Of a DNA stretch of 64,000 nt, positions 1-64,000 are shown one piece after another. The DNA comes from Sideroxydans sp. (GTDB lineage Bacteria; Pseudomonadota; Gammaproteobacteria; Burkholderiales; Gallionellaceae): positions 1 through 64,000 of the forward strand of contig JAQTUV010000005.1 in assembly GCA_028707175.1 (NCBI GenBank), given 5' to 3'. The notes beneath the pieces are model-generated. The model saw nothing but the letters and a program-made list of their open reading frames with translations, made no database searches and was not told the origin of the DNA. Position 1 is the stretch's first letter; each line of letters starts with the position of its first letter. The translations under genes were made by a program, and so were the position numbers.

Positions 1-107
1 CCTAAGCAAAACTCACCCACCTCAGCACAGTCACCCACACTAATCGATTGTTTTATATATATTTTTAAGGAACTTTTTATTCTTCCTTCGTCTGCCTCAG
101 CAGCGAA
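1..107 (-). other. Probable rRNA operon leader (partial)
   Basis: Downstream of the leftward promoter, the minus strand has a short AT-rich stretch with a degenerate boxA-like motif (GTTCCTTAAAAA, about 67-78). It is followed by ACAATCGATTAGTGTGGGTG, which resembles the anti-termination leader ahead of 16S rRNA in betaproteobacteria as I remember it. No open frame is visible. The 16S gene would start to the left of the window. Confidence 0.5.
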
Positions 108-144
108 GAGGTGCGCATTATAGGGATTCAAAAGCCCACGTCAA
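108..144 (-). promoter_or_regulatory. rRNA-operon type promoter, firing leftwards
   Basis: On the minus strand there is a -35 TTGACG (139-144) and a perfect -10 TATAAT (117-122) with a 16-base spacer. A GC-rich discriminator (GCGC) follows the -10 box. The CCCTATAATGCGC context is what is known for rrn P1 promoters under stringent control. It points out of the window and away from tsaD. The assignment to an rRNA operon is inferred from the promoter and from the leader next to it; the rRNA genes themselves are not in view. Confidence 0.7.
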
Positions 145-235
145 CACTTTCGTGAAATAAATTTGAAATACTCTTCAAAAGAGCCTGCGTATTCACATTC
201 CTGACTACAATGCCCACCTCTCTGAAAGGCAACAA

Positions 236-1261
236 ATGTCATTGATAACACTTGGAATTGAGTCTTCTTGCGATGAAACTGGGATTGCCTTATTTCATTC
301 CGAGCGCGGCTTGCTAGCACACACGCTACATTCGCAAATTGCTTTGCATAATGAGTATGGTGGCGTCGTGCCCGAGCTGGCTTCACGCGATCACGTCAGG
401 CATATCCTGCCACTCATACGCTCAGCTCTGCTAAATGCAGGCTGCACACTTGATGAAATCAATGCCATTGCCTACACACAAGGCCCAGGACTATCTGGTG
501 CGCTATTAGTAGGCGCAAGCGTAGCTAACTCGCTCGCCTACACATTAGACATCCCCACCATTGGTATACACCACCTAGAGGGCCATCTGCTTTCCCCTCT
601 GTTATCCAATCCCAAACCAACCTTCCCCTTTGTTGCACTACTTGTTTCAGGCGGACACACTCAACTAATGCGCGTTGATGGTATTGGTCGCTACACATTA
701 TTAGGAGAATCAATTGATGACGCAGCGGGGGAAGCATTCGACAAGAGCGCCAAACTACTCGGCTTGGAATATCCCGGCGGGGCATTACTCGCAAAGCTAG
801 CCCTGAGCGGGAAAGCCGGGCGTTTCAAGCTGCCACGCCCAATGCTGCACAGTGGCGACCTTGACTTTAGTTTCAGTGGATTAAAAACGGCCGTTCTGAC
901 GCTAACCCAACAACATCAACTTGATGAGCAAACTCGCGCCGACATCGCTCACGCCGCGCAAGAGGCTATTGTGGATGTGTTGGCACAAAAAGCGATTACA
1001 GCCTTAGGGCAAACCGGACTAAATCAGTTGGTCATTGCAGGCGGGGTCGGGGCGAATAAGTTGTTGCGCGAACGCTTACATCACGACATCAATAAGCGTG
1101 GGGGCAGTGTGTTTTATCCGGATCTGGAATTTTGCACCGACAACGGCGCGATGATTGCCTTTGCAGGCGCGATGCGCTTACAGCATCAAGAAGCGCAGCA
1201 CGGCTATCGCTTCAACGTGAAGCCGCGCTGGGACTTACAGGAATTAAATTATACAGATTGA
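236..1261 (+). CDS. tsaD: tRNA N6-adenosine threonylcarbamoyltransferase TsaD
   Basis: TsaD transfers the threonylcarbamoyl group from threonylcarbamoyl-AMP to A37 of ANN-decoding tRNAs, working with TsaB and TsaE in the cytoplasm. The 341 residues are the usual length. The N-terminal [10 protein letters not shown] signature is present. The metal-binding HxxxH lies at residues 113-117 as HLEGH, and nucleotide-binding glycine motifs follow ([19 protein letters not shown]). The ATG at 236 follows an AAAGG ribosome-binding site at 224-228. The gene stands alone, diverging from the rRNA-type promoter. Its 3' end overlaps convergent plsY by 13 bases. Identification is very secure. Confidence 0.97.
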
Positions 1262-1872
1262 GCTTCTTCTTTCTTTTTGCCGCCGATTTTGGATTCTTTC
1301 CCAGTCATCAGATTTTGAATATTGCTCTTATGGCGCCAAATCAGGAGCATCGACATAATTGCAGTAGCAAAAACCAGCTCGGGACGTAACTGAAACAACA
1401 TTGCATATATAGGGGCAGCAACTGCGGCGATCAAGGCAGACAACGATGAGTAGCGAAACACCAGCGCTACTAACAACCAAGTACCTAAAACAGCCAAGCC
1501 CAGCCATCCGCTTAAAGCAAGCAACACACCCAGCGCGGTTGCTACACCTTTGCCCCCCTTAAATTGCAGGAAAATCGGGAACACATGCCCTAGAAATACC
1601 GCCAAACTCACCAATGCGACCATCAACAACCCGTCGCCATCATGAGGCGCGAATTGAATGGCAAGAAACACGGCAAGCCAGCCTTTAGCCGCATCGCCCA
1701 ACAAGGTCAAAATCGCTGCCGCCTTCTTACCACTGCGTAAAACATTAGTTGCGCCGGGATTGCCCGAACCATAGGTACGCGGGTCAGCGAGGCCGAAAGC
1801 CTTACTCATCAACACCGCAAAAGAAACCGAACCCAACAAGTAGGCACATACAACAAAAACTAGGGTCATCAT
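1249..1872 (-). CDS. plsY: Glycerol-3-phosphate acyltransferase PlsY
   Basis: PlsY is an inner-membrane enzyme that acylates glycerol-3-phosphate with acyl-phosphate made by PlsX, the first step of phospholipid synthesis. The 207-residue product has about five hydrophobic segments and three family motifs: the GSGNPGATN loop, KGWLAV, and the [11 protein letters not shown] loop. The C-terminus is a lysine- and glutamate-rich cytoplasmic tail. Two consecutive ATGs occur at the start, preceded by AAGGT; either could be used. It converges on tsaD and diverges from folB across a short intergenic region. Confidence 0.96.
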
Positions 1873-1951
1873 CTGGATTACCTTAAAATGCGAAAGCGCC
1901 GCATTCTACTTGAATGCCTTATTGCCACCAAACAGCCCCCTCATGCTTGAT

Positions 1952-2308
1952 ATGGACATCATTTTCATTCGCGAACTCAAAGTCGTCACCCTCATTGGAG
2001 TCTATGAAAGAGAGAAACGCGTGCCACAAACATTGCAACTCGACATCGACATCGCCTTGCCGAACAGCCGAGCCTTCCACAGCGATGACATCAGCGACGC
2101 GCTCGACTATTCTCAGGTCGCACAACACTTACAGACTATATTGAGTGAAGGTCACTTCTCTTTGTTAGAGGCGCTAACCGAGCACATCGCCCAAATTATC
2201 CTCAAAGATTTTGGCGCTCCTTGGGTGAAAGTCAGCGTTGCCAAATTGCACGCTATCCGTAACTGCAAGCAAGTAGGCATCTGCATCGAACGCGGACAGG
2301 TCGTATAA
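1952..2308 (+). CDS. folB: Dihydroneopterin aldolase FolB
   Basis: FolB cleaves 7,8-dihydroneopterin to 6-hydroxymethyl-dihydropterin and glycolaldehyde in folate synthesis. The product starting MDIIFIRELKV is 118 residues, the usual family length. IGVYEREKR and the KLHAIRNCKQVGI region match the family. The frame is open 42 bases further upstream (from 1910), but that extension is proline-rich and unlike FolB, so I chose the ATG at 1952. It is divergent from plsY, a common pairing in betaproteobacteria. Confidence 0.93.
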   Translation: MDIIFIRELKVVTLIGVYEREKRVPQTLQLDIDIALPNSRAFHSDDISDALDYSQVAQHLQTILSEGHFSLLEALTEHIAQIILKDFGAPWVKVSVAKLHAIRNCKQVGICIERGQVV

Positions 2309-2382
2309 CTCGCCAATCTATATAGGCTACTCACATTGGCAGTCTAATTACACCCAGTTACGGCACCGCCAAGAGAACTAAG

Positions 2383-3045
2383 ATGAACAGGAGATTCAGA
2401 ATGGTATTTATTAGGTTATGGCTTGTCTTTGTATTCTTTTCATTCACTTTGTCGGCCCACGCCGCCAACCGGACTACCAGCAAATATAGTTCTTATATAT
2501 CTGTGAATGCCGGCCTTTCCAACTCTGTTGGAACCTGTGCATCCTCATATTCCACCAATGCAACATGCTCTGAAAAAGATAAAGTGTATCGCTTGGGTTA
2601 CGGCTACCATTTTACGCCCAACTGGGGGCTAGAAATCAGTTACGGAGATTTCGGGCAGGCGAGAGAATGGGGAACACTTGCTGCCACCCCATCAGGAGTA
2701 CCCGGAAGCGGCCCTATCCCTTACGTAAGGACATGGGGGGCTATTGGGTGGGAGATCGCTGGCTCTGGAACATTACACATTAGTGATGCACTCTCCTTAA
2801 CTGGCAAACTCGGCGTCTTGAACTCCAATGCAGGAACGGAAATATCAGTTATCACAAGCACCAATGAAAAATGGCATGCCGTCGTTCATGAGTACAACAA
2901 TAGTGTTAGTTCAGGCTTGGGCTTGCGGTACGATTTCAACCAAGACTTCGCACTACGCCTGCAACACGAAAGTTTTGGGAAGCTGGGAACCTCATCAAAA
3001 ATCAAAGTGAGCACTACTTGGGCAGGGCTGCTGCTTAAATTTTAA
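2383..3045 (+). CDS. Small outer-membrane beta-barrel protein
   Basis: This 220-residue protein has an N-terminal signal peptide (hydrophobic core around residues 8-25, cleavage near SAHA-AN). Alternating amphipathic strands follow, with glycine- and aromatic-rich turns (YRLGYGYHF, WGLEISYGDF, SGLGLRYDF), and a C-terminal phenylalanine as in outer-membrane barrels. It resembles the OmpA-like or OmpW-like eight-stranded barrel group in length and strand pattern. Two cysteines (about 47 and 57) in an early loop could form a disulfide. A second ATG at residue 7 (2401) is an alternative start. Specific function is unknown. Confidence 0.7.
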   Translation: MNRRFRMVFIRLWLVFVFFSFTLSAHAANRTTSKYSSYISVNAGLSNSVGTCASSYSTNATCSEKDKVYRLGYGYHFTPNWGLEISYGDFGQAREWGTLAATPSGVPGSGPIPYVRTWGAIGWEIAGSGTLHISDALSLTGKLGVLNSNAGTEISVITSTNEKWHAVVHEYNNSVSSGLGLRYDFNQDFALRLQHESFGKLGTSSKIKVSTTWAGLLLKF

Positions 3046-3077
3046 TCCGCCCCCTTGTGCCACTTAAAACAAAGAGT

Positions 3078-3106
3078 TTGCCCAAGCCTCTCTTTTTATG
3101 GATAAT
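3078..3106 (+). promoter_or_regulatory. Probable rpmE promoter
   Basis: TTGCCC (3078-3083) and GATAAT (3101-3106) are separated by 17 bases and followed by a GCGC discriminator, as expected for a growth-rate regulated ribosomal protein gene. The rpmE ATG lies 67 bases downstream behind an AGGAAG ribosome-binding site. This is a sequence match only. Confidence 0.55.
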
Positions 3107-3172
3107 GCGCGCCCTTATAGGTATCCGTGCGCGTACAACCGCCGCGCCCAATTTTGAATTAGGAAGAACATC

Positions 3173-3394
3173 ATGAAAGCCAATACACATCCCGCATACG
3201 ACGACGTCGCTGTTACTTGCAGCTGCGGCAACAAATTCACCACTCGCTCCACTATCGGCAAACCAGCTCTGCACGTCGAAGTTTGCTCCGAGTGCCATCC
3301 GTTCTACACTGGTACACAGAAGATTGTTGATACGGCTGGCCGTATTGAGAAATTCAACAACAAGTACAAGACTGGCGCCAAAACTGCTGCTTAA
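3173..3394 (+). CDS. rpmE: 50S ribosomal protein L31
   Basis: L31 bridges the large and small ribosomal subunits. The 73-residue product carries the zinc-binding cysteine set of the C+ form: CSCGN near residue 16 and [10 protein letters not shown] near residue 38. The KFNNKY C-terminus also matches the family. An AGGAAG ribosome-binding site precedes the ATG, and a strong hairpin terminator follows the stop codon, so it is probably a monocistronic unit. Confidence 0.97.
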
Positions 3395-3420
3395 GGATTT
3401 GCGCATAAGCATTGAGGTTA

Positions 3421-3445
3421 AAGGCAGCGTTGGCTGCCTTTTTCT
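3421..3445 (+). terminator. Rho-independent terminator after rpmE
   Basis: The stem AAGGCAGC/GCTGCCTT has a short loop and is followed by a T-rich run ending near 3450. It lies 27 bases after the rpmE stop. Confidence 0.85.
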
Positions 3446-3479
3446 TTTGCAGAATACGATTAATCGCCCATTCACATAA

Positions 3480-5123
3480 ATGTACGCCTACTACACACAA
3501 ATGAAGGAGCCGGAGATCACCACCCTTAAGGCGTGGCTGCTCTTCTTATTGTGTGGCGTTTGGGTGTTCACAGGGCTTATTGGGCATGATCCTTGGAAGC
3601 CTGATGAAGCGTACAGTTTTGGCCTCATTTATCACTATATTCAAAATGGCGACTGGCTTATTCCCACCCTCGCCGGAGATGCCTATTTAGATAAGCCCCC
3701 GCTGTATTATTGGACGGCAACACTGTTTGCCCAGCTATTCTCATCGCTACTGCCACTACATGATGGCGCACGCTTAGCATCTGGCTTTTACAGCGCGTTA
3801 ACGCTACTGTTTATTGGACTCACAGGCCGCGAGCTATTCGGCAACAATCGCGGTTGGCCAGCCGCAGTCATTCTCATCGGCTGCCTCGGCATGCTGATTC
3901 GCTCACACGAGATACTCACAGACAACGCCCTTCTGACTGGCTGCGCCATGATGTTGTATGGATACGCGCTTAGCCTACGCCGCCCGCAACTTGCAGGGCT
4001 ATTTCTAGGGCTAGGTCTGGGCATCGGTTTTATGAGCAAAGGCTTCATCGCGCCGATGCTGTTCTTCTTCATCAGCATCACACTCTTACTCTTCCGCCAC
4101 TGGCGCACGCGTAACTATTTAGTCACGCTGGGCCTCGCTTTTTTATGCGCCCTGCCTTGGCTAACCGTGTGGCCCTATCTTTTATATCAACACTCGCCTG
4201 AATTGTTCTTGGATTGGGCGTGGACTCGCAACATTGGCCGCTGGTTCGAATACGCGCAAAGCGGCCAGTACCAACAAGTGTTCTATTACATAGAAGCCCT
4301 ACCTTGGTTAGCTTGGCCCGCAGCTCCGCTTGCTGCTTGGACAATTTGGGAAGCACGCAAACGCGTGTGGAATGAGCCGGAATTCCAGCTTTTACTGGTG
4401 AGCTTCATCGTGATGTTCATCGTGTTAAGCGGTGTACGAGACATCAACGATCAAAACGCGATGCCCATGTTGCTCCCCATCGCACTACTTGCCACTGCCG
4501 CGCTCTCAACACTGCGACGCGGCGCAGCCAATGCGCTCGATTGGTTCGGCATGATGACTTTTGCTTTACTGGCGGTTGTGCTGTGGTCTGGCTGGACAGG
4601 TTTGCTTGTAAGTAACGGAGCTTGGCTAACCAAACGCTTGCAAGAACGCCAACCGAATTTCGTCCCCGTATTTGATCCTTTCACCTTCTGGATCGCCGTC
4701 GTCGTCAGCGTATTGTGGATATTTATCGTATGGCGGGTGGGGCGCTCAGTACGCCGCTCACTCATCAATTGGTCGGCAGGTATTAGCTTGATCTGGATTC
4801 TTGCCATGACGCTCTGGCTACCGTTGCTAGATGCGAGCAAGAGCTACCGCTATATGGTCGTTGATTTAAAAAACAACTTACCCAAACAGTACAAATGCAT
4901 CGCCGACGTACGCATAGGCGACAACCAACGCGCCATGCTTGAATACTTTGGCAACATCAAGCTACGTCAAAAATCCGTCAGCACCTGTGACCTCCTACTC
5001 GTACAAGGAGATCGCATCTCCAAGCCCATTGAAAACGAAGTCGGTTGGGATAAATTATGGGAAGGCGGACGTCAGGGCAAACAGGACGAACGCTTCAGGC
5101 TGTATCAACGCGTGAAACGCTAA
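3480..5123 (+). CDS. GT39-family membrane glycosyltransferase (ArnT-like)
   Basis: This 547-residue polytopic membrane protein has about 11-12 hydrophobic segments. The family signatures are in the N-terminal third: PWKPDEA, whose acidic residue corresponds to the catalytic Asp/Glu of the first periplasmic loop, and DAYLDKPPLYYW. The family moves sugars from undecaprenyl-phosphate carriers to lipid A, glycans or proteins on the periplasmic face; the substrate here is not known. The C-terminal soluble part (from about residue 440) is short. ATGs at 3480 and 3501 are both possible and neither has a clear ribosome-binding site. It converges on a second GT39 gene. Confidence 0.85.
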   Translation: MYAYYTQMKEPEITTLKAWLLFLLCGVWVFTGLIGHDPWKPDEAYSFGLIYHYIQNGDWLIPTLAGDAYLDKPPLYYWTATLFAQLFSSLLPLHDGARLASGFYSALTLLFIGLTGRELFGNNRGWPAAVILIGCLGMLIRSHEILTDNALLTGCAMMLYGYALSLRRPQLAGLFLGLGLGIGFMSKGFIAPMLFFFISITLLLFRHWRTRNYLVTLGLAFLCALPWLTVWPYLLYQHSPELFLDWAWTRNIGRWFEYAQSGQYQQVFYYIEALPWLAWPAAPLAAWTIWEARKRVWNEPEFQLLLVSFIVMFIVLSGVRDINDQNAMPMLLPIALLATAALSTLRRGAANALDWFGMMTFALLAVVLWSGWTGLLVSNGAWLTKRLQERQPNFVPVFDPFTFWIAVVVSVLWIFIVWRVGRSVRRSLINWSAGISLIWILAMTLWLPLLDASKSYRYMVVDLKNNLPKQYKCIADVRIGDNQRAMLEYFGNIKLRQKSVSTCDLLLVQGDRISKPIENEVGWDKLWEGGRQGKQDERFRLYQRVKR

Positions 5124-5148
5124 GACATCAACCTAAACTTCAACCAGC

Positions 5149-5173
5149 CCCTTCCCCCTGCAAGGGGGAAGGG
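5149..5173. terminator. Strong hairpin between convergent genes
   Basis: A perfect 11-base stem (CCCTTCCCCCT/AGGGGGAAGGG) with a 3-base loop lies between the two convergent glycosyltransferase genes. It has no T-run on either side, so it may act as a bidirectional transcription barrier or be a dispersed small palindrome. Confidence 0.5.
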
Positions 5174-5182
5174 ATGTTGCAG

Positions 5183-6853
5183 TCACTGCAATGCAGGCGT
5201 AACCCGCACCAACCTGATGTCTTCCAACAGCTCTTCACCCTTTGCCAATTTAAGCAAACGCGGTAACGTCCCAGTCTTGTGCACCACCCAATCACCTTGA
5301 GCGATCTGCTCCACCTTACCCAAGTCCACACCTAGCTCGTCGAGTTGAGCCGCACGCACCAACAGATAGTAGCTCTCTCCCTTACTCGGCAAACTCGCCA
5401 CATCACCCACTGCATAACAGGGTGACGTGTTGTACAGTGCCAACTCGCGCGACACGATCACATCCATCTGTAACACATAGATAGGCGCACTCGGCTTATC
5501 CACTAGCAACTTGTTAACGTTATATGGGATGCTCGCCGAGAGGTAAGTCACCGTCGCCATCTGCGTCAAAAACACATACAACATCGATACAGCGAACACG
5601 GGCAACACCAACAGCATATTGGTACGCAGACGCGCACGATAGACGAAGGCGTATATCGCGGTAGCAACCAACATCGCCACCACCACTGCGGTCAGCGACA
5701 TCGCACCGACGTAGAGCGCAAGACCCGCCACCATCAGCACCAGCAACAGCGTGGTAGCGATCTGTGCGATCAACAACTTGCGATGCCCTTCCATCTCAAC
5801 CAACACGTCAGCCAAATAATGGCCACAAAGAATGGCGGCGAACGGATAGATGATGACCGTGTAGTAATCGAACTGGAACTTCGTCGCACTGAACATGATG
5901 AAGGTGATGAAGAACGCCGCGCACAGATATACGAACTGCGAGCGCTCAGCGACACTTCGTACGGTGAAGTTGCGTATGCCCGAGACCATCGCCGCCACAT
6001 ACACCGCCACCCACGGCAAGAACGCCCACAAGAATGCAGCCACAAAATAATACGGCGCACCGCCCGCATCCTTGATCGGACCGGTGTTGAAGAAACGCCC
6101 GAACTGGCTATCCCACAAGAAGAACTTGATGCCCGACACCTCCGTGCGTCCGAACACCAACTTCTCTGGATGCGCATCGAATTGCAGATACAGCGCAAGC
6201 AACTCGGGCGCAGTGAACACGACACACAGACCAAGGGCTGCTAACCACTTCGCACTCCACAGCTTGTGCCACTGCTTCTGGTACATCCACATACACACTA
6301 GACCACTGGTGATAGTGATGAGCGTGAACACGCCTTTGGTCATCATCGCCACGCCGCTGAACAACGCACCCAACAACAGATACTTCAGTTTCGATGCGCC
6401 GTCGTAGCGCAACCAATAATAGGAAGCCGCCATGATGCTACCCGTAAGGAAGGTCTCCGCCTTCACCTCGGTCGAGGTGTACATCATGTGGAACGCCGAC
6501 ACATACACCAGCAGCGACAGCCATGCTGCCTCACGCCCATAGAACATACGAGCGATGCGATAAGTGTAATAGCCGCCGATCAGATGAAAGAGAAAGCCCG
6601 GCAAGATGTACGCGAATGCACTGATGCCGAACAACTTGAAGGACAGCGCCGTGATCCAGAAAGGGAAGTGCGGCTTATCCAACCACTCCTGACCATCCAA
6701 CACCAGAAACGCCCAATCGTTATGCGTCGCAATGTATTGCGACAGCGCCGCATAGGTCACCGAATCGCCTGCATTGATGATGGGCGTGACCATACCCAGC
6801 GTGTTGATACACAACACGAACAAGGTCAGCCATTTAATTTGAGTCAGATTCAT
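5183..6853 (-). CDS. Second GT39-family membrane glycosyltransferase
   Basis: From MNLTQIKW the product is 556 residues, with about 11 membrane segments and the family features: an acidic residue in the first periplasmic loop (NAGDSVTY), then WLDKPHFPFW in place of the usual DKPPxxxW. The C-terminal 120 residues form a soluble domain. A TTG at 6874, coupled to the upstream lipoprotein stop, is an alternative start; I prefer the ATG at 6853 because the segment before it has no family character. It is only distantly similar to the convergent paralogue, so it probably uses another acceptor. It appears to be in an operon with the upstream lipoprotein gene. Confidence 0.82.
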   Translation of the reverse strand: MNLTQIKWLTLFVLCINTLGMVTPIINAGDSVTYAALSQYIATHNDWAFLVLDGQEWLDKPHFPFWITALSFKLFGISAFAYILPGFLFHLIGGYYTYRIARMFYGREAAWLSLLVYVSAFHMMYTSTEVKAETFLTGSIMAASYYWLRYDGASKLKYLLLGALFSGVAMMTKGVFTLITITSGLVCMWMYQKQWHKLWSAKWLAALGLCVVFTAPELLALYLQFDAHPEKLVFGRTEVSGIKFFLWDSQFGRFFNTGPIKDAGGAPYYFVAAFLWAFLPWVAVYVAAMVSGIRNFTVRSVAERSQFVYLCAAFFITFIMFSATKFQFDYYTVIIYPFAAILCGHYLADVLVEMEGHRKLLIAQIATTLLLVLMVAGLALYVGAMSLTAVVVAMLVATAIYAFVYRARLRTNMLLVLPVFAVSMLYVFLTQMATVTYLSASIPYNVNKLLVDKPSAPIYVLQMDVIVSRELALYNTSPCYAVGDVASLPSKGESYYLLVRAAQLDELGVDLGKVEQIAQGDWVVHKTGTLPRLLKLAKGEELLEDIRLVRVTPALQ

Positions 6854-6870
6854 CGAGATGCCGCTTCTAA

Positions 6871-7416
6871 TCAACGCGGCTTGATATGAAATTTGATACC
6901 ACTCGCCACCACCTCTACCGAGGTGATATCAATGTCCGTACCCGCATAATGCATCTCATCTTCTTTGAATTGATACAAAGGATTCGAGCGCAGGTACTCA
7001 CTCAACATCATGTTCAACACCGGACGCAACGTCTCCCCCAATGCGTCCGATCCTTGTGCCACCTGCAACGTCTCCAGATTAGGATCTTGCATATATAGCG
7101 CACGCTGTGCGGGGTCGTAACGCAATGCCCCCGTCAATCCAATGCGCCCCTGCAAACCGCCCACCAATACAGAAGAAGCCGAAAAATTCGTTGCCAACGA
7201 CACCCGATTCTGCGCCGCCAAAAACCCCACCTCCGGCATCGCAATCGTCGTACTCATCAAACCATTACCCAACTGACGCTGCAAAGGAAATGACTTAGCC
7301 CACGCACGAGCGAGCTGGCTTTGCGAAACAACGTACTCCTTAGGGATCATCGTTGAGCAAGCGCTTAATAGGAATAGGGGCGCAAGTAGTAAGAAGGTGA
7401 AGGAACGAGTGAACAT
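6871..7416 (-). CDS. DUF1439 (YceB-like) lipoprotein
   Basis: The 181-residue product has a short signal peptide ending in the lipobox LLSAC (Cys20), followed by S-T, which favours sorting to the outer membrane. The rest resembles the YceB/DUF1439 family of small lipoproteins of unknown function, a fold related to lipid-binding TULIP-like proteins. The stop codon touches the beginning of the downstream glycosyltransferase frame, suggesting co-transcription. No molecular role is established. Confidence 0.75.
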   Translation of the reverse strand: MFTRSFTFLLLAPLFLLSACSTMIPKEYVVSQSQLARAWAKSFPLQRQLGNGLMSTTIAMPEVGFLAAQNRVSLATNFSASSVLVGGLQGRIGLTGALRYDPAQRALYMQDPNLETLQVAQGSDALGETLRPVLNMMLSEYLRSNPLYQFKEDEMHYAGTDIDITSVEVVASGIKFHIKPR

Positions 7417-7444
7417 TTTTACTTCCTTTTAATAAATCAACTTC

Positions 7445-7989
7445 GTCGGGGGTAGCCCGACAGCTAGTCACTTTTTCTTGCTTCGCCAAGAAAAAGTAAC
7501 CAAAAAGAAAGCGACCCTGCTGTAGCGCCCTTCGGGTTCCTTCGGTCAGTCAATAAAATTGGGCGGCTGCGCAACTCGCACGATCCGCTACGCGGCCACG
7601 TGCTCAAACAGTGCTCGCCTTCTCCCCAATTTTATCGCCCGCCCTCAGCGCTACAGAAGGGAATGAAAATCAAAAGCAAAACCCCAAACCCAGAACCCGC
7701 GAGGCGGGCAACGCCCGCCTCGCCCCAACAAAAAACTCGTGCGCGCAGCGGACACAAAACCGCTTCACCGCCTTTGAACTTCCTTCCCCTGAGCGCCGCC
7801 GAGTAGCACAGGCTGGTCAGGGGATTTCGGCGAGGACTGTCTGAGCGCGTAGCGCGAGTTCCGCAGCCGCCTGACCAGTCGAGCAACGCAGGGAACTACG
7901 AAGCAGCGGCGCACTGGGGTCGACTTTTCTTTGGTTCCTTTCTTTTGGCGAAGCAAAAGAAAGGAACTTGCTGTCGGGCTACCCCCGAC
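7445..7989. repeat. Structured inverted-repeat element, copy A
   Basis: This 545-base element is bounded by inverted repeats of about 74 bases (7445-7518 and 7916-7989) that begin GTCGGGGGTAGCCCGACAGC. Each end holds two hairpins. Inside each half there is a long stem: 7553-7563 with 7625-7635 on the left, and 7813-7821 with 7870-7878 on the right. An inner GC hairpin sits within each. The middle has a perfect 11-base palindrome, GCGAGGCGGGC and its complement (7699-7723). No credible gene lies inside; the short frames seen there are of the kind often annotated as spurious proteins in proteobacterial genomes. A related, larger copy lies at 32827-33920. Confidence 0.85.
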
Positions 7990-7996
7990 TGTTTTC

Positions 7997-8028
7997 GATG
8001 GGTATCGCTTTGCTCAACCCATCCTACG
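7997..8028. repeat. Small dispersed palindrome (REP-like)
   Basis: GATGGGT (7997-8003) and ACCCATC (8017-8023) form a hairpin and are followed by CTACG. I recall this kind of unit as dispersed in many beta- and gammaproteobacterial genomes. It abuts copy A of the inverted-repeat element and supplies the last codons and stop of the phosphatase-like gene at 8014-8469. Confidence 0.55.
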
Positions 8029-8469
8029 CTTGCTAACTTTACGTAAAGCCTCATCAATAAAACTGCCCCAAACTTCATTTGGTGTCCAAATCTCCCGCAT
8101 TGGAAATGTCGCAGTTTCATCGCTTTCAAAAAGGCACAATCTGCGATAAAGATAAATAAAAACAGAGACCCTCATGTTTTTTGCGCAATGCACCCAAACA
8201 TTACGCCCCTCAAATGCTTTAACAACACCAAAGAATTGTTCCAACTGATAAAGCTCAGGCTGCTCCCATTCCACGGGAATATGTATGTAAGCTATTCCTT
8301 GCCTAGTCACCAGTTCAGCCTCACCTGTCAAAGCATTGGATGCCGTTGGAAGTGCCAGATTGATAACTACATCAACTTCAAATGTTGATAAGTCAGCAAC
8401 ATCTTTTTTTGATAATTGCCCAGAGGTCCAAAGCCAATCAAAGACCTGATGAATATTTTCTGCGTCCAA
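8014..8469 (-). CDS. Protein tyrosine phosphatase-like protein
   Basis: This 151-residue protein resembles compact dual-specificity phosphatase-like proteins: an early WLWTSGQLS segment (as in DUF442-type phosphatases), a central VVINLALP strand, and a P-loop candidate VHCAKNMRVS at about residues 113-122. The loop reads C-x4-R rather than the classic C-x5-R, so catalysis is uncertain. The start is a TTG 8 bases after the aroC stop, so it is probably translated from the aroC transcript. Its C-terminus (KRRMG-stop) is encoded by a dispersed palindrome. The gene looks more AT-rich than aroC, hinting at recent acquisition. Confidence 0.65.
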   Translation of the reverse strand: MDAENIHQVFDWLWTSGQLSKKDVADLSTFEVDVVINLALPTASNALTGEAELVTRQGIAYIHIPVEWEQPELYQLEQFFGVVKAFEGRNVWVHCAKNMRVSVFIYLYRRLCLFESDETATFPMREIWTPNEVWGSFIDEALRKVSKRRMG

Positions 8470-8476
8470 GTGTGGA

Positions 8477-9571
8477 TTACCGAATTTTCACCGTCTCACA
8501 AACCACATCCCCATTCTGCGCCCTATGCCGTATCGCATGATCGATCAACACCAACGCCAACATCGCCTCCGCGATCGGCGTAGCGCGAATCCCCACACAA
8601 GGATCATGCCGCCCCTCGGTCGAGACCTTCACTGCCTCACCCGCTTTATTGATGGAGTTGCGTTCGATGCGAATGCTGGAAGTGGGTTTAATGGCGTACT
8701 GGGCGACGATGTCTTGGCCTGTGGTGATACCACCGAGGATGCCGCCTGCATTGTTGGAAGCAAAGCCGTTTGGCGTGAGCTCGTCACCGTGTTCACTGCC
8801 GCGCTGAGTGACGCAATCAAAACCCGCGCCGATCTCCACTCCCTTCACGGCGTTGATACCCATCAAGGCATGGGCGATGTCGGCATCGATGCGGTCGAAC
8901 ACAGGCTCGCCCCAACCAACGGGCACGTTATGCGCCACCACGGCAAGCCTTGCGCCGATGGAATCGCCCGATTTACGCAGGGCGTCCATGTAGTCTTCTA
9001 GTTGACCAACATAGCTGGCATCAGCCACGAAGAAGCTGTTGCCTTCGGCGGTCACGTCGCCCCAACTTTTGAATGGGATCTTGATCTCGCCGAGTTGTGC
9101 GAGGTAGCCGCGCACTTGCACGCCATAACGTTCTGCCAACCACTTCTTAGCAATCGCTCCTGCAGCGACACGCCCCGCTGTCTCACGTGCAGATGCACGA
9201 CCGCCACCGCGATAGTCGCGGATGCCGTATTTCTGCCAGTAGGTGTAGTCGGCATGGCCGGGGCGGAAAGTGTCGGCGATGTTGCCGTAGTCTTTGCTGC
9301 GCTGGTCTTCGTTGCGAATGAGCAATGCGATGGGGGTGCCAGTGGTCTTGCCTTCGAACACGCCAGAAAGAATTTCTACAGTATCCGATTCGCGGCGCTG
9401 GGTGACGTGGCGCGATGTACCGGGCTTGCGGCGGTCGAGGTCGAGTTGGATGTCTGCTTCGCTCAATTCCATGCCAGGTGGGCAACCATCCACGATGCAA
9501 CCGATGGCTGCGCCGTGTGATTCGCCGAATGAAGTGACGGTGAAGAGTGTGCCGAATGTGTTTCCAGACAT
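8477..9571 (-). CDS. aroC: Chorismate synthase AroC
   Basis: AroC removes phosphate from 5-enolpyruvylshikimate-3-phosphate to give chorismate, using reduced FMN, the last common step of aromatic synthesis. The 364-residue product is full length. It begins [20 protein letters not shown], which matches the family signature, and also shows [35 protein letters not shown] and [11 protein letters not shown]. It is well separated from the divergent tatD gene. Confidence 0.98.
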
Positions 9572-9647
9572 GGTGTTGCCTCGCTAAATTGATTGGGCGA
9601 GTTTAACATAGCCAATCACCGCGATTCCCACACGACAACGCCTTACC

Positions 9648-10448
9648 ATGCTTATCGACACCCACTGCCATCTAGATGCCGATGAATTCGGCGGGACACA
9701 AACCGACATCGTGCGCGAAGCTCAACTTGCAGGTGTAAGTCGCATCGTTGTGCCTTCAGTCACGCGTGCCAACTTCGACATCGTGCGCTCGTTGTGCGAA
9801 CAGTTTCCGAACTGCGCTCCTGCATATGGCATCCATCCGATGTACGCCGATACGGCGACGCCTGATGACTTGCTCGTATTACGCGACTATCTACAGCAGC
9901 ATAACCCCATCGCAGTGGGCGAGATCGGCATGGATTTCTTCATCAATCATTACGACCAAGCTCGGCAGGAATTTTTCTTCGTGGAACAACTGAAGTTAGC
10001 GCGCGAGTTCGATCTGCCCGTGTTGCTGCACATTCGTAAAGCGACGGACACCATCTTGAAAAATTTGCGCCTGCATAAGGTACGTGGAGGTATTGCCCAC
10101 GCTTTCAATGGCAGTCGACAACAGGCAGATGAGTTCATCAAACTGGGATTCAAACTGGGATTCGGCGGTGCAATGACTTATTCGCGCGCCACAAAATTGC
10201 GTGATTTAGCGGCAACCTTGCCTTTGGTAAGTATTGTGTTGGAGACGGATGCGCCGGATATTCCGCCCGATTTTTTGGAACGGGGGCAACCGAACAAGCC
10301 GGAATATCTGACTAAAATTGCCCAAGAGTTAGCCACATTACGCGGCATGCACATCGAAGAAATTGCCGCCGTAACTTCTGAAAATGCTGAGTGCGTATTG
10401 CCACAACTCAGCACATACAGGAAATCTACCAGCCCAGATCAACCTTAA
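9648..10448 (+). CDS. TatD-family metal-dependent hydrolase
   Basis: This 266-residue TIM-barrel hydrolase begins with the metal-binding MLIDTHCHLD. It continues with AYGIHPMYAD, VGEIGMDFF (metal Glu), LLHIRKA (metal His), HAFNGS (metal His) and ETDAPDIPP (metal Asp). The family includes DNases and D-aminoacyl-tRNA deacylase-like enzymes; the exact substrate is unknown, and YjjV/TatD subgroup placement is not attempted. The last 23 bases overlap the convergent CBS-GGDEF gene. Confidence 0.88.
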   Translation: MLIDTHCHLDADEFGGTQTDIVREAQLAGVSRIVVPSVTRANFDIVRSLCEQFPNCAPAYGIHPMYADTATPDDLLVLRDYLQQHNPIAVGEIGMDFFINHYDQARQEFFFVEQLKLAREFDLPVLLHIRKATDTILKNLRLHKVRGGIAHAFNGSRQQADEFIKLGFKLGFGGAMTYSRATKLRDLAATLPLVSIVLETDAPDIPPDFLERGQPNKPEYLTKIAQELATLRGMHIEEIAAVTSENAECVLPQLSTYRKSTSPDQP

Positions 10449-11769
10449 CTTGATTGCGTCCATTCGCTTTGGCCGTGTACAGCGCCCTGTCCACCCGCTG
10501 AAAAAAAGTCGCCTCATCTTCTTTGCTGACGAACTCACCCACGCCGGCACTGATTGTTACTTTTGCGCCATCGGCAAAACTAAGCTGCTCAATGATGCCA
10601 CGCAGACGATCCGTCAGTGCCGCCGCTGCAGCTAGCGGCGTATTGGACAGAAGCACGGCGAACTCCTCGCCTCCCCAACGTACGGCGGTATCGGTCTTCC
10701 TTACCAAATGATCAATCTCGGCAGCAATCGCTTTCAAAACCTCATCGCCCACCAAATGGCCAAACTGATCGTTCACACTTTTGAACAGATCAATATCAAC
10801 GATAACCAATGAAAACGGGGCCGAGCCATAACGCCTCATGCGCTCAATTTCCTCCATCATGTGCTTGTGTAATAAGCGTCGGTTACCCAAGCCCGTCAGC
10901 GTATCCGTGACGGTGAGCATCTCTAGGTTGCGTGTTTTTTCTTGAAGCATGCCAACCAATTCGTGCAGCTCTGCTGTGTGGCTACGCAGGATATTGACCC
11001 ACGAGCCATAAGCGAATCCCACTAACTCGCTCTGTGTCGCCACCCCCACCAACTTACCTTTCTCATCCACCACCACGATGCGTTTAATTGCATGCATTTT
11101 CAGTTGCAAAAGCGCATCGCTAATTGAGCTGTGATCGGGCATGGTGAACACAGGACTCGTCATGTAGTGCGCTAATGGCGAAAGCATCTCTCGTCCACTT
11201 GCCAGCACACCGAAGACATCAGTCGTAGTAACAATGCCGATGGGCTTTCCTTCCTCCACAACAACGATGGAGTCTTCCATCTTCTTGAGGTGATGCACCA
11301 CATCTTCCAATATCCAATCAGCGGTAAAGGTGACGGGGGCACTTCTCGAAATCAAATCGCCGATACTTTTACGCTCCATCAGTACCACGGGATCTATCGA
11401 AGTCAAAATATCGCTATAACTAATGATACCAACCAAGGTGTTGTCCTCATTGGTCACCCCTAGATAGCGCAAACCCCGTTGCTCTAAATACTCCAACGCA
11501 GCCAACACTCTTTGCGACTCGTTCATGCAATACAAAGTCGGCACATACAATTCTCTCAAGGCCTGCCGCCCATTTCCTTCGGCATGCACAAAGCGCAACA
11601 AATCTTCCACTGAAAAGATGAAGCGATCTTGGCCTTGCTCAAACACAATGCTACTGAGGCCTTTTTCATTCATCAGTTTTGCGGCTTCATTTACGCTCAT
11701 ACTCAAATCAGCACGCAAGATGGTTTTCTTTGCAATCGCGCCAAGCGTGGGAAATGCGACGTGTTCCAT
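10426..11769 (-). CDS. Diguanylate cyclase with four CBS repeats
   Basis: The 447-residue protein has two tandem CBS-domain pairs (roughly residues 10-125 and 135-255), a short coiled linker, and a C-terminal GGDEF domain (about 280-445). The active site reads GGEEF near residue 366 and is preceded by an RKTD inhibitory I-site, so it should make c-di-GMP and be product-inhibited. CBS pairs usually bind adenine nucleotides, so cyclase activity may respond to energy charge. There are no membrane segments. It follows a LuxR-type response regulator by 27 bases on the same strand, and the two probably form one signalling unit. Confidence 0.88.
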   Translation of the reverse strand: MEHVAFPTLGAIAKKTILRADLSMSVNEAAKLMNEKGLSSIVFEQGQDRFIFSVEDLLRFVHAEGNGRQALRELYVPTLYCMNESQRVLAALEYLEQRGLRYLGVTNEDNTLVGIISYSDILTSIDPVVLMERKSIGDLISRSAPVTFTADWILEDVVHHLKKMEDSIVVVEEGKPIGIVTTTDVFGVLASGREMLSPLAHYMTSPVFTMPDHSSISDALLQLKMHAIKRIVVVDEKGKLVGVATQSELVGFAYGSWVNILRSHTAELHELVGMLQEKTRNLEMLTVTDTLTGLGNRRLLHKHMMEEIERMRRYGSAPFSLVIVDIDLFKSVNDQFGHLVGDEVLKAIAAEIDHLVRKTDTAVRWGGEEFAVLLSNTPLAAAAALTDRLRGIIEQLSFADGAKVTISAGVGEFVSKEDEATFFQRVDRALYTAKANGRNQVKVDLGW

Positions 11770-11796
11770 AGTTTTTTCTCGATGTATTTTTGAACG

Positions 11797-12462
11797 TTAG
11801 CTTGAAGCAGTTAAATCCAACACCCCAGCACGCATTTTCTTGAATCGATCAAAAAGTCGAATTAAATCGGCAATTGAATCCAACTCCAATTTCTTCATCA
11901 TATTGGCTCGATGCACTTTGACTGTCTTAATCGAGATACCCAGCTTCGTAGCCACTTCCTGATTAGTCATGCCCTGTGCGACCAATGCGCCTACGCCGTA
12001 TTCGCGCTCGCTCAAGTGTTCAAAATATTGGGATAGACGGCAAACATTGCGCATCTGTGCCTCATGCGCCTCAAATGCAGCCATCAAATGAACATACATC
12101 TCCGCCAGCGAAAATGGTTTGGACACAAATTTACAAAATGGCTGTCCGATTACCCTCACCGCGTCATCAGGAAGTTCGGTTGTCCCTACATAAATTCTGG
12201 GAATATCACGGATAGGTGATGGTGCAGTTTGCTCCGCCATCAAGTTAATCAAACTTACATCCATCACTATGCAATAAGCATGTGGGCCGCTTGCACGCTT
12301 AAGCCGCTCACCACTCACCCAAGAAAGGAAATTGGCATAGGTATTAAGTTGCACGACTGAAAAGCCAGCGGAATCGGCCAACCTAGAAATTCCTTTGGAT
12401 ATGGAGGGATCGGCGTCCAGAACCACGACCGTCCTCACACTTGATTTCTGCATCTCTGTCAT
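11797..12462 (-). CDS. Response regulator, REC plus LuxR-type HTH
   Basis: The N-terminal receiver domain shows the acidic pair in VVLDADPS, the phosphoacceptor in IVMDVSL (about residue 68) and the conserved lysine in VSKPF. The C-terminal LuxR/GerE helix-turn-helix spans about residues 148-205 (LSEREYGVG, NQEVATKLGIS, KTVKVHRANMM), as in FixJ/NarL proteins. Start: a GTG at 12465 directly precedes an ATG at 12462; I chose the ATG. No histidine kinase is adjacent, so the partner is unknown. The CBS-GGDEF gene downstream is the likely functional companion. Confidence 0.85.
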   Translation of the reverse strand: MTEMQKSSVRTVVVLDADPSISKGISRLADSAGFSVVQLNTYANFLSWVSGERLKRASGPHAYCIVMDVSLINLMAEQTAPSPIRDIPRIYVGTTELPDDAVRVIGQPFCKFVSKPFSLAEMYVHLMAAFEAHEAQMRNVCRLSQYFEHLSEREYGVGALVAQGMTNQEVATKLGISIKTVKVHRANMMKKLELDSIADLIRLFDRFKKMRAGVLDLTASS

Positions 12463-12669
12463 CACTCAACCTCAGCGTTTGCGCAGTTTCATCACATTGA
12501 GCATTAACTCTATCCCTGTCGATTGTGGCGCGCCATTAGACCTTAGGCGTAGTGCCGCACACATTAGATGTCACCTCTTATTACAAGCCTCTGATTCCCA
12601 TGATGCCTTGCGTTCGCTATGCTTGCGACATTACATCGGCACATATGCCTAATACTTGAGAGCCCCCCT

Positions 12670-13395
12670 ATGACAATCGCCCCACAATTCACCCGCACCC
12701 ACATTCTGGTCGGGGATGAAGGAATTGAAAAACTCAAAAATAAACACATCTTTGTGGCTGGCATGGGGGGAGTGGGATCGTATTGCACCGAAGCACTGGC
12801 TAGAGCGGGCGTGGGTAAATTGACACTGCTCGACCACGATGTGGTCTCTGTCAGCAACATCAATCGTCAATTGCCCGCATTGTTGTCCACCATCGGACAA
12901 TCCAAAGCAGACTTGATGCAAGCACGTATCGCCGACATCAACCCAGATTGCCAAGTCACTTTACTCAAAGATTTTTTGACCATCGACAACGTAAATGAGC
13001 TGGTTCCCGCCGATGTGGATTACGTGGTGGACTGCATTGATTCGCTGTCATGCAAGGTGGCGTTAGTGGTGGAAAGTCATCTGCGTGGACTGAAAGTGGC
13101 ATCCAGCATGGGGGCGGGCAATCGCCGTGATCCGACTTGCATCAAAGTTGCCGATATCAGCAAAACGGACATGTGCCCACTGGCCAAGCAGATGCGCCTG
13201 AAGCTACGCAAGCACCATCAAATCTATAAAGGTATTTTGACGGTATTTTCGGATGAGCATCCCAGTGACCCACTACCGCCAGAACCCACAGGACGCGGCC
13301 GTCCACGCGCAGTGAACGGCACGATTAGTTACATGCCCCCCTTGTTTGGGATGATGTTGGCAGGCGCAGTGTTGAAGGCATTATTGGAAGAATAA
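12670..13395 (+). CDS. tcdA: tRNA threonylcarbamoyladenosine dehydratase TcdA
   Basis: TcdA (CsdL) is an E1-like enzyme that uses ATP to cyclise t6A37 of tRNA to ct6A, so it acts after TsaD, whose gene is also in this window. The 241-residue product has the nucleotide-binding VAGMGGVGSYCTEALARAG loop, the SNINRQ segment and the DCIDSL motif of the ThiF/MoeB superfamily. The frame is open to 12619, but the ATG at 12670 is preceded by GAGAG and matches the family start (MTIAPQFTRT). Confidence 0.9.
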   Translation: MTIAPQFTRTHILVGDEGIEKLKNKHIFVAGMGGVGSYCTEALARAGVGKLTLLDHDVVSVSNINRQLPALLSTIGQSKADLMQARIADINPDCQVTLLKDFLTIDNVNELVPADVDYVVDCIDSLSCKVALVVESHLRGLKVASSMGAGNRRDPTCIKVADISKTDMCPLAKQMRLKLRKHHQIYKGILTVFSDEHPSDPLPPEPTGRGRPRAVNGTISYMPPLFGMMLAGAVLKALLEE

Positions 13396-13432
13396 AAATA
13401 CGACGTCATTTCGGCGCAGTCCGGAATCACGC

Positions 13433-14392
13433 TTATTTCAACCAACCCTTGCGGTAAAAGAAGAAGAACGGTATGCCTACCGTCAGTAGCATCAAACCAA
13501 CTGCAAACGGATAACCATATGTCCAGCTCAACTCCGGCATGTGCTCAAAATTCATACCGTAAATAGACGCGATGAGCGTAGGCGGCAATAGGGCAACCGA
13601 TGCCACCGAGAACAAACGTACGATACGATTTTGGTTGATGCTGATGAAACCCACCGTACTGCCCATCAAGAAGTTAATCTTGTCGAACAAGAAAGTGGTG
13701 TGCCCGTCTAGCGATTCGATGTCTTGCATGATCTGCTGCGCTTCCTCTAGGTTAGAGGGCGTCAAACGCTTCCCCCGCACCAATGAAGAAATCGCGCGCC
13801 GCGTATCCATCACGTTGCGCCGAATACGGCCATTGACGTGTTCGGCATGAGCAATACTGGCCAACACGGTAGAAGCATCCGTGTCGCTCAAGGGCTTATC
13901 CAACACCAGCATGCTCACTTCTCTCAGGTCGGCATACACCTCCTCCAGCGCATCCGCCGAAAATTCCACATCCATGCCATACAGGTCGATGAGCACGTCC
14001 AAACCATTGCTAATCTCACCGCTCTGCGCATATTGGCGCATGCGCAATAAGCGGAAGATCGGCAAGTCTTCTTCGTGAATGCTGATCAGGAGCGGCCCCG
14101 CTACAACAAATGCTACCGCCACGCTATGCGAATGACTTTCCTTGCCCGACAAAAAGTCCGAGCGTAAATGCAATACGCCCTCTTCTTCGTAGAAACGTGC
14201 ACTGGCTTCAATATCACGCAGATGTTCTGGGCTAGGCAGCACCACCTTGTATTGCCGTTCGACCCACGCTCTTTCTGCTTCCGTTGCAGCCACCATGTCC
14301 AGCCAGATCACCTGAAGATCAAGCGTCCCCTCCCCCACTTCAGCGGCGGCTCGATGTAGGCGTCCATTATGGATACTGAAGGCATGTAGCAT
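13433..14392 (-). CDS. corA: CorA-family magnesium/metal-ion transporter
   Basis: CorA forms a pentameric inner-membrane channel for Mg2+ and some Co2+/Ni2+. The 319-residue protein has a long acidic cytoplasmic N-terminal domain, the signature YGMNFEHMPE after the first transmembrane helix (about residue 279), and a second helix followed by a short basic tail (YRKGWLK). The MPE in place of MNxP/MPEL-type loops is common in this subgroup. It converges with tcdA and is divergent from the oxidase gene that follows. Confidence 0.93.
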   Translation of the reverse strand: MLHAFSIHNGRLHRAAAEVGEGTLDLQVIWLDMVAATEAERAWVERQYKVVLPSPEHLRDIEASARFYEEEGVLHLRSDFLSGKESHSHSVAVAFVVAGPLLISIHEEDLPIFRLLRMRQYAQSGEISNGLDVLIDLYGMDVEFSADALEEVYADLREVSMLVLDKPLSDTDASTVLASIAHAEHVNGRIRRNVMDTRRAISSLVRGKRLTPSNLEEAQQIMQDIESLDGHTTFLFDKINFLMGSTVGFISINQNRIVRLFSVASVALLPPTLIASIYGMNFEHMPELSWTYGYPFAVGLMLLTVGIPFFFFYRKGWLK

Positions 14393-14543
14393 GGTAAGTT
14401 CCTTGATTGATTCCCGCCATTATCGCCGCATCATGGCGCTAACGAAAAGTCTTGTGTCAGTGTCATTAATCCGCACCGCGCTCGGGGTCGAGAGAATGAG
14501 GGGCTTAAGGTAGAATGCACGCCTTGAAATAAAGGCAAATGGC

Positions 14544-17500
14544 ATGACCACACGCGTACGAGAAATCCCCTACAACTACACCTCGTTTTCTGACCGCGAG
14601 ATCGTCTTGCGTCTGCTCGGCACCGAAGCGTGGGACATCATCAACACCTTGCGCGAAGAGCGCCGCACAGGACGCTCAGCACAGATGTTGTATGAGGTGC
14701 TAGGCGACATCTGGGTACTGACGCGCAACCCGTATTTGGAAGATGACCTACTGTCCAATCGCAAACGCCGCCAAGCCTTGATCGGCGCGCTCTATCATCG
14801 CCTGAACGCAATTGAGGCACGTAGGCAAAATAATGCCAAAGTAGGCCGTTTGCTGGAATTAGCCAATCGTGCCGTCGAGCGCTTTGCGTTGGACCTCGAA
14901 ACGACACTTGATCTACGCAAACGTACACTGCGCAGACTGAGTCGCCTGACACGCAAAGACAATATTCAATTCGACGGCTTGGCGCGTGTCTCGCACGTGA
15001 CCGACGCCACCGATTGGCGCGTCGAATATCCGTTTGTGGTATTGCATCCCGACACCGAAGATGAGGTCGCGCCCTTGGTACGCGCTTGTATCGAACTCGG
15101 TCTCACGCTCATTCCTCGCGGCGGCGGCACGGGCTATACCGGCGGCGCAATCCCGCTGGATAAATATTCTGCTGTCATCAATACCGAAAAACTAGATGCT
15201 ATCGGCGCGGTAGAGGAATTGACCTTACCGGGCGTTGGTCACCCCTACGCCACCATCCATTGCGGCGCAGGGGTAGTAACCCGCCGCGTGATAGAAGCGG
15301 CAGAGCACAACGGACTGGTATTCGCTGTTGATCCCACCTCGGCAGATGCATCGTGCATCGGCGGTAACGTAGCCATGAACGCGGGCGGTAAAAAAGCCGT
15401 GTTATGGGGAACAGCACTGGACAACTTGGCCTCTTGGAAGATGGTCACGCCAGATGGTCTGTGGATGGAAGTCGTGCGCTTGCGTCACAACCTCGGCAAG
15501 ATCCACGATGCTGAAAGCGCAGAGTTCCGCATCACGCGTTTCCGCGAAAACGGCAAGACGCCGATTGGTGAACCCGAAATATTAACTATTCCCGGCGCGG
15601 CCTTCCGCAAGGCTGGATTAGGTAAAGACGTCACCGATAAATTCCTCTCTGGCTTGCCGGGCATCCAGAAGGAAGGATGCGACGGCATCATCACCTCAGC
15701 ACGTTTTATCTTGCATCGTGCACACACACACACCCGCACGGTGTGTTTGGAATTCTTCGGCCAAGTACACGAAGCGGTGCCCGCCATCGTCGAGGTCACA
15801 GAACTATTTAAGCAACGCAAAGATGTGTTCCTCGCTGGGCTAGAGCATCTGGACGAGCGCTATTTGAAGGCCGTCGGCTACGCCACAAAATCCAAAAAAG
15901 GCACTCGCCCGAAGATGGTGCTGATCGCCGATGTGGTGAGCGATGATGATCGTGCTGTTGGAGAGACCGCATCAGAGATCGTACGTCTAGCCAATCTGCG
16001 CCATGGAGAAGGCTTCATCGCAGTGGCAGCAGAAGCACGTAAAAAGTTCTGGCTGGATAGAGCGCGCACCGCCGCCATCGCCAAACACACCAATGCGTTC
16101 AAGATCAATGAAGATGTGGTTATTCCCTTGCCGCGCATGGGCGACTATTGCGATGGCATCGAACGCATCAACATCGAATTGTCCTTAGGCAACAAGATCA
16201 AATTACTGGATGCGCTGGATACCTTATTCGCTGGCGAGCTGCCCTTGCGCTATCAAGACGACGCGCAACTGGGTGATGCAGAACTGTTAGGCAATCGCGC
16301 ACAAACCGCACAACAGTTACTCGCGGATGTGCGCTCACGCTGGACGTGGCTGCTGGAAAATTTGGATGCCCCGCTATCCCAGTGCGCTTTCGCACCCGCC
16401 GACCAACAAGATGCCGTCACGGTACTAGATGCTGTACAGCGCCACTTTATTCGTGCTTCGTGGAAGCGTGAAGTGCGTGAACCCTTGCGCCAGATTTTTA
16501 GTGGCAGCACCTACCAACTGATTCTTGACCGTTGCACCGAGACCCATCAAGCCGTGCTGAAGAGCCGTGTGTTCGTCGCGCTACACATGCACGCAGGCGA
16601 TGGCAATGTGCACACCAACATCCCCGTCAATTCGGACGATTACGTGATGTTGCAACAAGCTTATGCCGCAGTGGATCGCATCATGCAGTTGGCGAAAGAT
16701 TTGGGCGGCGTCATCTCGGGTGAGCATGGCATCGGCATCACCAAGTTCGATTTTCTGGATGATAAAGAGATCGCGCCTTTCATCGCGTACAAGCAGAAGG
16801 TCGATCCAGATGGACACTTCAACAAAGGCAAGTTACTCCCCGGTAGCAACTTAGAACGCGCCTACACGCCTAGTTTCAATCTGATGGAATTGGAAAGCCT
16901 GATTCTGGAGAAGAGCGAATTGGGTGACATCTCTGACTCGATCAAAGACTGCCTACGCTGCGGAAAGTGCAAACCTGTTTGCTCAACCCATGTGCCGCGT
17001 GCGAATCTACTTTATTCACCACGCAACAAGATCTTAGCAACCTCGCTCCTCATTGAGGCTTTCTTGTATGAAGAGCAAACGCGACGCGGTGTGTCCATTA
17101 AACATTTTGATGAGTTTAACGATGTGGCCGACCATTGCACTGTATGCCATCGTTGCGTGAAACCCTGCCCAGTCGATATCGACTTTGGTGATGTATCGAT
17201 CGCGATGCGCAATTTCTTGCGTAAGCAAGGCAAGAAGAATCACAACCCCATCACAGCGACGTCGATGTTGTTCCTGAACGCCACCGATCCGACCACCATC
17301 AAATTGATCCGCAAGGTGATGATCGAGTGGGCGTACAAAGGTCAGCGTTTGGCGCATCGCATCGCCAAGGGATTTGGATTACTGAATGGCGTACTCAAGC
17401 ATCCACCCGCAACAGTTGGCAAGCCTTCGATCAAAGCGGAGGTGATCCACTTCATCAACAAACCCATGCCGGGTGGCTTAGCGAAAAAAACTGCGCGCGC

Positions 17501-18356
17501 CTTACTCGATATCGAAGACGACACCGTGGTACCCGTGATTCGTAACCCGCGTAAGTTGACTGAAGATTCCGAAGCGGTGTTCTACTTCCCCGGTTGCGGT
17601 TCTGAGCGCCTGTTTGGTCAGGTAGGTCTTGCTACGCAAGCGATGTTGTACGAGGTGGGAGCCGTCACCGTGTTACCACCTGGTTACTTATGCTGCGGCT
17701 ACCCTCAAAATGCCTCTGGCCTCGCGGATAAAGCCAATCAGATCACGACAGACAATCGCGTGTTATTCCATCGCGTGGCGAATACGCTGAACTATCTGGA
17801 CATCAAGACGGTGATCGTTTCCTGCGGCACGTGTATGGATCAGCTACAGAAATATCATTTCGAGAAGATATTCCCCGGCTGCCGCCTGCTTGATATCCAT
17901 GAATATCTGCTGGAAAAAAATGTGCGGTTGGCGGGAGTGGAAGGAACACGCTATATGTACCACGAGCCGTGCCACACCCCGATGAAGACCTACAAATCGC
18001 AAGAGGTGGTGGATGCCTTAATGGGAACAAGCGTGCCCTTGAATGATCGTTGCTGCGGCGAGTCCGGCACCTTCGGCGTCGCCTTGCCTCACATCGCCAC
18101 ACAAGTACGCTTCCGCAAAGAAGAAGAGATACGTAAAGGTTCTGCGGCCTTGCGTGCCGATGGCTTCACTGGGAACGTGAAGATTCTCACTTCGTGTCCG
18201 GCATGCCAACAAGGATTGAATCGTTATAACGACGATGCAGGCACCACCACGGATTACATCGTTGTGGAAATGGCCAAACATCTGCTGGGCGAAAATTGGA
18301 TGGCAGAGTATGTTGCCAACGCTAATGATGGTGGTATTGAGCGCGTCTTGCTATAA
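14544..18356 (+). CDS. Giant FAD/Fe-S oxidoreductase (GlcD-GlcF-like fusion, DUF3683 type)
   Basis: The 1270-residue protein has four parts. An N-terminal 110-residue domain resembles DUF3683. A GlcD-like FAD-binding and oxidase domain follows (about 130-790: [43 protein letters not shown]). Two 4Fe-4S sites come next, [11 protein letters not shown] near 804 and [12 protein letters not shown] near 864. The end has two cysteine-rich CCG domains ([33 protein letters not shown]) as in GlcF and heterodisulfide reductase. The architecture suggests flavin oxidation of a 2-hydroxyacid such as lactate or glycolate with electrons passed through Fe-S clusters to quinone; the substrate is not known. A ribosome-binding site (AAAGG) precedes the ATG. 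The next gene follows after 9 bases. Confidence 0.85.
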
Positions 18357-18365
18357 ACTAAAACC

Positions 18366-19973
18366 ATGTTGCCGCTAGAACCCACTGACGATCTCGCTCA
18401 GCCCGCATTCAAAGATGTGGCGTCCTGCACGCGCTGGCTGAGTCAACTTCAGTTGACCAACTTGAATTTGGCACAAGCCACATTACGCAAACAGTTGGAT
18501 GAGTTCAATCGCTTTGCCATGCGAACATCTGATCGCTTACCCACGCTCGATGTATTGCGTGAGACCATCGAATCGGTGCAGTACGATTTCAGTAAAAAAT
18601 TGATTGGGAAAAAACTCCCTCTCTCGTCAGATGAGATGGGGCTGCTCGTTGCTTTATCTGGTTTGTGGCAAAGCCTCATCAATGGTTATCTGCGCTGCAT
18701 ACAAGGCACGCCAACAAAAGATGCCGACATGCTCGCTGCACTGTATCAACGCTGTTTGCACTACAGCGGAGCGCAAATCGACAGTTTTTTACGCGCTGGC
18801 TATGAGCCTGTACCGCAATTGTGGCAACAAGCTCATGCTTTATATGCACACGCTGAAGAGCTATCCATACACGCCTTGCCAATCAGTGATGCGGGATTTC
18901 AAAGTGGTCGCCCCGTCGCACCTCGCACCTTCTACGCCACCAGCTTGCTGATGCACCGTGCGCGCTTGCTTGGACTTTCTCGCGCACAATGGGAAATCAC
19001 AACACGTTGGCTATCTCGATGGGGCGACAGTTTCGTTTTCGAACCTCGTTGCATATCGAGCAAGAACGATGCGCCACCACTAGAAGTTAATTTGGCAGGC
19101 TCCTTCGGCTTGCGCACGCCTCGCCAGCCACGCGCCGGTGACAACCTGCGCTATCTGGCGATGGTGCCGCTCTCCAAACATATCCGCGTCAAGACCATTT
19201 TGCTGCAACAGGGGCAGACACCTGCGCAAGTAGATCTAGGCGATGAATTGTCGAGCAAAGAGTGCATCGCGCTATTGAATAAATTATATCTGTGTTGGTG
19301 TGAAGCACGCCCAGAACCCTTGGCAGAAAGTCCTCGCGAAACAGCTAAAGTTAATCTGTGTAGCGGCATGGAAAACATCTATGCGGTAATCGCGCACAAG
19401 ACATTCAAGCCACTCAAAGAAGTTTCTCGCGTGAATCAAGATAAGCAACGTCAGATAGAAACTTTTGGCCGCGTGCTGGATACGACTGGCCAACACGCAC
19501 TAGAAACATTGGGGTTTGTACCTGAAGAATGGATGATCGAGGAAGACAATCTGCTTCGCGGGCAGTTAGTGCGCAGCACCGTCGTGGGTAATCGACTAGG
19601 CATCAGTCAACTGGTTGTTGTGTTCGCACCAGACACCAAAAATTACAAACTCGGTGTAACTCACCTCGTACGCGTGACTCAACATGACACGCTCTTTTGC
19701 ATCACACAATACATGCCTGGGGCACCAGAAGCCGTTGTTGTACGTGGCAAAGAAGTTGGAGGATTGATTCAGGCAGGCTCAGTCCCCGCCTTGCTACTTC
19801 CCGCACTCGAAAAGCTCAATATCCCCGCCAGCATCGTATTGCCGCGCGATTGGTTCCAAGCAGGGCGCGTCATCGACATCACCTGCGCCGATCAAAGCAA
19901 CCTAAAAATCACGCTCGGATTCTGCGTAGAAAAAGGAATCGACTTCGAACGGGTTAGCTTTAAAGCGGGTTAG
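18366..19973 (+). CDS. Conserved protein of unknown function
   Basis: I do not recognise this 535-residue soluble protein securely. It has no signal peptide, membrane segment or obvious catalytic motif. The N-terminal two thirds look mainly alpha-helical. The C-terminal 130 residues are richer in beta-strands (GNRLGISQLVVVF, LGVTHLVRVTQHDTL), which recalls the PilZ-like ends of some betaproteobacterial proteins that are annotated variously as chaperone-like or c-di-GMP-binding. No clear RxxxR motif of PilZ can be seen. It begins 9 bases after the oxidase gene and probably shares its transcript, so its role may be tied to that enzyme. Confidence 0.6.
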   Translation: MLPLEPTDDLAQPAFKDVASCTRWLSQLQLTNLNLAQATLRKQLDEFNRFAMRTSDRLPTLDVLRETIESVQYDFSKKLIGKKLPLSSDEMGLLVALSGLWQSLINGYLRCIQGTPTKDADMLAALYQRCLHYSGAQIDSFLRAGYEPVPQLWQQAHALYAHAEELSIHALPISDAGFQSGRPVAPRTFYATSLLMHRARLLGLSRAQWEITTRWLSRWGDSFVFEPRCISSKNDAPPLEVNLAGSFGLRTPRQPRAGDNLRYLAMVPLSKHIRVKTILLQQGQTPAQVDLGDELSSKECIALLNKLYLCWCEARPEPLAESPRETAKVNLCSGMENIYAVIAHKTFKPLKEVSRVNQDKQRQIETFGRVLDTTGQHALETLGFVPEEWMIEEDNLLRGQLVRSTVVGNRLGISQLVVVFAPDTKNYKLGVTHLVRVTQHDTLFCITQYMPGAPEAVVVRGKEVGGLIQAGSVPALLLPALEKLNIPASIVLPRDWFQAGRVIDITCADQSNLKITLGFCVEKGIDFERVSFKAG

Positions 19974-20002
19974 CCCAACAGCCGTCGTCGTTCGGCCTTT
20001 TC

Positions 20003-21631
20003 TCAGACACTTGCACCCTTTTGCTTAGCGGCCCACTCAACAAGCGATGCGGCAGGCATCGGCTCTGCAACACCAAATCCCTGAACCACCTCGCACCCCA
20101 TCTCTAACAGCGCTTGATACTGCTCATCCGTCTCAACGCCCTCAGCGACGATGCCCATATCAAACGCTTTAGCCAAGGAGATAATGCCTTGCACGATGGC
20201 GTGATCCCCCTTATCGAACAACATATCACGCACAAAAGATTGATCGATCTTCAACACATCCACATCAAATTTGCTCAAATAACTGAGCGAGGAGTAGCCG
20301 GTGCCAAAATCATCTAGCGCAAAACTCATTCCAAATGCTTTGCATTCTCGAATGATGTTCCCCACGCCCTCAACATCTTCCAGTGCAGCGGTTTCCAATA
20401 CTTCGACCTGTAAGGTACCGTAACAATTGCCGGGGCAACACATATCGCTCTGCGCTTTTAACCTATTAGCAAAATTAGGCGTTTGTAAATGGTAAGCAGA
20501 AACATTGATACTCACCTCGATAAATAGCCCTTGCTCACGCCAGACACGAAGCTGATCAATCGCAGACGCAATAACCCACTCACCCAACGCCACCTCTAGC
20601 TCTGTACCCGAGATTACGTCTAAAAATTGACTCGGCAACAATAATCCTCGTTGCGGATGGTGCCAGCGAATCAATGCTTCTACGCCGACCATGCGATGTG
20701 TCTGCATCTGTACTTTCGGCTGGTAGTACAACTCGAATTCGCCTTGCACCAAAGCATGTCCGATCTGCTGAACCAATTCATGATGGGTTCGAGCAAGCTG
20801 ATCATTGGTCGCATCAAACAAGTGATAGCGGTTCTTACCTGATTGTTTGGCGACATACATGGCTTGGTCAGCATGCCGCAGCAAGGTGTCTGGATCATGA
20901 TCGTCTTCAGGGTAGAGTGCGACACCAATGCTGGCGCTTACATTGATCAACCTGCCCATCACCTCGATAGGCTGATTGATGGCCTCCAATAGACGCGTCA
21001 AACTACCTGCGCACTCTTCTGGGGCTTGCATGCCGACCAACAGCACGACGAACTCATCGCCCCCCAATCTGGCCACCGTATCATCTTCTCGAATCACCTC
21101 TTTGATGCGTCTCGTGATCTCAACCAACACCTTATCGCCAACTTCATGACCGAAGTTATCATTGACGGGCTTAAAACCATCCAAATCGAGATAGCATACA
21201 GCCATCAAACCTTGATCTCGCTTGGCGCGTGCCAAAGCCTGCGACAAGCGATCTGCCAGCAACACACGGTTGGGAACGCCGGTAAGTGCATCGTAATGTG
21301 CAATATGTTGAAGTTGCTTTTCATGCTCTTTGCGTTCGGTGATATCTGTTGCGATACCGATCAGCCCTCGGATCGAGCCGTCCTTATTCAGCAAACGTAC
21401 CTTAGTAATCTCCAGCAGATGTTCTCGGCCATCGACAAAAAAAAGCCACTCGGTGGACAGATGGGGCACCTCCTGAAGAAGGCAGGCTTGATCTGATTTT
21501 TTACAGCTGTCTGCAACAGATGCTGGCAACACATCAGAATAATGCTTTGCCTCCAGAAACTGGGCTTCTGATATGCCGGTGGCATTACAAAACACACTAT
21601 TCACGAATCGCAATCGACATTCCGCATCCAA
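20003..21631 (-). CDS. PAS-GGDEF-EAL protein, C-terminal part of a split gene
   Basis: This frame encodes the second half of a PAS domain (residues 1-100), a GGDEF domain with intact GGDEF at 190-194 and an REDD I-site at 181-184, and an EAL phosphodiesterase domain (EALIRW at 318-323). Both catalytic signatures look intact. There is no natural start: the frame opens with TTG inside what should be the middle of a PAS domain. The missing N-terminus (membrane region and first PAS) is in another frame at 21601-22671, so a frameshift has split one gene of about 900 residues. See findings. Confidence 0.85.
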   Translation of the reverse strand: MDAECRLRFVNSVFCNATGISEAQFLEAKHYSDVLPASVADSCKKSDQACLLQEVPHLSTEWLFFVDGREHLLEITKVRLLNKDGSIRGLIGIATDITERKEHEKQLQHIAHYDALTGVPNRVLLADRLSQALARAKRDQGLMAVCYLDLDGFKPVNDNFGHEVGDKVLVEITRRIKEVIREDDTVARLGGDEFVVLLVGMQAPEECAGSLTRLLEAINQPIEVMGRLINVSASIGVALYPEDDHDPDTLLRHADQAMYVAKQSGKNRYHLFDATNDQLARTHHELVQQIGHALVQGEFELYYQPKVQMQTHRMVGVEALIRWHHPQRGLLLPSQFLDVISGTELEVALGEWVIASAIDQLRVWREQGLFIEVSINVSAYHLQTPNFANRLKAQSDMCCPGNCYGTLQVEVLETAALEDVEGVGNIIRECKAFGMSFALDDFGTGYSSLSYLSKFDVDVLKIDQSFVRDMLFDKGDHAIVQGIISLAKAFDMGIVAEGVETDEQYQALLEMGCEVVQGFGVAEPMPAASLVEWAAKQKGASV

Positions 21632-22671
21632 ATTCCGAGTGGTGCATTATCCAAAATCGTTTGGAATAAACTGCGCTCCGCATCCAATAGTTGGCGTGAA
21701 TGCAATATCTCTTCTCTAATTTGATTGCGCTCGGTAACATCGACATGCGTTCCGACCATACGCGCAGGCCTACCCTGCGAATCTAGCTGCACCACCTTGC
21801 CGCGACACAAGACCCATTTATAGGATCCATCTTTGCAACGTAGTCGCTGCTCCGAAACATATTGATGGCTATGCTCTCCATTCAAATACTCATCCAAATG
21901 GGCCATCACGCGCTGCCGCTCCTCCGGATGCAACAAGTCCATCGGCAAGGTAGCGGACATCGACAGTTCATCATCCGCATAGCCCAACATCGCCGTATAA
22001 CTTTTTGATGCATTGAAATGCGCCATTGCGATATCCCAATCCCATATCGCATCACCTGCCCCCTCAAGCGCGATACGCCAACGTTCGTCGATCACACGCT
22101 GGACCTGATACTCACGCTCGCGCTCGAACTGCGCCAACTTCAGCGCCTCGTAATACCAAAGCGCAATGAACATGACGGCTAAACAGAAGCTGGTAAACAA
22201 TAATTGAAAGTTTGTGTACCCCGTTTCCACACCGAACACGTTGGGCACGGCCAATAAGATGATGATTGAGGCGAGCACCCCAGATACGCCCACCCGAAAA
22301 TCTTTCAAATAAAAGATTGCTGCGGCAATAGGAAAGAACATCACCACTCGCATGGTGTTAAATTTCAGAAACAAGAATGCGCCGACCGCGACGGCGGACC
22401 ACAATAGAAGCGCCACCGTGCTAACGCCGCTCACCTTTTCAGGATGACGCTTCAAATACACAAACAGGCCAAGATTGAGAAGAGACACTACCAAATTGGC
22501 CACACTATTCACCCGAGCGGGAATCCAAAAATACGCGCTCAACATCAACGTGGTGACGATGATCAATACTAGGGAGGCTTCAAGAAAAGCCACATGATAT
22601 TTTCGGCTTTGATCATGCGTTGCAAATTCACGCTTAGGGAAGGCCATCTCGAAGAGATTCTTATTGGGCAT
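21601..22671 (-). CDS. Membrane-PAS sensor, N-terminal part of a split GGDEF-EAL gene
   Basis: From MPNKNLFEM the product is 356 residues. It has a membrane region of about six helices (to about residue 185, a MASE-like input domain), a PAS/PAC pair (about 205-325, with GAGDAIWDWDI, LHPEERQRV and VGTHVDVTERN) and the first strand of a second PAS domain (ILDNAPLGIWM) before a premature stop. The remaining PAS, GGDEF and EAL domains continue in another frame at 20003-21631. An ATG at 22647 is an alternative start. It lies 35 bases after phoR on the same strand, so it is likely part of the phoBR transcript. Confidence 0.8.
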   Translation of the reverse strand: MPNKNLFEMAFPKREFATHDQSRKYHVAFLEASLVLIIVTTLMLSAYFWIPARVNSVANLVVSLLNLGLFVYLKRHPEKVSGVSTVALLLWSAVAVGAFLFLKFNTMRVVMFFPIAAAIFYLKDFRVGVSGVLASIIILLAVPNVFGVETGYTNFQLLFTSFCLAVMFIALWYYEALKLAQFEREREYQVQRVIDERWRIALEGAGDAIWDWDIAMAHFNASKSYTAMLGYADDELSMSATLPMDLLHPEERQRVMAHLDEYLNGEHSHQYVSEQRLRCKDGSYKWVLCRGKVVQLDSQGRPARMVGTHVDVTERNQIREEILHSRQLLDAERSLFQTILDNAPLGIWMRNVDCDS

Positions 22672-22705
22672 GGGAGGTAGGCATTGAATGTGAGCGACTG
22701 CTTGG

Positions 22706-23995
22706 CTATACCGCGCGTTTAGCGGTGAACACCAATGAGAAGGTGCTCCCTTTGCCTTCCTCACTGACTACATTTAAATGGGCATGGTGTCGCATCGCAA
22801 TGTGCTTAACGATTGCCAACCCCAACCCTGTCCCCCCCGTCTCGCGAGAGCGGCTTCGATCGACGCGATAGAAACGTTCGGTCAAACGTGGAATATGATG
22901 TGGCGCAATGCCAATCCCGCTGTCATGAACCGAGAAAACCAAGCCTTCTTCTTGCGATGCCCACTTCATTTGAATCTCTCCACCCTCTGGGGTATAGCGA
23001 ATCGCATTGGTCAGCAGATTTAAGAAGGCGCTACGCAACTCATCTGAACTAGCCCACAATTTTTCATGGCTATCTAACAGAAGCAGTAAACGATGCTTCC
23101 CCTGACTTAACGCCTCACCCTCTGCGAATATCTCTCGCATCAGGACTTCGACATCGACCTCTTCTTCACGCACAGGATTCTGATCATTTTCCAGCCTCGA
23201 CAGAGTAAGTAAGTCGTTAACTAGACTTTCCATACGTATCGTCTGATCACCCATCAAATTGAGTGCACGACGCGCCATATCATTCTCAAGGTGCGGCATG
23301 TCATGCATGGTCTCGACAAAGCCATTCACAACGGTCAGTGGTGTACGTAATTCATGCGAAACATTAGCGACAAAATCTCTGCGCATCGTTTCGATACGCT
23401 CCCGCTGAGTGATGTCACTACTGATCAACAAGCGTTTACTTTTACCGTAAGAGATGAGCTTGATGGATAAGATCAGTTCATCTTGGCGTGCTCCCCATAA
23501 AACAAGCGGCTCTCCGAACTCTCGCTTCGCCAGATACTTTACGAATTCAGGCTGCCGAGCGAGATAGGTGATCTGCTGCCCGATATCTCGAACGCCATCC
23601 AAGCCAAAATGCTGTTCCGCCAATGTATTGCACCACTCGATACGATCCGATTCGTCCAAGATTACGACGCCTTCTGGCAGGGCTGAGGTGGCCTGCTCCA
23701 TCTGAGATAAAGCGGCAGAATGTTGCTCGCGCTCTTTTTTATGTTTTCGCGTCATTTTGTTGAGACGCGAAAAGGCATCCTCCCACAAGCCAGAGCCATC
23801 CGGCACGCTACTATCTGGCGCCTCCAGCCAATGCTGAAAGTCAGACAAATTGCGCAGATGTGAAATGAGGATAAAAGTAATGCAGACCGCAAAAAACAAG
23901 GCGGCTACTAGGGGACTCACAATCGCCCATAGCAATAGGGAGGTCAATAAAACAATCGCTGGATAAACCAACGCACGCTGCCAGAAATCACTCAC
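22706..23995 (-). CDS. phoR: Phosphate sensor histidine kinase PhoR
   Basis: PhoR phosphorylates PhoB when phosphate is scarce. The 429-residue protein has two N-terminal membrane helices (residues 9-45), a PAS domain (about 95-200), the H-box FVANVSHELRTPL (about residue 209) and an HATPase domain with N, G1 (DSGIGIAPHH) and G2 (GGTGLGLAIVKH) boxes. This matches the PhoR layout. It lies 102 bases downstream of phoB in the usual phoB-phoR order and before the split c-di-GMP gene. Confidence 0.93.
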   Translation of the reverse strand: MSDFWQRALVYPAIVLLTSLLLWAIVSPLVAALFFAVCITFILISHLRNLSDFQHWLEAPDSSVPDGSGLWEDAFSRLNKMTRKHKKEREQHSAALSQMEQATSALPEGVVILDESDRIEWCNTLAEQHFGLDGVRDIGQQITYLARQPEFVKYLAKREFGEPLVLWGARQDELILSIKLISYGKSKRLLISSDITQRERIETMRRDFVANVSHELRTPLTVVNGFVETMHDMPHLENDMARRALNLMGDQTIRMESLVNDLLTLSRLENDQNPVREEEVDVEVLMREIFAEGEALSQGKHRLLLLLDSHEKLWASSDELRSAFLNLLTNAIRYTPEGGEIQMKWASQEEGLVFSVHDSGIGIAPHHIPRLTERFYRVDRSRSRETGGTGLGLAIVKHIAMRHHAHLNVVSEEGKGSTFSLVFTAKRAV

Positions 23996-24097
23996 AACCG
24001 ATACCTCAATAACGACGTGGCGCCATTATACGGGGGTTAGAGATCCACAGTACTCACTCCCTCTTCGCCAGTTGAGTCATGCTGACGAAATTAGCTT

Positions 24098-24787
24098 TTA
24101 TTGCTTGGAGAAGCGGTAGCCGCTACCTCGCACTGTCTGAATCAAATGATCTAAACCCGACGCTTCTAAGGCTTGGCGCAAGCGGCGAATGTGCACGTCA
24201 ACAGTACGCTCTTCAACAAACACATGGTCACCCCACACTTGATCGAGTAATTGTGTACGGCTGTAGACTCTTTCGACGTGTGTCATAAAAAAGTGCAATA
24301 AACGAAACTCTGTAGGCCCCAAATCTATATTCACCCCATTGGCGTTCACACGGTGCGTGGTGGGCGACAGTTCAATTCCTTCCACAGCCACAGTCTCGTC
24401 AGTCATCTGCGGGGCACGTCGCCGCAACACTGCTCGAATTCGCGCCATCAATTCACGTGGAGAAAAGGGTTTGGTGATGTAGTCATCCGCACCGGATTCT
24501 AGGCCCAACACTTTGTCATGCTCTTCTGTACGAGCGGTAAGCATGATGATTGGAATCTCACGGGTGCGAGAATCTGCACGCAAATGCCTAGCAAATTCAA
24601 CACCTGATGTCCCTGGAAGCATCCAATCAAGCAAAATGAGGTCAGGAAGTGCACGATTGATCTCGTTCTGAGCGCCCTGCGTATCGAAGGCCTGAATAGC
24701 GCGGTAACCACACTGAGCGACGTTAAACGCCAGCAATTCTTGAATTGCTGGCTCGTCTTCTACGATCAAAATATTGGCAGTTGTCAT
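24098..24787 (-). CDS. phoB: Phosphate regulon response regulator PhoB
   Basis: PhoB binds Pho boxes and activates phosphate-scavenging genes. The 229-residue product (from [13 protein letters not shown]) has the receiver domain with acidic ED, phosphoacceptor [10 protein letters not shown] (about Asp54) and KPFSPRELM, then an OmpR-type winged helix ([33 protein letters not shown]). Three in-frame ATGs cluster at the start behind a GGAG site; the last gives the family N-terminus. A Pho box lies 40-57 bases upstream, pointing to positive autoregulation. Confidence 0.95.
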
Positions 24788-24826
24788 CATTTTCTCCATC
24801 TAAGTTCGTTCTTATATTTTGATGGT

Positions 24827-24844
24827 ATGAAAGAATTGTGACAG
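24827..24844 (-). promoter_or_regulatory. Pho box upstream of phoB
   Basis: On the minus strand the sequence reads CTGTCAC-AATT-CTTTCAT: two 7-base half-sites spaced by 4 bases, matching the consensus CTGTCAT-4-CTGTCAT at most positions. It lies immediately upstream of phoB, after the symporter stop at 24864. This is a visual consensus match combined with the expected location. Confidence 0.7.
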
Positions 24845-24863
24845 CAAGATGACGGTCTGCAAT

Positions 24864-26330
24864 TTAATTTTCTTGCGTGACGATGTGATGATTTGGTTGC
24901 TTATGCGGTTCAACGTGTTGCCCCATCCAATTCGGCAACAACGAGCCAATCACCATCCCGAACAAACTAACCAGCAATCCGACCAATTGTGGCGGCCATA
25001 TTTTTGAGGGTTCGAATATTTCACACAGGAGCCAAGAAACCAATCCCAATACCATCGCTGTGAGCGCTCCTTGTGAGTTAGCTTTGCGCCAATACAGCCC
25101 GAATGCAAGGGGAATGAAAGCCGCGACCAAGGTGATTTTGTAGGCGTTTTCAACCATATTAAATATGCTCAATTCGGAATTCAGCGCCACGCCCAATACC
25201 AGCGCACCAAAACACCACAATGTGATTCGCATGGCTCGCAAGAACTGCTTATCGGTCATTTCTTTAAGAACGAAGTGTTTGAGTATGTTCTCGGTGAATG
25301 CCACGGATGGCGCAAGCAAGGTGGCAGACGAGCAACTCATGATTGCAGAAAGCAACGCCCCAAAGAAAATGACTTGAGCAAAAACAGGCGTATGTTCAAG
25401 GATCAGAGTAGGTAATACCAGCTGAGAATCTTGCTCCAACAACGCGCCAAACACTTTGGGGTCAACCAAAGTGGCCGAATAGGCCAAGAACATCGGCACA
25501 AACGCAAACACAAAATACAGCGAACCTCCTAACACAGACCCACGCACAGCGGTCTTTTGGTTCTTCGCGGCGGTGATACGTTGGAACACGTCCTGCTGCG
25601 GAATAGAACCCAACATCAACGTGATCCCCGCACCTATAAATGGCACCCATTGCGTGTAGTCACCTTGTGGAAAAAAATTCAACTTACCGGCGGCTTCCGC
25701 ATGTGCCACCACGGCCCCCACACCGCCGGTCATACCGCTAACGAACCAAGCGATGAATAACATGCCGCCCATGATCACTGTCATCTGCACAAAATCGAGC
25801 AAAGCCACTGACCACATCCCACCGAATGTGGTGTAAGTCAGCACGATAATCGCCCCGATCACCATGCCCATCTCTGTTGAAACTGCCCCCCCACTGACCA
25901 CATTAAACACCAAGCCGAGTGCCATGATCTGCGCGGATACCCAACCTAAATATGAAACGACGATGGTCACCGCAGCGATCAATTCAACAGTGCGGTTGTA
26001 ACGTAGTCGGTAAAAATCTCCAATGGTGAGCAGATTCATGCGATACAACTTATTTGCGAAGAACAGCCCCGCAAGGATCAAACAAAGTGCCGCCCCAAAA
26101 GGATCTGCCACCACACCGCCCATGCCTTCTTTCACAAAGGTAGCCGAAATGCCCAAAACAGTTTCAGCGCCGAACCATGTAGCGAAAACTGTCGCGGTCA
26201 CGATAGGGAGCGGCAAATGACGACCTGCGATCGCAAAATCCTTCGCGTTATGAACGCGTGTTGCGGCATATAGCCCGATCCCAATCGACACTAAGAGATA
26301 AATAATGACAAACCAGATCAGCATGACCAA
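24864..26330 (-). CDS. Sodium:solute symporter (SSS family)
   Basis: This 488-residue inner-membrane protein has about 13 hydrophobic segments. It shows the SSS/SSSF features ATVFATWFGAETVLG in the first core helices and GGMWSVALLDFVQM in the middle. The family couples Na+ entry to uptake of proline, pantothenate, acetate, sugars and other solutes; the motif content does not decide the substrate. It ends shortly before phoB on the same strand, though the Pho box between them suggests phoB has its own promoter. A short gap separates it from peroxiredoxin, whose terminator ends the opposite side. Confidence 0.88.
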   Translation of the reverse strand: MVMLIWFVIIYLLVSIGIGLYAATRVHNAKDFAIAGRHLPLPIVTATVFATWFGAETVLGISATFVKEGMGGVVADPFGAALCLILAGLFFANKLYRMNLLTIGDFYRLRYNRTVELIAAVTIVVSYLGWVSAQIMALGLVFNVVSGGAVSTEMGMVIGAIIVLTYTTFGGMWSVALLDFVQMTVIMGGMLFIAWFVSGMTGGVGAVVAHAEAAGKLNFFPQGDYTQWVPFIGAGITLMLGSIPQQDVFQRITAAKNQKTAVRGSVLGGSLYFVFAFVPMFLAYSATLVDPKVFGALLEQDSQLVLPTLILEHTPVFAQVIFFGALLSAIMSCSSATLLAPSVAFTENILKHFVLKEMTDKQFLRAMRITLWCFGALVLGVALNSELSIFNMVENAYKITLVAAFIPLAFGLYWRKANSQGALTAMVLGLVSWLLCEIFEPSKIWPPQLVGLLVSLFGMVIGSLLPNWMGQHVEPHKQPNHHIVTQEN

Positions 26331-26383
26331 CTAATCCAAAGAATGAGTAATGGACACGATTTTAGCAGTGTTGCCCAAAACAA

Positions 26384-26410
26384 AAAGGCTGCCGGAATTC
26401 GGCAGCCTTT
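26384..26410 (-). terminator. Rho-independent terminator of the peroxiredoxin gene
   Basis: The stem AAAGGCTGCC/GGCAGCCTTT with a 7-base loop lies 22 bases after the peroxiredoxin stop and is followed by T residues on the minus strand. Confidence 0.85.
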
Positions 26411-26431
26411 CGTACAGCCAAGTAAATCTGA

Positions 26432-27034
26432 TTACAGGTCTTTAGCGTGCGAAGCCAAGTATTTTGCAACGCCTTCAGTAGAAGCGCCCATACCTGCTTT
26501 GCCTTTGCTCCAACCTGCTGGGCAAACTTCGCCATGCTCTTCAGTAAATTGCAACGCGTCGATCATGCGCAACATTTCGTCGATGTTACGACCGAGTGGC
26601 AAGTCGTTTACCACTTGATGACGCACAACGCCGGCGCGGTCGATCAGGAATGAGCCGCGATACGCTACGCCACCTTCCGCTTCAACGTCATACGCTTTGC
26701 AGATCTCATGCTTGATGTCTGCGACCAGCGGGTATTTGACTTGGCCGATACCGCCATTGTTGATAGCCGTGTTTTTCCACGCCAAGTGTGAGAACTGTGA
26801 GTCAATCGAAACGCCGATAACTTCAACATTGCGTTTCTTAAATTCTTCCAAACGGTGATCGAAAGCGATCAACTCGGATGGGCACACAAAGGTGAAGTCC
26901 AATGGGTAGAAAAACACCACTGCGTATTTGCCGCTGATGTGTTTTTTCAAATTGAATGTTTCGTTGAAATCATTATTGCCCATCACAGCGACAGCGTTGA
27001 AATCAGGGGCTTGCTTACCTACGAGTACGGCCAT
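26432..27034 (-). CDS. 2-Cys peroxiredoxin (AhpC/Prx1 type)
   Basis: This thiol peroxidase reduces H2O2, organic peroxides and peroxynitrite. The 200-residue product has the peroxidatic cysteine at about residue 51 in FTFVCPSEL and the resolving cysteine in GEVCPAGW near residue 172, so it is a typical 2-Cys form. GGIG is present, a motif associated with over-oxidation sensitivity, but the matching C-terminal YF is not. AGGAGAG precedes the ATG. No reductase gene is adjacent, so thioredoxin or AhpF elsewhere must recycle it. Confidence 0.94.
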   Translation of the reverse strand: MAVLVGKQAPDFNAVAVMGNNDFNETFNLKKHISGKYAVVFFYPLDFTFVCPSELIAFDHRLEEFKKRNVEVIGVSIDSQFSHLAWKNTAINNGGIGQVKYPLVADIKHEICKAYDVEAEGGVAYRGSFLIDRAGVVRHQVVNDLPLGRNIDEMLRMIDALQFTEEHGEVCPAGWSKGKAGMGASTEGVAKYLASHAKDL

Positions 27035-27176
27035 ATTGCTCTCCTTAAAAGTAACGGGGGTTAAACTTGACTTAAATGCTTGGCTTTGGATTTTGCCAGA
27101 TGCGACGCGACTGTCAACCTATTGATGAAAATTCTCTTTCCCTCTCAAGAAATCTGACGGAAACCTTACATAAAAA

Positions 27177-27776
27177 CTACAAATCAATCCCCTGCTGAGC
27201 TTGAATACCTGCACGGAAAGCGTGCTTCACATCGTGAATCTCACTCACCGTATCGGCGATTTGCAATAGACACTCAGGTGCAGCGCGGCCAGTAATCACC
27301 ACGTGCTGCATGGCAGGACGAGCACACAAGTCAGCACACACTTGCTGCGCATCCAAATAACCGTAGTTCAATAAATAAGTGAGTTCATCCAACACAACCA
27401 GATGCAACGAAGGGTCACGCAGAAAGCTCTGCGCCACTTGCCAGCCGCGTTGAGCGCTAACGATGTCAGCTTCGCGATTTTGTGTGTCCCACGTAAAGCC
27501 GTCACCCAACACCTGCCATTGCACGTTGGACTGCGAACCTAGAAAGCTTTCTTCACCCGTGTCGCGGCGGCTCTTGAGAAATTGCGCCACGCCCACCTTA
27601 AAACCATAGCCCAAGCTACGCGCCACCATGCCGAAGGCTGAGCTGGATTTACCTTTGCCATTGCCCGTCAAAATCAGCAGCAGTCCTTTGTCTTGATTGG
27701 CTTGTGCGATGGCCGCATCCACTACCGCTTTTTTACGCGCCATGCGTTGCTGATGGTGTTCAGCGTTATCCGCCAT
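27177..27776 (-). CDS. cobO: Cob(I)yrinic acid a,c-diamide adenosyltransferase
   Basis: The enzyme (CobO/BtuR/CobA family) adds the 5'-deoxyadenosyl group from ATP to reduced corrinoids. From MADNAEHHQQ the product is 199 residues with the P-loop GNGKGKSSSAFGM and the LDELTYLLNYGYLD and GRAAPECL motifs of this family. The frame is open 42 bases upstream, but that part overlaps the preceding gene's coding end and lacks family character. Its start overlaps the btuM-like stop by 11 bases. With btuB and the B12 riboswitch upstream, the context indicates salvage and activation of imported B12 rather than de novo synthesis. Confidence 0.92.
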   Translation of the reverse strand: MADNAEHHQQRMARKKAVVDAAIAQANQDKGLLLILTGNGKGKSSSAFGMVARSLGYGFKVGVAQFLKSRRDTGEESFLGSQSNVQWQVLGDGFTWDTQNREADIVSAQRGWQVAQSFLRDPSLHLVVLDELTYLLNYGYLDAQQVCADLCARPAMQHVVITGRAAPECLLQIADTVSEIHDVKHAFRAGIQAQQGIDL

Positions 27777-28347
27777 GCTCACTATGCTTGGCTTCGACGC
27801 GCGTTTGCACGACGGCATAGATCAGTACCGCCACAGCCAGATACACAGCTGCCCCCGCCACATACGAGAAGTAGTACCTAGAAACTGCGCTGGCGTAATC
27901 CAACGCAGACATCTGCGCAAAATAGCCCGCCAACAGATAAAACGATACGTTAGAGATCAGGAAAGCTGCGCTCACCGCCACAAAAGAAATGGCAGTGAAT
28001 TTACCCAAACTAGCGCCTGTAGACTGATGCGCCTGCGCATAAAAACGACCACCGAACCACAGTGCCGCATAAGTCGGGATCAACGCCCAATACGCGGGGG
28101 TGACGCAATAGTCGTTCACGCCAAACTGTGCGATGGCGACATAATCAATCGCCACCGCCAACACCATCAATGCGACGAAAAATACGCGACTAGCAAAGAA
28201 CAAACCCGCCAGCAAAAATATCGCCATCGATGCATCAGGCAAAAACAAATTTGTACCAAAGTGACTAATCAAATTAGAACGGGTAACTAGCATTAGCCCT
28301 ACCAAGACTACGCCAATCCAAATTGCTTTGTTGTATAAAAAATTCAT
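27766..28347 (-). CDS. btuM: BtuM-like solitary vitamin B12 transporter
   Basis: This 193-residue protein has about six hydrophobic segments and no other domain. Its length, its position between btuB and the adenosyltransferase, and a cysteine at residue 81 in NDYCVTPAYW fit BtuM, the ECF S-component homologue first described from Thiobacillus denitrificans, which works without an ECF energising module and uses a conserved cysteine (Cys80 there) to bind and decyanate cobalamin. Identification is from memory of that family plus context. No ABC (BtuCD) genes are nearby, consistent with BtuM being the inner-membrane route. Confidence 0.78.
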   Translation of the reverse strand: MNFLYNKAIWIGVVLVGLMLVTRSNLISHFGTNLFLPDASMAIFLLAGLFFASRVFFVALMVLAVAIDYVAIAQFGVNDYCVTPAYWALIPTYAALWFGGRFYAQAHQSTGASLGKFTAISFVAVSAAFLISNVSFYLLAGYFAQMSALDYASAVSRYYFSYVAGAAVYLAVAVLIYAVVQTRVEAKHSEHGG

Positions 28348-28424
28348 CTCTATCTCCCTTAGTTCCTGCCAGTATTCGCTGGCAGGAACTTTAACAGAAA
28401 CGGCGCTAGCACGCCGTTGTGTCG

Positions 28425-30287
28425 CTATTGTTGGTAGTTCATCCCGATATACAGCGTGCGCCCCAACGTGGCGTATCCATGTGCCAGCATATAGTCTTTG
28501 TCGAGTAAATTATCTACTCTTAGCTGTAATCCAAAACGCTTTTGTAGCTTGTAACTTGCAGTCAGATTCACTACGTCGTAAGCACCCAGCTGAGTACGAG
28601 CGAATGTATTGATATCAATATCCTCACGCACTCCACTATGCAGCCATTCCCCCCCCACGCTCAGCGCCCCCCATTGCTGACTGATGCCTGCGCTGGAGAA
28701 GTGCTTGGCTCGACGTAACAATACCTGCCCAGTTTTGCTGTTTCGCGGATTTTGCTGCGTAATGGCTAGCCTGACGCCTGTGCCTTCAAACTGTCCGTTG
28801 TAAGCTAGTTCCACACCATCGCTACGCGCCTCGTTAAGATTGATCATTGATCCTGCGGGCAAGTTGTCGCCGACGATAAGATCTCGGATACGATTATCGA
28901 AATACACTACATCTAGACGTTGCGCATCACTGGCGTAATGCACACCGACTTCACTGTCACGAGAATGTTCAGGTTTCAGGCTCGGGTTGCCCACATATGA
29001 ATATCCGAATCCATAGTCCGTGAATGGATAAAACAGATCATTCAGCGTCGGCGCTTTGAAAGCGGTAGAGGTGGTCGCTGTGACGCGCCAAGCGTCTGAC
29101 ACATCAAAACCATAACCCAACAACCATGTGTTCACCGCGCCAAAATCCGAATACTTATCCCTACGCAGATTGAGCTGTACTTGCTGCATGCTGTAGTTTC
29201 CTGTGTACCCGACATAGAGAGCGTCATCGGTGCGTTTGGTTCGGGTAAAAAGCGTACTGCTGGCAACCTGCTGGTGCAGTTTTTCCAAACCGACGATCAG
29301 CGTATTGTTTGCACCGATGCTTAGCGTGTTTTGCCATGACAGCATATCGCTGGTGGTTTTGAACTGCGCGCCCAAGCCAATATCCGGCGTGCCATTCAGC
29401 AGATTTTGAATATCGTCCATACCTTGTGACAACTGCACTCTGCTCAGCCAGTCATCCTTGAAGCGACTCTCCAATGCCAAAGAAACTTTCATAAGATGTG
29501 ATCTGCTGCTGTTCACATCCGCCGTTGCACCAAATGAGTTGTCGGTCTGATTGGTCGCATCACTATCCAACACTGAAGCCGTCAAACTATTCGCCCCACT
29601 AAAGGCATGCCGGACATTCGCAGATACACTGACATTGTCGTAACCATCCTTGTCTGGATTCACCGCAGGAACGATGCTCGTTCTGATCGCCGAGACACCA
29701 TCTGTCTTATATTTCGAAACCTGTACGTTGAAAGATGTGCTTTCCACCTCCCCCCCAAGTCCTGCGGAGACTCGCTGCGTGCCTTGCGAACCCACGCCGA
29801 TGCTGCCATTGATCGTTGGCGCACCTTTGCCCTGTTTGGTGAATATCTGAATCACGCCTCCGATAGCTTCAGAACCATACAAGCTACTGGCGTTGCCGCG
29901 CACGATCTCAATGTGATCGATCTGATCCAGCATCAATTGGTCGATCTGTGTCGTACCCGCTGTTGCCGAGTTGATCCGAACGCCATCAACCAACACCAAG
30001 GTATGGCTAGAGTTACTTCCCCGCACGAACAGACTGCTTTGCTTGCCCACCCCTCCACTCTGATAGACCTCAAATCCAGCAAGGCTCTTCAGCAAAGTTG
30101 GCACATCAACTGCTTGCGAACTTTCAATGTCATGTCGCGCAATGACCGTGACATGAGACAACGTTTGAGTTAGTGCTTGCTCAGCACGAGTAGCCGTCAC
30201 CACCACCTCATCCAACGAACTGTTTTCAGCCTGTACAAAAGCAGTGGCCGCACATAACAATGTGCCTAAAAGATATTTGTATTTCAT
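28425..30287 (-). CDS. btuB: TonB-dependent vitamin B12 receptor BtuB
   Basis: BtuB imports cobalamin across the outer membrane using TonB energy. The 620-residue protein has a signal peptide (cleavage after VQA, residue 20), a TonB box DEVVVTATR at 26-34, a plug domain (to about 150, with the GGVGKQSSLFVRG and LVDGVRINS motifs) and a 22-stranded barrel ending in a hydrophobic strand. The B12 riboswitch upstream and cobalamin genes downstream identify the ligand. The coding strand contains runs of eight (28649-28656) and seven (29750-29756) G residues, where slippage could switch expression. Confidence 0.92.
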   Translation of the reverse strand: MKYKYLLGTLLCAATAFVQAENSSLDEVVVTATRAEQALTQTLSHVTVIARHDIESSQAVDVPTLLKSLAGFEVYQSGGVGKQSSLFVRGSNSSHTLVLVDGVRINSATAGTTQIDQLMLDQIDHIEIVRGNASSLYGSEAIGGVIQIFTKQGKGAPTINGSIGVGSQGTQRVSAGLGGEVESTSFNVQVSKYKTDGVSAIRTSIVPAVNPDKDGYDNVSVSANVRHAFSGANSLTASVLDSDATNQTDNSFGATADVNSSRSHLMKVSLALESRFKDDWLSRVQLSQGMDDIQNLLNGTPDIGLGAQFKTTSDMLSWQNTLSIGANNTLIVGLEKLHQQVASSTLFTRTKRTDDALYVGYTGNYSMQQVQLNLRRDKYSDFGAVNTWLLGYGFDVSDAWRVTATTSTAFKAPTLNDLFYPFTDYGFGYSYVGNPSLKPEHSRDSEVGVHYASDAQRLDVVYFDNRIRDLIVGDNLPAGSMINLNEARSDGVELAYNGQFEGTGVRLAITQQNPRNSKTGQVLLRRAKHFSSAGISQQWGALSVGGEWLHSGVREDIDINTFARTQLGAYDVVNLTASYKLQKRFGLQLRVDNLLDKDYMLAHGYATLGRTLYIGMNYQQ

Positions 30288-30425
30288 TTGTGTTTCCCAG
30301 ATTACGTTCCAAGCGTCCCCGTTGGAACATTGAAAAAATCAGGAATAGGGAGAGAGAGTGATGTGACGACGGCTACTCAATGAAGAGCATCCATGTCGCC
30401 TCCCGCAACATTTCCTGAACCTTCT

Positions 30426-30577
30426 CCTAGGCCGGTATCCGGGCTCACAAGTCTTGATTCGTCACCTTCCCATGCGTGCGCACAGTGGCATATCGACGAA
30501 CCCACACTTGCTTACCGTTGCGGGGGCAGCACAGGCATTGGAGTTAATACTTCCTCACCTGTTTCCCGTTTAACTTC
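30426..30577 (-). promoter_or_regulatory. Cobalamin riboswitch
   Basis: The minus strand shows the adenosylcobalamin aptamer: ACGGGAAACAGGTG at the 5' stem, CTGCCCCCGCAACGGTA in the core, the B12 box GCCACTG (+ strand 30484-30490), and GCCCGGATACCGGCCT at the 3' end. It lies about 140 bases ahead of btuB. A hairpin at 30306-30328 next to the btuB ribosome-binding site could belong to the expression platform. Binding of B12 is expected to lower btuB-btuM-cobO expression. Confidence 0.92.
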
Positions 30578-30706
30578 ATAGCTCTCGCTATGCAGCACCT
30601 TGAAGCGGGACGGATTGTAACAGACGGCACTTCTCCTTCCTAAATCACATGTACAACAATGCGTTATCAATTGACTAGATAGGGTTTTCAAAACTATAGT
30701 TCGCCC

Positions 30707-30907
30707 ATGCACAGCGAACTCGACTCTCTTGATCACAAATTGAACCAACTGGTACAGCTTACTCAGCGCCTTCGCGCAGAAAACCTGCAGTTGCGCCAAG
30801 ATGTAGCCGCCGCCTTGAATGGTCAACGAAAAAGCCAAGACAAGATTGATCAAGCCTCGCAACGCCTTGAAAAAATGCTCGCACAACTTCCAGACGACGC
30901 CTTATGA
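30707..30907 (+). CDS. ZapB-like small coiled-coil protein (TIGR02449 type)
   Basis: The 66-residue product is almost entirely a coiled coil (heptads from residue 4 to about 60, LDHKLNQLVQLTQRLRAEN). Proteins of this size and pattern directly upstream of zapA belong to a family of ZapB-like or TIGR02449 proteins. A role in FtsZ-ring organisation with ZapA is inferred from this pairing. The TGA stop overlaps the zapA ATG (ATGA), so translation is coupled. Confidence 0.75.
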   Translation: MHSELDSLDHKLNQLVQLTQRLRAENLQLRQDVAAALNGQRKSQDKIDQASQRLEKMLAQLPDDAL

Positions 30908-31218
30908 GTAACCCCAATACCAGCTCACTGGATGTGAAGATTCTTGACATCGAATTTCGTGTCGCATGCCCAGATGATGAGCGCACAGAGTTGCTTGATT
31001 CCGTCGCCTATCTCGATAAGAAAATGCGCGAGATTCGTGATGCAGGCAAGATCGTCAGCGTGGAACGCATCGCCATCATGGCTGCACTCAATATCGCCCA
31101 CGAACTGCTCACCACAAAAGTCGGCGGCGGAATTGACCTCGGTGAAGTGAAGCGTAGAATGAGGGCCATGCAGGCAGCGGTGGATTCAGCACTGATTGAC
31201 CAAAACGAATTGTTCTAA
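30904..31218 (+). CDS. zapA: Cell division protein ZapA
   Basis: ZapA crosslinks FtsZ protofilaments at mid-cell. The 104-residue product has the N-terminal ILDIEFRVACPDDERTEL region, the YLDKKMREIRD motif and a C-terminal coiled coil. Order zapB-like, zapA, 6S RNA is the common proteobacterial arrangement. ATG overlaps the preceding stop. Confidence 0.92.
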   Translation: MSNPNTSSLDVKILDIEFRVACPDDERTELLDSVAYLDKKMREIRDAGKIVSVERIAIMAALNIAHELLTTKVGGGIDLGEVKRRMRAMQAAVDSALIDQNELF

Positions 31219-31229
31219 AGATTTAAAGT

Positions 31230-31410
31230 TTGTCCCCTGCGGTGTTCGTCAGATTCATAATTCTTTGAACCAATGAGCTATTGCTTAGGTTGCGCCCCAT
31301 TTAAATCGCTGTTGTGAGTGTCCCTAGCGGATGCACCTGATGCGACCGGGAACCGACCCTCTTGAACCCAGGTTCAAGATATTGAGTCAACGGCACAGGC
31401 GGGGGACTTT
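31230..31410 (+). ncRNA. ssrS: 6S RNA
   Basis: The roughly 180-base segment after zapA has the closing stem GTCCCC (31232-31237) with GGGGAC (31401-31406), the conserved 5' motif CCCCTGCGGTGTTCG, and a central bubble flanked by GC-rich arms. This is the form and location known for 6S RNA, which sequesters sigma70 RNA polymerase in stationary phase. Ends are approximate. A hairpin terminator follows directly. Confidence 0.85.
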
Positions 31411-31415
31411 ATTCC

Positions 31416-31444
31416 AGTGCGATCTTTCGAGATCGCACTTTTCT
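31416..31444 (+). terminator. Rho-independent terminator after 6S RNA
   Basis: AGTGCGATCT and AGATCGCACT form a perfect 10-base stem with a short loop and a following T-run (TTTTCTTTT). It ends the zapA-6S unit just before the EVE gene. Confidence 0.88.
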
Positions 31445-31460
31445 TTTGTGGAGTTGAGAC

Positions 31461-31925
31461 ATGCGTTATTGGCTCATGAAATCCGAACCCTCTGATGTAA
31501 GCATCGACGATCTGGCTGGTTTCAAAGAACAGACCGTGGCTTGGTACGGCGTACGCAACTATCAGGCACGCAACTTCATGCGCGACCAGATGCAGGTGGG
31601 GGATGGCGTGCTGTTCTATCACTCTAACTGCAAAGAACCCGGCATCGCAGGCATCGCCCAAGTCAGCAGCACGGCTTACCCCGATGCCACTCAGTTCAAT
31701 AAGAAAAGTAAATATTTCGACGAGAAGGCGACGCAAGAGACACCGCGTTGGTTCAATGTGGACGTGCAACTGGTAAAAAAGATCGCACTCATCTCTATCG
31801 AAGAACTCAAACGCCATCCTGAACTGGAGAACATGCGCACCTTGCAGCGAGGCAATCGCCTATCAATCACCCCACTCGATCCAGCGGAGTGGAAATACAT
31901 CACGACAAAGTTGGTGAGTAAGTAG
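31461..31925 (+). CDS. EVE-domain protein
   Basis: EVE domains are PUA-like folds that recognise modified DNA bases or RNA; stand-alone bacterial versions are often of unknown role. The 154-residue product starts MRYWLMKSEP and contains WYGVRNYQARNFM, GDGVLFYHSN and the late RGNRLSITPL motif, all typical of the family. A ribosome-binding site (GTGGAG) precedes the ATG. The TSUP permease gene starts within its stop codon. Confidence 0.88.
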   Translation: MRYWLMKSEPSDVSIDDLAGFKEQTVAWYGVRNYQARNFMRDQMQVGDGVLFYHSNCKEPGIAGIAQVSSTAYPDATQFNKKSKYFDEKATQETPRWFNVDVQLVKKIALISIEELKRHPELENMRTLQRGNRLSITPLDPAEWKYITTKLVSK

Positions 31926-32722
31926 TGGAGTGGTATCTCGCCTACCTGATGTTGGGCGCAATCGCCGGATTCCTCGGTGGCATGTTCGGCATCGGCGGCG
32001 GCACCCTACTGGTTCCAGTGTTGCTGATGCTGTTCGAGGCTCAGCACTTCCCCTCTGAACACGCCATGCACCTCGCTCTGGGCAGTTCGATGGCCGTCAT
32101 CCTATTCACCTCCATCGCCAGCATGCGCAAACATCACCAGCACGGCGCGGTGAACTGGCAAGTCGTGCGCCGCATCACCCCCGGCATCCTGCTCGGCACC
32201 GTCATCGGCTCACTCGTCGCCGCCAGCATCTCGCCGTATTTCCTCACCATCTTCTTCGCACTGTTCGTGCTGTTCGCGGCCTCGCAGATACTGCTCGATG
32301 TGCAACCACACGCCGCGCGCCAACTGCCCGGCATCGCCGGCATGACACTCACCGGCACACTCACCGGATGGCTGAGCACACTGGTCTCCGTCGGTGGCGG
32401 CACCATCACCGTGCCCTTCCTCATCTGGTGCAACGTACCGATACGCCACGCCATCGGCACCGCCTCCGCCATCGGCTTCCCCATCGCCGTCGGCGGCACC
32501 ATCGGTTACATTTTCACCGGCCTGCACGCCACCGGCTTGCCGGATTCCAGCTTAGGATATGTCTATCTGCCAGCCATGTTGGGTTGCGCAATCGTCAGCG
32601 TCATCACCGCACCGATTGGCGCGAAGACAGCGCATCGCACGAATGTGGTTTTGTTGCGGAAATTGTTTGCGGTGCTACTGATTGGGTTGGCGGGGAAGTT
32701 GTTGTGGAAGGTGTTGGGTTGA
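31925..32722 (+). CDS. TSUP-family membrane transporter (TauE/SafE)
   Basis: The 265-residue protein has about eight membrane segments in two halves. Each half opens with a glycine-rich loop: GGMFGIGGGTLLVPVL and STLVSVGGGTITVPF. This is the TSUP signature; the family exports sulfite, sulfoacetate or similar anions, sometimes thiosulfate uptake, but the substrate is not evident. It starts with GTG overlapping the stop of the EVE gene. A repeat island follows. Confidence 0.86.
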   Translation: MEWYLAYLMLGAIAGFLGGMFGIGGGTLLVPVLLMLFEAQHFPSEHAMHLALGSSMAVILFTSIASMRKHHQHGAVNWQVVRRITPGILLGTVIGSLVAASISPYFLTIFFALFVLFAASQILLDVQPHAARQLPGIAGMTLTGTLTGWLSTLVSVGGGTITVPFLIWCNVPIRHAIGTASAIGFPIAVGGTIGYIFTGLHATGLPDSSLGYVYLPAMLGCAIVSVITAPIGAKTAHRTNVVLLRKLFAVLLIGLAGKLLWKVLG

Positions 32723-32746
32723 TGACCTTGAGAGTCGCCCCACATC

Positions 32747-32799
32747 CAGTTCGTCCTGAGTGCCGTGCGTAGCACGGTGTATCGAAGGATGGGCGAAGC
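32747..32799. repeat. Small dispersed palindrome, left edge of repeat island
   Basis: TTCGTCCTGAG ... GGATGGGCGAA brackets an inner hairpin CCGTGC/GCACGG. I recall this type of unit (TTCGTCCTGAG with a GAAGG end) as dispersed in many bacterial genomes. It is probably untranslated and lies just after the TSUP gene. Confidence 0.5.
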
Positions 32800-32826
32800 C
32801 CGCTGGTTTGTAAATTAATAACAAAT

Positions 32827-33920
32827 ACCGTCGGGGGTAGCCCGACAGCTAGTCACTTTTTCTTGCTTCGCCAAAGAAAAAGTAACCAAAAAGAAGGCGC
32901 CCCCGGTGCCCCGCCCCTTCGGGGTTCCCTGCGTTGCTCGACTGGTCAGGCGGCTGCGGAACTCGCGCTACGCGCTCAGACAGTCCTCGCCGAAATCCCC
33001 TGACCAGCCTGCGCTACTCGGCGGCGTACAGGGGAAGGCAAAGCGAAAATCAAAACCCATGGTGGGCAACTAGTTGTCCACCATGCATCGCGACGTGACT
33101 TATCTCTTTGGCAACTCCCACCTCGAAGATTTGCTAATACTACTTCCACCAACAGCCCAGCATATCAAAGCCACACCCCAACCCGGCATTGCCAACCACA
33201 AGTACAGACCATTATCTGAGTTTCCACTGATTAACACTATCAACGAAACAATTACGATTGGTATAACCACAAGCGCGTTTCCAACTGCAATATAACCATG
33301 TCCCCGCCGCCAATCCTTTTCTCGCCCCTTAATTGGAAGCGGAGATAAATCCAATGCTTCCCAAAACCAATACAAACTTCCAACAATGAAGGTCAATGCT
33401 AAGAATATTGCGTAACTTTCCGAAAGTTCAAAGTCAAACATCGATAGGAGTATTTTTCGAATAATTGCTACAAGAGGAGCAAGTAATACCAAAAATGCCA
33501 CTATCAAGGCAGTAATGAATATATTGAAATCATGTGATTGAAATTTCTGCTTCTTCTTTTGAGTATCCAATTGTTACCACTCTTTCTTTGAACCTATTGG
33601 TTAATTCAGAAGTTCCAATGTACCGAACTTGTATCACTTTGACTACGGTGGGCAACTTGTTGTCCACCGTACAATTTTGATTTTCGCTTTTTCATCCCCT
33701 GTGCGCCGCCGAGTAGCGCAGACTGGCCAGGGAATTCTGACGAATATGTTTGAGCACGTGACCGCGTAGCGGGTCGTGCGAGTTTATGAGGAGGCCTGAC
33801 CAGTCGAGCAACGCAGGGAACCCTCGAAGTGGGCGGCAAACCGGGGTCGCCTTTTCTTTGGTTACTTTCTTTTTGGCGAAGCAAAAGAAAGTAACTTGCT
33901 GTCGGGCAACCCCCGACGGT
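32827..33920. repeat. Structured inverted-repeat element, copy B, with cargo gene
   Basis: About 1.09 kb bounded by inverted repeats of roughly 75 bases (32830-32904 and 33843-33917) nearly identical to those of copy A, extended by ACC/GGT at the very ends. Each half holds the same hairpins and long stem (32942-32950 with 32999-33007 on the left). Between the halves are two further palindromes, 33058-33085 and 33645-33670, each containing GGTGGGCAAC and GTTGTCCACC. Between these lies an AT-rich insert with a single gene (33100-33570). The nested palindromes suggest stepwise growth or capture. No transposase is present. Confidence 0.85.
33100..33570 (-). CDS. Uncharacterised membrane protein, cargo of the repeat element
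   Basis: The 156-residue product has about four hydrophobic helices: near residues 15-37, 45-66, 92-112 and 120-142. The segments between are charged (KGREKDWRRGHGY) and the tail is polar. I do not recognise a family. The start is a TTG preceded by GAGTGG at a suitable distance; no ATG gives a better start. The gene looks AT-rich compared with neighbours and is enclosed by palindromes, so horizontal origin is likely. Function unknown. Confidence 0.6.
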   Translation of the reverse strand: MDTQKKKQKFQSHDFNIFITALIVAFLVLLAPLVAIIRKILLSMFDFELSESYAIFLALTFIVGSLYWFWEALDLSPLPIKGREKDWRRGHGYIAVGNALVVIPIVIVSLIVLISGNSDNGLYLWLAMPGWGVALICWAVGGSSISKSSRWELPKR

Positions 33921-33938
33921 TTTGTTTTGATCTAAAGA

Positions 33939-33969
33939 CGTTCATGCTTCGACAAGCTCAGCACGAACG
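33939..33969. repeat. Small dispersed palindrome, right edge of repeat island
   Basis: CGTTCATGC ... GCACGAACG with TTCGACAAGCTCA inside. I recall units like this as dispersed across many unrelated bacterial genomes. It separates copy B of the element from livF. Confidence 0.5.
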
Positions 33970-33982
33970 GGATAGTAAAAAC

Positions 33983-34693
33983 CTAAGCGCCCAAATACGC
34001 CCGCTGCACTGCATCACTCCCCAGCAACTCACTCGCCGCACCCGACAAGGTGATCGCCCCGCTCTCCAATACATAACCGCGTTGCGCGGCTTCCAACGCT
34101 AGTTTGGCGTTCTGCTCGACCAACAAAATAGTCACGCCCTGCGCGGAGATGTCGCGGATGGTTTCGAAGATCTTTTCGACCATCAGCGGTGCGAGGCCCA
34201 TGCTAGGTTCGTCGAGCATCAACAAGGTCGGATGGCTCATCAAGGCGCGACTCATAGCAACCATTTGCTGTTCACCGCCAGACAATGTGCCAGCTAACTG
34301 ACTGCGGCGTTCGGCGAGGCGTGGGAATAAAACATATTGACGTTCAAGGTCGGTGGCAGTCTCGGCTTTGTCGCTGCGTACGTAGGCACCCATCAGCAGG
34401 TTCTCTTCCACGGTGAGGCGAGCGAAGATGCCACGACCTTCCGGCACCAGCGAGATGCCGCTGGCGACGCGCTGATGCGCGGGGATCTGCAGTAGCGACT
34501 GTTGCTGATAATTGACTTTGCCGGAGGCGGGATGCAACAGACCGGCCAACGCCTTGAGGGTGGTGGTCTTGCCTGCGCCGTTGCTGCCGATGAGGGTGAC
34601 GAGTTCGCCCTGAGCGATGGTGAGGCTGATGCCTTTGAGCGATTGGATGCCGCCGTAAGTGACTTTGAGGTCTTTGACTTCGAGCAGGTTCAT
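33983..34693 (-). CDS. livF: Branched-chain amino acid ABC transporter ATPase LivF
   Basis: The 236-residue ATPase has Walker A GSNGAGKTT, the signature LSGGEQQM, Walker B LLMLDEPSMGLAP and the switch histidine replaced as usual in the family by a nearby VEQN segment. It is the second ATPase of the leucine/isoleucine/valine importer. Its start overlaps the livG stop by four bases; it is the last gene of the unit, with the repeat island downstream. Confidence 0.93.
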   Translation of the reverse strand: MNLLEVKDLKVTYGGIQSLKGISLTIAQGELVTLIGSNGAGKTTTLKALAGLLHPASGKVNYQQQSLLQIPAHQRVASGISLVPEGRGIFARLTVEENLLMGAYVRSDKAETATDLERQYVLFPRLAERRSQLAGTLSGGEQQMVAMSRALMSHPTLLMLDEPSMGLAPLMVEKIFETIRDISAQGVTILLVEQNAKLALEAAQRGYVLESGAITLSGAASELLGSDAVQRAYLGA

Positions 34694-35469
34694 GTCGCCT
34701 CCCCGCCCAGATAGGCGGCGATCACCGCCGGGTCACGGCGCACTTCTTCTGGCACACCTTCGGCGATCTTCTTGCCGTAGTCCAACACAGCGACGCGATC
34801 ACACAGGCCCATGATGAGTTTCACATCGTGTTCGATGAGTAACACGGTGATGCCGTCAGCTCGTACCTTTTGCAGCAAGGCTTTGAGGGCAACGGTCTCG
34901 GTGGCATTCATGCCGGCGGCGGGTTCATCGAGGGCGAGTAATTTAGGTTCGGTGGCGAGGGCGCGGGCGATTTCTAAACGCCGTTGTTCGCCGTACGAAA
35001 GATGCTTCGCCAAGGTTTGATGTGCGGTGGTGATGCCAACGTAATCCAGCAGTTCACGTGCGCGTTGCACGATGTGGCGCTCTTCTGCGCGTGCAGTTGC
35101 GTTGCGGGTCAACGCGCCCCAAATGCCTGTACTGGTGCGCAGATGCCGCCCCACCATGACATTTTCCAGCGCAGTCATATTGGAGAATAGGCGGATGTTC
35201 TGAAAGGTGCGGGCGATACCCGCTTGCGCCAACAGATGCGGCTTGCTCTGCGTGTAACGTTGCCCCGCAAAATCAAAAGCGCCGCTGTCCAATTGATACA
35301 GGCCGGTGACGACGTTGAACAACGTAGTCTTGCCCGCACCGTTGGGGCCGATGAGTCCGTAGATTTCGCCACGCTTGATGTGTAGCGAAACATCGGTGAG
35401 CGCAGTCAACCCACCGAAACGTTTGCCCACTTTGTCCAAAGTGAGCAGCGCATCACTCACGTTTGTCAT
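34690..35469 (-). CDS. livG: Branched-chain amino acid ABC transporter ATPase LivG
   Basis: The 259-residue ATPase has Walker A GPNGAGKTTLFN, the signature LSYGEQRRLEIARAL and Walker B LLALDEPAAGMN, typical of LivG. It pairs with LivF to drive the LivH-LivM channel. It overlaps livM and livF by four bases each, as in a compact operon. Confidence 0.94.
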   Translation of the reverse strand: MTNVSDALLTLDKVGKRFGGLTALTDVSLHIKRGEIYGLIGPNGAGKTTLFNVVTGLYQLDSGAFDFAGQRYTQSKPHLLAQAGIARTFQNIRLFSNMTALENVMVGRHLRTSTGIWGALTRNATARAEERHIVQRARELLDYVGITTAHQTLAKHLSYGEQRRLEIARALATEPKLLALDEPAAGMNATETVALKALLQKVRADGITVLLIEHDVKLIMGLCDRVAVLDYGKKIAEGVPEEVRRDPAVIAAYLGGEAT

Positions 35470-36524
35470 GCGCCCTCCTCGGTGTTCAATTCACGACGAC
35501 GTTGTGTCGACGGCCACAAGCCGGCGGGTCGCCACAGCATGACCAGTATCAACGCGAGACCGAACATCAGCATGCGCAGACTTTCCGGATCAACCACGAC
35601 CTTGCCCAGCAACATCTGCTGCACCGGCCCCGCCGCATGGCGGAACAGTTCAGGCAACGCCACCAGCAACACACCGCCCAGCACCACGCCGCCGATGTTC
35701 CCCATGCCACCCAACACCACCATGCACAAGATCATGATGGATTCCATGAGGCTGAAACTCTCGGGGCTGACGAAGCCTTGAAAGCCCGCGAACAGGCCGC
35801 CGGAGATGCCGCCGAAAGTGGCCCCCATGGCGAAAGCGAGCAGTTTGATGTTGCGCGTGTTGATACCCATTGCTGAGGCGGCCACTTCATCTTCGCGTAT
35901 CGCCACCCAAGCGCGGCCGATGCGCGAATCTTCTAGGCGGCGCGAGACGAAGATCACCAGTAGGGTGAAGGCTAGGAACAAGTAGTAATGCAGGTGCACG
36001 TCGTCCACGCGCACGCCGAGCCATTGGTGCGATTCGCCAAATGAGAAACCACCGACCTGCAAAGCGTCGATACCGCTGATGCCCTGCGGCCCGTTCGTGA
36101 TGTTGACCGGCGCGTTGAGGTTGTTGAGGAAGATGCGGATGATCTCGCCGAAGCCGAGCGTAACGATGGCGAGGTAGTCGCCGCGCAATTTGAGCGTGGG
36201 CGCGCCGAGCAAAACGCCAAAGATACATGCAATGATCGCCCCCAAAGGCAGTGTCACCCACATGGGCCAGTGCAAACCAAACTGCGGCGAGCCAAGCAAG
36301 GCGTAGGTGTACGCGCCCACCGCAAAGAATGCGATGTAGCCTAGGTCGAGCAGCCCCGCGTAGCCGACCACGATGTTGAGGCCGAGCGCCAGCATGATGT
36401 AGAGCAAGGCGAAGTCAGCGATACGCACCCAGCCGTGGCCGAACAGCGCGTCGATGATGAAAGGCAATACCAATAAGATTGCGGCAAGTGCTAAGTGACG
36501 ATTGGCGGGACGATGTAGCTTCAT
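35466..36524 (-). CDS. livM: Branched-chain amino acid ABC transporter permease LivM
   Basis: This 352-residue inner-membrane permease has about nine to ten helices, the NIVVGYAGLLDLGYIAFFAVGAYT motif region (residues about 50-73) and the cytoplasmic IREDEVAASAMGIN coupling motif. The C-terminus is a short polar tail. It forms the heterodimeric channel with LivH. Neighbour overlaps are four bases on either side. Confidence 0.93.
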   Translation of the reverse strand: MKLHRPANRHLALAAILLVLPFIIDALFGHGWVRIADFALLYIMLALGLNIVVGYAGLLDLGYIAFFAVGAYTYALLGSPQFGLHWPMWVTLPLGAIIACIFGVLLGAPTLKLRGDYLAIVTLGFGEIIRIFLNNLNAPVNITNGPQGISGIDALQVGGFSFGESHQWLGVRVDDVHLHYYLFLAFTLLVIFVSRRLEDSRIGRAWVAIREDEVAASAMGINTRNIKLLAFAMGATFGGISGGLFAGFQGFVSPESFSLMESIMILCMVVLGGMGNIGGVVLGGVLLVALPELFRHAAGPVQQMLLGKVVVDPESLRMLMFGLALILVMLWRPAGLWPSTQRRRELNTEEGA

Positions 36525-37444
36525 GCGCGCTCCGCCAATTTCTCGCCCAGCAATCCGGACGGACGGAACACCAGCACTGCGATCAGCACGAAGAATGCGA
36601 ACACGTCTTGATAATGGCTACCTAGGAAACCGCCAGTCAGATCGCCGATGTAACCCGCACCCAAACTCTCGATCAAGCCCAGTAACACGCCACCCAACAT
36701 CGCACCACGCAAATTGCCGATACCACCCAGCACGGCAGCAGTGAACGCTTTCAAGCCGAGCATGAAACCCATGTAGTAATGCACGATGCCGTAATTGACA
36801 CTCACCATGAAACCCGCGATCGCAGCCAGTGCCGAGCCCAGCATGAATGTGTTGGAGATGACACGATTGATGTCCACACCCATCAAGGTGGCGGCAGCAG
36901 GATTCTCTGCCACGGCGCGCATCGCACGCCCCATACGACTGTGATGCACCAGCCACAATAATCCTGCCATGATGATGAGCGCCACAACGACGATGCCAAT
37001 CTGAACATCATTCACGATCGCTCCACCAATTTGGTGCGAGACACTGTTGAATGGCAAAGTGAAGGCGTGGTATTCACGTCCCCAGATCATCATCGCCAGA
37101 TTCTGCAACACGATAGAGACGCCAATCGCTGTGATGAGCGGCGCAAGACGAGGTGCGTTACGCAAGGGACGATACGCGATGCGCTCGATGCTATAGCCCA
37201 AAGCCATGCACACCGCCATCGCCATCATCAAACTGATCAACACCGCCAACACAGGCGAGAACGCAGCGGCCAGCAAAGCTTGCAAGACGGCCAACGCAAT
37301 CATCGCACCGATCATCACCACTTCGCCGTGCGCGAAGTTGATGAGACCAAGGATGCCGTACACCATGGTGTAGCCCAGTGCGACCAAGGCATACACGCTG
37401 CCTTGCACGAGACCATTGATGATTTGTTGGAAGAAGATGTCCAC
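36521..37444 (-). CDS. livH: Branched-chain amino acid ABC transporter permease LivH
   Basis: The 307-residue permease shows QQIINGLVQGSVYALVALG at the N-terminus, the GLINFAHGE motif and the coupling region RAVAENPAAATLMGVD, characteristic of LivH. It begins the four-gene block livH-M-G-F. A repeat and a terminator separate it from livK, so binding-protein and channel mRNA levels can differ. Confidence 0.94.
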   Translation of the reverse strand: MDIFFQQIINGLVQGSVYALVALGYTMVYGILGLINFAHGEVVMIGAMIALAVLQALLAAAFSPVLAVLISLMMAMAVCMALGYSIERIAYRPLRNAPRLAPLITAIGVSIVLQNLAMMIWGREYHAFTLPFNSVSHQIGGAIVNDVQIGIVVVALIIMAGLLWLVHHSRMGRAMRAVAENPAAATLMGVDINRVISNTFMLGSALAAIAGFMVSVNYGIVHYYMGFMLGLKAFTAAVLGGIGNLRGAMLGGVLLGLIESLGAGYIGDLTGGFLGSHYQDVFAFFVLIAVLVFRPSGLLGEKLAERA

Positions 37445-37478
37445 GATTGATATTTGAAATTAGGGAAAACAGATTTTA

Positions 37479-37547
37479 GTAGGTCTGGTTTTAACCTGAC
37501 AGTTTTGGATGAATTTTAGCGAGTTGTCGGGTTGAAAGCCGACCTAC
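37479..37547. repeat. Inverted repeat between livK and livH
   Basis: GTAGGTCTGGTTTTAACC at 37479 and GGTTGAAAGCCGACCTAC ending 37547 form an imperfect 20-base-plus inverted repeat. The GTAGGTC/GACCTAC ends with a GTCGGGTTG arm resemble small dispersed palindromes common in this bacterial group. It lies directly beside the livK terminator. Confidence 0.65.
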
Positions 37548-37573
37548 AAAAAAAGCGACACGCGGGTGTCGCT
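37548..37573 (-). terminator. Terminator between livK and livH
   Basis: AGCGACAC/GTGTCGCT forms an 8-base stem with a 4-base loop. On the minus strand it is followed by a run of seven T residues, so it ends livK transcription before livH. Confidence 0.85.
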
Positions 37574-37593
37574 TCTGATGACTGCAAACTGCT

Positions 37594-38775
37594 TCACGGC
37601 TTGGCTGCCAGCGCACCGCCCATAGTTTGCACTGCCGCCCATTGACCTTTGCGCACCTGATAGATCGTGACTGCTCCGCCTTTGATGTCGCCCTTCTCGT
37701 CAAAAGCAATCTTGGCGGTGACGCCTTCCAACTCCACCTTGCCGATTTCAGCCAGATACTTGGCAGGTTCGGCAGAGTCGGCTTTCTGCATCGCGGCGAT
37801 CATCACGTTGACTGCGTCATAACAATACGGCGCATACAGTTGGATAGGCTGATGGAAACGCGCTTCGTAGCGCGTAGAAAAATCACGCCCATTTGGCATG
37901 TTGTCCAAAGGCACACCCGGCAAAGAAGCATACGTCCCCTCAACCGCATCGCCCGCCAACTCAATCAGCTTCGGCGTATAGCCCCCATCGCCCATCATGA
38001 ATTGTGTCTTCATACCAAGGGCGCGCAGCTGCTTCACCATCGGCACGCCCTGAGGATCCATACCGCCGAAGAACAACAAGTCGGGTTGTTTACCTTTGAT
38101 AGAGGTCAACACAGCGGTGAAGTCCACAGCTCTGTCGGTAGTGTATTCGCGGGTGATGACTTGCCCACCATTTGCCTCCACCGCTTTAACGAACTCATCG
38201 GCAAGTCCTTGCCCATAAGCAGTGCGGTCATCAATCACCGCAACTTTTTTCCCAGCCAACACCTTGATGGCAAATTCGCCCAGCGCCTTCCCTTGTTGCG
38301 CATCATTTGTCATTACTCGGAATGCGGTTTTATATCCTTGCGCTGTAAATTTGATCGCGGTGGCGGAAGGGGAAATTTGTGGGATGCCGTTTTTAAAATA
38401 AATAGACGAGGCAGGAATGCTGGTGCCTGAGTTCATATGACCAATGACGCCATTTACTTGGGCATCCACCAGTTTTTGCGCAACGATAGTGGCCGTTTTA
38501 GGATCGGTCTGGTCGTCTTCGCTGATCAGTTCAAAGCGCGCCTTCTTGCCTCCGATCATAATGCCTTTTGCATTCGCATCATCAATCGCCATACGCGTAC
38601 CGTTCTCGTTGTCTTTCCCGACATGCGCTTGGGGACCTGTGAGTGGAGCGGCCGCGCCAATCTTGATAATCAATTCGCCAGATGAACCTGCCGAAGATTG
38701 ATTCGATTCGTTTTTGCCACATCCCGCGAGCGCTAATGAGAACAGTGCAAACAATAAAAGGGAGCGGTTAGACAT
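37594..38775 (-). CDS. livK: Branched-chain amino acid binding protein LivK/LivJ type
   Basis: The 393-residue protein is the substrate receptor for the importer encoded downstream. It has a signal with a lipobox (ALAGC, Cys19), which is unusual for a Gram-negative binding protein because these are mostly free in the periplasm; it is probably anchored to the inner membrane by lipid. The mature part has the type I periplasmic fold (KIGAAAPLTGPQAHVGKDNENG, HMNSGTSIPAS, VIDDRTAYGQGLADEF). A terminator follows it and livHMGF lie downstream on the same strand. Confidence 0.92.
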   Translation of the reverse strand: MSNRSLLLFALFSLALAGCGKNESNQSSAGSSGELIIKIGAAAPLTGPQAHVGKDNENGTRMAIDDANAKGIMIGGKKARFELISEDDQTDPKTATIVAQKLVDAQVNGVIGHMNSGTSIPASSIYFKNGIPQISPSATAIKFTAQGYKTAFRVMTNDAQQGKALGEFAIKVLAGKKVAVIDDRTAYGQGLADEFVKAVEANGGQVITREYTTDRAVDFTAVLTSIKGKQPDLLFFGGMDPQGVPMVKQLRALGMKTQFMMGDGGYTPKLIELAGDAVEGTYASLPGVPLDNMPNGRDFSTRYEARFHQPIQLYAPYCYDAVNVMIAAMQKADSAEPAKYLAEIGKVELEGVTAKIAFDEKGDIKGGAVTIYQVRKGQWAAVQTMGGALAAKP

Positions 38776-38860
38776 GATAAGGAAGGTGGGTGATGAACGA
38801 TGTCTGGATTATGCGGAGCGCTCCAAACCTTGTCAATTCAAGGATTCAGGTCAATAAAAA

Positions 38861-38878
38861 AGCCGGCATAAGCCGGCT
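38861..38878 (-). terminator. Terminator after the small cytochrome c
   Basis: AGCCGGC/GCCGGCT forms a 7-base stem with a 4-base loop and T-runs on both strands, so it could end transcription from both sides (cytochrome on minus, and any read-through from the plus strand). Confidence 0.85.
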
Positions 38879-38902
38879 TTTTTATTTGTTGCTTAGGCTA
38901 AA

Positions 38903-39217
38903 TTACAGGCCTTTGATGAAAGCCATCAATTCAGCCATGTCTGCATCGCTAACTTTTGGGTTAGCTGGCATTGGCATAGAACCCCAAGCACCAGAGCCGC
39001 CCTTCTTAACTTTAGCAGCAACTTTTTCATAAGCTGCAGCGTCACCCTTGTACTTGTCAGCAACTGCTTTCCAAGCTGGACCAACCACCTTCTTGTCCAC
39101 AGCGTGGCAAGCGGTGCAGTTGTTCTTTTTAGCTACTGCTGGCATGTCAGTTGCCATTGCGGAACCAGCAACCATCAGGCCTGCTGCTACGATCATGCTT
39201 GTAACGATAGATTTCAT
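38903..39217 (-). CDS. Periplasmic class I cytochrome c (c551/c552-like)
   Basis: The 104-residue precursor has a signal peptide (cleavage after AMA, residue 22) and a mature domain of about 80 residues with the haem motif CTACH at 34-38 and the axial methionine in WGSMPMPANP. It resembles cytochrome c551/c552 electron shuttles. The frame is open to 39250, but the ATG at 39217 has a strong GGAGAG ribosome-binding site and starts the signal. The next gene upstream encodes a second cytochrome with a clearly related haem domain. Confidence 0.92.
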   Translation of the reverse strand: MKSIVTSMIVAAGLMVAGSAMATDMPAVAKKNNCTACHAVDKKVVGPAWKAVADKYKGDAAAYEKVAAKVKKGGSGAWGSMPMPANPKVSDADMAELMAFIKGL

Positions 39218-39355
39218 ATTCTCTCCATTTCTAGGTTTGACTTCATTCACAACGAGCGGAGTGTTGACCCCGACCGCATTCTAAACAACCCCGCATGAAT
39301 TGCAAACTGTAAGCGGTGTGCTAGAAACGCAAAAGGAATTCATTCGGTTGACGCG

Positions 39356-40051
39356 TTACTTCAAACCCAAAATGAATTTTGCCAATAGCGCTCGTTCACT
39401 CGCTGTGACCGCTGGCTGGGGAGGCATCGCCATTGATCCCCAAACGCCACTTCCGCCTTTGGCAATTTTGGCTTCCAAACGCGCTTGTGCGCCAGCATCG
39501 CCACGATATTTGGCCGCCACATCTTTCCATGCTGGCCCAACAATCTTCTTATCCACCATATGGCAGGCAAAACAATTACGTTTTTTTGCAACAGCCACCG
39601 CTTCGGCATCGTTAGAAACAGTCGGAGCTGCCACAGTTGCGGTGGGTGCAACAACAGGCTTTGACTGAGCGGCCACGGAAGTGGTCGCTACTACGGGCTT
39701 AGGGGCTACGGTCGTTGTAGCAGGCTTTGCCATAACTTTCGGCGCAGCTACTGGCACTGGGATGACAACTGATGGAGCAACAACAGGCTTGGGTTTATCC
39801 ATTGCTACGTCCAGCACTGCTGGGGCTATCACAGCAGGCAACACAACAGCCACTGGTGCTGGTGCTGGTGCTGGTGCTGGTGCTGGTGCTGGTGCTGGTG
39901 CTGGTGCTGGTGCTGGTGCTGGTGCTGGTGCTGGCACAGATGTTGCCACAACCACTTCCGGCGCCGGGACTGCCACCAATGCCTCAGGCTTTTTACCTTG
40001 GCACGCAGACAACAGCAGTACAGCCAATAGCACAATCCACTTTTGATTCAT
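39356..40051 (-). CDS. Lipoprotein cytochrome c with Ala-Pro rod
   Basis: The 231-residue precursor has a lipobox LLSAC (Cys17) followed by Q, favouring outer-membrane anchoring. Next comes an Ala-Pro repeat segment (about residues 40-66), a further P/A/V-rich linker to about 150, and a cytochrome c domain with CFACH at 160-164 and the axial Met in WGSMAMPPQP. The haem domain is closely related to the soluble cytochrome encoded next to it. The rod and linker would place the haem well away from the membrane, so a role in electron transfer across the periplasm is inferred. Confidence 0.88.
   Translation of the reverse strand: MNQKWIVLLAVLLLSACQGKKPEALVAVPAPEVVVATSVPAPAPAPAPAPAPAPAPAPAPAPAPAPVAVVLPAVIAPAVLDVAMDKPKPVVAPSVVIPVPVAAPKVMAKPATTTVAPKPVVATTSVAAQSKPVVAPTATVAAPTVSNDAEAVAVAKKRNCFACHMVDKKIVGPAWKDVAAKYRGDAGAQARLEAKIAKGGSGVWGSMAMPPQPAVTASERALLAKFILGLK
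39855..39932. repeat. Perfect hexanucleotide tandem repeat (13 copies)
   Basis: GGTGCT is repeated 13 times without change, encoding the Ala-Pro rod of the lipoprotein cytochrome on the minus strand. Copy-number change would lengthen or shorten the rod by two residues per unit without shifting frame. Confidence 0.95.
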
Positions 40052-40070
40052 CTTTAGTTCTCCTATTAAG

Positions 40071-40694
40071 TTAATCGACTTGGTTTTGCTCTAACCACGC
40101 CAATAGATATGCCCACTGCTCCACTTCACGCTGCGCTTGAGAAGGAGGTAGGTCGAATAATGATTTCCCTTCAAATCCAGCATTCACATACGCCTGTGTC
40201 TCACGCAAGTATGCGAGTATCGGCAAGTCAACACCTTGCAAAAACTGCTCCAAAGTCAGTGCGGCGCGTGTGCGTGGATCCATCCGCATACCCACCACAC
40301 CAATTGACACTTTACCTTTGCGCACCATTTTTTCCTGATGCAACAATTGCAAAAATTCGTGACTCGCTTGAATATCAAACGCAGAAGGCGCGATTGGGAC
40401 AATCACTCGATGTACAAGTTTCAAAGCATGTTCAAGATTCTTTCCATGCAAGCCCGCAGGCGAGTCAATCACCAGCCAATCCAAAGGCGAATCTCGCTCG
40501 ATACCGGATTGCATCACTTCGATGCTCGGCAAATTGGGTGTTCGCATCGCCAGCCATTGTGTCGCTGACTTTTGCCGATCCAAATCCAAGATCGCGACAC
40601 GCTTTCCGCGCGAAGCAAGATAACCCGCAATATTGGTAGAGAGCGTGCTCTTACCGCTGCCGCCTTTGGGATTCGCAACCAGTATTGCTTTCAC
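40071..40694 (-). CDS. Orphan ParA/MinD-type ATPase
   Basis: The 207-residue protein is a compact P-loop ATPase with the deviant Walker A KGGSGKSTLS at 10-19, the LDLDRQKSATQW region and WLVIDSPAG for Walker B. ParA-like ATPases position DNA or protein cargo. There is no ParB gene or centromere-like repeat nearby, so it is not part of a visible plasmid or chromosome partition locus; cargo is unknown. It is followed closely by the cytochrome lipoprotein gene on the same strand. Confidence 0.82.
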   Translation of the reverse strand: MKAILVANPKGGSGKSTLSTNIAGYLASRGKRVAILDLDRQKSATQWLAMRTPNLPSIEVMQSGIERDSPLDWLVIDSPAGLHGKNLEHALKLVHRVIVPIAPSAFDIQASHEFLQLLHQEKMVRKGKVSIGVVGMRMDPRTRAALTLEQFLQGVDLPILAYLRETQAYVNAGFEGKSLFDLPPSQAQREVEQWAYLLAWLEQNQVD

Positions 40695-40722
40695 GATACC
40701 GCCTCCTTCCCACCGATGAGTG

Positions 40723-42576
40723 CTACTTTCCCTCGACCAAAGTTACGTCACGTACTGCGCCTTTATCGGCTGAAGTAACCATGGCGGCGTAAGCGCGAAG
40801 TGCCGCCGACACCTTACGTGGACGCTCTGCGGCTGGCTTCCAGCCTTGTTTGCCTTTGGCATCCATCGTGGCGCGACGTTGCGCCATCTCAGCTTCGGAG
40901 ATCATCAAGTTGATGGTGCGATTGGGGATATCGATCTCGATGCGATCTCCCTCGACCACCAATCCAATCGCGCCGCCACTCGCCGCTTCAGGGGAGACGT
41001 GGCCGATGCTTAAGCCCGACGTGCCACCAGAGAAACGTCCGTCTGTAAGCAATGCGCAAGCCTTGCCCAAGCCTTTGGATTTCAAATACGAAGTGGGATA
41101 CAGCATCTCTTGCATGCCGGGGCCGCCCTTAGGACCTTCGTAGCGAATGACGACCACATCACCCGCCACGATTTGATCTGCCAAGATGCCAGCGGTCGCT
41201 GCGTCTTGGCTCTCGAACACGCGCGCACGTCCGCCGAACTTCAAGATGCTGTCATCCACACCAGCCGTCTTCACGATACAACCATCGAGTGCGATGTTGC
41301 CATGCAACACGGCCAGACCTCCATCTTTCGAGTACGCATGCGCGGCATCACGAATACAACCCGTCGCCCTATCGGCATCCAACTCTGGGTACAGCATGGA
41401 CTGTGAAAAAGCGATGGTGGTGACGATGCCTCCGGGCGCGGCGCGGAAGAACTGCTTCGCTTCTTCATTTGGAGTTTGCGCGATGTCCCACTGTTTCAGT
41501 CCCTCGCGCATCGTCTTGCTGTGTACGGTACTCACATCACCATGCAACAGGCCAGCACGATCCAGCTCACCCAAAATGGCGGCGATACCACCCGCACGGT
41601 GTACATCTTCCAAGTGATATTCAGACGAGGGAGCAACTTTGCACAAGGTCGGCACATGGCGCGACAACCTATCCATATCTTTCATGGTGAAATCCACACC
41701 TGCCTCGCGCGCAATAGCGAGCAAATGCAAAACAGTATTGGTCGAGCCGCCCATGGCGATGTCTAGCGTCATTGCATTCTCGAATGCCTTGAAGGTAGCG
41801 ATGCTGCGCGGCAAGATACTTTCGTCATCTTGCTCGTAATAACGTTTGCACAATTCGACGATGGTGCGGCCAGCACGCAGGAACAACTGCTTGCGCTCGG
41901 CATGTGTCGCCACTAAGGAACCGTTACCAGGCAAAGACAAGCCCAACGCCTCGGTCAGACAGTTCATCGAATTCGCTGTGAACATGCCAGAGCAAGAACC
42001 GCAAGTAGGGCACGCGGAACGCTCGATGGCATCCACGTCCGCATCGCTTACACGACTATCTGCAGCCGCCACCATCGCATCCACCAAATCAAGGCCTACG
42101 ACCTTGCCTTGCAAAGTCGCTTTACCCGCTTCCATCGGCCCACCTGAGACAAACACCACGGGAATGTTCAAGCGCATCGCCGCCATCAACATGCCCGGCG
42201 TGATCTTGTCGCAATTGGAGATACACACCAGCGCATCTGCGCAATGTGCGTTGCACATATATTCGACGGAGTCGGCGATGAGGTCGCGCGATGGCAAGGA
42301 ATACAACATGCCGTCATGCCCCATGGCAATGCCGTCATCTACCGCGATGGTGTTGAATTCCTTGGCGATGCCACCCGCCTTTTCGATCTCGCGCGCCACC
42401 ATCTGCCCCAAGTCTTTCAGATGCACATGACCCGGCACGAACTGGGTGAAAGAGTTGGCGATGGCGATGATGGGCTTGCCGAAGTCGCCGTCTTTCATGC
42501 CAGTCGCACGCCACAAAGAGCGAGCGCCAGCCATGTTGCGACCATGAGTGGAAGTGTGTGAGCGGTATTGAGGCAT
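40723..42576 (-). CDS. ilvD: Dihydroxy-acid dehydratase IlvD
   Basis: IlvD dehydrates 2,3-dihydroxy-isovalerate and -methylvalerate to the 2-keto acids that precede valine, leucine and isoleucine. The 617-residue product has the Fe-S cysteines in [10 protein letters not shown] and [17 protein letters not shown] and the [20 protein letters not shown] motif. It is full length ([19 protein letters not shown] start). Together with the liv importer, the region handles both uptake and synthesis of branched-chain amino acids. Confidence 0.97.
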
Positions 42577-42656
42577 GGGGCGGATTCCGATTTGTATTGA
42601 TATAGGTATGCGATTCTAAACCAAGGCATCACCTTCACACAGCCCGCAAAAAGCAA

Positions 42657-42683
42657 ACTACCCGCACAGGGCGGGCAGTTTTT
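42657..42683 (-). terminator. Terminator after the large lipoprotein gene
   Basis: ACTACCCGC/GCGGGCAGT forms a 9-base stem (one G-U pair on the minus strand) with T-rich tracts on both sides. It lies 19 bases after the lipoprotein stop on the minus strand and before ilvD's upstream region. Confidence 0.7.
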
Positions 42684-42701
42684 AACTCAACACTTCACAA
42701 A

Positions 42702-44273
42702 CTACCTCTTGACGGTTGTGGCAGTCATGCTGTTCGCTGTCGTCAAATCAAGCGAGAAAGTCTTAGCTGATGACTCCAACATCGCACCTGCACTAATAGG
42801 TGTCGCGGTTCCCGCAACGAAGTTCTCTGTCGATCCGACCACATTGGCATTGAGCGCACCTGACCAAAATCCAGCGAATGATCCTAGCGTTGTCACAGCA
42901 TGTGTCGATGCATCGTATAGCTCGATATTGGTATCTTTGTAAGCCACTCCGCTGAGATAAGAAGTTGCCGCAAAGAAGCGCGTGCGATTCTCACTGTTAT
43001 TAAGGTTCACCGTAGCAGCATCCTGCAACCCCATGGGAAAGCCTGAGTTAAGGGAGTACCAAACTGCTCCCGCTTCATCGACCATCTTGACTGCGAACAC
43101 TGGCGCAACATTCAAATTGGTCGCCAGCAGCATCTGATGGATGCCTGCGGATGATGTCAGCACTGTGAATAAATCGCTCAACGTTCCACTTTGCACCGCC
43201 AACTTCGCGCCGGTAGCTTTATCTACACGTACCAAGGCATTCGTCGTCGTGGTTGCGCCCAACACGCTGGCGTACAACACACTTACACCCATGCTAGCCG
43301 AACCGATACAGCCCGAACCAGATGCCAATAGCGTAGCTGTAGGCGCGACAATATCAATCTTCAATATCTTCCAAGCGGAGGCCGTGGTACACACCGATAG
43401 TGGATTGCTGGAGTTTTGATACACGTAGAAACTGTTTGCGTCATAACCGATGGATTGCCAGTTCACACCCAACGTTGTCGCCAAATTCAACTTGGTTTCC
43501 GTCGCAAGCTGATTTCCCGTAATCTTCCACATCGTAAGTTGATTGTTGTACTCAGCCACGATAGCTTTGTAGTTTGCATCAACCACTCTTGTGATATTGG
43601 GATCAGAATTTACTCTCATAATCGCTAGCGGCCCACCTGACCATAATATTCCACTTCCCAATACCCACCCGGAAGGAGCCAACGTACCAAAATCTCCTAA
43701 CACCCCCAATACTTTCTGCAAGGGGACGCCAGCAGCAACTCCCCCGTTTGCTGCAAGAGTAATCTCCATCTGACCATCGTCAGCGGTACCACAACTTGCA
43801 TCAGCCCCTTTGAGAGAAACGATGAATTTTGATTGGTCTGGATTTGTGTAATCGTTAGCATCTATCGTGAACTTGCAGGCATTGATATTGCCAGTTTTTC
43901 TGACGCGCGATGCCGGAGCTATGCCGTTCGCCGTCAAAAGCAAGCGCCGCACCTCGCCATTCACGATGTACAACAAAGAGTCCGGCTTGATATTGCTAAC
44001 CGTTTTAGTCGCAACGTCGACCGTGCCGGACTTAACCACTTTGACATCTGCAATCGCAGAGCTTGTTGGCTCAATGGCATATTGGACAGTCTTATCGCTA
44101 GGGTGAATCAAGGATATACCCATCTTTAGTGCTGCCGAGGTACCTCCAATCGGCGTCAGCCACGCGTAGCTTCCGCTACTTGGATAGGTGACTACCAAAG
44201 CATTCGAATCCGCCCCGCCGCCACCGCAACCCGCCAAAAGAATCAAAAGAAATAGACTCGACTTGAGCCTCAT
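42702..44273 (-). CDS. Large lipoprotein of unknown function
   Basis: From [10 protein letters not shown] the product is 523 residues: a signal with lipobox LLAGC (about Cys16), a GGGG linker, then a long beta-rich region with many short VxV strands and Asp/Asn turns ([34 protein letters not shown]-like). It looks like an extracellular or periplasmic beta-propeller or beta-sandwich protein, but I recognise no family. Only a few cysteines are present in the mature part. A terminator lies downstream, and the divergent lgt gene shares its upstream region, which is fitting as lgt acylates lipoproteins, though that pairing may be chance. Confidence 0.6.
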
Positions 44274-44472
44274 ATTGGAATTCAAAATGTTGATCAATGA
44301 CACGTGCCCCCCGCTACGGTTGTTTGCTTACCCAAATTCGCGTCGCACACTACCCTCCCCTTGCAACAGGGTCAACGATTTCGGCGGTCTATATATTTTT
44401 CTATTTGAGATAATAAATTTGTTGCGCCCCCCATCTCATCATTACGTTTTCCCTTGTGGTACATTCGCCCCC

Positions 44473-45258
44473 ATGTTTATCCACCCACAATTCGACCCCG
44501 TCGCCATCCATCTTGGATCCTTTGGAATCCATTGGTATGGCTTAATGTATCTATTGGCTTTTGCTTGTTTTATTTGGCTTGGACGACAACGCCTACGCAC
44601 TTTGAATCGAGATGGATGGGATGAGAAATTTCTCGACGACTTACTCTTTTACGGCGTCTTAGGTGTCGTACTGGGTGGACGTTTAGGCGAGGTGTTGTTC
44701 TATAACCCTAGCTATTACTTTTCGCACCCATTCAAAATTCTAGCGGTATGGGAAGGCGGCATGTCTTTCCATGGTGGATTTCTCGGTGTGCTAGTTGCGA
44801 TGGCGCTGTTTGCACGTGGGCGCAACATCCAGTGGCTGGCACTGATGGATTTCATCGCGCCGCTTGTCCCCCCAGGATTGGGATTTGGCCGCATTGGCAA
44901 TTTCATCAATGGTGAACTGTGGGGACGCCCCACGGATGGGCCTTGGGGAATGGTATTCCCCCATGTAGACAGTCTTCCGCGACATGCATCACAGCTATAT
45001 GAATTCGCACTCGAGGGTATCGCGCTCTTTATTTTGTTATGGTTGTATTCGCGCAAACCACGCCCCGTTGGTGCGGTATCTGGCTTGTTCCTCATCGGTT
45101 ACGGCAGCTTCCGTTTCATCGCCGAGTTCGCTCGCAATCCGGACGACGGCATCTTCGGCCTGATGACGTTTGGCGTGAGCATGGGGCAATGGCTAAGCGT
45201 ACCCATGGTGTTGGTGGGCATCTGGATGATGCGGGCCAGCATGCGCCGCGCCGCTTGA
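44473..45258 (+). CDS. lgt: Prolipoprotein diacylglyceryl transferase Lgt
   Basis: Lgt transfers diacylglycerol from phosphatidylglycerol to the lipobox cysteine of prolipoproteins. The product starting [12 protein letters not shown] is 261 residues with seven membrane helices, the [12 protein letters not shown] motif, the essential region [17 protein letters not shown], and a late [11 protein letters not shown] segment. The frame is open upstream to 44188, but that part has no membrane character and would clash with the divergent lipoprotein promoter region. Several lipoproteins encoded in this window would be its substrates. Confidence 0.95.
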
Positions 45259-45313
45259 CACGTTCGTATCTGTCAAACAACATCTTCACCCTTGCTTACA
45301 TGATTGATTCACT

Positions 45314-46612
45314 TTGGACGACCTGACACTCAACGCATTACTCGGCATCCTACTGTTGCTACTTGTTTTTGGGGCTTGGTTTTCGGCTGCTGAAACCAGC
45401 ATGATGGCAATCAATCGCTATCGACTGAACCACTTGATCCGCAAAGGCAGCCGCAGCGCAAAACTGACTGGCCGTTTGCTCTCCAAGGTAGATAAGCTGC
45501 TAGGTTCGATCCTGTTCGGCAACACCTTACTCAATGTGGCTGCAGCTGCGGTAACCAACATCCTGATCCTACGAATATTCGGCGCAAGTGAGCTCGCGCT
45601 CTTACTCGGTACGTTACTCATCACATTTATCTTGTTGGTGTTCAGCGAAATCATGCCGAAGATCATTGCGGCCAGCCACCCTGAACGCGTAGCACTACCT
45701 TCAAGCTATTTACTCACACCGCTCATCACACTTTTCCATCCCGTAGTATTTCTGGCCACCGCCGTTGTAAAGAGTTTCTTGTGGCTGTTTCGCATCAAAG
45801 TCCAAACGGATCAAAGCAAGCAAAAAGTGACTCTAGAAGAGTTGCGAGGACTGGTACTGGAAGCTGAGCACTTCCTACCTCGAAAACATCAAAAAATGCT
45901 TTTGAACTTAGTCGATCTGGAGCGTATCACCGTAAACGATGTGATGGTTCCACGTAATCAGATCGAAGCATTGGATATCGGCGCCGAACCCGATTCGCTA
46001 CGTCAGCAAATCATCACCTGTCATCACACGTTGATACCCGTTTACGCAGGGACACAAAGCAACATCATCGGCATTCTCCATATCAAACGTGTCTTGCCTC
46101 TGCTCCAAGAAGAATGGGCCGACACCTTGCAACTACGTGAAATTCTTCAAGAGCCGTATTTCATCCCCTCTGATACACCGCTACTCAAGCAATTACAACA
46201 ATTCCAAGAACGGCAAGCTCGCATGAGTTTGGTTGTGGATGAATATGGGGAGTTGTTGGGCTTAGTCACACTAGAGAACATCCTTGAGGAAATTGTGGGC
46301 GACTTCACCACCCAATCTCCTTCCCAAACGGGGAAGTTCTTACGCCATGAAGACGGAAGCCTCCTACTAGAAGGAAGCAGTAGCTTACGTGATCTCAATC
46401 GAAAGCTTGGTTTACATCTCCCTTTAGGCGAGGCAAAAACACTTAATGGCTTGATACTTGAACACCTTGAAAGTATTCCCGAGCCTGGCACCAGCTTAAA
46501 AATTGGCAACTACGCCATCGAGATCATCCAAACTCAAGACCATGCCGTCAAAGTCGCGCGACTATTTACAACGCATTCGCACAGCCCACTTCAATCACAA
46601 CAAAGTATCTAA
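45314..46612 (+). CDS. CNNM/CorC-type membrane protein (HlyC/CorC family)
   Basis: The 432-residue protein has an N-terminal DUF21 membrane domain (four helices, residues 1-180, with AWFSAAETSMMAINRYRL), two CBS domains (about 200-330) and a C-terminal transporter-associated domain (about 340-425). It belongs to the CNNM/CorC group linked to Mg2+/Co2+ efflux. The first in-frame start is a TTG at 45314; no ATG fits better near the start of the membrane domain. It precedes pilC by 105 bases, which hold a promoter. Confidence 0.85.
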   Translation: MDDLTLNALLGILLLLLVFGAWFSAAETSMMAINRYRLNHLIRKGSRSAKLTGRLLSKVDKLLGSILFGNTLLNVAAAAVTNILILRIFGASELALLLGTLLITFILLVFSEIMPKIIAASHPERVALPSSYLLTPLITLFHPVVFLATAVVKSFLWLFRIKVQTDQSKQKVTLEELRGLVLEAEHFLPRKHQKMLLNLVDLERITVNDVMVPRNQIEALDIGAEPDSLRQQIITCHHTLIPVYAGTQSNIIGILHIKRVLPLLQEEWADTLQLREILQEPYFIPSDTPLLKQLQQFQERQARMSLVVDEYGELLGLVTLENILEEIVGDFTTQSPSQTGKFLRHEDGSLLLEGSSSLRDLNRKLGLHLPLGEAKTLNGLILEHLESIPEPGTSLKIGNYAIEIIQTQDHAVKVARLFTTHSHSPLQSQQSI

Positions 46613-46614
46613 CC

Positions 46615-46643
46615 CTGTGAAGCATGCAAAAACCTTTTATAAT
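46615..46643 (+). promoter_or_regulatory. Probable pilC promoter
   Basis: A perfect TATAAT (46638-46643) lies 17 bases after CTGTGA (46615-46620, a weak -35 at three of six). Three copies of CTTACGC or its complement follow in the leader (46644-46650, 46655-46661 and 46671-46677), the first two forming a 7-base hairpin. This suggests regulated transcription of pilC rather than read-through from the CorC gene. Confidence 0.55.
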
Positions 46644-46717
46644 CTTACGCATCAGCGTAAGTATTCACGCCTTACGCAAACTTCATCCTAGCTGCAACTG
46701 AGTCGAGGGGACACACG

Positions 46718-47932
46718 ATGGCTATCGAAAAATCTGAAAAACCTAAAGAGTTTCAATACAACTGGGAAGGCGTCGACAGGGCGGGGAAAAGTATCAAGGG
46801 CATGATGCGCGGTGCTGGTGAGGCAAGCGTCTCAGCACATTTACGTCGCCAAGGTATCAAAATCACCAAAATCAAGAAAGCGGCTCAAGGTGGTGGCAGC
46901 GTGTCCGACAAGGACATCACGCTTTTTACACGGCAACTAGCGACGATGCTAAAAGCGGGGGTTCCATTGTTGCAGGCGTTCGATATCGTCGGAAAAGGAC
47001 ACGACAATCCAGCGGTTGCCTCACTTCTTCTAGCCATTAAAACAGACGTAGAAACAGGAAGTAGCTTAGAGCAAGCATTCCGCAAATTCCCGCTCTACTT
47101 TGACGAGCTCTATTGCAATCTTATCGGCGCGGGTGAAGCGGCAGGTATCTTGGATGGATTGCTTGATCGACTAGCGACTTACAAAGAGAAGATCCAAGCA
47201 ATCAAGAGCAAAATCAAATCTGCGTTGTTTTATCCGGTCGCCATCATCGCCGTTGCGTTCATCATTACCGCAGTGATCATGATTTTTGTTATCCCCGCTT
47301 TCAAAGAATTATTCAGCAACTTTGGTGCAGACCTACCAGGACCAACACTGGTCGTGATGGCCATCTCCGACTTCTTCGTTGAATGGTGGTGGGCGATTTT
47401 TGGCGCTGTCGGTGGCGGCATATATTGGTTCATGCACATGTGGAAGCGCAACAAAGCTATGCAACGACGCATGGATCAGTTGATGCTGAAAATTCCCGTA
47501 TTCGGCCCGCTGATGCGCAAAGCCACCATCGCTCGTTGGTCGCGCACACTGTCCACGATGTTTGCTGCGGGCGTCCCCTTGGTCGAGGCCTTTGATTCTG
47601 TGGCCGGCGCAGCAGGCAATGCCGTGTATTACGACGCAACTAAAACAATTCAGCGGGAAGTCACTGCGGGCAGTAGCTTAAACTCAGCCATGATTGGCAC
47701 TAACGTTTTCCCTAGCATGGTGTTGCAGATGGTTGCCATTGGCGAAGAGTCCGGCTCAATTGATAGCATGCTCTCAAAGGTTGCGGACTTCTATGAAGCT
47801 GAAGTCGATGATGCGGTAGAAGCGCTATCTAGCTTAATGGAACCCATCATCATGGTTGTATTGGGCACACTGATCGGCGGCATGGTCATCGCGATGTATC
47901 TGCCAATTTTCAAGATGGGACAAGTCGTTTAA
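46718..47932 (+). CDS. pilC: Type IV pilus inner-membrane platform protein PilC
   Basis: PilC anchors the PilB/PilT motors under the pilus. The 404-residue protein has two GspF-type domains (about 70-195 and 270-395), each with the DITLFTRQLATMLKAGVPLLQAF / ARWSRTLSTMFAAGVPLVEAF style motif, three membrane helices and a terminal helix. In relatives, pilB usually precedes pilC directly; here a CorC-type gene does. pilD follows after a terminator. Confidence 0.95.
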   Translation: MAIEKSEKPKEFQYNWEGVDRAGKSIKGMMRGAGEASVSAHLRRQGIKITKIKKAAQGGGSVSDKDITLFTRQLATMLKAGVPLLQAFDIVGKGHDNPAVASLLLAIKTDVETGSSLEQAFRKFPLYFDELYCNLIGAGEAAGILDGLLDRLATYKEKIQAIKSKIKSALFYPVAIIAVAFIITAVIMIFVIPAFKELFSNFGADLPGPTLVVMAISDFFVEWWWAIFGAVGGGIYWFMHMWKRNKAMQRRMDQLMLKIPVFGPLMRKATIARWSRTLSTMFAAGVPLVEAFDSVAGAAGNAVYYDATKTIQREVTAGSSLNSAMIGTNVFPSMVLQMVAIGEESGSIDSMLSKVADFYEAEVDDAVEALSSLMEPIIMVVLGTLIGGMVIAMYLPIFKMGQVV

Positions 47933-47951
47933 GACTTGCTTCACTTTATGG

Positions 47952-47977
47952 GCGCGGCCTTAAGCCGCGCTTTTTTT
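47952..47977 (+). terminator. Terminator between pilC and pilD
   Basis: GCGCGGC/GCCGCGC forms a perfect 7-base stem with a 5-base loop and seven following T residues. It lies between pilC and pilD, so pilD may be transcribed at a lower level or from its own promoter. Confidence 0.88.
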
Positions 47978-47990
47978 ATAGGCTAAAAAT

Positions 47991-48854
47991 ATGTTGCTCC
48001 TTCTCGAATCTTCACCCCCATTATTTGCTTTATTTGCAGGGGTCATCGGCTTACTCGTAGGAAGCTTCCTGAATGTCGTCATCCACCGTTTACCCAAAAT
48101 GATGGAGCAAGAATGGCACACTCAGTGCGCGGAATTGCGCGGCGAAACGCCAAAATCCACACCCGATTACAATCTTGTCGTGCCACGCTCGGCGTGCCCT
48201 CAATGTGGCCACGCTATCGGGGCCACTGAAAACATCCCACTCATCAGCTATGCAATATTAAGGGGGAAATGCAAGGGATGTGGTACTCACATCTCTCTGC
48301 GTTATCCATTGGTTGAGGCTTTCAGCGGTTTATTAAGTGCTTTTGCCGCATGGCACTTTGGCTTTGGCGTAGCCGGCTTTGCATCCATTTTGTTTATATG
48401 GGCACTGCTCGCGCTGACCTTCATCGACTTTGATACTCAACTATTACCAGATAGCATCACACTGCCCTTGCTATGGCTGGGCCTGCTATTTAACCTTAAC
48501 AACGCTTTCACCTCCTTGCCGAACGCCGTCATGGGCGCAGTGGTGGGTTATTTAATGCTCTGGAGTGTCTACTGGCTATTCAAGTTGGTGACTGGAAAAG
48601 AAGGGATGGGCTATGGAGATTTCAAGCTACTGGCTGCCATCGGTGCTTGGTTTGGCTGGACAATGCTACCGCTTGTTATTCTGCTGTCCTCTGCCGTAGG
48701 CGCGCTCGTTGGCATTTCACTTATCATCTTTGCTAAGCATGGCAAAAATATCCCGATTCCGTTTGGGCCTTACCTCGCCGGCGGCGGCCTTATTGCACTA
48801 TTCTGGGGCAATACATTGACGCAAAGTTATCTTCAGCTACTCTCAAGCTCATGA
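47991..48854 (+). CDS. pilD: Prepilin peptidase and N-methyltransferase PilD
   Basis: PilD cuts the leader of type IV prepilins and methylates the new N-terminus. The 287-residue membrane protein has two zinc-cysteine pairs CPQCG and CKGCG (about residues 72 and 97), the catalytic aspartates in LTFIDFDTQLLPD (the first part) and MGYGDFKLLAAIGAWFG (the second), and about eight helices. Its stop overlaps the coaE start (ATGA). Confidence 0.96.
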   Translation: MLLLLESSPPLFALFAGVIGLLVGSFLNVVIHRLPKMMEQEWHTQCAELRGETPKSTPDYNLVVPRSACPQCGHAIGATENIPLISYAILRGKCKGCGTHISLRYPLVEAFSGLLSAFAAWHFGFGVAGFASILFIWALLALTFIDFDTQLLPDSITLPLLWLGLLFNLNNAFTSLPNAVMGAVVGYLMLWSVYWLFKLVTGKEGMGYGDFKLLAAIGAWFGWTMLPLVILLSSAVGALVGISLIIFAKHGKNIPIPFGPYLAGGGLIALFWGNTLTQSYLQLLSSS

Positions 48855-49447
48855 CCCCCCTTTACGGACTAACAGGTGGAATTGGGAGCGGCAAAAGCAC
48901 TGTCGCAGAGATATTTGCAAATTTAGGTGCGCGTATCATCGATACCGACAAGATCGCGCATCAGCTCACCCAACCCAATGGCGCCGCCATTTCCCATATT
49001 GCCTCACAATTCGGAGCTGACTTCATCGACCCCGTTGGCGCAATGGATCGCGTCAAAATGCGCAAGCTCATCTTTTCCAATCCAGATGCAAAAAAACGCT
49101 TAGAAGCCATATTGCACCCCCTCATCCTTGGCGTAAGCAAATCTGCAGCAGAGCTAGCCACCGAAGCGCCTTACACCTTATTAGTTGTACCATTGTTGTT
49201 CGAAAACGGTCACTATCAGCATTGGCTACGGGGTGTCATCGCAGTAGATTGCTCGGAGCAGCAACAGATTGAGCGTACCATGCGCCGAAGCCACCTATCC
49301 GAATCGGATGTGCAGGCCATCATGGATAAACAAATACGCCGTTCGGAACGTTTGACTCGATCGGATTACATTATCCACAATGATGGAGAGCCCAATCTTC
49401 TGTCTGAACAAATACAAACCCTGCACAGCCATTTGATTAAACAATGA
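48851..49447 (+). CDS. coaE: Dephospho-CoA kinase CoaE
   Basis: CoaE phosphorylates dephospho-CoA on the ribose 3'-OH, the last CoA step. The 198-residue product has the P-loop GGIGSGKST near residue 8, the DTDKIAHQL segment, VVPLLFENG and the C-terminal YIIHNDGE motif. The ATG overlaps the pilD stop. The order pilC-pilD-coaE-zapD-yacG is widespread in proteobacteria. Confidence 0.96.
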   Translation: MTPLYGLTGGIGSGKSTVAEIFANLGARIIDTDKIAHQLTQPNGAAISHIASQFGADFIDPVGAMDRVKMRKLIFSNPDAKKRLEAILHPLILGVSKSAAELATEAPYTLLVVPLLFENGHYQHWLRGVIAVDCSEQQQIERTMRRSHLSESDVQAIMDKQIRRSERLTRSDYIIHNDGEPNLLSEQIQTLHSHLIKQ

Positions 49448-49524
49448 AAACCCATTGACGGTAGGCGGCAGTGCCTATATCTTTCGCATCCAATCAATTC
49501 CACCATTTATTCATTAAGGCTAAT

Positions 49525-50280
49525 GTGATTAGTTACGAGTTTCCTCTCAACGAACGAGTACGCACGATGTTGCGATTAGAGGATCTCTTTCTGCGCATCC
49601 AGCGTTTTGTCGCCAGCACTGAAAAAGCTGACCATCATGCAGCCCTTGGCGTGTTATTTGAAATACTTGAGGTCGCAAGTCGCGCAGATCTCAAGTCTGA
49701 GCTCCTGCAAGAGCTTGAGCGCCAAAAAAAGGTGCTCAATGCCCTTCACAACAACCCTCAAATATCCGAAGACGCCTTAGATGCTGTGTTAGCTGCTATC
49801 GAAAATTCAGCGACACGCCTTTTAGAAATGAATGGGAAAATTGGCCAGCATCTGCGTGACAATGAATGGCTGATGGGCATCAAACAACGTGCGTGTATTC
49901 CTGGTGGTGTATGCGAGTTTGATTTACCTTCCTATCATTACTGGCAACATCAGACGGCATTGCAACGCCGTGCTGATTTGGACTCGTGGATTACGCCGCT
50001 ACTTCCTTTAAGTGATGGCATAGCCATCACTCTCAAATTGCTTCGTGAAAGTGGGAAACTACACCACTTTGTTGCGCACCAAGGTACGTTTCAACAGATG
50101 CAAGGCGGAAGAGTGGCTCAATTGCTGAGGCTGTCCGTTGACCAAGATCTGCCCTGCATTCCCGAAATTAGCGCCAACAAATACGCACTCAACATCAGAT
50201 TCGTTGCCGCCAGCTTCACTGCAAAGACCGCACTGTACGAAAATGACGTTGAATTTAGCCTTACTTTCTGCTCACTGTAA
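49525..50280 (+). CDS. zapD: Cell division protein ZapD
   Basis: ZapD bundles FtsZ filaments. From the GTG at 49525 the product is 251 residues and begins [20 protein letters not shown], like the family N-terminus, with the [10 protein letters not shown] and [11 protein letters not shown]-like ([10 protein letters not shown]) features further on. The GTG is preceded by AAGG at 49516-49519. The frame is open to 49471, but that part lacks family character. It overlaps yacG by one base. Confidence 0.92.
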
Positions 50281-50465
50281 TGAATACATCACCTTCTGTT
50301 TTCTGCCCACACTGCGGCAAGCAACATCAATGGGACACCGCAAACAAGTTCCGCCCCTTCTGCAGCGAACGCTGCAAGATGATCGACTTGGGAAAGTGGG
50401 CGAACGAAGAATATCGCGTCGAGCAGCGCGAACAAGACCTACAAGAACCCGATCACCAAGCCTGA
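50280..50465 (+). CDS. yacG: DNA gyrase inhibitor YacG
   Basis: YacG is a small zinc-binding protein that binds GyrB. The 61-residue product has CPHCG and CSERC, which together bind zinc, followed by [13 protein letters not shown], the conserved tail. It is the last gene of the pilC-to-yacG block and overlaps the convergent Nudix gene by 13 bases. Confidence 0.94.
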
Positions 50466-51391
50466 CGCAATAAAGCAATGCCGTGTGCGCCGTATTCCCA
50501 CGCCACCGACATATCTCCCTCAGACAATCCGCCTAGGGCATACACTGGGATAGATGATTCCACAGTCATCGCAGCAAAATTTTGCCAACCTAGATGAGGT
50601 GCTCCTGGATGTGATTGAGTTGGGAGCACGGGTGAGAGCAAAGCGAAATCACAGCCCAACTCCTCAGCTCGCCGCAACTCTTCTGCGTTGTGACACGAAG
50701 CACCGCACCACTCCACATCTGGCCTTTCAGATAATCCAGCGAGTTGTGAAGAGGTCAATTGCACCCCATCCGCTCCAACCTCGTTCGCCAGCGCCACATC
50801 CCCATTGAGCAGCACCTTTGCGCCACGCCCATGTGCCATAGACACCACGCGTCTCGCCAATGCCTTCAGCTCATCTGGTGCAATATCTTTCTCTCGCAAC
50901 TGGATCAGGCGCAAGCCAGAATCCAATTTTATTTGTAAGCGAGCGAGGAAAGTTTCTTCGCCTAATTCAGCCACATTGCTGATGCCATACAAATTAGGCA
51001 ATTCAAGCGCACGCAAAATCGGCGCATTCGCAGGCAAGATGGGAGCGACCAGAACTGAAGTCGGCTGTTGCCACGAGAACTGCTGCCCCTCATGCGGATG
51101 TAACTCCCCCCCCCATGCAGTCACCCGAAAGAAATGTAATCGTACCGTCGCGTGAGGGTAGGTGAACACCCGCATCAGCCATGGATAGGCCGTGTGCACT
51201 TCGACACCCAACTCTTCACGCAACTCACGCACCAAGGCATCACGCGCGGATTCACCTTGCTCCAACTTGCCGCCGGGAAACTCCCAGTAGCCCGCCCATA
51301 TCTTGTCGGCAGGGCGTTGTGCCAAGAGGAAAGAACCGTCTGGTCGTTGCAAGACCGCAGCGGCAACCTCGACGATCTTATTTTGTGACAT
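50453..51391 (-). CDS. Nudix hydrolase fused to a ThiE-like domain
   Basis: From [10 protein letters not shown] the product is 312 residues. The N-terminal half is a MutT-type Nudix domain (about 5-130) with the Nudix box running from [10 protein letters not shown] through REELGVE, likely cleaning 8-oxo-dGTP. The C-terminal half resembles the TIM-barrel of thiamine-phosphate synthase ([41 protein letters not shown]). The fusion is a known betaproteobacterial form; ThiE activity is unproven because several substrate-binding residues are not clear. A run of nine G residues lies in the coding strand at 51106-51114. The start overlaps the DUF815 gene's stop. Confidence 0.86.
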
Positions 51392-52241
51392 GCTGGCCAC
51401 ACCAATCTTTCGCGAACTGCCCAGCCACTCGACCACTACGCGAACCTCGCATCAGCGACCACTGCAACGCCGCCGTACGCACCTCATCAGTGAGCCCCTG
51501 CTTCCAACCATGGTGCATCAACCAATGTCTCGCCACTTGCAGATACTCGTCCTGAGTAAACGGATAGAACGATATCCACAAGCCAAAGCGTTCTGACAGC
51601 GAAACCTTCTCTTCTACGCTTTCAGCAGGGTGTATCTCATCGCCGACATATTTCGTCGCGAGATTGTCTTGCATATAGTCTGGCATCAGATGGCGACGAT
51701 TGGAGGTGGCATAGATGAGCAGATTGTCCGAGAAAGCAACCAGATCGCCATCCAATGCAGCCTTGAGTGCCTGATAGCCCGGCTCTGCGTCGTTGAAGGA
51801 AAGGTCATCGCAATACAGGATGAATCGTTCCGCACGCCCTTGAACCAGACCAACGATAGACGACAGATCGATCAATCCTTGCTTGTCGATCTGAATGACG
51901 CGCAACCCCTGCGTCGCATACTCATTCAAAAGCGCTTTCACCAACGAAGATTTACCCGTACCGCGTGCGCCGGAGAGCAATACGTTGTTCGCGGTGCCAC
52001 CGCGCACGAATTGCAACGTGTTCTGCTGGATGCGTTGTTTCTGATCATCGATACCCGAAAGATCGGATAAGGCGATGCGCTGAAAATTGGGAACAGGATG
52101 TAAGACACGTTGCTGGTGATCCCAGCGGAAAGCGGCGGCAGCTTGCCAATCAGGAGCTTGCAACTGCGCACTAGGCAAGATACTTTCTAGACGGGAAAGA
52201 AGGCCGTCAGCACGAGAGAGGAATGCGTCCAACTTATCCAT
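51378..52241 (-). CDS. DUF815-family AAA ATPase
   Basis: The 287-residue protein has Walker A GARGTGKSSLVKAL near residue 90, Walker B FILYCDDLSF near 140, and the ATSNRRHLMPDYMQDN region, the family's sensor-like part. The DUF815 family is widespread but of unknown role. It is next to the Nudix-ThiE gene in the common order yacG-mutT-DUF815-argJ in these bacteria. Confidence 0.88.
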   Translation of the reverse strand: MDKLDAFLSRADGLLSRLESILPSAQLQAPDWQAAAAFRWDHQQRVLHPVPNFQRIALSDLSGIDDQKQRIQQNTLQFVRGGTANNVLLSGARGTGKSSLVKALLNEYATQGLRVIQIDKQGLIDLSSIVGLVQGRAERFILYCDDLSFNDAEPGYQALKAALDGDLVAFSDNLLIYATSNRRHLMPDYMQDNLATKYVGDEIHPAESVEEKVSLSERFGLWISFYPFTQDEYLQVARHWLMHHGWKQGLTDEVRTAALQWSLMRGSRSGRVAGQFAKDWCGQHVTK

Positions 52242-52275
52242 AAATCACTTTCCTCTCCCGCGCAGGAGCGCTAAA

Positions 52276-53493
52276 TCAGCTTCTGTAGCTAGCGTTGATC
52301 TTGACGTAGTCGTAAGAGAAATCGCATGTCCACAGCGTGGCATTGACCGTGCCGCGATTCAGCACGACGCGGATGGTGATATCGCTCTGCTGCATCACAC
52401 GTGCGCCGTCTTCTTCCTGATAGCTCTTTGCACGTCCGCCATTCTCGGCGACCAATACATCATCCAGATAGACCTGCAACTTCTCAACATCCAGATCAGT
52501 CACGCCTGCATAACCGATCGCGGCAAGGATACGGCCCAAATTAGGATCAGAAGCAAAGAAGGCTGTTTTGATCAACGGTGAATGGGCAATGGCGTAACCA
52601 ATCTTGCGGCACTCGGCTTCGTCTTTACCGCCTTCCATTTTGATGGTGATGAACTTGGTTGCGCCCTCGCCGTCACGCACAATGGCTTGCGCCAGAATCG
52701 TAGCGACTTCAGTGATGACAGCCTGCATCGCAGCTCGATTGTTAGCATCGATAACCACGCCGCTCTTACCTGTAGCGATCAACATCAACGCATCGTTGGT
52801 GGAAGTATCACCATCAACAGTGATGCAATTGAAAGAACGATTAGCAGCCTCAGTCACCATTTGCTGCAACAATGGTTGCGCGATGGCGGCATCAGTCGCG
52901 ATGTAACCCAGCATGGTCGCCATGTTGGGATGGATCATGCCGGAGCCTTTGGACATACCCGTGATGGTGACCGTCTTGCCGTTGACTTGGATTTGACGCG
53001 AAACCGCTTTGGCGACGATGTCCGTCGTCATGATGGCTTGCGACGCATCGAACCAGTTATCCGCTTTCAGATTTGCAATTGCAGCGGGCATTCCTGCGAC
53101 GATCTTATCGACAGGAAGTGGCTCCATGATGACTCCAGTGGAATAGGGCAACACTTGTTCCGGCGCACAACCTAGCAACTTGGCGAGGTCCACACAGGTC
53201 TGACGCGCTGCTGCCATACCTTGCTCACCTGTCCCTGCATTCGCGTTGCCCGTATTGACCAACAACGCACGAATACCTTTGCCTGATGCCAAATGATCTT
53301 TCGCCAAGGTCACAGGAGCAGCACAAAAACGATTGGTGGTGAACACACCTGCAACCGTCGTACCTTCGTCCAGATTGATGACTAACAGGTCTTTACGATT
53401 CGGGCGTTTAATACCCGCCTCAGCGATACCCAAAGAAACGCCCGCAACGGGCAGCAAAGAACCCGCAACGGGCGCAGAAAGATTCACAGGCAT
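52276..53493 (-). CDS. argJ: Bifunctional ornithine acetyltransferase/N-acetylglutamate synthase ArgJ
   Basis: ArgJ moves acetyl from N-acetylornithine to glutamate and (in the bifunctional form) can use acetyl-CoA, in arginine synthesis. The product starting [11 protein letters not shown] is 405 residues with the self-cleavage site NMATML, where the Thr is the nucleophile, plus DGDTSTND and [20 protein letters not shown] at 53508 also opens the frame, but the ATG at 53493 is preceded by GGTGGA. Its start overlaps the preceding cyclic-nucleotide-binding gene's coding end. Confidence 0.96.
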
Positions 53494-53494
53494 A

Positions 53495-53992
53495 TTAGAA
53501 ACGTCCACCAGTCTTATAGAGATAGTTGGTCATTTCGACCGACTGCGCATTCATACGGCGCACGATGCCGTGCGTATGACGCACGATACCGCGCATCACG
53601 TAATAGACAATGGCGGGTTGCGAGTTCAGCAAAGACTCAAACTTCGAGCGTTCCAACAACAGCACTTGGCAATCTGTCTTTGCTACGACTGTCGCACTGA
53701 TCTGCGAAACGTTCCCCCCCACGAAAGTGATGATGCCAGCCAAGTCACCCGGTTGTAGCAGGTTCAATGTCGCTTGTTCGCCACCCACATGAGCTGTTGC
53801 CTCCACCTCTCCACTCGCAAGAACGATCAATGAGTTCTTCAGACGTTCTTCACCTGGACGTAGCAAGGACTGCCCGGCTTTGAATTCCATGACTTCGAAC
53901 AACTGCCCCAGAGACTCGATCTCTGCATCGCGCAATTCTTCGGTCAAGGTAGAGCTATGTAATGTTTGCAGAATCAGATCATCAGTTGGCAT
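53495..53992 (-). CDS. Stand-alone cyclic-nucleotide-binding domain protein
   Basis: The 165-residue protein is a Crp/Fnr-type beta-barrel (about 25-125, [37 protein letters not shown]) followed by a helix. There is no helix-turn-helix, so it is unlikely to bind DNA itself. The phosphate-binding cassette is not the classical RGExG...RSA form, so ligand binding is uncertain. It lies between secA and argJ on the same strand and may share their transcript. Function is unknown. Confidence 0.75.
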
Positions 53993-54019
53993 GCTTTTCT
54001 CCCAGTGAAATCACTACGT

Positions 54020-56734
54020 TCAATTCAACTTACCATGGCATTGCTTGTATTTTTTGCCAGAACCGCAAGGGCAAGGATCGTTGCGGCCGACTTTTTCGCC
54101 AGCGCGCACAAATGGCTTAGGCTCTTCATCTTGCGTCTCAGGTTGAGCCAGCGCCTCTTCATAATCTGCGTGATGATACTGCACATTTTCTGGCACATGG
54201 GGCGCTTCGGCAGCCGCCACATCCTCCTCACTACGAATCTGCACATTCATCAAGGTCTGCGTCACATCGCGCTTGATCGAATCCAGCATATTCGAGAACA
54301 AATCGAATGCTTCGCGCTTATATTCCTGCTTGGGGTTTTTCTGCGCATAACCACGCAGATGGATGCCCTGGCGCAAATGATCCAACGCCGCCAAATGTTC
54401 GCGCCAATGCTGATCCAAAGTCTGCAACATGACGATGCGTTCATACCCGTGCATCACCTCACCACTGACCTGCTCCACCTTGACCTGATATTGCTTATGC
54501 GCAGATTCAACGATGCGTGCCAGCAAACCATCCTGATCGAGCTGTTTGTCTTCCTCCATCCACTGCGCCAACGGCAAATGCACTTGGAATTCAGCAGCGA
54601 GCGCCTTCTCCAGCCCCGGCACATCCCACTGTTCTTCCATGCTGCCATGCGGCAGATATTCAGCGAATAGTTCGCTCAACACACCTTCGCGCATCGCAGT
54701 GATGGTCTCGCTGATGTCAGTCGCTTCGAGCAATTCCGCACGCTGCTGGTAGATCACCTTACGCTGATCGTTGGCGACATCGTCGTACTCCAAGATCTGC
54801 TTACGCATATCGAAGTTGCGCGCTTCCACTTTACGCTGTGCATTCTCGATCGCACGCGTCACCCAAGAATGCTCGATGGCTTCACCTTCGGGCAACTTAA
54901 ACTTATTCATAATCGCTGAGACACGATCTGACGCAAATATACGCAACAGAGGGTCTTCCAACGACAAATAGAAACGGCTGGAACCGGGATCGCCTTGGCG
55001 CCCTGAACGTCCACGCAACTGATTATCCACACGACGCGATTCGTGACGTTCGGTACCGATGATGTGCAGACCGCCACTCGCAACGACCTGCTCATGGATA
55101 GGTTGCCATTCAGCACGTAATTGCACGACGCGTTGCTCACGGGCTGCCGCATCCATACTCTCGTCCATGCGCACCAATTCTATTGGCTTCTCAACGTTAC
55201 CGCCCAATACGATATCGGTACCGCGACCTGCCATGTTGGTGGCGATGGTTATCATCTTGGGGCTACCCGCTTGCGCGATGATCTCCGCCTCGCGTGCGTG
55301 TTGTTTCGCATTCAACACTTGGTGCGGCAGTTTGGCCTTTTCCAGCAAACTGGATAGCAACTCGGAAGTTTCGATAGAGGTCGTACCCACCAGCACAGGC
55401 TGACCGCGCTCATAACAATCGCGCACGTCGGCGATAACCGCCGTGTATTTTTCTTGTGCGCTCAGGAACACCTTGTCCATCAGATCCTTGCGCACCGTCG
55501 GACGATGCGGCGGAATGATGACAGTCTCTAAGTTGTAGATGGATTGGAACTCGAACGCTTCCGTATCTGCGGTACCTGTCATGCCTGACAGCCGGTTGTA
55601 CATACGGAAATAATTCTGGAAAGTGATCGATGCCAGCGTCTGATTCTCTTTCTGGATCGCCACACCTTCTTTCGCCTCGACCGCTTGATGCAGACCATCC
55701 GACCAACGACGTCCCGCCATCAGACGTCCTGTAAACTCATCCACGATCACCACTTCATTGTTTTGGACGACGTAGTGTTGGTCCAAATGAAACAGATTAT
55801 GTGCGCGCAACGCGGCGTACAGATGATGAATCAATGTGATGTTAGCGGGATCGTACACACTCCCACCAATTGGCAGAAGTCCTGCTTGCGCCAATAAACG
55901 TTCTGCATGCTCATGCCCACTCTCACTCAAAAGAATCTGATGATTCTTTTCGTCAACATGATAATCGCCTTCAGCCATCTCGTCGGCCTGGCGTACCAAG
56001 CTAGGCGCCAGTTTATTCATCTGGGTGTAGATATCTAAATTATCTTCCGCTTGCCCAGAGATGATGAGTGGCGTACGCGCCTCATCGATCAAGATGGAGT
56101 CCACCTCGTCCACCACCGCGAAATTCAAGCCACGCTGAAAGCGCTCGTTCGCCTGCGCTGCCATGTTGTCGCGCAGATAGTCGAAACCGAATTCATTGTT
56201 CGTGCCATAGGTGATGTCCGCCGCGTAAGCCGCTTGCTTATCTGCATGATCCATATTGGACAGAATGACGCCCACCGACAGCCCCAAGAAACGATACAGA
56301 CGCCCCATCCAATCAGCATCGCGCGAAGCCAAGTAATCATTGACAGTAACCACATGCACACCCTTGCCAGACAGCGCATTCAGATAGGCCGGCAAAGTCG
56401 CCATCAGGGTCTTACCTTCACCGGTGCGCATCTCTGCGATCTTGCCGTAGTGCAGAACCATGCCGCCGATCATCTGCACATCGAAGTGACGCATCTGCAA
56501 GGCACGCTTACCACCTTCGCGCACCACAGCGAAGGCCTCCGGCAAAATCTCATCCAGTGTTGTGCCGCTCTGGACGCGTTGCTTGAACTCCTCCGTCTTC
56601 GCACGCAAAGCGTCATCTGACAATGCCGCCATCTCGGCCTCAAGCGCATTGATGCGAGTGACGGTTTGACGATACTGCTTGAGCAAGCGGTCGTTACGAC
56701 TACCGAATACGGATTTCAACAATTTGGAGATCAT
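54020..56734 (-). CDS. secA: Preprotein translocase ATPase SecA
   Basis: SecA drives export of unfolded preproteins through SecYEG. The 904-residue product is full length: Walker A GEGKT at 105-109, the DEVDS segment for Walker [25 protein letters not shown], and a C-terminal zinc tail [14 protein letters not shown] that binds SecB and lipid. A terminator upstream separates it from the M23 peptidase, so it has its own promoter. Confidence 0.99.
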
Positions 56735-56768
56735 GCTGTGATTTTCTTAAACGATTGTTACGAACAAA

Positions 56769-56797
56769 TAAAAAAGGGTGAGGTTTTCACCTCACCC
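56769..56797 (-). terminator. Terminator after the M23 peptidase gene
   Basis: GGGTGAGGT/ACCTCACCC forms a perfect 9-base stem with a 4-base loop and is followed on the minus strand by seven T residues. It separates the peptidase gene from secA. Confidence 0.88.
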
Positions 56798-56816
56798 CGC
56801 TACGAAATCGTACGCA

Positions 56817-57740
56817 TCAACTGGCTGCTTGTTGCAGGAAGCGTACCGGATTCTGCGCGGTGCCTTTGTATCTCACTTCAAAGTGCAGGTGGTTACCTGT
56901 AGATCGCCCCGTACTGCCTACTTTGGCGATCTCATGACCACGTCTGACCACATCCCCCACCTTCACTAACAACTTAGACGCATGCGCATAACGCGTGACA
57001 ACTTCGTTGCCGTGATCAATCTCAACCATATTACCATATTGAGGATGCGTCTCCGCATACACCACGATGCCGCCAGCGGAAGCATAGATGGGCGTCCCCT
57101 CTGGCACCATATAGTCGACCCCTTCATGCATCGCACTTTTCCCCGTAAAGGGATCATTGCGCCAACCAAAGTTGGAAGAGAACCATGCAACCGTTACTGG
57201 CGCCACCGTAGGAAGCATTTTTTTATCCAAACGATCTTGTTGCAAGATCGTCTCAAGAGCGACCAACTTATCATTCCGATCACTCAACAGCAGACTAAGT
57301 CCCGTCAATTGCTGCTCCATCGCCATCAAGGACGCCCCCGATTGAAGCGTCACAGGAATATAGGGGCCACCTTGCGCCGGCGCTTGATCGAATGAAAATT
57401 CACTTGGATTCATTCCGGTCAATTTAGCTAAACGCGTCCCTAATCCATCTAATCTCTGCAACTGCGCCTGCATTTTTCCCAACCGCATCGCCATCGCATC
57501 CAAACTTTGATGCAAATAAGCTTGTTGCTTTTGTTGCTCATCCTCTTGCGCACTCGCCAACCAAGCTCGCATCTCATTACTCATCACACCCGGCTGAAAA
57601 CGTACCAGCATGTATTGAGCACCTAAAATAGCCACGATTAACACAATCAATGCGACCACACCCGCAACCAACAGATGGGTTTGGGTCAACGTCACGCTAC
57701 GTGCTTTTGCAAAACGATTTGAAACTAGAATAATATTCAC
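56817..57740 (-). CDS. M23 metallopeptidase (LytM-type)
   Basis: The 307-residue inner-membrane protein has one N-terminal helix (residues 22-45), a periplasmic coiled-coil region (75-180) and a C-terminal LytM domain with the zinc ligands HEGVD and HLHFE (HxH), plus SNFGWRNDPFTG and GSTGRSTGNH. It likely trims peptidoglycan, or acts as an NlpD/EnvC-type amidase activator; the intact zinc ligands favour true peptidase activity. The start is a GTG. It is divergent from dciA and upstream of secA. Confidence 0.9.
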   Translation of the reverse strand: MNIILVSNRFAKARSVTLTQTHLLVAGVVALIVLIVAILGAQYMLVRFQPGVMSNEMRAWLASAQEDEQQKQQAYLHQSLDAMAMRLGKMQAQLQRLDGLGTRLAKLTGMNPSEFSFDQAPAQGGPYIPVTLQSGASLMAMEQQLTGLSLLLSDRNDKLVALETILQQDRLDKKMLPTVAPVTVAWFSSNFGWRNDPFTGKSAMHEGVDYMVPEGTPIYASAGGIVVYAETHPQYGNMVEIDHGNEVVTRYAHASKLLVKVGDVVRRGHEIAKVGSTGRSTGNHLHFEVRYKGTAQNPVRFLQQAAS

Positions 57741-57757
57741 ACCGACACCTCTATGGA

Positions 57758-58192
57758 TTGCAATTCCAACACACTGTGACTCTTCGACTTAATGCCTTTG
57801 TTACATCCGACCAAAATTTGCGTCAGCTGTCACTACGCGTCCAAGAATTGGCGGTGTTAGAGCTGCACTACCAAAAAATAGCGCCCGCATCACTATTGCG
57901 TTCAAGCCACATCATGCACATTCAGGGACAAACTCTCACCATTGCTGCCGACAACGGCGCCGTAGCTGCCAAGCTACGGCAAATCAGCGAAGAGCTAATT
58001 TCCTCATTCACAACAAGGGGATGCGAGGTTACTGGAATTCAAATCCGGGTGCAAGTGCAGGTACCCACCCTACAAGCTAAGCAAGTACATCGCATAGTGG
58101 GTGAAAAAGGTAAGCAAGAGTTGGAATCACTCACACAGAATATGGCTGACAGCCCACTTAAGGCGGCATTGCAACGGCTAGCGCGTCGCTAA
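57758..58192 (+). CDS. DciA-type helicase loader (DUF721)
   Basis: The 144-residue protein has an N-terminal DUF721/DciA domain (AVLELHYQKIAPASLLRSSHI, LTIAADNGAVAAKLRQISEEL) and a short C-terminal extension. DciA proteins help load the DnaB replicative helicase where DnaC is absent. The first start in frame is a TTG at 57758; an ATG at 57753 is in another frame. It is convergent with a small membrane-protein gene, overlapping it by four bases. Confidence 0.8.
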   Translation: MQFQHTVTLRLNAFVTSDQNLRQLSLRVQELAVLELHYQKIAPASLLRSSHIMHIQGQTLTIAADNGAVAAKLRQISEELISSFTTRGCEVTGIQIRVQVQVPTLQAKQVHRIVGEKGKQELESLTQNMADSPLKAALQRLARR

Positions 58193-58386
58193 ATAAACAC
58201 TCTCCATGCCACTAGGCCAAAATTTTCCAGCACATAGAGTGCGCCAAATACGAGCAGCGCAAAAAAGATAAAGCGGCCGATGTTCAGCGCAAGCTTTAGG
58301 TATCGCACATCTTGAGTGTATAAATACCCAGCATAGAAACCCACAATAAGCAAAGCTGCGATTAAAACAGCAAAGCGAATCAGCAT
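58189..58386 (-). CDS. Small two-helix membrane protein
   Basis: The 65-residue product has two hydrophobic helices (residues 3-22 and 36-57) joined by a short polar loop with the sequence QDVRYLKLALNIGRF. There is no signal peptide and no cysteine. It sits between lpxC and dciA on the lpxC strand, 11 bases after the lpxC stop, so it is probably co-transcribed with lpxC. I do not recognise a family. Confidence 0.6.
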   Translation of the reverse strand: MLIRFAVLIAALLIVGFYAGYLYTQDVRYLKLALNIGRFIFFALLVFGALYVLENFGLVAWRVFI

Positions 58387-58397
58387 AACTAGTCGCC

Positions 58398-59309
58398 TTA
58401 AACGGTTTGAACCTGAAGCCTCGTGAAATCAGGAGCCTCATCCAAATGGTCAAATGTAGCAAACTCCCAAGATGACGCATCCGCAATCAGAGCCCTACAC
58501 AGCGCATTATTCAGTGCATGGCCCGATTTGTAACCAGAGAATGCACCAATTAGCGAATAACCTAAAAGATATAAATCACCAATCGCATCCAACACCTTAT
58601 GCTTTACAAACTCATCTTCAAATCGCAAGCCATCTGGATTGATGACGCGATATTCGTCCATCACGATGGCATTATCTAAATTTCCCCCCAATGCCAGCCC
58701 TTGTGCACGCATGTTTTCCACGTCTTGCATAAATCCAAAGGTGCGTGCGCGACTCACCTCTTTGATGTAGGACTGCTCACCCAAATTCACTGTGACATTT
58801 TGCTTGGTATTAGCGAACACCGGATGTGCGAAGTTGATCGTGAAACTTAGTTTATAGCCATTAAATGGCTCAAACTTCACCCATCGATCTCCATCCTTCA
58901 CTTCAACCGTCTTTTTGATACGAATGAATTTCTTGGGGGCAGCCTGCTCCTCGATACCCGCAGACTGCAACAAGAAGATGAATGTTCCAGCACTGCCATC
59001 CATGATGGGCAACTCGGGGCTGGTCAAATCGACGATGGCATTATCAATCCCCAAGCCAGCCAATGCCGACATAATGTGCTCGACTGTTGCAATACGCGCT
59101 CCGCCGCCTTCCAAGCAGGTAGACAAACGAGTGTCGTGCACAGCATGCGCTTCAGCCTTGATGGAGATAGGCGGCGATAAATCAACACGACGAAAAACGA
59201 TGCCACTATCCACAGCTGCGGGATGCAAGGAGAGGTAGACCTTCTCCCCCGTATGCAGCCCCACGCCTGTGGCTTGTACTGTCGTCTTCAATGTGCGTTG
59301 CTTAACCAT
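58398..59309 (-). CDS. lpxC: UDP-3-O-acyl-N-acetylglucosamine deacetylase LpxC
   Basis: LpxC makes the committed step of lipid A synthesis. The product starting [10 protein letters not shown] is 303 residues with the zinc ligands in [14 protein letters not shown] and in [14 protein letters not shown], and the [10 protein letters not shown] motif. The ATG at 59309 follows the family start; a TTG at 59315 is two codons earlier. It lies after ftsZ on the same strand, the common proteobacterial arrangement. Confidence 0.97.
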
Positions 59310-59421
59310 CACCAATTACCCAATCAACCTGATATAGGTTCCATCATAGCATTCACATTCAGCACCGAGGAGTCGTGCGATAAAGCCTAACCTAATCGAA
59401 CTTTCTCCCCGCACTTTCACC

Positions 59422-60582
59422 TCAGTCCGCCTGCTTGCGCAAGAAGGAAGGAATGTCGAGTGTGTCCACACCTGATTGGCGCATTGCTTCTACTGCTTCA
59501 CGATGACGACCTGTGCGAATCACAGCAGGCATATCCAACTCAGCATAATCAATGACAGGTGCATCATGTGTGCCGGTACGTAATTGCTGTTGTGGTACGA
59601 GCACGGGCTTGGGTTGTTGTTTACGAGAAATAGATCCCAATCCAGTTGCAACGATTGTGACGCGCATCTCATCACCCATCTCTTCATCAAACACCGAACC
59701 GACGATCACTGTGGCTTCAGATGCTGCGAACTGGAAGCAATTCATCACATCATGCAACTCTTCCAAAGTCAGGTTGCTGCTAGAAGTGATATTCACCAAC
59801 ACGCCACGCGCGCCAGATAAATCGACATCTTCCAACAAGGGGCTTGCGATAGCTTGTTCGGCAGCACGTTGTGCGCGGCCTTCGCCATGCGCAGAAGCAG
59901 AGCCCATCATGGCCATGCCATTTTCAGACATCAGCGTACATACGTCAGCGAAGTCCACGTTCACCATACCGGGAACATTGATAACCTCCGCAATACCTGC
60001 CACCGCACCTTGCAACACACCGTTCGCGGCCTTGAATGCTTCTGGCAGTGTGGTCTTGCCACCCAGCACTTCCATCAACTTCGCGTTCGGCACGATGATG
60101 AGAGAGTCAACATAGGCGCCCAATTCCTCAATACCTTCCTGTGCCAAGGCCATACGGCGACCTTCGTATGCAAATGGTTTAGTGACTACAGCGACAGTCA
60201 AGATACCCATTTCTTTAGCTACTTGCGCAACGATTGGCGCTGCACCGGTTCCCGTGCCGCCGCCCATCCCCGCTGTGATAAACACCATGTTCGCGCCACG
60301 AATAATCTCTGCGATGCGTTCACGATCCTCTTCTGCAGCCGCTTGCCCCACAGCTGGTTTAGCACCTGCCCCCAACCCCTTTGTCAGGGTAGAACCGATC
60401 TGCAACTGAAAACTCGCTTTGCTACGTTTCAGTGCTTGCGCATCGGTATTGATAGCAATGAACTCCACCCCTTGCACGCCTTGCTCGATCATGTGGTCGA
60501 TCGCATTACCACCGCAACCACCCACACCGATTACCTTGATCACCGCGCCTTGCGGTTGTGCATCTAAAAGTTCGAAAGCCAT
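59422..60582 (-). CDS. ftsZ: Cell division GTPase FtsZ
   Basis: FtsZ polymerises into the division ring. The 386-residue product has the GTPase signature GGGTGTG, GGCGGNA at the N-terminus, the NVDFADVCTLM region, and the conserved C-terminal peptide DTLDIPSFLRKQ that binds FtsA and ZapD. A strong GGAGAA ribosome-binding site precedes the ATG. It follows ftsA in the usual order, and zapA, zapB-like and zapD elsewhere in this window modulate it. Confidence 0.98.
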   Translation of the reverse strand: MAFELLDAQPQGAVIKVIGVGGCGGNAIDHMIEQGVQGVEFIAINTDAQALKRSKASFQLQIGSTLTKGLGAGAKPAVGQAAAEEDRERIAEIIRGANMVFITAGMGGGTGTGAAPIVAQVAKEMGILTVAVVTKPFAYEGRRMALAQEGIEELGAYVDSLIIVPNAKLMEVLGGKTTLPEAFKAANGVLQGAVAGIAEVINVPGMVNVDFADVCTLMSENGMAMMGSASAHGEGRAQRAAEQAIASPLLEDVDLSGARGVLVNITSSSNLTLEELHDVMNCFQFAASEATVIVGSVFDEEMGDEMRVTIVATGLGSISRKQQPKPVLVPQQQLRTGTHDAPVIDYAELDMPAVIRTGRHREAVEAMRQSGVDTLDIPSFLRKQAD

Positions 60583-60649
60583 CTTGATTCTCCTTATCGT
60601 TAATGACGCATACTTAAATTAAAAACAAACCCAATGAAAATACCCAAAA

Positions 60650-61879
60650 CTAAAAATTGCTTTTGAACCAATTCTTCATATTTTCGAAAACATCTTTGAA
60701 CGAACCCGAACTCACTCGAGACACTGCTTCACGCTGATTCCGCTCCAGCCCATACACCAACAAACCGACGCCAGTCGCATAGCGCGGCGTCTTCACCACT
60801 GAAGACAACCCGCCGATGTTGCGTGGCAATCCCAATCGAACGGGAAGATGGAATATCTCCTCGCCCAACTCCACCATGCCCTGCATGGCGCTGCTACCAC
60901 CCGTGATGACAATGCCCGACGACAACACATCTTCCAAACCGCTGCGGCGCAGCTCGGTCTGCACTAATGAATAGAGCTCTTCGATACGCGGCTCGATCAC
61001 TTCAGCAAGCGTCTGACGCGACAACATGCGCGAGCCGCGCTCACCGACACCCGGCACTTCGATAGGCGCATCGTTCGCTAGTTGACGTAATGCACAACCG
61101 TATTTGATCTTAATATCTTCAGCATCCTTGGTCGGCGTACGCAACGCCATCGCGATGTCGCTTGTGATCTGGTCGCCCGCAATCGGAATGACTGCGGTAT
61201 GGCGAATCGCGCCACCAGTAAAGATGGCGATGTCCGTTGTGCCGCCACCGATATCGATCAAACACACGCCCAACTCTTTCTCGTCATCAGCCAACACTGC
61301 CTTGCTTGACGCAAGCGGCTGCAAGATCATCTCGTGCACTTCCAAACCACAGCGGTGTATGCACTTAAGGATGTTCTGCACCGCAGATACCGCACCCGTC
61401 ACGATATGGATCTCCACCTCCAAACGCATTCCGCTCATTCCGAGCGGCTTCTTAATACCGCCTTGTCCATCGATACTGAATTCTTGCTCCAAGATATGCA
61501 GCATCTGCTGATCGCCCGGCAAGCTCACGGAGCTCGCCGTCTCGATGGCACGCGCAATATCTGCCTGAGCGACTTCCTTATCTTTGATCTTGATCATGCC
61601 GTGCGCATTCGAGCTACGGATATGACCACCCGCGATACCGGTGTACACCGTCTGTATCTTGCAATCTGCCATCAACTCGGCTTCCTGCAGCGCTTGTTGG
61701 ATAGCACCGACTGTGGCATCGATATTCACAACCATGCCTTTTTTCATGCCGAAAGATTCAGTCATACCGGCACCGATCACCTCCAGCTTTCCTTCAGCGG
61801 TGACTTCGGCCACGATGCACGCAATTTTTGACGTACCAATATCCAAGCCTACGATCAAATTTTTATTTTCTTTACTCAT
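60650..61879 (-). CDS. ftsA: Cell division protein FtsA
   Basis: FtsA is an actin-like ATPase that tethers FtsZ to the membrane and recruits later division proteins. The product starting MSKENKNLIV is 409 residues with the ATP-binding segments LIVGLDIGTSKIACIV, DIGGGTTDIAIF and GGSSAMQGM, and ends in an amphipathic helix (ENMKNWFKSNF) that binds the membrane. A GGGAG ribosome-binding site precedes the ATG at 61879. Confidence 0.97.
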   Translation of the reverse strand: MSKENKNLIVGLDIGTSKIACIVAEVTAEGKLEVIGAGMTESFGMKKGMVVNIDATVGAIQQALQEAELMADCKIQTVYTGIAGGHIRSSNAHGMIKIKDKEVAQADIARAIETASSVSLPGDQQMLHILEQEFSIDGQGGIKKPLGMSGMRLEVEIHIVTGAVSAVQNILKCIHRCGLEVHEMILQPLASSKAVLADDEKELGVCLIDIGGGTTDIAIFTGGAIRHTAVIPIAGDQITSDIAMALRTPTKDAEDIKIKYGCALRQLANDAPIEVPGVGERGSRMLSRQTLAEVIEPRIEELYSLVQTELRRSGLEDVLSSGIVITGGSSAMQGMVELGEEIFHLPVRLGLPRNIGGLSSVVKTPRYATGVGLLVYGLERNQREAVSRVSSGSFKDVFENMKNWFKSNF

Positions 61880-61894
61880 CACATCTCCCAACTC

Positions 61895-62599
61895 TTAAAC
61901 CGCGCCACCTGATTGATACGCTGAAAATCCATTGCGATAACGCAGATCAACTCTACGCACGCCCTGTGCACTCACAGCCAAACTGTAGGGATACACTTTC
62001 ACAAATCGCGCCAACCTCTCCTGCATCTCTGCCCGCCCTAGCTCAAGCACCATTCCATCACTCAACTTCACTTGCCACGCGAAACGCGGGGACAAACTAA
62101 TCTGCACAATTTTCTGATGCAGAGGCAGCAAGGTCTGATTCAACTCTGCATATAACTGCGTCACTTGTGGCGAGGTCTCTGGCTGCCCCAAAAATTCAGG
62201 TAGCACCTCATCCGACTGCGCTATAAAAACTTCGCCGTAGGTATTCACCAGCGCCGACTTATTCCAACGCGCCAACACCACATGCTCTTCAATATCCACT
62301 TGCACACCCCAAGGAAATTTGCGGCGTACACTCACGGAGCGCACCCATGGCAATGCCTCAAATCCTTTTCTGGCGAGATCCAGATCAACCGTGAAGAAAT
62401 TTCCCCTCACTTGCTCATGTGCAACTTTTTCTAACAATGCTTCTGGCACGCGCTGAGGTGCCGCAACCAACTCAACCGAATTCAAGGGAAACACCGGCAA
62501 GCGCAACACATAGCGCACCACACTGACCAACACCAGCACCATACTGATGATGAACAACAGGTTCGCGATGCTGCGTAAGAGCCGATGGTTATCCCACAT
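61895..62599 (-). CDS. ftsQ: Cell division protein FtsQ
   Basis: FtsQ bridges early and late divisome proteins. The 234-residue protein has a cytoplasmic tail, one membrane helix (about 10-32), a POTRA domain (about 38-105, [16 protein letters not shown]) and the FtsQ/DivIB beta domain ([31 protein letters not shown]). It overlaps the ddl stop by 11 bases and is followed directly by ftsA. Confidence 0.94.
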
Positions 62600-63500
62600 G
62601 CGCCTGATCCAACACTTGCACCACCAGTTGCTCGAACGCTATGCCTGCTTGACGTGCCGCCATCGGCACCAAGCTGTGGTCTGTCATACCGGGCGATGTA
62701 TTCACCTCCAACAGATACGCTTTGCCATCCGTGCCGCGCAGGAAATCCACGCGCCCCCAACCTTGCCCACCAATCACGGCGAAGCCTTGTTGTGCCAGTG
62801 CTTGCATCTCGGTTTCTTGCTCGGCGCTCAAACCGCAAGGACACAGGTAGCGCGTGTCATCGCGCAGATACTTCGCTTCGTAGTCGTAGAACTCATTCGC
62901 GGGTTCGATCTTGATGACCGGCAATGCACGACCATTCAAGATCGCTGCCGTGTATTCACCGCCACCGATGAAACGTTCTGCGATCACCAACTTGTCGTGC
63001 TTCGCAGCTTCTTCGTAAGCGGCTTTCAATTCACTGACCTGTTTCACTTTGCTGATGCCGACACTGGAGCCTTCGTTCGCTGGCTTCACGAACAGCGGCA
63101 GCCCCAAACGCGCAACCACCGCATCCCAATCGCTGTTCTCGTTGATCAGCATGAAGTCGGGGATAGGCAAACCCGCCGCCTGCCAGATCATCTTGGTGCG
63201 CCACTTATCCATGGCGATGGAGGATGCCATCACGCCGCTGCCTGTGTAGGGAATGCCCATCAACTCCAACGCACCTTGCACCGTACCGTCTTCGCCGTAA
63301 CGTCCATGTAGCGCGATGAACACGCGATCAAAACGCTCGTCCAGCAAGTTGTGCAAATCACGCTTCGCGGGATCGAATGCGTGCGCATCCACGCCACTAC
63401 GTTGCAGTGCAGCCAGTACCGCCGCGCCACTCTTCAATGACACTTCGCGCTCCGCCGAACGTCCGCCGAACAACACCGCCACTTTTCCAAACTTATTCAA
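62589..63500 (-). CDS. ddl: D-alanine--D-alanine ligase Ddl
   Basis: Ddl joins two D-alanines for peptidoglycan precursors. The 303-residue ATP-grasp enzyme has [28 protein letters not shown], the [18 protein letters not shown] loop and [17 protein letters not shown]. The start is a TTG at 63500 overlapping the murB stop (TTGA), so translation is coupled to murB. No ATG fits the family start. Confidence 0.95.
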
Positions 63501-64000
63501 ATCTGTTCTCCCACTATCTTTACCTCTGGCTGAAGTTCAATACCTGTCTGCTGCAACACAGTCGCTCTCACTTCTTGGATCAAGCTCTCGATATCCGTCG
63601 CCGTCGCCTCACCGATGTTCACGATGAAGTTGGCGTGCTTCTCCGACACTTGCGCACCACCAATGGTCTTACCCTTCAGCCCGCAACCTTCGATCAACTT
63701 CGCCGCGTGATTGCCTTCCGGATTGCGGAACACCGAACCGCAGTTAGGCAGTTGCAACGGCTGGCTGGCGCTGCGCTTTTCCATCAACAGCTTGATGTCT
63801 TGGCGCGCCTTTTCCACATCGCCTGCTCCCAACTTCAACCACGCACCCACGAAGAACTCTTCGCTCGCCTCATGTAATGCGACATGTCGATAGCTGATGT
63901 CGTATTCCTGCGGTGTGCGCTCCAGCAACTCACCACTACGCGTCAACACTTGCACGCGCACCACCTTCTGCCATGTCTCGCTGCCGTAGCAGCCTGCGTT
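63497..64000 (-). CDS. murB: UDP-N-acetylenolpyruvoylglucosamine reductase MurB (3' part, partial)
   Basis: The frame enters the window from the right edge, so only the C-terminal 167 residues are visible. They include [11 protein letters not shown] at the start, [39 protein letters not shown] and HANFIVN, as in type I MurB with the catalytic serine/glutamate region near SVFRNP. MurB reduces UDP-GlcNAc-enolpyruvate to UDP-MurNAc using NADPH and FAD. It is first in the visible murB-ddl-ftsQ-ftsA-ftsZ-lpxC cluster. Confidence 0.95.

Follow-up and report, generated by a model that had tools for sequence, protein, structure and literature searches.

In the 64,000 nucleotides analysed here (the window; the first 64,000 positions of a Sideroxydans contig) we found two members of a repeat family of iron-oxidising and related bacteria, in which two inverted, structured arms of about 220 bp enclose cargo, usually a single gene, or else a short centre. 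The helices of the arms covary, the elements fall into two length classes, their cargo is diverse, the content between the arms differs between genomes at orthologous sites, and near-identical arms occur at different sites. We favour, with somewhat more confidence than doubt, the reading that these elements are inherited slots whose single-gene cassettes are swapped via recombination in the shared arms. According to the slot reading, the window would contain one empty slot (copy A) and one loaded slot (copy B). The pattern looks like an undescribed way of gene exchange, and no description of this arrangement of arms and cargo was found among the papers listed from open PMC text.

The genome to which the window belongs (2.89 Mb, 19 contigs) gave six arm matches, which make up three elements. 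Copy A (7444-7989) lies at the aroC site and is the “empty” short form of the family with a short centre, while copy B lies at the livF site and is “loaded”, having an ORF between its arms. Copy C is found on another contig (C9), has a shortened left arm and encloses an ORF of 241 aa, which was missed by the cargo count given below, since 225 bases were trimmed per side and the left arm is short. The initial annotation had described a single inverted-repeat element in two copies, overlooking this third copy and the ORFs in B and C. The inverted arms were recovered independently over 73 nt at 84% in A and over 93 nt at 85% in B. The features of A and B are as follows.

7444..7680, plus strand: left arm of copy A
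7445..7461, plus strand: hairpin H1 of the left arm of A, GTCGGG-GGTAG-CCCGAC
7467..7500, plus strand: hairpin H2 of the left arm of A
7553..7635, plus strand: long stem-loop of the left arm of A, ATAAAATTGGG with CCCAATTTTAT
7699..7723, plus strand: central hairpin frequent in short elements, GCGAGGCGGGC..GCCCGCCTCGC
7739..7753, plus strand: second central hairpin of copy A, GTGCGCGCAGCGGAC
7782..7989, minus strand: right arm of copy A, inverted
7813..7878, plus strand: long stem-loop of the right arm of A, CTGGTCAGG/CCTGACCAG
7934..7967, plus strand: hairpin H2 of the right arm of A, GTTCC/GGAAC
7973..7989, plus strand: terminal hairpin H1 of the right arm of A, outward-facing and terminator-like
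32829..33050, plus strand: left arm of copy B
33059..33084, plus strand: hairpin H4 at the left cargo edge of B, read from the sequence (the terminator scan gave only a shorter hairpin, 33055-33067)
33100..33570, minus strand: cargo ORF of B, 156 aa, TTG start, no Pfam family over the cut-off
33644..33671, plus strand: hairpin H4 at the right cargo edge of B, terminator-like (terminator scan)
33680..33918, minus strand: right arm of copy B, inverted
33898..33920, plus strand: H1 of the right arm of B with extra pairs, outward-facing and terminator-like (terminator scan)

The ends, the hairpins and the swapped long stem in the left half of A could be read directly in the sequence where they had first been placed. 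The terminal hairpin GTCGGG/CCCGAC is present at both ends of A (7445-7461 and 7973-7989) and of B (32830-32846 and 33901-33917). For the second hairpin, the paired variants described earlier hold for the right halves, with GTTCC/GGAAC in A and GTTAC/GTAAC in B, but both left halves read GTCAC/GTAAC and carry one C.A mismatch. The long stem is the same in three halves, as claimed: CTGGTCAGG/CCTGACCAG in the right half of A (7813-7821 with 7870-7878) and in the left half of B, and CTGGCCAGG/CCTGACCAG with a G.T pair, on the minus strand only, in the right half of B. The left half of A differs, pairing ATAAAATTGGG (7553-7563) with CCCAATTTTAT (7625-7635).

Further elements were collected by likeness to the arm of B, by a 30-base end pattern (among the matches listed) and by a profile made from these, a search that under-samples distant arm types. 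The arm profile found 113 inverted pairs among the collected loci, corresponding to 90 distinct elements. Half of these are short, counting L110 with its 109 bp, and 45 are long (1.0-3.4 kb; at most 44 of them distinct, since L012 is the same element as L083, cut at the locus end); none measures between 760 and 1000 bp. Many short elements at different sites have a two-hairpin centre, GAGGCGGGC..GCCCGCCTC plus GTGCGC..GCGCAC, and some have other centres. Exceptions to the single-gene content are L049 with two ORFs, L047, which is decayed in appearance, and L070, where an IS110-type transposase is accompanied by other ORFs. This IS110-family gene (L070:5270-6292) lies between the arms of an element of 3.35 kb.

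Covariation was analysed over 65 distinct arms, namely 5 from the own genome plus 60 out of 77 kept below 88% identity; the 17 omitted before counting are mostly of other families. The structure tested comprises four helices with 31 pairs: the terminal hairpins H1 and H2, an outer stem and the long stem. Of its cells, 91.2% are paired compared to 82.4% (sd 0.4) in shuffled alignments, double-change cells number 210 compared to 72.9 (sd 8.7), and the covariation score is 0.257 compared to 0.115 (sd 0.005). None of 500 shuffles reached any of the five observed values, although this test is inflated by the relatedness of the arms. When the partner strand was slid by 1-3 columns pairing dropped to 40-57%, which argues against relatedness as the sole cause. 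Both sides change in 21 of the 31 pairs, and in H1, for instance, 48 arms have T-A as the second pair and 13 have C-G. The proposal that the stems change in pairs was thus upheld on a much larger set of arms. One H2 pair (C.A) is unpaired in 25 of the 65 arms, and the alignment is poorest in the long stem, with 77.6% of cells paired. An extra helix of 3 pairs joins the H1 loop with the bases that follow and overlaps, competes with or crosses H1. It occurs as TAGC/GCTA (31 arms), TTGC/GCAA (18), TGGC/GCCA (2) and rarer types, and 98.4% of its cells are paired; in three of five measures, the covariation score included, 0 of 500 shuffles scored as high, and its counts of double-change pairs and of pair types were matched by 149 and 93 of 500 shuffles, respectively. 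From the same alignment RNAalifold predicted 19 pairs, of which 13 show double changes; the long stem was not among them. Taken singly, the left half of A folds as RNA with z = -3.7, and the left half of B gave a weaker result when folded as DNA (z = -1.5; 13 of 200 shuffles equally good). Rfam listed no family over the arms at the gathering threshold, and below it copy A had two matches only (E 0.67 and 0.73). The covariation in the two terminal hairpins, the long stem and the 3-pair helix supports selection on the folding of the arms, as RNA or as single-stranded DNA. This part of the initial annotation stands. Its view of the element was incomplete: the family forms slots with or without cassettes at sites that are orthologous between genomes, A being empty and B loaded.

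Clustering of the flanking DNA revealed 8 sites with at least two elements joined by both flanks (30 of the 90 elements); these sites are linkage clusters, within which some pairs lack a match on both flanks. Content differs between genomes at 5 of the 8 sites, and 3 of those 5 hold more than one cargo gene. At one site three genomes have three unrelated genes at nearly equal position, coding for proteins of 453 aa (L061), 184 aa (L124) and 302 aa (L048). Between L061 and L124 the flank match on either side stops only 4-14 bp short of the element, and L048 agrees with them to 12-19 bp, one side having only 25-30 bp aligned near the end. In the pair L049/L146 the flank match reaches the element (0 bp) on one side and ends 2 and 46 bp away, respectively, on the other. 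At the richest site (L010, L083, L164, L018 and L075) flank homology ends 1-155 bp from the element, the distances differ mostly by tens of bases, and L010 and L075 have one flank without a real alignment nearby. Separate insertions into one interval are possible at this site, because the flank stops are offset in this way.

The remaining 3 of the 8 sites are short throughout, among them the aroC site of copy A, where all 6 elements joined by both flanks are short. An aroC match was obtained in 29 of 34 genomes of the genus. Near it we observed a paired short element in 16 genomes, a single arm in 5 (2 at contig ends), the H1 hairpin alone in 3 (L208, L212 and L217, in the last of which the hairpin is followed by other sequence) and nothing in 5; some of the 5 arm-less loci are short contig pieces. 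The uniformly short form of these 6 elements, the covariation of the arms, the outward terminator-like hairpins and the finding of short forms alone (405-711 bp) in four genomes of two other families would all suit a structured RNA or a bidirectional terminator passed on vertically, in which cargo represents incidental central insertions. We consider this improbable, given that half of the 90 elements are long, that the cargo ORFs are conserved and that near-identical arms occur at different sites. The aroC-side flank is common to the window, L059, L101, L104 and L184, with no match listed for the other flank; from such comparisons, elements seem to lie at synteny breakpoints.

The livF site of B was compared in 14 loci of the genus. 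Arms are present in the own genome, G037 and G072; G075 has an arm in pieces, and 10 of the 14 loci gave no arm match. In G050 both genes flanking copy B are kept with about 40 bp between them and no element. Pairs with the same cargo at different sites (L042/L053 and L016/L019) match over the element and not over the adjoining flanks, and L010 and L026 have the cargo and one flank in common, synteny being broken at the other end of the element. The element-free sites, these same-cargo copies and the flank stops displaced by tens of bp at the richest site all speak for the main rival, a serious one even if we hold it to be rather unlikely: a transposon that is non-autonomous, ends in hairpins, depends on an unlinked transposase acting in trans, carries passenger genes and prefers certain REP-rich intergenic intervals. 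The ends also bear CGTC- and GTAG-containing hairpins, tags that mark REPs as well according to an excerpt of PMC3733652. Against transposition stand the paired arms retained at aroC in 16 of 29 genomes and the change of content at nearly equal position in L048, L061 and L124. No target duplication was seen, although the element-free G050 site is too diverged to judge by.

The search for a mover covered Y1 transposases (PF01797). None is present in the own genome (99.94% complete), and none was found in G054, G057, G060 and G084, each with 5-12 arm matches, while 20 of the 34 genomes of the genus contain one. Present-day mobilization by Y1/RAYT was rejected, as Y1 is not co-distributed with the arms, which within this one transposase family argues against transposition as well. 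A plasmid or phage origin was likewise discarded, the left arm of B having no match in PLSDB or INPHARED at 1e-5; in IMG/VR viral contigs no exact match to the 30-base end pattern was detected. The same arm matched 75 of 100 sampled genomes of the family at 1e-5, the own genome included, and the matches listed come among others from Sideroxydans, Gallionella, Sideroxyarcus, Methylotenera, Novimethylophilus, a Sulfuricellaceae MAG and Glaciimonas. Across the class, 14 of 274 genomes matched at 1e-10, the own genome and 13 others at 72-84% identity. Only short pairs were found in two further families, of 405-711 bp in that of G218 (two genomes) and of 540-601 bp in that of G132 (pairs in one of two genomes).

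Arm likeness bears on exchange in both directions. Near-identical arms (96.5-100%) form 41 pairs, two of which are L012 and L083, one element; several lie at orthologous sites, others at different sites and in different species. The arms of L033 and L096, presumably from one genome, are 100% identical over 170 nt with different content and site. Content and site also differ between the left arms of window B and L010 (97.2%) and between the right arms of L093 and L146 (97.2%). Matched flanks average 81-83% identity. In long elements the inner parts of the two own arms are more alike (86.7%) than those of shuffled partners (82.4%; 0 of 2000 shuffles). In short elements the two own arms show no excess likeness, which was counted against slot exchange. 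Same-site arms are only a little more alike than random arms, which was also counted against it: over the outer 75 nt the values are 87.8-88.6% compared to 86.0%, and in the inner arm 84% compared to 79% for long/long and short/short pairs, long/short pairs reaching 75.5%.

If the slot reading is correct, two inverted arms between chromosomal genes, often inherited in place, would frame a centre that consists of short hairpins, as in A, or of a cargo gene, often with terminator-like hairpins at its edges, as in B. Incoming DNA with the same arms would recombine with the slot and replace the gene between them; the recurrence of near-identical arms, both among the slots of one genome and between species, would make this possible. 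Outward terminator-like hairpins may insulate the neighboring genes. We infer homologous recombination as the process, as well as the insulating role and any benefit of the cargo. More tentatively, and as a possibility that we would not call probable, the family might form a recombinase-free exchange platform of interchangeable slots, with arms serving as both recombination arms and insulators and a cassette pool reaching across the species of the family.

Cargo proteins of at least 100 aa number 47 and fall into 42 clusters. Among 40 scanned, 15 match Pfam over the cut-off, one being the IS110 transposase, and 25 have no match. The families include RES, T5orf172 (which we take to be of GIY-YIG type), RiboL-PSP HEPN, HNH, Mrr, AAA_15, AAA_16, KilA-N and BRCT, and further DUF2441, DUF4116, DUF4145, DUF5677 and DUF6731. 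The L051 cargo is the antiphage protein GapS1 over the NCBIfam cut-off. In four same-cargo pairs dN/dS is 0.04-0.32, values that fit real genes under selection. Scanned singly with PADLOC at 1e-5, 9 of 30 cargo proteins (30 of the 39 in alignment A1) had a match, and so had 4 of 10 other ORFs of the window; the control being as high, an enrichment of defence genes is not established and was dropped. All 39 together gave 168 families at 0.01.

Both A and B end in outward-facing hairpins of terminator-like form, and such hairpins also mark the cargo edges of B. The region of B has 6, one of them in the flank, compared to 1.8 in shuffles, and the region of A 3 compared to 1.0. A 21-bp motif, CAATTCGACTCCGGTACATTG, was found with at most 5 mismatches in 22 of the 45 long and in none of the 45 short elements. 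It shares the strand of the main cargo ORF in 22/22 cases and mostly lies near the start of that ORF: in 15 the motif stops 27-59 bp ahead of the listed start, in 3 it is at or inside it, and in the remainder the distance is 5-18 bp (3) or 144 bp (1). In the genus, 69 places in 24 of 34 genomes carry it with at most 3 mismatches (reversed control 0), many beside the same context of arm end and H4, others near other genes or Y1 transposases. Its use as a sigma-70 promoter was rejected, the spacing being unfit by eye. A form of the motif ending in CCTTT also adjoins some Y1 genes. AATTCGACTCCGGTACCTTT, close to the cassette motif, adjoins Y1 transposase genes in L315 and L316 and is found in either orientation near other genes, L324, L325 and L326 being among its places.

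Most cargo edges inspected are hairpins of similar form, the 21-bp motif is shared near one cargo edge, and at the aroC site of two relatives the H1 hairpin stands by itself. These features would fit integron-like site-specific recombination, with a recombinase acting on folded single strands of H4 or H1. We give this little credence, as the sequence of H4 is variable and hairpins are missing from a few edges (L010 left, L036 left). Lone H1-like hairpins are moreover scarce (13 of 34 genomes, 0-3 each, some of them other sequences); the lone hairpin as a common target was rejected on this ground, and the same rarity leads us to infer that it is a collapse product.

Integrons draw on a large pool of unrelated single-ORF cassettes with hairpin sites, sometimes including defence genes. 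Unrelated single-ORF cassettes with hairpins at the edges are found here as well, but with one gene per slot and with inverted bounding sites, whereas those of integrons are direct. In the minimal mobile elements (MME) of Neisseria, whole-gene cassettes differ by strain at one site that is bounded by unique conserved genes, and they are thought to be exchanged by homologous recombination without mobility genes of their own. The elements described here resemble them in having different gene cassettes at one orthologous site (5 of 8 sites; L048, L061 and L124 at nearly equal position), and differ in their bounds, which are structured repeats in inverted orientation, similar to each other and dispersed over several sites. 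MITEs and ERIC-like long palindromic repeats are short inverted-repeat elements without genes, unlike the covarying multi-helix arms and replaceable gene cargo found here. Should the slot reading hold, the cargo between arms could be read from genomes as a list of exchangeable single genes, including many without a known domain and some of nuclease, toxin-like or antiphage type. There would also be a testable route by which genes are exchanged, perhaps with no need of an integrase or a transposase, and an explanation for a non-coding repeat that is strongly conserved throughout a family.

REPs have a unit of 20-40 bp. They are described in an excerpt of PMC3733652 as intergenic palindromes, often in inverted pairs and some inside longer palindromes. 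The elements resemble REPs and REP dimers (TnpA_REP/RAYT, GTAG-/CGTC-tagged) in being intergenic palindromes often in inverted pairs, and differ from REP/REPIN with RAYT in arms of about 220 bp, the presence of cargo and the lack of a Y1 gene in the own genome; that excerpt mentions no cargo genes for REPs. Copies B and C are flanked by inverted REP-like repeats, GTTCGTCCTGAG...TCGAAGGATG (32735-32802 and 33940-33970 in the window; flanks of L007), and several other elements have matching REPs on either side, as if nested. The window also contains, by Rfam, a cobalamin riboswitch (30413-30617, minus strand) and a 6S RNA (31231-31409, plus strand).
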